Under the pieces are notes generated by a model, which made no database searches, was not told the DNA's origin, and saw nothing but the letters and a program-made list of their open reading frames with translations. A program made the position numbers and the translations under genes. From Thioalkalivibrio denitrificans (GTDB lineage Bacteria; Pseudomonadota; Gammaproteobacteria; Ectothiorhodospirales; Ectothiorhodospiraceae), in contig NZ_MVBK01000004.1 of assembly GCF_002000365.1 (NCBI RefSeq), positions 1 to 35,244 of the forward strand: a stretch of 35,244 nucleotides of DNA. Reading direction: 5' to 3'. Below, piece after piece: positions 1 through 35,244 of this stretch (within the stretch, counting starts at the first letter, position 1; each line of letters opens with the position of its first letter).

Positions 1-60
1 GCCCTCTGGGCGAACGCAGCACGGGTACAACGCCGGTTCGCCCAGAGGGCTGGGCTCCTA
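1..60. repeat. REP-like inverted repeat upstream of cysS
   Basis: Positions 1-15 and 36-50 are perfect reverse complements (15 bp arms, 20-base spacer). The right arm runs on into GGGCTGGGCTCCTACA, which resembles the GTAGGAGC-containing REP-type repeats common in high-GC gammaproteobacteria. The element may extend beyond the window. It lies about 75 bases before cysS and could end an upstream transcript, but no T-run is visible. Confidence 0.6.
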
Positions 61-123
61 CAACCGGCCCTGCCTGCCAGCAGCTCACCCCGGATGAACA
101 ACGTATTGAGAGATCACAGCTAG

Positions 124-1503
124 ATGCTGCACATTCACAACAGCCTGACCCGCCGCAAGGAACCCTTCGAGCCCATGGAGCCGGGGCGCGTGCGCATGTA
201 CGTCTGCGGCATGACCGTGTACGACTACTGCCACCTGGGTCATGCGCGAGTGCTGGTGGTGTTCGACGTCGTGTACCGGTATCTGCGCTCGCTGGGTTTT
301 GACGTCACCTACGTGCGCAATATCACCGACGTGGACGACAAGATCATTCGCCGCGCCGCCGAGAACGGCGAGGACATCCGCGCACTTACTGACCGCTTCA
401 TCGCGGCCATGCACGAGGACGCGGGCGCGCTGGGTGTGCTGGCGCCTACAGTGGAACCCCGTGCCACCGAGCACATCGAGGGCATGCTCAGGATGATCAG
501 CAGGCTCATCGAGCGAGGCTACGCCTACGCGGCGGACAACGGCGACGTGTATTACGCCGTATCGAAGTTCGAGAACTACGGCCGGCTTTCCGGCAAGCGC
601 ATCGACGACCTGCGCGCCGGGGAACGCGTGGCGCCGGACGAGGCCAAGCACGACCCCCTGGACTTCGTGCTCTGGAAGGCCGCCAAGCCCGGCGAGCCGT
701 CCTGGGATTCTCCCTGGGGCCCCGGGCGCCCCGGCTGGCACATCGAGTGCTCGGCCATGTCCATCCATTACCTGGGCAATCACTTCGATATCCACGGCGG
801 CGGGCAGGATCTGCAGTTCCCCCACCACGACAACGAGATCGCCCAGAGCGAGGCCGCAACCTGCGAGCATTTCGTCAATTACTGGATGCACAACGGCTTC
901 GTGCGGGTCAACGAGGAGAAGATGTCCAAGTCCCTGGGCAACTTCTTCACCGTGCGCGAGGTGCTCGCCCGCTACCCCGCCGAGGTGGTGCGCTATTTCA
1001 TCCTCTCCAGCCATTACCGCAGCCCGCTCAACTACTCCGACGAACCTCTGGACGCCGCCCGTGCCGGTCTCACCCGCTTCTACACCGCCCTGCGCGGCCT
1101 GACGCCGGATGAGTCCGGCGATGCCGGTGATGGCTTCCGTCGCCGCTTCCGCGAGGCCATGGACGACGATTTCAACACCCCCGAGGCCATCGCCGTGCTG
1201 TTCGACATCGCCCGGGAGATCAACCGCCTGCGTGACGAGGATCGGTCCGCCGCCGAGCGGCTGGCCGGCCTGCTCAAGGAACTGGGCGGTGTGCTGGGCC
1301 TGCTGGAAGGGGACCCGGAGGCGTTCCTGAAAGGTGGTGAGGGGGACTTGGACGAAGCCGCCATCGAGGCCCTGATCGCGAAGCGTCTCGAGGCCCGCAA
1401 GGCCCGCGACTTCGCCGAAGCCGACCGCATCCGCGACGACCTTGCCGCCCGGGGAGTCATCCTCGAAGACGGGCCGGGGGGTACCACCTGGCGGCGGGGG
1501 TAG
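124..1503 (+). CDS. cysS: cysteine--tRNA ligase
   Basis: Cytoplasmic class I aminoacyl-tRNA synthetase that charges tRNA-Cys with cysteine. The 459-residue length is normal for the family. The HIGH-type signature HLGH is at residues 37-40 and KMSKS at 266-270. Zinc ligands expected from the E. coli enzyme are present: Cys28 (in [11 protein letters not shown]), Cys209 (in GWHIECS) and the His/Glu of the [12 protein letters not shown] segment. A short DALR-type anticodon-binding region follows at the C-terminus. The ATG is preceded only by a weak purine stretch (GAGAG). It is convergent with folD, the neighbour seen in pseudomonads, and the junction is filled by an inverted repeat. Identification is secure. 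Confidence 0.98.
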
Positions 1504-1620
1504 GAAAAGATCCAACGCAAAGGCGCAATGACGCAAAGAAATTCAATGAAATGATCTTGAATTAATTCAAGAACGCCTTTTTGCGCCCTTCGCGCCTCTG
1601 CGTCTTTGCGTTGAAGGCTT
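1504..1620. repeat. Inverted repeat between convergent cysS and folD
   Basis: CAACGCAAAG at 1513-1522 is matched by its reverse complement at 1604-1613, with imperfect CGCAAAG/CGCAGAG-type matches continuing inward. The centre is a perfect 16-base palindrome, CTTGAATTAATTCAAG (1556-1571). It belongs to the family built of GCAAAG/GCAGAG blocks that recurs in this window (19551-19643, 32534-32599). It may act as a bidirectional terminator; that is inference. Confidence 0.7.
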
Positions 1621-1636
1621 TTGCCTTCCTAATAAA

Positions 1637-2491
1637 CTAGCCGATGCGCGATTCGTAAGACTGCAGTGTGTTCTTCATGAGCATGGCGACGGTCATGGGG
1701 CCGACGCCGCCGGGGACGGGGGTGATCCAGGCGGCGCGTTCGACGGCGGTGGCGAAGGTGACGTCGCCTACCAGGCGGCCGTCGTCGAGGCGGTTCATGC
1801 CCACGTCGATGACCGTGGCGCCGGGCTTGATCCATTCGCCGGGCACCAGGTCCGGGCGGCCGACGGCCACCACCACGATGTCGCAGCGCGCCACGTGCTC
1901 GGCGGTGTCCCGGGTGAAACGGTGGCATACGGTCACCGTGGCGCCTGCCAGCATCAGCTCCAGGGCCATGGGGCGGCCGACGATGTTGGACGCGCCCACC
2001 ACCACCGCGTTGCGCCCCTTGTAGACCTCCCCCGTGCTGTCCAGGAGGCGCATGACGCCGTATGGGGTGCAGGGCCGCAGCGTGGGCAGGCGCACGGCCA
2101 GACGGCCCAGGTTATAGGGGTGAAAGCCGTCCACGTCCTTGGCGGGAGCGATGCGCTCGATGACGGTTTCCGTGTCGAAGTGGGCGGGCAGGGGCAGCTG
2201 CACCAGGATGCCGTCCACCTCGGGATCGGCGTTGAGCTCGTCGATGAGCTCCAGGAGCGCCGCCTGGGCGGTTTCGGCCGGAAGGTCGTGGGAAAGGGAA
2301 CGGATGCCCAGGGCCTCGCAGGTGCGGCGCTTGTTGCGCACGTAGACCTGGGATGCGGGATGCTCGCCCACCAGGACCACGGCCAGCCCCGGCGGGCGCC
2401 GGCCGGCAGCCGTGTGGGCTTCCACCGCGCGCCGGACCTCGTCGTGTACCTGCTGGGCCACCTGGCGTCCGTCGATCAGTCTGGCGCTCAT
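1637..2491 (-). CDS. folD: bifunctional methylenetetrahydrofolate dehydrogenase / methenyltetrahydrofolate cyclohydrolase
   Basis: Cytoplasmic one-carbon enzyme interconverting 5,10-methylene-, 5,10-methenyl- and 10-formyl-THF with NADP. It has 284 residues, the usual length. Tyr50 and Lys54 sit in VYVRNK, matching the catalytic YxxxK pair; the substrate motif [10 protein letters not shown] and the dinucleotide motif [11 protein letters not shown] follow, and the C-terminus has [11 protein letters not shown]. The frame stays open upstream to 2725, but that stretch runs into tRNA-Pro. The ATG at 2491 begins MSARLIDG as in the family and has AGGA nine bases upstream, so it is taken as the start. 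Confidence 0.97.
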
Positions 2492-2578
2492 CTCGCGTCT
2501 GTCCTGGATTGGGAATCGGGGGCGGCAAATTCTCGCACGGGGCCGCCGGGAGGGACAAGGAAACGCCGGGGTTTCGCG

Positions 2579-2608
2579 TTGACGCCGGGAGCCGGCGGCG
2601 GGTATGAT
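2579..2608 (+). promoter_or_regulatory. sigma70 promoter of the tRNA operon
   Basis: TTGACG (2579-2584), an 18-base spacer and TATGAT (2603-2608) lie about 60 bases before tRNA-Pro. A second -10-like TATTAT at 2641-2646 lies closer but has no good -35. This is the natural start for the Pro-Arg-His-Lys transcript. Confidence 0.65.
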
Positions 2609-2666
2609 TCGCAGCTTCTCCGCAACGCAGGGCCGACAGTTATTATGCGGCCGGCACTCGGATTTC

Positions 2667-2743
2667 CGGGGTATAGCGCAGCCTGGTAGCGCGCCTGCTT
2701 TGGGAGCAGGATGTCGGGGGTTCAAATCCCTCTACCCCGACCA
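2667..2743 (+). tRNA. tRNA-Pro(TGG)
   Basis: 77 nt with encoded CCA. The acceptor arms CGGGGTA (2667-2673) and TACCCCG (2733-2739) pair perfectly. The anticodon stem CCTGC/GCAGG encloses loop TTTGGGA, giving anticodon TGG. The T-arm GGTTCAAAT is canonical. It is the first gene of a four-tRNA cluster. Confidence 0.98.
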
Positions 2744-2777
2744 TTTTGCTCCCCGGCGCTTGCGGCGGAAGCGAACT

Positions 2778-2854
2778 GCGCCTGTAGCTCAACCGGATAG
2801 AGCATCGGCCTTCTAAGCCGAGGGTTGCAGGTTCGAGTCCTGCCGGGCGCGCCA
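2778..2854 (+). tRNA. tRNA-Arg(TCT)
   Basis: 77 nt. Acceptor GCGCCTG pairs with CGGGCGC (one G-T pair), followed by discriminator G and encoded CCA (2852-2854). The anticodon stem TCGGC/GCCGA holds loop CTTCTAA, with anticodon TCT at 2812-2814, reading AGA/AGG. Confidence 0.98.
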
Positions 2855-2897
2855 GAATTCGGATCGGGCCGCCGGTCAGGCACATCAGGTTTGTCAT

Positions 2898-2974
2898 GGT
2901 GGCCGTAGCTCAGATGGTAGAGCCCCGGATTGTGATTCCGGTTGTCGTGGGTTCGAGTCCCATCGGCCACCCCA
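2898..2974 (+). tRNA. tRNA-His(GTG)
   Basis: Acceptor GTGGCCG (2899-2905) pairs with CGGCCAC (2964-2970). The extra G(-1) at 2898 opposite discriminator C2971 is the histidine identity pair. Anticodon GTG is at 2932-2934. CCA is encoded at 2972-2974. Confidence 0.98.
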
Positions 2975-2987
2975 ATATTCCAAACCC

Positions 2988-3063
2988 GGGCCGTTAGCTC
3001 AATTGGCAGAGCAGTGGACTCTTAATCCATTGGTTGTAGGTTCGATTCCTACACGGCCCACCA
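2988..3063 (+). tRNA. tRNA-Lys(CTT)
   Basis: 76 nt. Acceptor GGGCCGT pairs with ACGGCCC, discriminator A, CCA at 3061-3063. The anticodon loop CTCTTAA places CTT at 3021-3023, so this is the AAG-reading isoacceptor rather than the usual TTT form. It is the last gene of the cluster and is followed at once by a terminator. Confidence 0.96.
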
Positions 3064-3070
3064 ACTCCCG

Positions 3071-3096
3071 AGGCCAGCCCTGGTGCTGGCCTTTTT
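3071..3096 (+). terminator. Rho-independent terminator of the tRNA cluster
   Basis: AGGCCAGC (3071-3078), a six-base loop and GCTGGCCT (3085-3092) form a perfect 8-bp stem that runs into five T residues. It begins eight bases after the tRNA-Lys CCA. Confidence 0.9.
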
Positions 3097-3152
3097 CGTG
3101 CCCGCACGGGCAGGCTTGTGGCCCGGATCGTAGAGTCTGCCAAGACCCTTTC

Positions 3153-3277
3153 AACCACGAAGTACACGAAGGCCACGAAACGAGAAAGAACGGATCGTTT
3201 CTCTCGCAAAGCGCGCAAAGCACGCCAAGGAACTCAAGAGCGTTGTCCGTTGGGGTGAGCAGCGCGAACCCCAACGG
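3153..3277. repeat. Composite intergenic repeat, left half only (modules A, B and G)
   Basis: Module A (3153-3180) has three ACGAA blocks at about nine-base steps. Module B (about 3198-3230) is the CTCTCGCAAAG..CGCAAAG..CGCCAAG type. Module G is a hairpin with arms CCGTTGGGGT (3247-3256) and ACCCCAACGG (3268-3277). The same A-B-G order begins the element at 25760-25990, but here the mirror half is missing. It lies between the tRNA terminator and the hemerythrin-like gene; no gene is seen in 3097-3364. Confidence 0.7.
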
Positions 3278-3364
3278 ATTTTCAGCAGATTCAGGCTGGA
3301 AACCGTGCGGACTGGCGACGATGACATGGTGCCGGCAGTGTCTGAGCGGCGGGGTGGCGTCCCC

Positions 3365-3934
3365 CTACCGCACCGGGGTGCATTCGCACCCCACCTGCTC
3401 GGCGATGCGCTGCTGCAGACCGCTGTAGCGCGGATCCACGTCACCGCCGAACACCGGGTCCGGGATGCGATCGATACGCCCGTCGACCTGTTCCCAATCC
3501 TCGGCGCTCAGGGTGCGCTCCAGGGCGGGAAAGATGCGTTCCTCCTCCCGGGCCATGTGCTCGCGCAGCGTGCGTGTGTAGGCCTGTGCATCGGCCTCCA
3601 CCGCGGAACGGGACACCAGAGCGCCGTCCACGATGGCATTGAGATCCCTGACCAACTGCTCGCCGGACGCTGCGATGTGTCTGTGCTGGGCGGCCAGATC
3701 GTCCACCCATGCCTGTACATCGGCGTCGCGCTCCAGCAGGACCTGGCAGGCGATGTCCTCGTGGGGATGGTGATAGCGGTCGGGGTAATGCGTCATGTAG
3801 TACATGACATCGAGCATGAGTTCGTAGTCGGGCTGTTCGCCGTGCTCGATCAGCGCAGTCTGGGCGTCCACGAGGTCAAGCAATCGCGTGAAGTTGGCGT
3901 GTTCCGTCTGCCACTGGAGGATTCGGTCGTTCAT
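3365..3934 (-). CDS. hemerythrin-like HHE-domain protein, probable nitric-oxide stress gene
   Basis: A 189-residue, mostly helical cytoplasmic protein. It carries the hemerythrin-type histidine/acid pattern: QTEHANF (His12), YHHPHEDI (residues 54-61), AQHRHIAASG and LREHMAREEERIFP, the ligands expected for a non-haem di-iron centre. The ATG at 3934 has AGAGAGGTG upstream; an in-frame extension to 4024 lacks these features. A near-consensus NsrR operator lies about 95 bases upstream (4027-4049), so a role in NO or nitrosative stress, or in di-iron repair as for YtfE/DnrN, is inferred. It lacks the N-terminal ScdA domain of full YtfE proteins, so the exact function is open. Confidence 0.88.
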   Translation of the reverse strand: MNDRILQWQTEHANFTRLLDLVDAQTALIEHGEQPDYELMLDVMYYMTHYPDRYHHPHEDIACQVLLERDADVQAWVDDLAAQHRHIAASGEQLVRDLNAIVDGALVSRSAVEADAQAYTRTLREHMAREEERIFPALERTLSAEDWEQVDGRIDRIPDPVFGGDVDPRYSGLQQRIAEQVGCECTPVR

Positions 3935-4026
3935 CGGGCACCTCTCTTGTGACGACATGGCCGGACCGATATCCGACTCCGGTGCCGTCGGGGCAGTTAC
4001 CCGCGACAGCCAGGTGTCGGTCAATG

Positions 4027-4049
4027 AAGATGTATTTAAAATGCACTTT
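4027..4049 (-). promoter_or_regulatory. NsrR-type operator upstream of the hemerythrin-like gene
   Basis: The halves AAGATGTATTT (4027-4037) and AAATGCACTTT (4039-4049), one base apart, match the known NsrR 11-1-11 consensus of AAGATGCATTT and AAATGCATCTT with three mismatches in total. On the gene's strand the site lies next to -10-like sequence (ATAAAG/TAAAGT) with TTGAAT about 17 bases upstream, the placement expected for repression lifted by NO. Confidence 0.7.
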
Positions 4050-4121
4050 ATGCCCTGGGCGGCGGAACATTCAACCCCACCGAAAGTCGTGTTGCCGGCT
4101 ACACACCGGCGGCTCGCAATG

Positions 4122-4152
4122 TTTACGGGACGGGGCCGGAGCAGGCTATAAT
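4122..4152 (+). promoter_or_regulatory. Promoter of tRNA-Leu
   Basis: A perfect TATAAT -10 at 4147-4152 lies 30 bases before tRNA-Leu. The best -35 is TTTACG (4122-4127) with a long 19-base spacer. GC-rich sequence follows the expected start, as in stringently controlled stable-RNA promoters. Confidence 0.6.
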
Positions 4153-4182
4153 TGCCCGTTTACGCCGCGAGCCGCGGCCCCG

Positions 4183-4267
4183 GCGAAAGTGGCGGAACTG
4201 GTAGACGCGCTGGATTTAGGTTCCAGTGGGGCAACCCGTGAGAGTTCGAGTCTCTCCTTTCGCACCA
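4183..4267 (+). tRNA. tRNA-Leu(TAG)
   Basis: 85 nt class II tRNA with a long variable arm. Acceptor GCGAAAG pairs with CTTTCGC, discriminator A, CCA at 4265-4267. Stem CTGGA/TCCAG encloses loop TTTAGGT, anticodon TAG at 4217-4219. It sits upstream of tig and may be cotranscribed with it. Confidence 0.98.
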
Positions 4268-4395
4268 GAATCGTGCAGGCGCGCACCCGGCACAGGTCGT
4301 AGAACCGGGTCCCGCCGCGAACCGGCGGCCTGCCGGTGAGAGGGGCGGCCCTTGACAGAATATCCAAACAGAGCATCCCGAGAGGACCTGTCGTC

Positions 4396-5706
4396 ATGCA
4401 AGTTTCCGTAGAGACCATCAGCAACCTGCAGCGTCGTATGACCGTGCAGGTCCCCGCCGAGCGGATTGACCAGGAAGTGGACAAGCGGCTGAAATCCCTG
4501 TCGAAGCGGGTTCGTCTGGACGGGTTCCGGCCGGGCAAGGTGCCCCTGAAGGTGGTCCAGCAGCGCTATGGCGCCGGCGTCTTCCAGGAGGTGGTGGGGG
4601 ACGTGGTGCAGCGCACCTACCAGGAGGCCATCGCCCAGGAGAAGCTGCAGCCCGCCGGCGGCCCCAGCATCGAGCCCAAGGTCATGGAGCCGGGCAAGGA
4701 ACTCGAGTACGTCGCCACTTTCGAGGTGTTTCCCCAGGTGGAGCTGGCGGATCTGGGAGACGTGAGCGTGGAACGTCCCCGGGTCGAGATCACCGACGCT
4801 GACGTGGACAAGGTCATCGAATCACTGCGGCGTCAGCGCAAGGAGTTCGTGGCCGTGGATCGCCCCGCCCAGGAGGGCGACCAGGTGACGGTGGATTTCG
4901 AGGGACGGCTGGACGGCGAGACCTTCGAGGGCGGCAAGGCCGAGGCGGCGCCGGTGGAACTGGGTTCCGGCCAGATGCTGGAGGCATTCGAGTCCCAGCT
5001 GGTGGGGTTGCGTCCCGGCGAGGAAAAGACCCTGGACGTCCCGTTTCCCGAGGGCTATCCGGCTGAGCACCTGGCGGGCAAGACCGCCCAGTTCGACATC
5101 AAGGTGCGCGAGGTCAGGGAGCCGACCCTGCCCGCGGTGGACGAGGCCTTCGCGACTTCCTTCGGCATCAAGGAGGGGGGCGTGGAGAAGCTGCGCGAGG
5201 AAGTCCGCGCCAACATGACCCGGGAGGTGGATCAGGCGGTGCGCAACCGGGTGAAGGGGCAGGTCATGGATGCCCTCTACAAGGCCCATGACCTGGAGCT
5301 GCCCGAGGCCCTGATCAAGGACGAGATTGAGCGCCTGCGCGAGCAGGCGACCGCGCGTTTTGGCGCACAGGCCGAAGGGGTGAATTTGCCCGACGAACTG
5401 TTCTCCGAGGAGGCCCGCCGCCGGGTGGCCCTGGGGCTGATCATCCGGGAACTCGTTAAGGCAAAAGACCTTAGCGCAACCCCCGAGAAAGTCGAGGCGG
5501 AGCTGCAGCGCTCGGCGGCCGGCTACGAGGACCCGAAGCAGGTGATAAACTATTATCGGAGCAACGCCCAGGCGATGAGCGGCCTCGAGGCGCTGGTGCT
5601 CGAGGACGAGGTGGTGGACTGGGTCCTGACCCAGGGTACCGTCACGGAAAAGCCCGTGAGCTTCGATGAACTCATGAACCCCCAGAAGGAGGGTCAATCC
5701 GAATGA
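4396..5706 (+). CDS. tig: trigger factor, ribosome-associated chaperone
   Basis: Ribosome-bound chaperone and peptidyl-prolyl isomerase that meets nascent chains at the exit tunnel. It has 436 residues. The N-terminal domain carries the ribosome-docking signature GFRPGKVP at 43-50 (E. coli GFRKGKVP). The FKBP-type domain lies at about 160-245 ([14 protein letters not shown], then [13 protein letters not shown]), and a helical C-terminal substrate-binding domain follows. The ATG at 4396 has GAGAGGA upstream; the in-frame extension to 4336 is not family-like. TTGACA at 4352-4357 may be a -35, but the -10 is poor. Its TGA overlaps the clpP ATG (ATGA), indicating translational coupling. Confidence 0.97.
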
Positions 5707-6350
5707 GCATGCATGGTCCCGACGATCGCGGGGCGCTGGATACCCGCGCGCTCAACCTGGTCCCCATGGTGGTCGAGCAGACCGCCCGTGGCGAGCGCGC
5801 ATACGACATCTATTCCCGCCTGCTCAAGGAGCGGGTGGTCTTTGCCGTGGGTCCGGTGGAGGACTACATGGCCAATGTCATCGTGGCGCAGCTCCTGTTC
5901 CTGGAGTCCGAGAACCCCGACAAGGATATCAGCCTCTACATCAACTCCCCCGGTGGTGCGGTCACGGCCGGCATGGCCATCTACGACACCATGCAGTTCA
6001 TCAAGCCGGATATCTCCACCCTGTGCATCGGCCAGGCGGCCAGCATGGGCGCGGTGCTGCTGGCGGGCGGCGCCCACGGCAAGCGCTTCTGCCTGCCCCA
6101 TTCCCGGGTGATGATCCATCAGCCGCTGGGCGGCTTCCAGGGCCAGGCCACCGACATCGACATCCATGCCCGCGAGATCCTGAAGATCCGCGAGGAACTC
6201 AACCGCATCCTGGCGCACCACACCGGCCAGACGGTGGAGCAGATCGAGCTGGATACGGACCGCGACCGCTTCCTCAATGCGAAGGAGGCGGTGGACTACG
6301 GACTGGTGGACCAGGTGCTGTCTCGCCGGGACACTCAGGAGAGCGCGTGA
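5703..6350 (+). CDS. clpP: ATP-dependent Clp protease proteolytic subunit
   Basis: Serine protease that forms the tetradecameric chamber fed by ClpX or ClpA. It has 215 residues. The catalytic triad matches E. coli with a three-residue offset: Ser114 ([11 protein letters not shown]), His139 (SRVMIHQP) and Asp188 (DRDRF). The N-terminus is a short propeptide of the type removed on maturation. GGAGGG stands eight bases before the ATG, which overlaps the tig stop. It is followed by clpX after 117 bases. Confidence 0.98.
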
Positions 6351-6467
6351 CCCCGGTCACGCAGCCGGGCCGGAACCGGATGAACCGGGCATTCCCACAG
6401 CTTGAGCCGGCTTGCATCCTGACGGGAAAAGTAGCAAGGTGAGACCGATGACAATCGAGGTCTGTCG

Positions 6468-7745
<1,278 letters not shown>

Positions 7746-7857
7746 GTGCCCGGGGCGTCGTCCGGCGCCGCAGCTGGCGGCATTCTTCCGTTTCGGCAAG
7801 GGATGGCCATCGTTCGTCTACCCGACCCGTCAATTTCCGCGGCCCCCGTCCGGTCAT

Positions 7858-7889
7858 GCCGGCCAAGTGCCTGACACGGCCGGCTTTTT
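7858..7889 (+). terminator. Terminator downstream of clpX
   Basis: GCCGGCC (7858-7864) pairs perfectly with GGCCGGC (7878-7884) across a 13-base loop, followed by five T residues. It separates the tig-clpP-clpX transcript from lon. Confidence 0.8.
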
Positions 7890-7909
7890 GGTCCGCTCGT
7901 CCCGCTGCC

Positions 7910-7936
7910 CTTGATTTATGCAGCGATCTCCCCCAT
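7910..7936 (+). promoter_or_regulatory. Heat-shock (sigma32-type) promoter of lon
   Basis: CTTGATT (7910-7916), a 14-base spacer and CCCCAT (7931-7936) fit the sigma32 pattern CTTGAAA-N13-17-CCCCATNT. It lies between the clpX terminator and the lon ATG. lon is a classical sigma32 gene in gammaproteobacteria. Confidence 0.7.
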
Positions 7937-8020
7937 CAATAGATCCTGTAACCGCACCCGCCGTGCAGGCGGGACCCTGTCAGGCACCGTCTGCCCGACC
8001 CAGCCCGAGACCCTATCCCT

Positions 8021-10462
8021 ATGAGTGAAACCGACAACAAGACCCAGGTCGCCACCCAGGAGCCCCTCCAGGCCGTGCCCGTGCTGCCGCTGCGGGACGT
8101 GGTGGTGTACCCGCACATGGTCATTCCCCTGTTCGTGGGTCGGGAAAAATCCATTCGCGCCCTGGACGCGGCCATGGCCAACAACAAGCAGATCCTGCTG
8201 GTGGCGCAGCAGAGCGCCGAAGTGGACGAGCCCACGGGTGACGAGATTCACCGCATCGGGACGCTGTCCACCATCCTGCAGCTGCTCAAGCTCCCGGACG
8301 GCACCATCAAGGTGCTGGTGGAAGGGTCCGAGCGCGCGCGCATCGTCGACCTCGTGGACAGCGAGGAGCATTTCGCGGCCAAGATCGCGCTGATCGGTCC
8401 GGATGCCACCCTGGACGAGCGCGAGGTGGAGGTGCTTACGCGCTCCGTGCTGAACCTGTTCGACCAGTACGTGAAGCTCAACAAGAAGATTCCGCCCGAG
8501 ATCCTGACTTCTCTGGCCGGCATCGACGACCCTGCGCGCCTGGCCGATACCATTGCCGCACACATGTCGCTCAAGCTGGACGAGAAGCAGAAGATCCTGG
8601 AGATCCATGACGTGCGCGGGCGTCTGGAACACCTCATGTCGCTGATCGAAGGCGAGATCGACATCCTGCAGATCGAGAAACGCATCCGCGGGCGCGTCAA
8701 GCAGCAGATGGAGAAGAGCCAGCGCGAGTACTACCTGAACGAGCAGATGAAGGCCATCCAGAAGGAGCTGGGTGATCTTGAGGATGCCCCCAACGAGGTG
8801 GAGGAACTCGCTCGCAAGATCGAAAAGGCCGGTATGTCCAAGGAGGCCAAGCAGAAGGCCACCGCGGAACTGAACAAGCTCAAGATGATGTCGCCCATGT
8901 CGGCTGAGGCCACCGTGGTGCGCAACTACATCGACTGGCTGGTCAGCGTGCCCTGGAAGAAGAAGTCCAAGGTGCGCATCGACCTGTCCGAGGCGGAACG
9001 TGTGCTGGACGAGGATCACTACGGCCTGGAGAAGGTCAAGGAGCGCATCCTCGAGTATCTGGCCGTGCAGCAGCGCGTGAAAAAGCTCAAGGGCCCCATT
9101 CTGTGCCTGGTGGGTCCGCCCGGCGTGGGCAAGACCTCGCTGGGGCGTTCCATCGCGCGCGCCACCAACCGCAAGTTCACCCGCATGTCGCTGGGCGGCG
9201 TGCGTGACGAGGCCGAGATCCGCGGTCACCGCCGCACCTACATCGGTTCACTGCCAGGCAAGATCGTGCAGAACCTGTCCAAGGTGGGCACGCGTAACCC
9301 GTTGTTCCTGTTGGACGAGATCGACAAGATGGCCATGGATTTCCGGGGTGATCCGGCATCGGCCCTGCTGGAGGTGCTGGACCCGGAGCAGAACTCCACG
9401 TTCAACGACCATTACCTGGAAGTGGACTTCGACCTGTCGGACACCATGTTCGTGGCCACCGCCAACAGCATGAACATCCCGGGGCCGTTGCTCGACCGTA
9501 TGGAGGTCATTCGACTGCCCGGTTACACCGAGGACGAGAAGACCAACATCGCGCAGAACTATCTGGTGCCCAAGCAGATGAAGAACAACGGCCTCAAGGA
9601 GGACGAGCTCTCCATCAGCGAGGCCGCGATTCGCGACATGGTGCGCTACTACACCCGCGAGGCGGGCGTGCGCAATCTCGAGCGCGAGATCTCCAAGATC
9701 TGCCGCAAGGTGGTCAAGAATCACCTGCTCAAGGACACTGACCGCAAGACCCAGGTCACCCCCAAGAACCTGGACAAGTATCTGGGTGTGCGTCGCTTCC
9801 GCTACGGGATCGCCGAGGAGCGCGACCAGGTGGGCCAGGTGACCGGCCTTGCCTGGACCGAGGTGGGCGGCGAGCTGCTGACCATCGAGGCGGCGGTGGT
9901 GTCGGGCAAGGGCAAGGTCCAGCACACGGGCAAGCTGGGTGACGTGATGCAGGAGTCCATCCAGGCGGCGCTCACCGTCGTGCGCAGCCGCGCGTCAGTG
10001 CTCGGCATCGCCGGCGACTTCCATGAGAAGAAGGACATTCACATCCACGTTCCCGAGGGCGCCACGCCCAAGGACGGCCCGAGTGCCGGTATCGGCATGT
10101 GCACGGCACTGGTTTCGGCCCTCACGGGTATCCCGGTGCGCTCCAACGTGGCCATGACCGGGGAGATCACCCTGCGCGGCGAGGTGCTACCCATCGGCGG
10201 GCTGAAGGAGAAGCTCCTGGCGGCCCACCGGGGCGGCATTACCACCGTGGTCATCCCCGAGGAGAATGAGAAGGACCTGGTGGAGATTCCGAAGAACATC
10301 AAGAGCCGTCTGGACATCCGCCCGGTGCGGTGGATCGATGACGTGCTGGAGATCGCGCTCACGGAGATGCCGGATGCACCCCAGGCGGGGACGGAGCCCG
10401 GCGCTGCCCAGAAGTCCGAAAACAAGGGTCCATCCCGGCGCCGTGAGGTGCATCACCACTGA
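8021..10462 (+). CDS. lon: ATP-dependent Lon protease (LonA)
   Basis: Cytoplasmic hexameric AAA+ protease for damaged and regulatory proteins. It has 813 residues. The N-terminal LON substrate-binding domain (about 20-215) begins with [15 protein letters not shown], and a coiled-coil segment with [16 protein letters not shown] follows. Walker A GPPGVGKT is at 365-372 and Walker B FLLDEID has Asp432/Glu433. The protease domain has the catalytic dyad Ser688 (PKDGPSAG) and Lys731 (GGLKEKLL), 43 residues apart as in E. coli. The C-terminal tail is charged and rich in Ala/Gly/Ser. The Shine-Dalgarno is weak. A sigma32-like promoter precedes it and a strong hairpin follows. Confidence 0.98.
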
Positions 10463-10480
10463 TGTGAACGGGAACGATGA

Positions 10481-10516
10481 AAATGAGACACGGGCCTTCG
10501 GGCCCGTGTCTCATTT
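10481..10516 (+). terminator. Strong hairpin downstream of lon
   Basis: A perfect 16-bp stem (10481-10496 with 10501-10516) is closed by a TTCG tetraloop. The stem ends in ATTT with no long T-run, so termination may rely on the very stable hairpin. It could also work for the opposite strand. Confidence 0.8.
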
Positions 10517-10614
10517 CAGAGGGGTGGGCAGGCTTTTCGGAGCTGTCGGAGTTGTTCCGTGTCACAGTTTTTTCAGCTGGATCGTGGGGCTCCGGCAGCG
10601 GCCCCGACGGCTTG

Positions 10615-10644
10615 TTGACAGCTTTCTGAGGCCCTTGGTATAAA
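10615..10644 (+). promoter_or_regulatory. sigma70 promoter of hupB
   Basis: A perfect -35 TTGACA (10615-10620), an 18-base spacer and TATAAA (10639-10644). The start lies about 160 bases before hupB, giving a long leader. The 10463-10809 gap otherwise holds only the lon hairpin. Confidence 0.75.
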
Positions 10645-10809
10645 GTCCGAGGCTGCATTGATACTTTCATAACAACGCCACCCATCGGGGACTTCGTCAG
10701 TTTCTCATCAGCGCCGGCCTCATGCTATTGTGGCCCGCGGATCCCGTATCATCCCGCCCGGTGAACTGCAGGCGGGTCTTCCATTCCGCTTAACCGAAGG
10801 AACACATGA

Positions 10810-11082
10810 ATGAATAAATCCGAACTCATCGATGCTGTAGCCGCTTCATCCGATCTGCCCAAGGCCCAGGCCGCGCGTGCGGTGGATGCCATGATCGACG
10901 TGATCTCGCGTACCCTGCGGGGCGGCGACCAGGTGACGATCGTCGGCTTCGGCACCTTCCTGGTTCGCGCGCGCGATGCGCGCACTGGCCGCAATCCGCG
11001 TACCGGCGAAACCATCAACATTCCTGCCTCGAAGATGCCCAGTTTCAAGGCTGGCAAAGGCCTGAAGGATGCAGTAAACTAG
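10810..11082 (+). CDS. hupB: DNA-binding protein HU-beta
   Basis: A 90-residue nucleoid protein of the HU/IHF fold that binds and bends DNA as a dimer. The core signature [21 protein letters not shown], containing the DNA-contact arm and the Pro at its tip, is intact. AAGGA precedes the start. An overlapping ATG four bases upstream opens only a three-codon frame, so 10810 is used. The position between lon and ppiD is the conserved gammaproteobacterial location. The next gene, tRNA-Val, begins 13 bases after the stop. Confidence 0.97.
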
Positions 11083-11094
11083 CGCGCCTTCAAC

Positions 11095-11170
11095 GGGTGC
11101 TTAGCTCAGCTGGTAGAGCGTCGCCCTTACAAGGCGAATGTCGGCGGTTCGATCCCGTCAGCACCCACCA
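11095..11170 (+). tRNA. tRNA-Val(TAC)
   Basis: 76 nt. Acceptor GGGTGCT pairs with AGCACCC, discriminator A, CCA at 11168-11170. Stem TCGCC/GGCGA with loop CTTACAA, anticodon TAC at 11128-11130. Probably cotranscribed with hupB. Confidence 0.98.
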
Positions 11171-11190
11171 GGGTGCCGTTGAAGGAAAAA

Positions 11191-11267
11191 GGAGTGGTAG
11201 TTCAGCTGGTTAGAATACCGGCCTGTCACGCCGGGGGTCGCGGGTTCGAGTCCCGTCCACTCCGCCA
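11191..11267 (+). tRNA. tRNA-Asp(GTC)
   Basis: 77 nt. Acceptor GGAGTGG pairs with CCACTCC, discriminator G, CCA at 11265-11267. Stem CCGGC/GCCGG with loop CTGTCAC, anticodon GTC at 11225-11227. It follows tRNA-Val by 20 bases and is followed by a terminator. Confidence 0.98.
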
Positions 11268-11274
11268 GTAAGCG

Positions 11275-11305
11275 AAAAAGGGTGCCTCTCGGCACCCTTT
11301 TTTTT
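11275..11305 (+). terminator. Rho-independent terminator after tRNA-Asp
   Basis: GGGTGCC (11280-11286), loop TCTC, GGCACCC (11291-11297) and eight T residues (11298-11305). The A-tract before the stem lets it work in both directions. Confidence 0.95.
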
Positions 11306-11311
11306 CGGGTT

Positions 11312-11450
11312 CTCCTGGCGTGCTTTGCGGGCTTTGCGAGAGAGACATCTTTGAGCCGGAGAATGCCGCCGAGGAAAGAGCCGGCCGCGAAACGACAAAG
11401 TGCCCGAACATCACTTGGTCAGGTCTTTTTCGTGGGCTTCGTGGCGAATG
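11312..11450. repeat. Composite intergenic repeat, right half only (modules B' and A')
   Basis: 11312-11347 is the inverted form of module B (CTGGCGTGCTTTGCGG, then CTTTGCGAGAGA). About 11424-11450 is an inverted module A (TTTTTCGTGGGCTTCGTGG). It is the mirror counterpart of the left half at 3153-3277. It lies between the tRNA terminator and ppiD. Confidence 0.6.
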
Positions 11451-11535
11451 AACAGAACTCCCCGATACCCCCGACCGTCAAATTCGCTATCATGGGCGGA
11501 TTGCCCTGATTCACCGGACACAGTGACATCCTGAC

Positions 11536-13437
11536 ATGCTTCAGAAGATTCGAGACAAGGCTACGGGCTGGATCGCCTACGCGATCATCATCCTCATCAG
11601 TATCCCGTTCGCCCTTTGGGGTTTGAATGAGTATTTCGGCGGCGCTCCGGCCCGGGTCGTGGCCGAGGTCAACGGGGTGGAGATCACCCAGCGCCAGTTC
11701 CAGCAGGAATACCAGAATCAGCGCCAGCAGCTGGCCGCCATGTTCGGGGGGAGAATCCCCTCCGGCGCCGTGGACGACGCGGTTCTGCGCGACAACGCGC
11801 TGCAGTCGCTGATCCGGCGGGAACTGGTGGCACAGATGGCGGACAAGAAGGGGTTCCGCGTCAGCGATTCCGCCGTGGCGGCGGAGATTCGGGGTATTCC
11901 GGGTTTCCAGCGTGCGGGCGAATTCGACCCCGAGCGTTACCGGCAGGTGCTGGACGCCCAGCGCCGCACGCCGGCCCAGTTTGAATCGCTGATCAAGCAG
12001 GCACTCCTGCTGGAGCAGTTCCAGCGCGGATACCAGGAAGCCGCCTTCATGCCCGGTCCCATGCTGGAGGATTACCTGCGCCTGCGCAACGAGCGCCGCA
12101 GTGTCAGCCTGCACACGATCCCCGCCGAGGCGTTCGTGGATGAGATCCAGGTGGACGATGAGCAGGTAGCCGAATACTACGAGGAACACGCGGACCGGTA
12201 CCGGACACCCGAACGAATCCGGCTTGCCTACCTGATGCTGGACGAAGAGACCCTGCGCGGCGAGGTCAGCGTCACCGAGGAGGACTTGCGCCGGGAGTAT
12301 GAACAGCGCGTGGACCGCTTCACCGAGCCCGAGGAGCGTCGTGCCCGCCACATCCTGATACGCGTACCCGATGACGCCGATGCCGATGCCGTGGCGAGTG
12401 CCGAGGCGCGGGCCCGGGAGACCCGTCAGCGGTTGGACGACGGCGAGGATTTCGCCGACCTGGCGGCCGAAGTCTCTGACGATCCGCTGGCCGCCACGGG
12501 CGGCGGAGACCTGGGCTTCATTGCCCGGGGCGATATCGATCCCGACCTGGAGGCGGTGCTGTTCACCCTGCGTGAGGGCGACATCAGCCACCCCGTGCGC
12601 ACGCGCCAGGGGTTCCAGATCGTCAAGCTCACCGAGATTCGCCCGCCCGTGCGCACGCCGTTTGCGGAGGTCCGGGACGAGGTGGAGGCGGAGTATCGCA
12701 ACCGGCGTATCGAACGGTTGCAGATCGAACTCACCGAGCGCCTGCTCACGGAGAGTTACGAACAGCCCGGGAGTCTGGAACCGGCCGCGGACGCGACGGG
12801 TCTCGAGATCCGCCACACGGACTGGTTCGCGCGCGATGAACCATCGGAGGGTCTGGCGGCGGAGCCGGCGGTGCAGCGGGCGCTGGCCAGCGAGGACGTG
12901 CGTGCCGGGCGAAACAGCGACCTGATCGATCTGCCTGACGGGCGGGTGGCCGTCATCCGAATCGCCGAACGCGAGCCGGCGGCCGCGCGGCCGCTGGAGG
13001 ACGTGGCCGACGAGATCCGCCTGCAGCTGGTGTGGGAAGGCGCCCGGGCTCGGGCCGAGGAAGCCGGCACCCGGGCCATGGAACGTCTGCGTGCCGGGGA
13101 GTCCTTTGCGGACGTCGTGGCGGAGTTGCCCGGTGCGAGTATGGAGGAGACCTGGGTGACCCGGGATTCCGCCGAGGTGTCATCCCGTGTGCTGCACCGG
13201 ATCTTCACCATGGCCCGACCCGTGGACGGCACCCCGCTGGTGGGCGGTCTGGCCGTGGAGGGCGGTGACTACGCCGTGTTCGTGCAGCACGGCTGGGAGC
13301 CCGGGGAGGTGGATCCCGCCCGCCGTGCCGAAGTGGCAGGCCAGTTGACCGGCCTGTACGGGGGGCTCGAATTCGAAGCCCTGTACCAGGCGCTGGAGGC
13401 GGAGGCGAAGATCCGCATTCACGGGGAAAACCTCTAA
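11536..13437 (+). CDS. ppiD: periplasmic folding chaperone / peptidyl-prolyl isomerase PpiD
   Basis: Inner-membrane-anchored parvulin-type protein that helps newly exported proteins fold near the Sec translocon. It has 633 residues. A short cytoplasmic N-terminus is followed by one transmembrane segment (about 12-30, WIAYAIIILISIPFALWGL), then a SurA-like N-terminal chaperone region. The PpiC/rotamase domain spans about 266-370, from RARHILIRVP to RQGFQIVKLTEI, including GGDLGFI. A long C-terminal chaperone half follows. The position after hupB is conserved. The Shine-Dalgarno is weak. It is convergent with fabI. Confidence 0.95.
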   Translation: MLQKIRDKATGWIAYAIIILISIPFALWGLNEYFGGAPARVVAEVNGVEITQRQFQQEYQNQRQQLAAMFGGRIPSGAVDDAVLRDNALQSLIRRELVAQMADKKGFRVSDSAVAAEIRGIPGFQRAGEFDPERYRQVLDAQRRTPAQFESLIKQALLLEQFQRGYQEAAFMPGPMLEDYLRLRNERRSVSLHTIPAEAFVDEIQVDDEQVAEYYEEHADRYRTPERIRLAYLMLDEETLRGEVSVTEEDLRREYEQRVDRFTEPEERRARHILIRVPDDADADAVASAEARARETRQRLDDGEDFADLAAEVSDDPLAATGGGDLGFIARGDIDPDLEAVLFTLREGDISHPVRTRQGFQIVKLTEIRPPVRTPFAEVRDEVEAEYRNRRIERLQIELTERLLTESYEQPGSLEPAADATGLEIRHTDWFARDEPSEGLAAEPAVQRALASEDVRAGRNSDLIDLPDGRVAVIRIAEREPAAARPLEDVADEIRLQLVWEGARARAEEAGTRAMERLRAGESFADVVAELPGASMEETWVTRDSAEVSSRVLHRIFTMARPVDGTPLVGGLAVEGGDYAVFVQHGWEPGEVDPARRAEVAGQLTGLYGGLEFEALYQALEAEAKIRIHGENL

Positions 13438-13588
13438 TGAAGTAAGAAGTGGGAATTGGGAAAGGAAGTACGAAGTGGGAATTGGGAAGTGGGAACGAAA
13501 ACCACCCTCACCCCGACCCTCTCCCTGAGGGCGAGGGAGTGAAGCCGTTACTTCTCCCTTCCCAATTCCCACTTCCCACTTCGTAACG
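13438..13588. repeat. Inverted repeat between convergent ppiD and fabI
   Basis: Two copies of AAGTGGGAATTGGGAA (about 13447-13500) face their reverse complement at about 13555-13583. Between them lies a second unit, CCCTCTCCCTGAGGGCGAGGG, itself a hairpin. Both units are of repeat types widespread in proteobacterial intergenic DNA. Confidence 0.75.
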
Positions 13589-13591
13589 TGG

Positions 13592-14380
13592 TTACACCTC
13601 CGCCGGTCCCAGCCCCAGCGTGTTGTAGCCGGAGTCCACGTAGAGGATCTCGCCGGTGATGCCGGATGCGAGATCCGACGCGAGAAATGCGCCGGCGTTG
13701 CCCACGTCGTCGATGGTGACGTTGCGGCGCAGCGGGGCGTTGTTCTCTACGTGGTCGAGAATCTTGCGGAAGTCGCCGATACCGGCTGCCGCCAGGGTGC
13801 GGATCGGGCCGGCGGAGATGGCATTCACCCGCGTGGTCTCCGGGCCCAGCGTGTAGGCCAGGTAGCGCACGTTGGCCTCCAGGCTGGCCTTGGCCAGTCC
13901 CATGACGTTGTAGCTCGGCATGGCCCTGACTGCGCCGAGATAACTCAGGGTCAGGATGGCGGCGTTGCGGTCCTTCATCATGTGCCGGCCCGCCTTGGCC
14001 AGGGCGGCCAGGCTGTAGGAACTGACGTCATGGGCGATGCGAAAGCCCTCCCGCGAGATGTTGTCCAGAAAATCGCCTTCCAGCTCCTCCCTGGGCGCGA
14101 ACGCCACCGAGTGCACCAGGATGTCCAGGTGCTCCCAGTAGTTGTCCAGGTGGTCGAAGACCGCCTCCACTTCAGTGTCGCTCTCCACGTTGCAGGGCAC
14201 GAGGATGTCGGAGTCGAACTCGGCTGCCAGCTTCTCGACGCGGTCCCGGAGGCGTTCGTTCTGGTACGTGAAGGCCAGTTCGGCCCCTTCGCGCCGCATG
14301 GCCCTGGCGATGCCGTAGGCGATGGAGCGGTTGCTGGCAACACCGACGATCAGTGCACGTTTGCCTGTGAGAAAACCCAT
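13592..14380 (-). CDS. fabI: enoyl-[acyl-carrier-protein] reductase (NADH)
   Basis: Last step of each fatty-acid elongation cycle, reducing trans-2-enoyl-ACP; the target of triclosan in E. coli. It has 262 residues, the same as the E. coli enzyme. The N-terminal motif [20 protein letters not shown] binds NADH. The catalytic residues keep E. coli spacing: Tyr146 (LSYLG), Tyr156 (PSYNVMG) and Lys163 (AKAS). Two in-frame ATGs are close together. AGGAG abuts the first (14386) but stands six bases before the second (14380), which begins MGFLTGKR as in the family. A FabI of this sensitive type is common near ppiD in pseudomonads. Confidence 0.97.
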
Positions 14381-14695
14381 GAGCATCTCCTGTACAGTGA
14401 GGCCGCTGTGCCGTGGTGTCTTGCATGGACGCAATGATTCGCGCGGCGCCCACGAAAGCGATTTGCGATGGCTGATTGGCCTTGAACAATGGCCGCATCA
14501 TACTATCGGGACCTGCGTGCGATCCACTCCGGTGCACGTGAATCGGCGATGGACCCGTTCTTGGTCAGGGATGGCGTGACTGAAGTTGTACGGGCGTCGT
14601 GTGAGAGATGTGAATCGGAGAGTGCGAAGTGTGAGAGGGTCCGCCTGTCCATGTCACGATTCAGGCTTCGCCCCTTTCATCGTGTCACCGGATGC
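14381..14695. other. Intergenic region between fabI and the FHA gene
   Basis: Contains the fabI leader and a possible minus-strand -10 (TATGAT near 14500) without a convincing -35. A GTGTGAGAG direct repeat occurs at 14599-14607 and 14629-14637. No gene, RNA or clear terminator is seen. Confidence 0.4.
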
Positions 14696-15541
14696 TCACT
14701 TCACGCCTTCGAGAAACTTCATGCGAACGCCGGCGATGTCGATCGTGTCGCCGTGTTTGAGTCCCCTGGAGGCGTTGCCGATGTGTTCATCGTTCACCTT
14801 CGGGGAGGCGCCGCTTGCGCCCCCATCCACGTGGATGATCATGTAGTTGCCGATGCGGCGCTGGATGGCGGCCACCTGGATGCCGGGCTTTCCGAGTGTG
14901 GTGAGGGGTTTGGAGAGTTCCAGGGTGCGGCCGGCATTGGGTCCGGTCAGGATCTCAAGCCTGGCGGATGGAGGCGTTGCAGTGCCGGGTGCAGGGCGCG
15001 CGGCAGCGGGGGACGGGGCAGGCGTGCGCACCGCCGCGACACGGGCAGCTGGAGGCGGTGCCGTGCTCGGGCGGGGAGGTGTCGCGGACTGTGGCCGGGT
15101 GGGCTGGGCCATGGACCCACCGGCAGACTGGCCAAGCTTCTGAACGACCGCTTCCACCTTGCGGTCTGCCGCATCGGCCGGCAATCCCATGGCGTCCATG
15201 CGAATGATCATGGTCTTGTCCATCTGGGCGGGGGCGACAGGTTGCACACTGCCCGCCTTGCGCGTGTAGACGAGCCGGTAATGGTAGATCCCGATCTCGT
15301 CACCTTCCTTCAGTGCGCGCTTGCGTATGGGCTTGTCGTTGACCGTGGTGCCGTTGGTGCTGTCCAGATCCTCGAGGAAGCTGTCGTTGAGCAGCGTGAT
15401 GATCTGCGCGTGGTAACCGCTGACCGCATGATTGTCCAGGTGCACGTCATTATCCGGCTTGCGACCGATGGTGATCGTCTTGCGGTCCAGGGAGACTTCC
15501 TGGAGGAACTGGTCGTTGAGGTAGACAATAAGCCGAGCCAT
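14696..15541 (-). CDS. protein with two FHA domains joined by a Pro/Ala linker
   Basis: A 281-residue cytoplasmic protein. The N-terminal FHA domain (about 1-90) has the expected phosphothreonine-binding residues: Gly26-Arg27 (TIGRKPDND), Ser41, His44 and Asn63-Gly64 (STNGTTVN). A low-complexity Pro/Ala/Thr-rich linker runs from about 140 to 190. The second FHA-like domain (about 192-281) is degenerate and lacks the GR..S..H..NG set. Its ATG directly follows the stop of the PP2C gene with no gap, so the two are coupled and probably act together in Ser/Thr phospho-signalling. No kinase gene is in the window. Confidence 0.85.
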   Translation of the reverse strand: MARLIVYLNDQFLQEVSLDRKTITIGRKPDNDVHLDNHAVSGYHAQIITLLNDSFLEDLDSTNGTTVNDKPIRKRALKEGDEIGIYHYRLVYTRKAGSVQPVAPAQMDKTMIIRMDAMGLPADAADRKVEAVVQKLGQSAGGSMAQPTRPQSATPPRPSTAPPPAARVAAVRTPAPSPAAARPAPGTATPPSARLEILTGPNAGRTLELSKPLTTLGKPGIQVAAIQRRIGNYMIIHVDGGASGASPKVNDEHIGNASRGLKHGDTIDIAGVRMKFLEGVK

Positions 15542-16387
15542 CTAGCCGTTTCCGTTCACCTTGCGTTTGAGGACATCGAGTATCCGCTGATACCAGGGCG
15601 CGCCCCGGAAGTGGGGATCCATCACCCGCACCAACAGGACCGACACATTGTCCTTGCCGCCGGCGTCCAGTGCCGCCCCGATCAGCGCCGTGGCGGCCAA
15701 ATCCAGATCGTTACCGTGTTCATGAAGAATGAGACGTATTGCCTCGTCCTCAATCATGTCGTTTAGGCCGTCGGAACACAACAGGTAGAGGTCACCGGGC
15801 AGGGCGAGCCCCTCGCGCACGTCCACGGCCACGCTGGGTTCTATGCCCAGCGCCCGGGTGACCAGGTTCTTGTTGAGTGCCCCGCGGGCCTCGTCGCGGT
15901 TGTAGAAACCATGATCGACCAGCTCCTGGATCAGCGTGTGATCCACGGTCAGCTGCTCCATGGTCTGGTCGCGCAAACGGTACATGCGCGAGTCACCCAC
16001 GTTGGCGATGGTGAGCTGGCTGTCGCGGATCACGGCCATCACCAGCGTGGTGCCCATGCCGCGGTGGCGGTTGTCCTGCTGCGCCGCTTCGTAGATGGCC
16101 GTGTTGGCCTTGACGATGGCGTTTCGCACCGCGCGGGTCTGGGGGGAATAACCGAGCCTCTGATCCAGCTCGTCGGGCCGGATGCCGGGCAGCTGGGTGC
16201 GCAGTTCTCCGAGCACGGTGTCCACGGCGATCCGGCTGGCGATCTCGCCGCTGGAGTAGCCCCCCATGCCGTCCGCGAGCACGACCACGCCGAGCTCGGT
16301 GTCGTCGCCGATCGTGTCCTCGTTATGGGTGCGTACCCTGCCCTGGTTGCTGAGTCCGGCAACCCGGATCGAGGCACGCTGGGGCAT
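15542..16387 (-). CDS. PP2C-family serine/threonine protein phosphatase
   Basis: Metal-dependent phosphatase removing phosphate from Ser/Thr residues. It has 281 residues. Family motifs in order: THNEDTIGD (Glu23-Asp24), VVLADGMGGYSSG (Asp39-Gly40), GMGTTLV, NVGDSRMYRL, LLCSDGLNDM and GGKDNVSVLLV. All the acidic metal ligands are in place. The C-terminal extension (HFRGAPWYQRILDVLKRK) is basic. The ATG at 16387 has GGGGGCGAG upstream. It sits 73 bases after mltD and is fused by adjacency to the FHA gene. Such PP2C-FHA pairs often counter a Hanks-type kinase, for example in secretion or envelope control; that role is inference here. Confidence 0.92.
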   Translation of the reverse strand: MPQRASIRVAGLSNQGRVRTHNEDTIGDDTELGVVVLADGMGGYSSGEIASRIAVDTVLGELRTQLPGIRPDELDQRLGYSPQTRAVRNAIVKANTAIYEAAQQDNRHRGMGTTLVMAVIRDSQLTIANVGDSRMYRLRDQTMEQLTVDHTLIQELVDHGFYNRDEARGALNKNLVTRALGIEPSVAVDVREGLALPGDLYLLCSDGLNDMIEDEAIRLILHEHGNDLDLAATALIGAALDAGGKDNVSVLLVRVMDPHFRGAPWYQRILDVLKRKVNGNG

Positions 16388-16460
16388 CAGCGCTCGCCCC
16401 CGTGGTGCGGGGCGTAGGGGGATGGGGTCGAACCGGACAGCAGGTGACGCGCGGGCGCCG

Positions 16461-18179
16461 TCATGTCCCGCTGCCCTGATTGGTGACATCCACGTGCAGG
16501 GTCAGCCTCTGCCCGGGCCGGATCAGACTGCCGTTGCCCAGGTTGTTCCAGCGCCGGATGTCCGCCACGGACACGCGAAAACGCTGGCCGATGCTGTGCA
16601 GGGAATCGCCCCGGCGCACGGAGTACGTCACCGTCTGCCGGCGCGTGGAGACATGCTGCAGGGACGCCGGCATGGGTCCGGCAGCGGCCACCTCGGCAGC
16701 GCGCTCGCCATCCGGCAGCCACACGACGAGGCGCTGTCCGGGCCGGATGGGGTCGCCCGGCGCGACGCCGTTCCAGCGGGTCAGTTCCGCCACGGTGACG
16801 CCGTAGCGTCTGGACAGGGCCCAGAAACTGTCCCCCTGCCGGACCACGTGTTCATGGCGCTGGCGTCCGGCCGGTCCACGGGCCTGTGTGTTGCTGCGGC
16901 GCTGCTCGGCGCTCAGGGTATAGCCGGAAGACGGTCGGGTGGCGCTGGGTACCAGCAGGTGTTGTCCGGCCCGTATGTTGGTGCCGCGCAGGTTGTTCGT
17001 CTGTTGCAGCATGGCCACCGTGGTGCGGTAACGGGTGGCGATATGGCTCAGGGTCTCGCCGGTCTGGATCCGGTGACGGTGCCAGGCCACCCGCTCGCCC
17101 GGATCGATGGCGGCCAGCCCTTCAGAGAAGCGCTCGGCCCGGTCGGCGGGCAGCAGCAGGTAGTGCGGGCCCTCGGGGTCGGTAGCCCAACGGTTGAAGC
17201 CGGGGTTCAGCTGGTAGATGTCCTCCACGTCCAGCTCCGCGAGCCGGGCCGCTACCGCCAGGTCCAGCTGTCCGTCCAGCGCCACCCGTTCCAGGTAGGG
17301 CTCATCGGGCACGGGCCAGAGTTCCACGTGATAGGCCCAGGGGTTCTCCACCAGGGCCTGCAATGCCAGCAGCTTGGGCACGTAATGGCGGGTTTCACGG
17401 GGCAGGTCCAGATGCCAGTAGTCGGTTGGGCGACCCAGGCGTTCGTTGCGCTGAATCGCGCGGGACACCGTGCCCTGGCCCGCGTTGTAGGCGGCCAGCG
17501 TCAGCAGCCAGTCGCCGTCGAAGCGTTGATTAAGCTGCTGCAGGTAATCCAGGGCCGCCTGGGTGGATGCGTGGATGTCGCGTCGCCCGTCGTACCACCA
17601 GTTCTGCTTCAGGCCGAAGTGCCGGCCGGTGGAGGGGATGAACTGCCAGATGCCGGCGGCGCGCCCCGGAGAATAGGCGAACGGGAGATAGGCGCTCTCC
17701 ACGATGGGCAGCAGCAGGAGCTCCGTGGGCAGTTCCCGGGCCTCGATTTCCTCCAGGATGTAGTGCAGGAGGGGTTCGGCCCGGGCCGTGACCCGGTGCA
17801 GGAAGTCCTGCCGGCACTGATGCCACTGGATGTGGGGCTGCACCCGGGGATGATGGCGGTAATCCGGCATGGTAAAACCGGCCCGCACACGACCCCAGAT
17901 GTCGTTGTTTTCCGGGGCCTCCCCGACCGGGATGTGGCGGGTCACCGCCAGATCCGGAAAGGGCGCCGAATCCTCGAGGGACAGCAGTCGCTCCGCCTGT
18001 GTACCGTCGCCCGGGGCGGGCTTGGGAGGCCCTGCCAGCTGGGCCTCGTCGCTGACGGGGTCAGGGGCCCGGGCCTCATCACGGGCCTCGTCCGATACGG
18101 GCAGGCCGCTGCAACCCGCAAGGAGCAGCGCGGCCGCCAGCGATACGGCGGGCAGGGCCATGGCGAAGGAGGATTTCAT
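16461..18179 (-). CDS. mltD: membrane-bound lytic murein transglycosylase D
   Basis: Lipoprotein that cleaves peptidoglycan glycan strands, leaving 1,6-anhydromuramyl ends. It has 572 residues. The lipobox LLAGC puts the lipidated cysteine at position 23. The SLT domain spans about 130-260, with catalytic Glu161 in LLPIVESAY and the motifs AAGIWQF and LTLAAYNAGQG. Three C-terminal LysM domains (about 368-411, 443-489, 517-563) bind peptidoglycan. The open frame continues far upstream, but the signal peptide fixes the start at 18179. No Shine-Dalgarno is visible and a promoter-like pair (TTGTTA, 18 bases, TATGCT) ends only nine bases before the ATG. Confidence 0.95.
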   Translation of the reverse strand: MKSSFAMALPAVSLAAALLLAGCSGLPVSDEARDEARAPDPVSDEAQLAGPPKPAPGDGTQAERLLSLEDSAPFPDLAVTRHIPVGEAPENNDIWGRVRAGFTMPDYRHHPRVQPHIQWHQCRQDFLHRVTARAEPLLHYILEEIEARELPTELLLLPIVESAYLPFAYSPGRAAGIWQFIPSTGRHFGLKQNWWYDGRRDIHASTQAALDYLQQLNQRFDGDWLLTLAAYNAGQGTVSRAIQRNERLGRPTDYWHLDLPRETRHYVPKLLALQALVENPWAYHVELWPVPDEPYLERVALDGQLDLAVAARLAELDVEDIYQLNPGFNRWATDPEGPHYLLLPADRAERFSEGLAAIDPGERVAWHRHRIQTGETLSHIATRYRTTVAMLQQTNNLRGTNIRAGQHLLVPSATRPSSGYTLSAEQRRSNTQARGPAGRQRHEHVVRQGDSFWALSRRYGVTVAELTRWNGVAPGDPIRPGQRLVVWLPDGERAAEVAAAGPMPASLQHVSTRRQTVTYSVRRGDSLHSIGQRFRVSVADIRRWNNLGNGSLIRPGQRLTLHVDVTNQGSGT

Positions 18180-18350
18180 GGGCGACAAGCATAGCCATGG
18201 GGGGCTGGTGTTAACAAGTGCGAATCCACTGCACGGTGCGGTAATCCAGACAGTAAGACGTCCGGCTTGCCGGGGGCGGCGAGTATCCTGCCGACGGGCG
18301 GCACAAATCCGGGCACATTGTGGCCTCGCCATCCGATATGCTGTTCCGCC

Positions 18351-19097
18351 ATGAATCCCGCTTCCGCACCCCATGACCGCCTGGCTCTGCGTGACTGGTA
18401 CGCGTCCCCGCCGGGGGAGGCCATTGCCGATGACGTGGTGCGTTATCTGAATTCGATGGTCCCGCAGCTGTTCGGCTATCACGCCCTGCGCATCGGAGAT
18501 CTGGGCCCGGAGCGGGATACGCTGGAGGGAAGCCGGATCATCCACCGGGTGCGGCTGGACCTGGTGCCTCCCGCAGATGTGCTCGCACAGCCCCGGGCGC
18601 TGCCCGTGGCGGCCGATACGCTGGACCTGGTGGTGCTGACCCACGTGCTGGAATTCTGTGCCGATCCCCACGCTGTGCTCAGAGAGGTGGACCGCACACT
18701 GGTACCGGAGGGCCATGTGATCGTCATCGGCTTCAATCCCATCAGCTTCATGGGACTGCGGCGGCTCGCGGCCATGGGGCGCGGCACGGCGCCCTGGCAC
18801 GGACGCTACTATACCCACTGGCGGGTGAAAGACTGGCTCAAGCTGCTGGGTTACGACGTACTGGACTGCGTGCCTTCCGGGTTCCGCCCGCCTTTGCGCC
18901 ACGCCGGTGTGTTGCGGCGCTTGCGGTTCATGGAGACACTGGGCGCCCGTTTCTGGCCGATCCTGGGGAGTGTCTACGTGATACTCGCCCGAAAACGTGT
19001 TGTCACGCTGACGCCGGTCCGGCCGCGCTGGCGACCGCGCCGGCGCATCGCCGCCGGCCTGGCCGGCTCCGGACTGCGGAGACAGGGCCGTGGCTGA
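18351..19097 (+). CDS. YafS-like class I SAM-dependent methyltransferase
   Basis: A 248-residue protein of the methyltransferase type found between gloB and rnhA in E. coli (yafS). The segment [34 protein letters not shown] is a typical post-motif of the Methyltransf_11 fold (motif II/III region), and [10 protein letters not shown] is the next strand. The N-terminal glycine motif is weak (LRIGDLGP). The C-terminus is very basic ([13 protein letters not shown]). Substrate is unknown. The start ATG at 18351 is favoured over the open frame to 18267 because [13 protein letters not shown] matches the family start. It overlaps rnhA by eight bases. Confidence 0.82.
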
Positions 19098-19542
19098 GCG
19101 CGTGGAAATCTTCACTGACGGGGCCTGTCGCGGCAACCCGGGCCCCGGCGGCTGGGGTGCGGTGCTGCGCTACAAGGGCAGGGAGCGCACCCTCAAGGGT
19201 GCCGAGCCCGAGACCACCAACAACCGCATGGAACTGACCGCGGCCATCGTTGCCCTGGAAACCCTGAAGCGCCCCTGCGCGGTGGTGCTCACCACCGATT
19301 CCCAGTACGTGAAGCAGGGCGTCACCCAGTGGATCCACCAGTGGAAGCGCCGCGGCTGGCGTACCGCGGACCGCAAGCCGGTGAAGAACCAGGATCTCTG
19401 GGAGCGCCTGGACGCGGCGGCTGCGCGCCACGACATCCAGTGGTTCTGGGTGCGCGGCCACACGGGCCACCCGGAAAACGAACTCGCCGACCGCCTGGCC
19501 AACGAGGCCATCGACGAGATGCTGGCCGGGAGTCCTTCGTGA
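19090..19542 (+). CDS. rnhA: ribonuclease HI
   Basis: Degrades RNA in RNA-DNA hybrids, clearing primers and R-loops. It has 150 residues. Active-site residues match E. coli numbering: Asp10 (IFTDGAC), Glu48 (NRMELTAA), Asp70 (TTDSQYV) and the C-terminal Asp in [10 protein letters not shown]. The start is GTG at 19090, preceded by GCGGAG and overlapping the end of the methyltransferase gene, so the pair is coupled. A long inverted repeat follows, then dnaQ in the same direction. In E. coli rnhA and dnaQ are divergent, so the arrangement differs. Confidence 0.97.
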
Positions 19543-19550
19543 CTTTAGAG

Positions 19551-19643
19551 TAACGACGCAGAGGTCGTAGAGACGCAGAGGACGCGGGCTTTCTTTCGTC
19601 AACTGCTCTCCGCGTTCTCCGCGCCTCTGCGACCTCTGCGTTA
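19551..19643. repeat. Long imperfect inverted repeat of the GCAGAG type
   Basis: The left arm (from TAACGACGCAGAGG at 19551) and right arm (ending CCTCTGCGTTA at 19643) pair over about 35 positions with a few mismatches, around a central loop rich in T and C. It belongs to the same family as 1504-1620 and 32534-32599. Confidence 0.8.
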
Positions 19644-19707
19644 CGCGCCCGTGCATGGTGCAATGCAGAAGGTACAGGCCCGACGAAGTGATGGTTTACG
19701 CTTGCGA

Positions 19708-19735
19708 CTGACAACTGACAACTGACAACTGACCA
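19708..19735 (+). repeat. CTGACAA heptamer array abutting the dnaQ start
   Basis: Three perfect CTGACAA units (19708-19728) and a variant CTGACCA (19729-19735). The array ends at the base before the dnaQ ATG; in the ACTGACA register the start codon itself lies inside a degenerate last unit, AATGACC. No Shine-Dalgarno is present. Confidence 0.9.
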
Positions 19736-20452
19736 ATGACCGAATCGGCTGACAACAACCGCCGCCAGGTGGTGCTGGATACGGAGACCACGGGGCTGGA
19801 GCCTTCGCAGGGGCACCGCATCATCGAGATCGGCTGCCTCGAGCTGGTGGGTCGGCGGCTGACGCGGCGTCATTTTCATCAATACCTGCAGCCGGACCGT
19901 GAGATCGACGAGGGTGCGCTGGCCGTGCACGGCATCAGCAACGAGTTTCTGTCGGACAAGCCGCGGTTCGCCGACGTGGTGGAGCAGTTCCTGGAGTTCA
20001 TTCGCGGTGCGGAACTGATCATCCACAACGCACCCTTTGACGTGGGTTTCATTGACCACGAACTGGGTTTGCTGGAGGGTGACTACGGCCGGGTCATCGA
20101 CCACGCCACGGTCCTGGACTCCCTGGAACTGGCGCGCGGCATGCACCCGGGCCAGCGCAACAGCCTGGACGCGCTTTGCAAGCGCTACCAGATCGACAAC
20201 TCGGGGCGCGAACTGCACGGCGCCCTGCTCGATGCACGGATCCTCGCGGACGTCTACCTGGCCATGACGGGAGGGCAGGTGACCCTGTCGCTGGGCGGCG
20301 AGTCCGCCGGGACCGACGGCGGCTCTGATGTGCGGGCCCCGCGCCGTCTGCCGGAGGGCCGTCCCCGCTTGCGAGTCATCCGTCCCTCAGACGCCGAACT
20401 GCAGGCCCATCACGCCCTGCTGGAGAAACTCTCCCCGTCCTCTCCCTGGTAG
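19736..20452 (+). CDS. dnaQ: DNA polymerase III epsilon subunit, 3'-5' proofreading exonuclease
   Basis: Proofreading subunit of the replicase. It has 238 residues. DEDDh residues correspond to E. coli: Asp15 and Glu17 (VLDTETTG), Asp102 (HNAPFDVGF), His161 and Asp166 (HGALLDARILADVYL). The C-terminal region, rich in Pro/Arg/Gly then helical, should bind the alpha subunit. The start MTESADNN..QVVLDTETTG is family-like. The 5' flank is a heptamer array with no ribosome-binding site and the 3' flank is a longer array of the same heptamer. Confidence 0.97.
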   Translation: MTESADNNRRQVVLDTETTGLEPSQGHRIIEIGCLELVGRRLTRRHFHQYLQPDREIDEGALAVHGISNEFLSDKPRFADVVEQFLEFIRGAELIIHNAPFDVGFIDHELGLLEGDYGRVIDHATVLDSLELARGMHPGQRNSLDALCKRYQIDNSGRELHGALLDARILADVYLAMTGGQVTLSLGGESAGTDGGSDVRAPRRLPEGRPRLRVIRPSDAELQAHHALLEKLSPSSPW

Positions 20453-20471
20453 CCGACCCGCTACACTCCGC

Positions 20472-20534
20472 CTGACAACTGACAACTGACAACTGACAAC
20501 TGACAACTGACAACTGACAACTGACAACTGACAA
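20472..20534 (+). repeat. Nine-copy CTGACAA tandem array
   Basis: Nine perfect, uninterrupted copies of CTGACAA (63 bases), same orientation as the array before dnaQ. It starts 19 bases after the dnaQ stop and ends next to AGAGGGG, the ribosome-binding site of the CDGSH gene. Heptamer arrays (STRR type) are known from cyanobacteria and scattered proteobacteria. Confidence 0.97.
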
Positions 20535-20546
20535 GAGGGGTTGAGA

Positions 20547-20798
20547 ATGAGCAACTGCGTTCCCAAAGCTGCCGCAATGGAACCCATCGCCGTCACGCTG
20601 GAAGCGGGCAGGAAATATTTCTGGTGCCGCTGCGGCCGTTCCAGTAAACAGCCGTTCTGCGACGGTTCCCACCAGGGTACCGGCTGCGAGCCGGTGGCCT
20701 TCACCGCCGAGAAGAGCGGCGAGGCCTGGCTGTGCCGATGCAAGCGTACCGGCAATGCGCCGTACTGCGATGGCTCCCACAACAGGGCGGATGATTGA
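20547..20798 (+). CDS. dual CDGSH-type iron-sulfur protein
   Basis: An 83-residue protein with two CDGSH domains. Each carries the three-Cys/one-His set for a redox-active 2Fe-2S cluster: Cys27, Cys29, Cys38, His42 and Cys63, Cys65, Cys74, His78, both ending in CDGSH. Family members of this double type are soluble and linked to iron-sulfur or redox handling; the partner is unknown. AGAGGGG stands six bases before the ATG at 20547. A TTG two codons upstream is in frame but not needed. The heptamer array forms its upstream sequence. Confidence 0.93.
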   Translation: MSNCVPKAAAMEPIAVTLEAGRKYFWCRCGRSSKQPFCDGSHQGTGCEPVAFTAEKSGEAWLCRCKRTGNAPYCDGSHNRADD

Positions 20799-20853
20799 TT
20801 CATGTGTTCCCCCGGCCGTGCCTGAATGCCGGACTGAGGGGGAAATGGAAGTG

Positions 20854-20889
20854 TTTTCAAATAATTAAAGTATGTTTACAATGTAAACA
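20854..20889 (+). promoter_or_regulatory. Promoter with perfect palindromic operator
   Basis: TTTTCA (20854-20859), 17 bases and TACAAT (20877-20882) form a sigma70 promoter in an unusually AT-rich patch. The -10 lies inside a perfect 8-1-8 palindrome, TGTTTACA and TGTAAACA around one A (20873-20889). The next gene encodes a ribbon-helix-helix protein, so autorepression is likely. Confidence 0.7.
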
Positions 20890-20976
20890 CCTATTGAGTC
20901 CCGGAGAGTGTCGATGCGTGGTGGGAGCGGTGCTCCCCGGGCTTCACGCCACCCGGGGGGCGAACGCGGAGATGCC

Positions 20977-21261
20977 ATGAACGATTCAAATGACAACGCT
21001 GCTTCCGCCGCCAAGTCACCCATGACCACCGTGACCCTGCGCATGCCTCGGGACGTGGTCGCCGATCTCAAGCGCCTGGCGCCCTTGCTCGGTTTTCGCG
21101 GCTACCAGCCGCTGATTCGTGCCTACGTGGGCGAAGGTCTGCGCAAGGATCGGGAGCGCCTCGGTTCGGACGGCTTGTGGGAGCTTGTCGCCACCCTGAA
21201 GCGCAAGGGCGTGAGCCGGGAACTGCTGGAGGAGGCGCTGGCGGAGACCATGCGCCAGTAG
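20977..21261 (+). CDS. small ribbon-helix-helix-type regulator candidate
   Basis: A 94-residue protein. Residues about 13-60 (TTVTLRMPRDVVADLKRLA, then a hydrophobic helix and YVGEGLRKDRERL) fit a beta-strand/helix/helix RHH fold of the CopG/Arc class. The C-terminal part (LKRKGVSRELLEEALAETMRQ) is helical. GGAG lies five bases before the ATG at 20977; an in-frame GTG-proximal extension to 20908 has no such site. A palindromic promoter lies about 90 bases upstream. No toxin gene follows, so it is probably a stand-alone repressor rather than an antitoxin. Targets are unknown. Confidence 0.65.
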   Translation: MNDSNDNAASAAKSPMTTVTLRMPRDVVADLKRLAPLLGFRGYQPLIRAYVGEGLRKDRERLGSDGLWELVATLKRKGVSRELLEEALAETMRQ

Positions 21262-21429
21262 GATCCGAGGCCGACGGTGCCGTTGTGATGAAGCGATCGG
21301 GCCGTTGCCCGAAGCCGGTTGATTGTCTGTCCACGGGCTGACGGGGCGCGCAGCCGCCCCTTTGTGCCCCCAGGCAGGCGGAGTGCCGGTGGCGGGCTGG
21401 TTGGTACAGCACTCTTGGCAGGACGGATG

Positions 21430-21960
21430 ATGCAGCTGATCACGACCTCGTCGGCCGACCTGCCGGATATCCTGCATATTCAGAGGGCCGCCTTCGGCGG
21501 AGACGTGGAGGCTGGCCTGGTGCGTGATCTCCTGAATGATCCCACCGCTCAGCCGCTGTTGTCCCTGCTTGCGCGTGACGATGACCGGGCGGTGGGGCAC
21601 GTGCTCTTCACCGCGGCCCGCCTCGACGCGGCGCCACGTGACGTGTCCATGGCCATTCTCGCGCCCCTGGCCGTAGTGCCGCAGGCGCAGGGGCAGGGTA
21701 TCGGCGGCCGTCTGATTGCACACGGATTCAGGCGTCTAACGGAGTCGGGTGTAGAACTGGTGTTCGTTCTCGGCGATCCGGGCTACTACCGGCGTCATGG
21801 CTTCGAGCCGGCGCTGGCGCACGGGCTCTTGCCTCCCTTCCCCGTTTCTCCCACGGACGCGTGGATGGTCCACGCCCTGAGCCCCGACGTGCTTGGAAAT
21901 GTGCACGGGACCGTGATGTGCGCCGATGCCATGAACAGGCCGGAATACTGGCGGGAGTAG
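21430..21960 (+). CDS. GNAT-family N-acetyltransferase (YhbS-like)
   Basis: A 176-residue acetyl-CoA-dependent acetyltransferase. The acetyl-CoA loop is in LAVVPQAQGQGIGGRLIAHG (the Q-x-x-G-x-G/A motif), preceded by the beta-bulge strand and followed by VFVLGDPGYYRRHGFEPA, a hallmark of the YhbS group. AGGA stands six bases before the ATG at 21430; an ATG one codon upstream is possible. Substrate unknown. Its stop is only eight bases from the stop of the convergent GGDEF-EAL gene. Confidence 0.87.
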   Translation: MQLITTSSADLPDILHIQRAAFGGDVEAGLVRDLLNDPTAQPLLSLLARDDDRAVGHVLFTAARLDAAPRDVSMAILAPLAVVPQAQGQGIGGRLIAHGFRRLTESGVELVFVLGDPGYYRRHGFEPALAHGLLPPFPVSPTDAWMVHALSPDVLGNVHGTVMCADAMNRPEYWRE

Positions 21961-21968
21961 TGGCGCGA

Positions 21969-24455
21969 TTACCGGGAGAGGCTCCTGGCCCTGCGGATGG
22001 CGTCCGGATTCGAAACGTCAGGTGCTGCGCTCAGGCGCGTGCGGGCCGCCGCTGCGGCGGTACCCTGCGGGGATCCGATCGTGACACCGCGTCTGTGCCC
22101 GTCATTCAGGATCTCGTCGAACCGGCAGGGGCGATGCACTGCATAACCCTGAGCGAAGTGCACGCCCATGTCTTTCAGCAATTCCAGTGCCTCGTCCGAT
22201 TCCACGAACTCGGCAACGATCGTCTTGCCCAGGGTCTGTCCGATCTCGTTGATCGCGCGCACCATGGCTCGGTCCGTGGCGTCCCTGGCAATATCCCGCA
22301 CGAAGGTTCCGTCGATCTTCAGGCAGTCCACGGGCAGGCGGCGCAGATAGCCGAAGGACGACAGACCGGAGCCGAAGTCATCCAGTGCAAAGGTGCATCC
22401 CCGGCTGGCCAGGCGATCCATGAAGCCGATCACATCGACGAGATTCCTTGCCGCCGCGGTCTCCGTGATCTCGAAACAAATCTTCTCTCCCGGGACACCG
22501 TAGTGCTCCAGCCTGTCCACTACGAAGTGGAAGAAATCTGCCTGATCGAAGGAGCGCCCCGAGAGATTGATATGACATGCATCGAGCGCAGCAAGGTGCT
22601 CAGGATGCGCCGCGAGGCGGGCACAGACGTGCTCGATCACCCAGCGGTCGACCAGGTGCGCCGCGCCAAAGCGTTCCGCCGCCGGGAGGAACGCGCCCGG
22701 AGGCACCACCTTGCCCGTTTCGTCGGTCAGGCGCACGAGCACTTCATAACGCAGGTGCTCGGGCCGCGCGAGGCAGACGAGACGCTGTGCGTCCAGGAAC
22801 ATCCGCTGATCCCGCAACGCGGCCCGGATGCGCCCCATCCATTCCATCTCTCCGCGCCGTTCGGCAAGCTGCCGGTCGTCCTCGCACAGCAGGTGCACGC
22901 GGTTGCGGCCCTTCTCTTTGGCCAGGTGGCAGGCGATGTCCGCCGCCCTGAGCAGGCTGCCGGTGTCGGTGCTGGCCGCGGTGATGGGAACGACGCCGAT
23001 GCTGCATCCCAGGCTGAAGGTGGAATCTTCCCAGGCGAAGGTTGCACCCTCCAGCGCCTTGCGCAGCTTCTCCGAGATCCTGGCGGCACCTCCCAGGTCG
23101 CAGTCCTGTAGGATGATGGCGAACTCATCTCCGCCCAGGCGGGCGAGCAGGTCATGCTCCCGGATACTTCTGCGCAGGAGGTCGGCGGCCTGGCGCAGCA
23201 GTTCATCGCCGGCCACGTGGCCCGAGGTGTCATTGACGATCTTGAACTGATCCAGATCGATGAAACAGAGCGCGTGCGCGGAGCCATCGGCCCGGGCTCG
23301 GCGCAGCGTCTCGGCCAACCTGCGCTCGAAGGCGCGGCGGTTCGGCAGGCCGGTGAGGGCGTCATGGTTGGCTTGGTAATCGAGTTCCAGTGACAGGCGA
23401 CGGGACTCGGAGACATCCTCGATGATGGCAATAAAGCGGGGACCATGACGGGAATCCTCGCGCATGCTGGAGATGGTCAGCTTGACCCAGACCGTGTCTC
23501 CGTCGCCGCGATGCAGGCGCTGCTCCACCGTGTCGTTCTCGCGGGTGTCGGAGATCAATTCTTCCCACTGTGCCCGCGCGATCTCCTGGTCCTCTGCATG
23601 GATGTACGCCGGGTAGGGTTGACCGAGGACTGCTTCCTTGGGGCGGCAGAGAATGTTGCACAGAGCCCGGTTGACATCGAGCAGTCGCCCGTCCTGTGCG
23701 ACCAGGGCCATGCCCACTGCGGCCTGCTCGAACGTGGTCCGGAACTTGCGCTCGGCGGAGGTGAGCGCACGGGTGAGCCGCCATCCCAGCAGCCCGGTGA
23801 GGCCCGCGAGCGTGAGGAGGAAGAGGACGCTGGCAACAGACAGCATCCGCGTCATCCAGCGCGCCGCGCCGGAGGCTTCTGTGCGAAACCTCTGACTGAG
23901 CCGTTCCAACGCCAGGTTGATCTCGACCAGGTACATGCGTGACTGTGCCAGCCGGGCCGGAGAAGGCGCCCCCGTTTCCCATTCGGCCTGGAGACGATCG
24001 GCTAGCGCAGCAAGTTCCAGGATGTAGGGATCGCTGTCGCGCCAGGCCTGGACCGCGTCGCGAAAATAGGGCGCTTCCGAGAAGTGACGGAAAAGACGGA
24101 TCATTCCGGGAACATCGTCGGGGTGTATCTGTCCCCGCAACAGTCCCTCGCGGGCGGTTTTGTAATCCAGTGTCGGGGCCTCCATCGCCTTGCGCGCGTC
24201 CAGATCGCCCAGGGGAACGTCCAGCCAGGCACGGGCGTGTTTCAGGTATGCCGGGTCACCCGTTCGCGCATACCGATCCAGGTCACGCACGGCGGACAAC
24301 TGCGCCCGGGACCAGATGCTCTCGCCGCTTAGGTAGGCGGCAGCCCCCGACTGCAAGTGTACGACCGCCACGGTGAATGCCGCGGCTAGGACGGCAAGAC
24401 ACACGAGACCCGCGATCGGGGCTAGCGTGCCTGGTCGCGGCGTGAGTGAACGCAT
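21969..24455 (-). CDS. membrane PAS-GGDEF-EAL cyclic-di-GMP enzyme
   Basis: An 828-residue inner-membrane protein that makes and/or breaks c-di-GMP. Transmembrane helices at about 11-33 and 204-227 flank a helical periplasmic sensor region of no recognised family. A PAS domain (about 236-350) follows. The GGDEF domain (about 361-525) has an intact GGDEF at 441-445 and the inhibitory I-site RxxD (432-435) five residues before it. The EAL domain (about 540-800) keeps the catalytic set: EVL (571-573), NLSG, EITE, LDDFGSG, KIDG and AEFVES. Both activities are thus possible. The ATG at 24455 has AGGGGG upstream; a GTG at 24500 is an alternative. A c-di-GMP riboswitch lies in its leader. Confidence 0.95.
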   Translation of the reverse strand: MRSLTPRPGTLAPIAGLVCLAVLAAAFTVAVVHLQSGAAAYLSGESIWSRAQLSAVRDLDRYARTGDPAYLKHARAWLDVPLGDLDARKAMEAPTLDYKTAREGLLRGQIHPDDVPGMIRLFRHFSEAPYFRDAVQAWRDSDPYILELAALADRLQAEWETGAPSPARLAQSRMYLVEINLALERLSQRFRTEASGAARWMTRMLSVASVLFLLTLAGLTGLLGWRLTRALTSAERKFRTTFEQAAVGMALVAQDGRLLDVNRALCNILCRPKEAVLGQPYPAYIHAEDQEIARAQWEELISDTRENDTVEQRLHRGDGDTVWVKLTISSMREDSRHGPRFIAIIEDVSESRRLSLELDYQANHDALTGLPNRRAFERRLAETLRRARADGSAHALCFIDLDQFKIVNDTSGHVAGDELLRQAADLLRRSIREHDLLARLGGDEFAIILQDCDLGGAARISEKLRKALEGATFAWEDSTFSLGCSIGVVPITAASTDTGSLLRAADIACHLAKEKGRNRVHLLCEDDRQLAERRGEMEWMGRIRAALRDQRMFLDAQRLVCLARPEHLRYEVLVRLTDETGKVVPPGAFLPAAERFGAAHLVDRWVIEHVCARLAAHPEHLAALDACHINLSGRSFDQADFFHFVVDRLEHYGVPGEKICFEITETAAARNLVDVIGFMDRLASRGCTFALDDFGSGLSSFGYLRRLPVDCLKIDGTFVRDIARDATDRAMVRAINEIGQTLGKTIVAEFVESDEALELLKDMGVHFAQGYAVHRPCRFDEILNDGHRRGVTIGSPQGTAAAAARTRLSAAPDVSNPDAIRRARSLSR

Positions 24456-24721
24456 TCGAAGCCCCCTGTCTGGTATCCCCAACCTCGGCCACCGAACCAC
24501 AGTGTGAGCCGCATCGCGGCGACGCTTTCCCTGCTCGAAGCCGTCCGGCGTCCCTTTTCTTGCAAGGAGGGGGGAGGAGCGGGAGAAACGGGGATGGACA
24601 TCGGCCCGGTCAGCACCCGCATCACGTCGTCCCCGGGACGAATCCGTGTCTTCTCCGGTGTCGATAAGGCACTACGGGATCAGCGGGATGCAAGCGAGCA
24701 GATGCGATAACCGAAACGAGC

Positions 24722-24812
24722 GGTTGGCGGTCTGGCAGCCATGCTGTCATGGGACCGGAGTCCGTTAGACCATCGGCTTTGCGTCCCCGTCTTTCGCCGG
24801 GTTTGCCTTAAT
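24722..24812 (-). promoter_or_regulatory. c-di-GMP-I (GEMM) riboswitch aptamer
   Basis: Read on the minus strand, the segment contains in order GGCAAACC (within 24799-24810), a GAAA tetraloop, GGGACGCAAAGCC (24775-24787), then GGTCTAAC. These are the conserved strand, the tetraloop, the c-di-GMP-binding junction with its GCAAAG core, and the tetraloop-receptor side of GEMM-I RNAs. A further hairpin (CCATG/CATGG around 24740-24755) can serve as the third helix. One mismatch is seen in the P1b stem. The gene downstream, about 270 bases on, is the GGDEF-EAL gene. No clear terminator or ribosome-binding-site sequestering stem could be read as expression platform. Confidence 0.88.
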
Positions 24813-24819
24813 CAGACAA

Positions 24820-24835
24820 TGTGATGAATATCACA
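24820..24835. promoter_or_regulatory. CRP/Vfr-type binding site next to the riboswitch
   Basis: TGTGA (24820-24824), six bases and TCACA (24831-24835) match the CRP half-sites perfectly. It lies just upstream of the riboswitch aptamer on the minus strand, too near the aptamer for a classical activator position if the transcript starts before it, so repression or a different start is possible. Confidence 0.6.
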
Positions 24836-25118
24836 TTTCTTAAGCGTGAGCCAACACCTGCAAGGTGCCTTCCGTCACGTCAACCCTACCGCCCGGTCCC
24901 GATCTCCGTCACACCACCTTCCGGACGGCGAAAGGGACGAACCCGCTTCCCGCCAGGGCGCAAGTTGTCACGAGGTCGGCAGCTTGCTCTGCCCCGCTTG
25001 ATCGGGCGCAATGCAGCGGTAGTGCTCCGATGGTACGGATAATAAGGGCTTAAGTTCGTCTCACCCGGTCGGAGGAAAGCGTGTCGGGTGGGGTCTTGTC
25101 ACAATCCGGGAGTACGGC
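24836..25118. other. Intergenic region upstream of the methyltransferase gene
   Basis: No gene or RNA is recognised. A GATAAT (about 25036) may be a -10 for the downstream methyltransferase, but it has no good -35. Confidence 0.35.
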
Positions 25119-25748
25119 ATGCAGTCACGGGAACACTGGGAGAAGGTCTACACGACGCGCTCGACGGAGGAGGTGAGCTGGTTCCAGGCCCATCCGGAGC
25201 AGTCACTTTCCCTTATCCGGGCGACGGGCGCCCCGCACACGGCGGCCATTATCGACGTGGGCGGAGGCGCATCGAGGCTTGTCGACGCACTCCTGTCGGA
25301 AGGCTATTCATCGCTCTCCGTGCTGGATATCTCGGGCGCCGCGCTGGCCGCCTGCAGGGCGCGTCTCGGGTCGCGGGCGGCCGAGGTTGACTGGATCGAG
25401 GGGGACGTCACCCGGGCGGAATTTCCCGCCGGTGCGTTCGATGTGTGGCATGACCGCGCCGTGTTCCACTTTCTGACCGAGCCCGGAGGTCGCCGCCGCT
25501 ACGTGGATACGGTGCTGCGCGCCGTGAAGCCGGGCGGCCACGTGATCGTCGCCACCTTCGCCGAGGACGGACCCGAGCAGTGCAGCGGTCTGCCGGTCAT
25601 GCGCTACCGGCCGGATCAATTGCAGGCGGAGTTCGGCGATGCCTTCACGTTGTTGCAGCACGAACGCGAAGCGCACCGGACCCCGGCCGGCAAGACCCAG
25701 AGCTTCGTCTATTGCCTCTTTCGCCGGGAGAGTCAGCGGCCGGGTTGA
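25119..25748 (+). CDS. class I SAM-dependent methyltransferase
   Basis: A 209-residue cytoplasmic protein. Motif I is AAIIDVGGGASRLVD (residues about 42-56). LSVLDISGAALAACRAR carries the acidic residue after strand 2, and VDWIEGDVT and FDVWHDRAVFHFL are the later motifs. The N-terminal HWEKVYTTRSTEEVSWFQ segment is typical of a widespread bacterial family of small methyltransferases related to the TehB/thiopurine type. Substrate unknown. GGGAG lies upstream of the ATG. A composite repeat begins directly after the stop. Confidence 0.88.
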   Translation: MQSREHWEKVYTTRSTEEVSWFQAHPEQSLSLIRATGAPHTAAIIDVGGGASRLVDALLSEGYSSLSVLDISGAALAACRARLGSRAAEVDWIEGDVTRAEFPAGAFDVWHDRAVFHFLTEPGGRRRYVDTVLRAVKPGGHVIVATFAEDGPEQCSGLPVMRYRPDQLQAEFGDAFTLLQHEREAHRTPAGKTQSFVYCLFRRESQRPG

Positions 25749-25759
25749 AGTTCGGTTGA

Positions 25760-25990
25760 ACCACGAGACACGAAGAGACAGAAAACCGTTTCTCTCGCAA
25801 AGACGCGAAGCCCGCAAAGTAAGGATTATCACGGTTCAAGAACAGCCGTAGGTTGGGGTGAGCGGAGCGAACCCCAACATCGATAAGCGATCGTGACACC
25901 GCTGTTGGGGTTCGCTCCGCTCACCCCAACCTACGGTACTTGTTGAAAGGAAACGGTTTTCTTTGCGGGCTTCGCGTCTTTGCGAGAGAA
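25760..25990. repeat. Nested composite repeat (modules A, B, G, G', B')
   Basis: The outer arms, 25790-25819 and 25961-25990, are perfect 30-bp reverse complements of the CTCTCGCAAAG type (module B). Inside them, 25846-25879 and 25903-25936 form a perfect 34-bp inverted repeat with a 23-base loop; each of these arms is itself a hairpin with GTTGGGGT and ACCCCAAC ends (module G). A module A lies just outside on the left (from about 25760). The region 25749-26123 contains no gene. Confidence 0.92.
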
Positions 25991-26123
25991 CAGCCTTTCT
26001 TCTTGCTCTTCGTGCCTTCGCGGTTAATCCATCTTCCCCGACTCAATCGTCCGGCAATGCATCCGGGCCATGCCGGGGCCCCGTGGGGTATCATCAGATG
26101 CCGTCTCAAGACCGGATCAGGAA

Positions 26124-27005
26124 ATGGTGCAGCTGGGTGCCCCGCGAGATGGATATGTGCCCGTTGAGGGCGCCACGCTTCGTTACGTGATCGAGGGCAG
26201 CGGCACGGACGTCCTTGTGCTCGGCTCGTCCGTCTACTATCCGCGCACGTTCTCCGCGGCGCTTCGCGGTGAGGTACGCCTGGTATTCATGGATCTGCGC
26301 CATTTCTCACAGGGTTCGGAGGTTGACGACCATTCCCGGGTCACCCTGGACACCTATGTGGACGACATCGACCGGGTGCGGGCGGCACTGGGCATCCGGC
26401 GCTGCGTACTCGTGGGTCATTCCCACCATGGCAACGTGGCGCTGGAGTACTCGGCGCGTTGCCCGGATCGGGTGACCGGTCTCGTACTCCTCGGTACGCC
26501 GCCGTGCAATGTTCAGCGTACGGTCGAGGCGGGCAGGGCCTATTGGGATGCCCATGCAACGCAGACGCGCAAGGCCATCCTCGAACGCAATCTCGAGGCG
26601 CTGGCTGAGCACGGCCTCGGTGCCGACTCCGCTGGCCACCCCTTTGTCGCCCGGTACGTGGCCGAGGCCCCAAGGTACTGGGCGGATCCGGGGTATGACG
26701 GTTCATGGCTCTGGCGCGGCGTGCCGGTGAACGCAGGTGCCCTGGATGCCTTTCGCGGGTTCTTTGTCGACTATGACTTCGTTGGGCGGTGGCCCGGTAA
26801 CGGGATGCCCGTGATGGTCGTGATGGGACGCCACGATTACGTGGTGCCGCCGGTCTTGTGGGATAGTCCTGTTTCGAGACTTCCCGGGCTGACGCTGCAC
26901 CTGTTCGAACACAGCGGGCACACGCCCCAGCTGGAAGAACCCGAACACTTCGACGACGTGTTCAGAGCGTGGATCGACACCGTGCCAAGTGGGGTCCGGG
27001 GATAG
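26124..27005 (+). CDS. alpha/beta-hydrolase
   Basis: A 293-residue protein of the alpha/beta-hydrolase fold. The nucleophile elbow GHSHHG has Ser100; the acid is probably Asp238 (GRHDYVVPP) and the base His266 (EHSGHTPQLEEP). A cap region of about 130-215 lies between. It most resembles proline-iminopeptidase or ester-hydrolase-type members, but the substrate cannot be told. The ATG at 26124 is only two bases from AGGA, which is tight; an upstream in-frame start is possible. The stop is followed after nine bases by a GNAT gene, so they form an operon. Confidence 0.85.
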   Translation: MVQLGAPRDGYVPVEGATLRYVIEGSGTDVLVLGSSVYYPRTFSAALRGEVRLVFMDLRHFSQGSEVDDHSRVTLDTYVDDIDRVRAALGIRRCVLVGHSHHGNVALEYSARCPDRVTGLVLLGTPPCNVQRTVEAGRAYWDAHATQTRKAILERNLEALAEHGLGADSAGHPFVARYVAEAPRYWADPGYDGSWLWRGVPVNAGALDAFRGFFVDYDFVGRWPGNGMPVMVVMGRHDYVVPPVLWDSPVSRLPGLTLHLFEHSGHTPQLEEPEHFDDVFRAWIDTVPSGVRG

Positions 27006-27014
27006 GGGGGTTGC

Positions 27015-27449
27015 ATGAGTGCAGAGATCCGCATCGCGGAGACGGACGACGAGATTGCGGCGTGTTTTCCGGTCATCCACGCGTTGCGCCCACATCTGTC
27101 GGAGCCCGAATTTGTGCCCTTGATCCGGCGCATGGAAGCAGGGGCCTATCGACTGGCCTACCTGGCCGAGCACGGCCGGCCGGTTGCGGTGGCCGGCTTT
27201 CGTATCGGCGAGAATCTTCCCTGGGGGCGCTTCATGTACGTGGACGATCTGGTCACCGACCCGGCGCATCGCTCCCGGGGCCACGGGCGCACGATGCTCA
27301 GCTGGCTCAAACGGCACGCGGCCGAGGCCGGCTGCGGACAGCTGAGGCTGGATTCCGGCGTACAGCGAAAGGATGCGCACCGGTTCTATGAGCGCGAAGG
27401 CATGGAGATGGTCAGTCTTCATTTCATGATGCCCATCCCCGGTGACTGA
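27015..27449 (+). CDS. GNAT-family N-acetyltransferase
   Basis: A 144-residue acetyltransferase. The acetyl-CoA motif is in DDLVTDPAHRSRGHGRTMLSWL (R-x-x-G-x-G/A), followed by LRLDSGVQRKDAHRFYEREGM, the usual strand-helix end of the fold. GGGGGG lies upstream of the ATG. It is cotranscribed with the hydrolase, nine bases downstream of it. Substrate unknown; the DSGVQ..A.RFY segment is common in protein- or amine-modifying GNATs. Confidence 0.88.
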   Translation: MSAEIRIAETDDEIAACFPVIHALRPHLSEPEFVPLIRRMEAGAYRLAYLAEHGRPVAVAGFRIGENLPWGRFMYVDDLVTDPAHRSRGHGRTMLSWLKRHAAEAGCGQLRLDSGVQRKDAHRFYEREGMEMVSLHFMMPIPGD

Positions 27450-27878
27450 AGCCCTCCCGGGCTACGTTCGGAGCCGGGTTCGCCCCGATCGGCAGGGTCT
27501 GGCGCTAACCCAATGAAAATGCTCGGTTATAGGCGAGCTGCGCGTGATGCCTAAGGTGTTTTCCCTGTCAAATGAAGGGCCTGGGAATCGCTCCACACGG
27601 CGCCCCCGACTGGTGAAGCCGCCGGAACCGGCTATGCTCCTTGATCATAAGAACAGGTTCCCGGCAGCCGGCGATCGGTCATGCAGGGGACAACGAGGGG
27701 GAGCGCATGGGAGGGATGTCCCACCATATCCTTGTGGTGTCCGGCCACACGGGGCCCGACGGCGATGTCGGGGCGAAGTCGGCGTGCCTGACGGGTCGTC
27801 GCCCGGGAGAGCGGCCGGCAGTCCGCATCGACCCCGGATCGGTGCGCGCCGTTTTGCGAGTCGTGTCGGGGTAGCGTC
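27450..27878. other. Intergenic region without recognised gene
   Basis: A 429-base gap. Several short open frames exist but none has coding character or homology that can be recognised. A TATGCT followed by TTGATCATAAG near 27632-27650 could belong to a promoter of the following GNAT gene. Nothing else is seen. Confidence 0.35.
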
Positions 27879-28406
27879 ATGGAGCGCCCCCCGGCCCGTT
27901 GGCAGAGTTCCCAGGATGCCGCAGCGCAATGGACGTTGCGCGAGTTCCGGGAAGAGGATCTCGGGGCCGTGCTCGACGTGTTTCAGGCTTCCGTGCGTCA
28001 GGTGGCCGCCAGGGATTACATCCCCGAGCAGGTGGAGGCCTGGGCGCCGGTGCCGCCCGATGAGGAGTACTGGCGTCGGCGGCTCGTCCGCAAGGCCGTG
28101 TTCGTCTGTGAAACGGAAGGCGCCCTGGCGGGCTTTATCGCCATCGACACCCGCGGGCACGTGGATCTCCTGTTCGTCCATCCGGCGCATCTGCGACGCG
28201 GCGTGGCCACGGCATTGCTGGCCCGGGCCCGGGCCTGGGCTATGGAGCGCGGCGCCCGCCGACTGACCACCGATGCGAGCGTCACCGCGCGACCGTTCTT
28301 CGAGCAGGCGGGATTCCGTGTGACTGAACACAGGATCGTGCCGTTGCGGGGCATGATGTTCCGGAACTTCCACATGGTCATGGACTGCCGTGACGATGCG
28401 GACTAG
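27879..28406 (+). CDS. GNAT-family N-acetyltransferase (YafP-like)
   Basis: A 175-residue acetyltransferase. WTLREFREEDLGAVLDVFQ is the typical first strand and helix. The acetyl-CoA motif is in VDLLFVHPAHLRRGVATALLARA, followed by LTTDASVTARPFFEQAGFRV. The last segment resembles the YafP group. It is monocistronic as far as can be seen, convergent with the PEP-CTERM gene and separated from it by a long inverted repeat. Substrate unknown. Confidence 0.88.
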   Translation: MERPPARWQSSQDAAAQWTLREFREEDLGAVLDVFQASVRQVAARDYIPEQVEAWAPVPPDEEYWRRRLVRKAVFVCETEGALAGFIAIDTRGHVDLLFVHPAHLRRGVATALLARARAWAMERGARRLTTDASVTARPFFEQAGFRVTEHRIVPLRGMMFRNFHMVMDCRDDAD

Positions 28407-28420
28407 CTGGTTTTTGTTTT

Positions 28421-28594
28421 GAACCACGAAGCGCACGAAGACCACGAAGAAGGAACAAAGAAGATGTTCTCTCGCGAAGCCCGCAAAGCTCGCCAAGAAT
28501 TCTTTAGATAATAATTTCTTTGAATTTCTTCGCGGGCTTCGCGTCTTTGCGAGAGAAAGGCCTTTCTTCGTGGTCTTCGTGCGCTTCGTGGTTC
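28421..28594. repeat. Complete composite inverted repeat (A-B-B'-A')
   Basis: Outer arms 28421-28451 and 28564-28594 are perfect 31-bp reverse complements made of three CACGAAG blocks at nine-base steps (module A). Inside lie module B (about 28464-28498) and its inverted copy (about 28528-28558), which pair less perfectly around an AT-rich loop. It fills the junction between a GNAT gene and the convergent PEP-CTERM gene. Confidence 0.92.
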
Positions 28595-28621
28595 AGAAGC
28601 GATGTTGCCTAGGCCCCGTAC

Positions 28622-29359
28622 TCAGCGCGACAGGCGACGGCGCATGGACACCACGGCAATGACCAGCAGGCCGGTGCCCAGGAGGGTCAGCATGGCGGGT
28701 TCGGGCACGGTTACCGGGGGGCCGAACACGAGCAGGTCCTGGGAATTGCCAGCCTTGAGCACGTACATATGAAAGTCGACCGGGTGTTCCGCGAGAACCG
28801 AGAGCCAGCTGTCGGCGGTGGCACGTGCGCCCTGAAAGTCGCTGGAATAGAACGTACCCTTGTCATCGCCACTCAACGCGTAGTCGGCGGTGGTCTCATT
28901 GAGGATCTCCCAGGCTGCCAGCTGGAAGGCCACGTCCCCGCTCTTTGCCCCCAGCGCGCCATGATTGCCCGCATACAGTTGCTCGAAGGCCTGCAACTGC
29001 GCACCGGAAAAGGTGTAGTCGGCGGCGTTGATCAGCGTGTATTGCGTCTCGCCTTTGTGCAGGGCGATGCCGGTCTCGATACAAAAGGCGTAGAGGGTCG
29101 ATCCGGCCTCGAAGGGCGAGTCTCCCACTGTATCGAGGATATTGAAGGCGAACATGCCGGCCTGGACGCCCAGACTGCCTTGCCCGCCGATCAGTTTGCT
29201 GGACGTCTGGTCGTAGAGGGTGCCCGACGTGGAACCGTTGGCGAAGCCCGTGTACTGCAGGTCCAGGGTAATGGGTCCGGCTTTGACCGTTCCGGCCGCG
29301 AGGACCAGGATCAGCAACAGTAGAGTGAGTGTTGCCGGCTTTTGAGTTGTGCTTGTCAC
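28622..29359 (-). CDS. PEP-CTERM surface protein with a thioester-domain-like region
   Basis: A 245-residue exported protein. A signal peptide occupies about 1-27 (a hydrophobic LTLLLLILVLAAG core, likely cut after VKA). The C-terminus is a PEP-CTERM sorting signal: VPEP at 218-221, a hydrophobic helix (LTLLGTGLLVIAVVSM) and RRR, the substrate of an exosortase; no exosortase is in the window. The mature protein has one cysteine, Cys93 (in YAFCIET), and a later FQLAAWEI with Gln146. This Cys/Gln pair resembles the internal-thioester (TQXA-type) domains of surface adhesins. The GTG at 29359 has GGGGAG upstream. A CRP-type palindrome lies about 35 bases upstream. Confidence 0.85.
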   Translation of the reverse strand: MTSTTQKPATLTLLLLILVLAAGTVKAGPITLDLQYTGFANGSTSGTLYDQTSSKLIGGQGSLGVQAGMFAFNILDTVGDSPFEAGSTLYAFCIETGIALHKGETQYTLINAADYTFSGAQLQAFEQLYAGNHGALGAKSGDVAFQLAAWEILNETTADYALSGDDKGTFYSSDFQGARATADSWLSVLAEHPVDFHMYVLKAGNSQDLLVFGPPVTVPEPAMLTLLGTGLLVIAVVSMRRRLSR

Positions 29360-29392
29360 GCCTGTTTCTCCCCGGATGCTCGTGCCATACGA

Positions 29393-29418
29393 GATTTTGT
29401 GATGTGCGTCACAAAATC
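29393..29418. promoter_or_regulatory. Perfect CRP-type palindrome upstream of the PEP-CTERM gene
   Basis: GATTTTGTGA (29393-29402), six bases and TCACAAAATC (29409-29418) are perfect reverse complements. The core is TGTGA-N6-TCACA. It is 34 bases before the GTG start of the PEP-CTERM gene, so it probably overlaps that gene's promoter. Confidence 0.7.
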
Positions 29419-29519
29419 GAAAGCACAAATCGTGCCGATGGGGATAAGTCGCGTAACTACAGGGGGTTATGTGGAGTGCGTCACGCCGTCACCAGGAAAA
29501 CTGTAAAGAAATTCGACAC

Positions 29520-29551
29520 AAAAACAGCCTTCCGGCACGGCGCCTCGGCTG
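29520..29551 (-). terminator. Terminator downstream of smpB
   Basis: On the minus strand CAGCC (29551-29547) and GGCTG (29529-29525) close a hairpin with an inner GGC/GCC helix, followed by five T residues (29524-29520). It separates smpB from the PEP-CTERM gene. Confidence 0.65.
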
Positions 29552-29557
29552 CGGATG

Positions 29558-30031
29558 TCAACCGTGTTTGAGGGCGCGCTCCTTCTCGCGCTGCCAGTCC
29601 CGCTCTCTGGCCACCGCGCGCTTGTCGTGCTCCTTCTTGCCCTTGGCGAGTCCGATCTCCAGCTTGGCCCGGCCGCGCTTCCAGTAGAGCGCCAGCGGGG
29701 CCAGGGTGTAGCCGCGGCGTTCCACCTGTCCGATGAGCTTGCGAAGCTCCTCGCCACGCAGGAGCAGCTTGCGGGTGCGAATGGGATCCGGGCGGATGTG
29801 GGTGGAGGCGGTGGGCAGTGGACTGATGTGGGCGCCGAACAGCCAGGCCTCGCCGTCCTTGATCAGCACGTAGCTCTCGCTGAGCTGCACCCGTCCGGCG
29901 CGCAGGCTCTTGACCTCCCAGCCTTCGAGCACCAGCCCCGCCTCGAAGCGGTCCTCGATGAAGTACTCATGACGGGCCTTCTTGTTGAGCGCGATGGTGC
30001 TGCCGCCCGTCTGTTTCGCCTTTTTCGACAT
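29558..30031 (-). CDS. smpB: SsrA-binding protein SmpB
   Basis: Partner of tmRNA in trans-translation, which frees stalled ribosomes and tags the peptide for ClpXP. It has 157 residues. Family motifs: [32 protein letters not shown] and a C-terminal basic tail ([25 protein letters not shown]) that enters the ribosomal decoding path. No tmRNA gene is in the window. The sequence before the ATG has no Shine-Dalgarno; instead a perfect TATAAT ends eight bases before it, so the mRNA may be leaderless. Confidence 0.97.
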
Positions 30032-30039
30032 GGGGCGGG

Positions 30040-30045
30040 ATTATA
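30040..30045 (-). promoter_or_regulatory. -10 element directly before smpB
   Basis: TATAAT on the minus strand, with eight bases (CCCGCCCC) between it and the ATG. The expected transcription start is at or within two bases of the start codon. No good -35 is seen. Confidence 0.5.
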
Positions 30046-30080
30046 CGCGATGGTCGATGTGCGAGGCGGACGAAGAAAGG

Positions 30081-30233
30081 CGTTTCTCTCGCAAAGCCGC
30101 GAAGTGCGCCAAGAAGGTCTCAAGATAGGGCGCCCCATGGGCGCCGGCGTATGCCACATCGTGTTGAATTGGCGGGCACGGCCCGCCCTATCAAGTCCTC
30201 TCTTGGCGTGCTTTGCGTCTTTGCGAGAGAAAC
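30081..30233. repeat. Composite repeat (B ... B') with a different inner palindrome
   Basis: Outer arms GTTTCTCTCGCAAAG (30082-30096) and its exact reverse complement (30219-30233) are module B ends. The inner inverted repeat has arms GATAGGGCG (30124-30132) and CGCCCTATC (30184-30192), with further GC-rich pairing. The inner unit differs from the GTTGGGG unit found in the same place at 25846-25936. It lies between divergent smpB and the symporter gene. Confidence 0.85.
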
Positions 30234-30323
30234 AGGGTGTGGAAGGAGGGCGATCGCGTTGCGGTTGAGCAGGCCCGGCGTATTGATCACAATACCCGCG
30301 TCCTGCGGGGAGGAAATCCGATC

Positions 30324-31682
30324 ATGAGAAGAGATGTTTCCATTCACGGCCAGTGGTCGTCCAAGCTGGTCTTCGTGCTCGCGGCCACGGGTTCGGCGGT
30401 AGGGCTGGGCAACATCTGGCGCTTCCCCTACATCGTCGGTGAGCACGGCGGTGGCGCCTTCGTGCTGGTCTATCTCGGCTGCATCCTGCTGATCGGACTG
30501 CCCATCATGATGGCGGAGATCCTGCTTGGTCGCCGCGGGCGCCAGAGCCCCATCAACACCATGTCCACCCTGGCCCGTGAGGAGGGCCTCAGCCGCTCAT
30601 GGGGTCTGCTGGGTTGGCTGGGTGTCGTTGCCGGTTTCATTATTCTCTCTTATTACAGCGTCATCGCCGGCTGGGCCCTGTCCTACGTGTTTCGTGCCGG
30701 CGCCGGCAGTTTCATCGGCCAGGATGCCGGCGGTGCGCAGGCCATGTTCGAGGGTCTGGTCTCCGACCCGGAGCGGCTGCTGGCCTGGCACACCATCTTC
30801 ATGGTGATGACCATGCTCGTGGTGGCCCGGGGCGTGCGCTCCGGCCTGGAGCAGGCGGTCCGAATCCTGATGCCTGCCCTGTTGCTCCTGCTGGTACTGA
30901 TGGTGGGCTACGCCATGGCCGAGGGGCATTTCATGGAAGGCTTCCGCTTCATGTTCCAGCCCGACTTCGGCCGCCTGACCGGCAACTCGGTGCTGGTGGC
31001 CATGGGTCAGGCGTTCTTCACGCTGAGCCTGGGCATGGGCGCCATCATGATCTATGGCTCATACCTCAACTCCAGGGCGTCGATCGCAAAGACCTCGGCC
31101 ACGGTGGTGGGCGCCGATACCGCGGTGGCCATCCTCGCCGGACTGGCCATCTTCCCCATCGTTTTTGCCAGCGGCCTCGAGCCGGGTCAGGGCCCTGGCC
31201 TGATATTCATCACGCTGCCCATCGCCTTTGGCCAGATGCCCGGCGGCCTCCTGTTCGGCACGGTGTTCTTTGTGTTGCTCATTGTCGCCGCGTGGACCTC
31301 GTCCATTTCCATCATGGAACCGGCGGTGGCCTACCTGGTGGAGAACCGCGGTCTGCACCGCATTGGTGCCGCGGCAGTGGTGGCGGGTGTCGCCTGGCTG
31401 CTGGGCATCGGCACCGTGCTGTCGTTCAACCACTGGTCCGGCTACACGCTGTTCGATATGACGTTCTTCGATGTCGCGGACTACCTGACCTCCAACATCC
31501 TTCTGCCACTGGGCGGATTCCTGATCGCCATCTTCGCCGGCTGGCGGATGACCGAGCGCTCGGTCATGGAGGAGCTGGGAATCCGTCAGCCGCTGCTGTT
31601 CCGCACCTGGTACTATCTGGTGCGATTCGTGGCACCCATCGGTATCCTGCTGGTGTTCCTGCGCGCCATCGGCCTGATCTGA
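30324..31682 (+). CDS. sodium-dependent transporter of the NSS/SNF family
   Basis: A 452-residue inner-membrane symporter of the LeuT-fold neurotransmitter:sodium symporter family, importing an amino acid or similar amine with Na+. The family signature GSAVGLGNIWRFPY lies at about 23-36 in the first helix. Eleven or twelve hydrophobic segments follow. The ATG at 30324 has GGGGAGGAA upstream. The substrate cannot be read. A small hairpin (GTATTG/CAATAC, 30280-30295) lies before the ribosome-binding site. It stands between smpB and ratA, genes that are neighbours in E. coli, and ends 12 bases before ratA, so it may be cotranscribed with ratA-ratB. Confidence 0.93.
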   Translation: MRRDVSIHGQWSSKLVFVLAATGSAVGLGNIWRFPYIVGEHGGGAFVLVYLGCILLIGLPIMMAEILLGRRGRQSPINTMSTLAREEGLSRSWGLLGWLGVVAGFIILSYYSVIAGWALSYVFRAGAGSFIGQDAGGAQAMFEGLVSDPERLLAWHTIFMVMTMLVVARGVRSGLEQAVRILMPALLLLLVLMVGYAMAEGHFMEGFRFMFQPDFGRLTGNSVLVAMGQAFFTLSLGMGAIMIYGSYLNSRASIAKTSATVVGADTAVAILAGLAIFPIVFASGLEPGQGPGLIFITLPIAFGQMPGGLLFGTVFFVLLIVAAWTSSISIMEPAVAYLVENRGLHRIGAAAVVAGVAWLLGIGTVLSFNHWSGYTLFDMTFFDVADYLTSNILLPLGGFLIAIFAGWRMTERSVMEELGIRQPLLFRTWYYLVRFVAPIGILLVFLRAIGLI

Positions 31683-31694
31683 ACCCGAGAACGC

Positions 31695-32132
31695 ATGCCT
31701 TCAATTCAACGCAGCGCCCTGGTGCCCTACAGTCCGGCCCAGATGTTCGATCTGGTCAACGACATCGAGTCCTATCCCCGGTTTCTGCCGGGGTGTCGCA
31801 GCTCTGCCATCCTTTCCCGTGATCAGGACACCATCAAGGCCACCCTGGAACTGGCCAAGGGGGCGATGCGCAAGTCCTTCACCACCTGCAACCGCCTGCA
31901 GAAGAACAAGATGATCGAGGTGCGGCTGGTGGAGGGGCCGTTCCGCCACCTGGAGGGCTTCTGGCGCTTCGACGCCCTGGAGAGCGGTGTCACCCGCGTG
32001 TCACTGCACCTGGAGTTCGAGTTTTCCAACCGCCTGGTGGGACTGGCGATCGGGCCGGTGTTCACCCAGGTGGCCAATACCCTCGTGGACTCCTTCGTGC
32101 GCAGGGCACGGGAGGTCTACGGTGAACGATGA
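31695..32132 (+). CDS. ratA: RatA/COQ10-family START-domain protein
   Basis: A 145-residue protein of the polyketide-cyclase/START fold. SALVPYSPAQMFDLVNDIESYPRFLPGC is the family's N-terminal signature, and the C-terminal helix is FTQVANTLVDSFVRRAREVY. In E. coli RatA was reported to block 70S ribosome formation, while the eukaryotic homologue COQ10 binds ubiquinone, so the true role is open between toxin and quinone-related chaperone. Next to ratB, with an 11-base overlap, as in the conserved smpB-ratA-ratB-bamE-recN neighbourhood. Confidence 0.92.
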   Translation: MPSIQRSALVPYSPAQMFDLVNDIESYPRFLPGCRSSAILSRDQDTIKATLELAKGAMRKSFTTCNRLQKNKMIEVRLVEGPFRHLEGFWRFDALESGVTRVSLHLEFEFSNRLVGLAIGPVFTQVANTLVDSFVRRAREVYGER

Positions 32133-32457
32133 GAGGATCGCTGTTGAGGTGGCCTATGCCCGGCCCGACGTGCAGGTGATCGTGCCGGTCACGGTGCCGC
32201 AGGGCGCCACCGTGGACGATGCCCTGCGCGCGTCGGAGATCGTTGAGCGCTTCCCCGAGATCGACCTGGAAAAGGCCAAGGTGGGCATCTTCGGCAAACT
32301 CACCAAGCGCGACACCGTCCTGAAACCAAGGGACCGGGTGGAGATCTACCGTGCCCTCATCGCGGACCCGAAGGAGGTGCGCAAGCAGCGCGCCGCCGCC
32401 GGCAAGCGCATGAAAAAGGGCGGTGGGGATCTGGAAGACGACGAAGGGGATACGTAG
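32122..32457 (+). CDS. ratB: RatB/PasI-like ubiquitin-fold (UPF0125) protein
   Basis: A 111-residue protein of the RnfH/UPF0125 family with a beta-grasp fold: IAVEVAYARPDVQVIVPVTVP, then FGKLTKRDTVLKPRDRVEIYRAL. The C-terminal tail is charged (KKGGGDLEDDEGDT). The start is GTG at 32122, within the ratA gene, with GGAGGT six bases upstream, so translation is coupled. Its function is not settled in the family. The TAG stop lies inside a GTAGGAGCGG REP-like sequence. Confidence 0.9.
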   Translation: MNDERIAVEVAYARPDVQVIVPVTVPQGATVDDALRASEIVERFPEIDLEKAKVGIFGKLTKRDTVLKPRDRVEIYRALIADPKEVRKQRAAAGKRMKKGGGDLEDDEGDT

Positions 32458-32533
32458 GAGCGGTGACCTGCCGCGAACGGGGGCGCGCCATTTGTTCCAA
32501 GAAGTATCCGGGTTCTGCAGGCTCACGCAAAGG

Positions 32534-32599
32534 TCGCAGAGGCGCAGAGAGCGCAGAGTTTTTCTGCAAGAAGCCTCTGCGCTCTCTGCGCCTCTGCGA
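32534..32599. repeat. Perfect inverted repeat between convergent ratB and bamE
   Basis: Arms 32534-32558 and 32575-32599 are perfect 25-bp reverse complements of the GCAGAG type, with a 16-base loop containing TTTTTCTGCAAG. GTAGGAGCGG (32454-32463) starts a further REP-like segment upstream. Confidence 0.92.
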
Positions 32600-32649
32600 T
32601 CTCCGCGTTAATAAGGCGCCCTCGGTCGAGAGCCCGAACTGCCGAAAGA

Positions 32650-32985
32650 TTACTTCTTGAGCCCCGTGTCCTCGAAGCGTGCGACGCGGTTGGCGTCGTC
32701 GAAGTAGACGGTCAGGCGGCGGCGCTCCGGGCGACCGTCGCCGGGCTTGAGGTAGTAGACATACTCCCAGCGGCGTTCGCCCTGGAAGGGGTCGCGCAAC
32801 ACGGGATCGCCCAGCAGGAAGCGCACCTGTTCCGGGTTCATGCCCGTTTCCAGCTGGGCGATACGATCCTCGTCGAGGGCGTTGCCCTGCTGGACGTCGG
32901 GGCGATGCACCGAGAACAGGCCGGAGCCGCAGCCCTGCAGAACCAGGGTTGCAATCAGGAGGATACCGGTGAGATTCTTTCTCAT
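32650..32985 (-). CDS. bamE: outer membrane assembly lipoprotein BamE (SmpA/OmlA family)
   Basis: Lipoprotein of the BAM complex that helps insert beta-barrel proteins into the outer membrane. It has 111 residues. A signal peptide with lipobox LVLQGC puts the lipidated cysteine at position 19. The SmpA/OmlA domain follows, with QLETGMNPEQVRFLLGDPVLRDPF and RRWEYVYYLKPGDG. The ATG at 32985 follows no clear Shine-Dalgarno. A TACAAT on its strand (33041-33036) may be the -10. It is divergent from fur, with 90 bases between. Confidence 0.95.
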   Translation of the reverse strand: MRKNLTGILLIATLVLQGCGSGLFSVHRPDVQQGNALDEDRIAQLETGMNPEQVRFLLGDPVLRDPFQGERRWEYVYYLKPGDGRPERRRLTVYFDDANRVARFEDTGLKK

Positions 32986-33075
32986 ATACGAATCGGAACC
33001 ATTGCCCGGAAACGGGGTGGGGACACGAAGGCCGGATTGTACACGCAATCAACCCGTGTCCGACAGGAGGCGCGC

Positions 33076-33504
33076 TTGGAAAGCCAGGACCTGAAAAAGG
33101 CCGGACTGAAGGTCACGCTGCCCAGGATGAAGATCCTGGAGCTGCTGGAGAGTTCCGAGGACCGGCACCTGAGCGCCGAGGCCATCTATCGCCAGTTGCT
33201 GGAAGGGGGCGAGGAGATCGGGTTGGCCACCGTCTACCGGGTGCTGACACAGTTCGAGGCGGCGGGCCTGGTCAACCGGCACCACTTCGAAGGCAACCAG
33301 GCCGTGTTCGAACTGGAGCGCGGCCGCCATCATGACCACATCGTCTGCCTCAGTTGCGGTCGCGTGGACGAGTTCACCGACAACGTCATCGAGGAGCGCC
33401 AGAAGGCCATCGCCGAGCGCCTCGGCTACACCATCAAGGACCACGCCCTGATACTTTACGGCGAGTGCAATCGCGATGATTGCCCGGGGCGACAGAAGGC
33501 TTGA
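33076..33504 (+). CDS. fur: ferric uptake regulator
   Basis: Iron-responsive dimeric repressor. It has 142 residues. The N-terminal winged helix (LKKAGLKVTLPRMKILELL to ATVYRVLTQFEAAGLV) is close to E. coli Fur. The metal-binding residues lie in RHHFEGNQ and RGRHHDHIVC, with the structural zinc cysteines in CLSCG and in the C-terminal ECNRDDC. The start is TTG at 33076, chosen because AGGAGG is five bases upstream and the protein then begins like its relatives; no ATG fits. It faces bamE across a 90-base divergent region with a GATTG/CAATC palindrome (33035-33050); no classical Fur box is seen there. Confidence 0.96.
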   Translation: MESQDLKKAGLKVTLPRMKILELLESSEDRHLSAEAIYRQLLEGGEEIGLATVYRVLTQFEAAGLVNRHHFEGNQAVFELERGRHHDHIVCLSCGRVDEFTDNVIEERQKAIAERLGYTIKDHALILYGECNRDDCPGRQKA

Positions 33505-33509
33505 AGGCT

Positions 33510-33613
33510 ATTCAAGATTCAATGTTCAAGATTCAAAGAAAACGCCTTGGCAGTATTTTCAACCGGCGGTGGCGGGTGTCAGCCCTTTGAATCTTGAACA
33601 TTGAATCTTGAAT
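33510..33613. repeat. Perfect inverted repeat between convergent fur and recN, reaching into recN
   Basis: Arms 33510-33538 and 33585-33613 are perfect 29-bp reverse complements built of TTCAAGATTCAA units; the loop is 46 bases. The right arm lies within the recN reading frame and encodes its last residues. Confidence 0.93.
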
Positions 33614-35244
33614 TGTCTTTCACCTTCTCAACCATTTCCCGTGCGTGGGCCAGGGTCTGATCGGTCAGTTCCAGGCCGCCCAGCATGCGCGCCACTTCCT
33701 GAACCCGGCTGTCGTCATCCAGCACCTGGATCTGCGTGCGGGTGTCGGCCTTGCCCTTGCGCTTGCTGACCTGGACGTGATGATGGGCCTGTGCCGCCAC
33801 CTGGGGCAGGTGGGTGACGCACAGCACCTGGCGGTGTTCGCCCAGCGCGCGCAGTTGCCGGCCCACCACCTCGGCCACGGCGCCGCCGATGCCCGAGTCC
33901 ACCTCATCGAAGATCAGCGTGGGGATGGGCAGGGAACGCGCGGCGATCATCTGGATGGCCAGGCTGATGCGCGAAAGCTCGCCGCCCGAGGCGACCCTGG
34001 AGAGCGGCTGCACGGGCTGGCCGGGATTGGCAGTCACCAGGAATTCGATGCGGTCGGTCCCGTGTACGGCTGGGCGCACGTCCGGATCGCTGTCGACCTG
34101 CACCTGGAAGACGCCGCCCTCCATTCCCAGCCCCTGCATGGCCTCGCTGACCTGTCCGCTCAGCTGTTTCGCTGCCGATCGGCGGGAGCGGGAGAGCGCC
34201 ATCGCCGCTTCCCTGTAACGGGCCTCCGCCGCCTGCACGTTGCGTGTCAGGTCGTCCAGATCTTCCTCGTCACCCTCAAGTTGCGCCAGTTCCGCCAGGA
34301 GGGTGCGGGTCAGTTCGGGCAGGGCCTCGGGGGCGACGCGGTGCTTGCGGGCCAGGTCGTGGATGTCCGTCAGGCGCTGTTCCACGAAAGACAGCCGTGC
34401 CGGATCCAGGTCCACACGGTCCGCGTAGTGACGCAGGGCGTCAGCGGCCTCGCGCAGCTGGATTCGGGCGCTGTTCATCAATTCCAGCGGTTCACCCAGG
34501 GCCGGGTCGAGCTGCGCGGCCTCGTCAAGCAGGGAATGGAACCGCGACAGCAGGGCGTCCACGCTGTGGTCGTCGGCGTACAGGCCGTGGTGGACCGATT
34601 CACTCAATTCCAGCAGCCTGCCTGCATGGGCCAGGCGGCGCTGCTCCCCGTCGAGGGCTTCCACCTCGTCCTCGCCCAGATCGAGGGCCTGGAGTTCGCC
34701 GGTCTGGAAGCGCAGCAGGTCGCGCCGGGCCGTGCGCGCCTCGTCGTCGCCGGCAGCCCGTTCCAGGCGCGCCTTGAGGTCCTGCCAGTCCTGGAAGCTG
34801 ACGCGGGTTTCCTCCAGGAGGCCGGGATGGTTGGCGAACTCGTCGAGGATCAGGCGCTGCACGTCACGGCGGGTGAGTGACTGGTGGGCGTGTTGCCCGT
34901 GGATGTCCACCAGCAGTTCGCCCAGGGCCTTCATGTTCTGAAGCGTGGTCGGCGTCCCGTTGATCCAGGCCCGGCTCTTGCCGTCGGCGCCAACCACGCG
35001 GCGGAGCAGGCATTCATCCCCCGCGTCCATGGCCTGTTCCTCCAGCCAGGCCCGGGCGGTGGCATTGTCGGCCAGTTCAAACCCCACGCCGATTTCGGCC
35101 CGTTCCGCCCCGGGGCGCACTGCCGCACTGTCCGCCCGGTCCCCCAGCACCAGCCCCAGGGCATCGACAAGGATCGATTTGCCCGCCCCCGTCTCCCCCG
35201 TCAGCGCCGTCATCCCCGCCTCCAACTCCAGCGCCAGCGCGTCG
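33579..35244 (-). CDS. recN: DNA repair protein RecN (5' end beyond window)
   Basis: SMC-like ATPase that acts at double-strand breaks. 554 residues are present; the gene runs off the window end and about 10-20 N-terminal residues are missing. Walker A GETGAGKS is near the visible N-terminus, long coiled-coil arms occupy the middle, and the signature VASGGELSR and Walker B TLIFDEVDSGIGG lie in the C-terminal half. The normal family end is around LTDQTLAHAREMVEKV. The last dozen residues (DNSRFNVQDSKG) come from the intergenic repeat. The gene is convergent with fur. Confidence 0.96.
   Translation of the reverse strand, partial: DALALELEAGMTALTGETGAGKSILVDALGLVLGDRADSAAVRPGAERAEIGVGFELADNATARAWLEEQAMDAGDECLLRRVVGADGKSRAWINGTPTTLQNMKALGELLVDIHGQHAHQSLTRRDVQRLILDEFANHPGLLEETRVSFQDWQDLKARLERAAGDDEARTARRDLLRFQTGELQALDLGEDEVEALDGEQRRLAHAGRLLELSESVHHGLYADDHSVDALLSRFHSLLDEAAQLDPALGEPLELMNSARIQLREAADALRHYADRVDLDPARLSFVEQRLTDIHDLARKHRVAPEALPELTRTLLAELAQLEGDEEDLDDLTRNVQAAEARYREAAMALSRSRRSAAKQLSGQVSEAMQGLGMEGGVFQVQVDSDPDVRPAVHGTDRIEFLVTANPGQPVQPLSRVASGGELSRISLAIQMIAARSLPIPTLIFDEVDSGIGGAVAEVVGRQLRALGEHRQVLCVTHLPQVAAQAHHHVQVSKRKGKADTRTQIQVLDDDSRVQEVARMLGGLELTDQTLAHAREMVEKVKDNSRFNVQDSKG

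Follow-up and report, generated by a model that had tools for sequence, protein, structure and literature searches.

A c-di-GMP-I riboswitch aptamer with an adjoining CRP-type site ahead of an RbdA-like PAS-GGDEF-EAL gene in Thioalkalivibrio denitrificans

The aptamer and the gene that follows it

The window analysed here is a 35,244-nt stretch of the Thioalkalivibrio denitrificans genome. On its minus strand lie a c-di-GMP-I (GEMM-I) riboswitch aptamer (24731-24817) and, downstream on the same strand, a gene for an 828-aa membrane PAS-GGDEF-EAL protein (21969-24455). A first-pass annotation of this DNA had recognized a GEMM-I aptamer from its motif blocks and had recommended a covariance search as a check. 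When the whole window was searched with cmscan, Rfam RF01051 (c-di-GMP-I) matched at 24817-24731 (-) with 80.1 bits (E 2.1e-14), far above the gathering cut-off of 35 bits and over the full length of the model (positions 1-87 of 87). The motif blocks GGCAAACC, the GAAA loop, GGGGACGCAAAGCC and GGTCTAAC were all present on the minus strand, and the identification therefore stands. A whole-genome search found three c-di-GMP-I aptamers in total, scoring 80.1 (the one in the window), 79.0 and 64.6 bits. At least one such aptamer was detected in 8 of 57 relatives, and the score of the window copy was the highest among the genus aptamers examined.

The outer P1 helix is not among the pairs of the RF01051 model. 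In the window, the P1 5' strand GUCUG (24813-24817, minus strand) forms five perfect pairs with the 3' strand CAGAC (24730-24734, minus strand). Among 61 aptamers of the class, the mean number of standard pairs at these positions was 3.20 of 5, compared with 2.59 (sd 0.095) when partners were permuted, and none of 2000 permutations reached 3.20. This covariation indicates that P1 is real across the c-di-GMP-I family, and the window copy of it is perfect. Judged by its sequence, the element is a genuine class-I c-di-GMP riboswitch, for which ligand binding is predicted.

One covariance model covers both c-di-GMP and cGAMP riboswitches, but a cGAMP riboswitch (GEMM-Ib) is a highly improbable reading of this element. 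Hybrid cyclases carry Ser in place of the canonical GGDEF Asp; the protein encoded downstream has the canonical Asp (GHVAGD) and not Ser. In addition, the selectivity nucleotide at model position 11 is G (AAGGCAAA), which is the c-di-GMP rather than the cGAMP form according to the assignment for GEMM-I riboswitches (PMC9262584).

Downstream of the aptamer, the first long open reading frame begins at either 24500 or 24455; the gene upstream is transcribed divergently. The best start is the ATG at 24455, the one implied by the first-pass annotation, with the stop at 21969; a Shine-Dalgarno sequence, AGGGGG (24462-24467, minus strand), stands 6 nt before this ATG, and the longer alternative reading from GTG 24500 is without one. 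Pfam placed a PAS domain at residues 252-365, a GGDEF domain at 377-534 and an EAL domain at 557-791, and the membrane segment is N-terminal. The closest solved protein is RbdA (PA0861; PDB 5xgb), with 441.7 bits over 467 residues. The two proteins share the membrane PAS-GGDEF-EAL layout and their catalytic residues align, whereas the N-terminal 240 residues fall outside the aligned part.

We found that the GGDEF motif is intact (RLGGDEF) and that an I-site RxxD, here REHD, lies 5 residues ahead of it (REHDLLARLGGDEF). The EAL residues also align with those of RbdA (E in EVL, which is the first motif, N, E in TET, DD, K, E and Q). The description of this protein as having an intact GGDEF, an I-site and a full EAL set was thus borne out, and the enzyme is predicted to both make and destroy c-di-GMP. 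RbdA acts as a phosphodiesterase in vivo (PMC10294637), and a net phosphodiesterase is therefore the better guess for the window protein. The same genome encodes many other GGDEF-EAL proteins, which are at most 50% identical to this one. With a c-di-GMP riboswitch in the leader and intact enzyme motifs in the product, feedback at the RNA level and through the I-site, as had been proposed, is possible. An intact dual enzyme behind a riboswitch would offer a clean case for messenger feedback at both the RNA and the protein level.

The leader and its candidate expression platforms

The distance from the end of the aptamer to the ATG is about 275 nt, in agreement with the earlier estimate of about 270 bases. 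That estimate had been taken as a hint of an unusual switching mechanism, an idea that found no support. Leaders were longer than 100 nt at 31 of the 50 other comparable loci with a callable start and longer than 200 nt at 11 of them, and aptamer-to-start lengths of 200 nt for Vc1, 224 nt for Vc2 and +48 to +267 for Bc1 are known (PMC11218506); the length is thus ordinary. Vc2 (VC1722) and Vc1 (gbpA) of V. cholerae share with the window the aptamer core, the GAAA loop and its receptor, P1, the selectivity G and a leader of at least 200 nt. They differ in their targets, tfoY and an adhesin instead of a GGDEF-EAL enzyme, and their leader sequence is unrelated. Bc1 of B. thuringiensis is also a c-di-GMP-I riboswitch with a long expression platform, but it has two intrinsic terminators and precedes mcpE (PMC11218506). 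A terminator scan found no intrinsic terminator in the window leader, as the first reading of the sequence had concluded.

An alignment of the leader in relatives had been suggested as a way to find the platform. Nothing in the leader outside the aptamer matched in 47 family genomes, which left no related leader for comparison. Fold stability of the whole leader was considered as a signal and rejected, being no better than that of shuffles (z = 1.0).

The platform that we favour is a candidate one in which P1 competes with a different pairing, formed by its 5' strand beside the Shine-Dalgarno sequence. The hexamer CAGACA (24467-24472, minus strand) adjoins the Shine-Dalgarno sequence and could offer the P1 5' strand (UGUCUG) another partner, making it a candidate switching strand. 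It occurs only once in the leader, and the chance of this hexamer falling within 15 positions, near the Shine-Dalgarno sequence, is about 0.26% in what was a post hoc test. When the leader was folded with the aptamer core held and P1 free, CAGACA was predicted to pair with 24813-24818 at a probability of about 0.8-0.9. Folding also speaks against this platform, in that the Shine-Dalgarno sequence was predicted to become no more accessible when the aptamer is bound (on average 0.55 unpaired in the free and 0.36 in the bound state). An antisense fit between the aptamer core and the Shine-Dalgarno-AUG region, taken from the minimum-energy fold, was dropped, as 112 of 1000 shuffles were as good.

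A translational OFF switch of the Vc2 kind would work by c-di-GMP stabilising the aptamer and translation falling, and together with a net phosphodiesterase it would create a positive loop. Vc2 has been described as a translational OFF switch for which P1 is critical (PMC9262584), and several aptamers of the genus contain the Shine-Dalgarno sequence and run right up to the start codon. However, the start codon in the window is about 275 nt away and the Vc2-like geometry is absent. Folding also gave no clear change, and there is a report of Vc2 acting as a positive regulator when placed in a heterologous host (PMC4545359). We consider such a switch doubtful here.

Rho acting at a C-rich tract would be an alternative to the favoured competition for P1: the ligand state would free or hide 24604-24565 for Rho, ending transcription before the gene. 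This tract (24565-24604, minus strand) is C-rich, G-poor and resembles a Rho-utilisation site, with C minus G reaching 19 in 40 nt. Only 0.013% of all 40-nt windows on both strands equalled this value, which was the highest among the callable leaders compared (at most 17 in the others). The absence of an intrinsic terminator from the leader is consistent with this reading, and E. coli ribB provides a precedent among riboswitches (cited in PMC11218506). The strongest duplex between leader and aptamer also covers the tract (-47.1 kcal/mol, equalled by 6 of 1531 tiles), but among regions of the same length 11% pair with the aptamer as well as this one does, and we discarded the pairing as a special feature. 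Moreover, high-GC DNA has C-rich tracts without Rho function, and no leader in the 47 family genomes lends comparative support. A Rho-dependent platform is accordingly a tentative proposal, and on balance an unlikely one.

A CRP-type site beside the aptamer

We found a perfect CRP-type site, TGTGATATTCATCACA (TGTGA-N6-TCACA), at 24820-24835, 2 nt upstream of the aptamer, which the first-pass annotation did not name. The 3.64-Mb genome contains eight perfect sites of this type, compared with about 1.3 expected from composition and none for the reversed control pattern. A CRP/Vfr orthologue (L074) is encoded in the same genome; its best solved match is Vfr (282.8 bits), and it retains GEM together with RSA and TS, which we take to be the cAMP-binding residues. 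A second perfect site, TGTGATGTGCGTCACA, was seen at 29398-29413, and the 35-kb window thus holds two of the eight in the genome.

A weak promoter-like element, TTGGCT-16-GATATT (8/12, with a TG upstream), was read at 24827-24854 on the minus strand; it falls below the scan threshold. If used, these elements would start transcription near 24820, over the CRP site. CRP bound over the probable start suggests repression, and cAMP-CRP at the predicted site would most likely act as a repressor. CRP sites with one mismatch also precede the genome's other two aptamers, at distances of 52 and 55 nt.

The survey was extended to 107 c-di-GMP-I aptamers from 67 gammaproteobacterial genomes, each searched over the 120 nt before it with at most one mismatch allowed. 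A CRP-like site was detected upstream of 21 of the 107 aptamers, in 17 of the 67 genomes, and six of the 21 were perfect. When the palindrome was permuted with its composition unchanged, six such patterns gave 0-2 hits each among the 107 (Fisher p = 4e-16); TPP riboswitches, a small control, gave none in 30 (p = 0.003), and a more distant region of the same c-di-GMP-I loci, 180-300 nt upstream, gave four. The genomes are partly non-independent, 6 of the 21 sites being in this genus. Most of the sites fall 47-70 nt ahead of the aptamer, a spacing of the sort expected for activation. Loci with CRP-type sites include, besides the one at 24820-24835, L002, L003, L012, L013, L099, L100, L107, L110, L113, L228, L229, L234 and L245.

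These counts raise the idea that a sizeable minority of gammaproteobacterial class-I riboswitches sit on cAMP-CRP promoters and form a general gate for cAMP and c-di-GMP. The window transcript would then be a special case, with CRP lying over the start and a c-di-GMP enzyme as the gated product. We give this generalization an even chance of being correct. CRP-type sites before about one-fifth of the sampled aptamers would link carbon status to c-di-GMP output. In the part of the literature searched, we found no description of a general pattern of CRP with c-di-GMP-I, only single-gene precedents (gbpA). In V. cholerae, a CRP site lies upstream of Vc1, with both on the one gene gbpA (PMC4545359). 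The gbpA leader thus shares with the window a CRP-type site and a class-I c-di-GMP riboswitch on one transcript; it differs in that here the site is 2 nt from the aptamer, implying overlap with the start, and the target is a c-di-GMP enzyme.

Distribution of the pairing and its proposed working

Riboswitch control of a c-di-GMP enzyme appears to be uncommon. We examined up to 5 kb downstream of 60 other aptamer loci in a class-wide sample and found a GGDEF or GGDEF-EAL gene directly after the aptamer at three of them, in each case unrelated to the window gene. L136 encodes a 977-aa GGDEF-EAL protein with a degenerate GGDEF behind a 251-nt leader, L153 has a GGEEF cyclase after the aptamer, and at L127 two degenerate GGDEF-EAL genes each come after an aptamer of their own. 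Compared with these three loci, only the window gene has a fully intact set of GGDEF and EAL motifs. The riboswitch class is thus a known one, its target gene is uncommon, and the CRP site comes in addition.

The other family genomes of the class sample yielded no orthologue with the N-terminal domain. Elsewhere in the class, 12 more distant N-terminal homologues were found (29-52% identity, one at 18%), and none of the 12 has an aptamer upstream. The contigs of 13 relatives likewise showed none, and among all of these no homologue outside this genome was found with one. Relatives with the gene but without the aptamer core had been named beforehand as an argument against the annotation. Such homologues do exist, all of them distant, and they point to a pairing that is local rather than to a false aptamer. 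At L079/L167 (G118), a gene distantly homologous to that of the window has an aptamer just after it, ahead of the next gene and not in its own leader. A plasmid or mobile origin was considered and rejected, plasmid matches all being below 60% identity (best 38.5%).

The restriction of the aptamer-gene association to this genome would fit a relict or uncoupled aptamer, whose RNA binds c-di-GMP while the gene is no longer controlled. The gbpA case is also in line with this, because c-di-GMP acted there independently of the riboswitch (PMC4545359), and an aptamer is therefore no guarantee of the expected control. However, the window aptamer has the top score among the genus aptamers examined, and an element in decay would not retain an intact P1, core and Shine-Dalgarno sequence, as this one does. 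We judge a relict to be improbable.

The best explanation, and in our view a very probable one, is that a functional riboswitch at the 5' end of the mRNA controls the RbdA-like gene in a feedback loop, with CRP gating the same transcript. The class-I c-di-GMP riboswitch would occupy the very 5' end of the PAS-GGDEF-EAL mRNA, and c-di-GMP would close the aptamer and P1, altering either translation or transcription through the leader. The enzyme would in turn shift the level of c-di-GMP and close the loop, while cAMP-CRP would gate the transcript via the perfect site overlapping the probable start. Two signals, c-di-GMP and cAMP-CRP, may in this way jointly set the amount of enzyme; the parts are known, and their combination is uncommon.

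Several other aptamers in the comparison set have features of their own. In the congeneric loci L012, L013, L015, L016, L018 and L019, an ATG directly follows the last base of the aptamer and the likely Shine-Dalgarno sequence, GGGG or GGAG, lies within the aptamer 3' helix; after about 50-75 codons the reading frame reaches a signal peptide, belonging to a gene for a secreted protein or a lipoprotein. Tandem gene pairs, each gene with its own aptamer, were seen at L015/L018 and L016/L019 (G003 and G004), which encode Pro/Glu-rich secreted proteins, and at L127 (G380), with its degenerate GGDEF-EAL proteins. Finally, in L014, L017, L020 and L021 (G047), GCCAAA...GACGGAAA replaces GGCAAA...GACGCAAA. 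One core pair has thereby changed from G-C to C-G in a compensatory manner, and these four aptamers may represent a sub-family.
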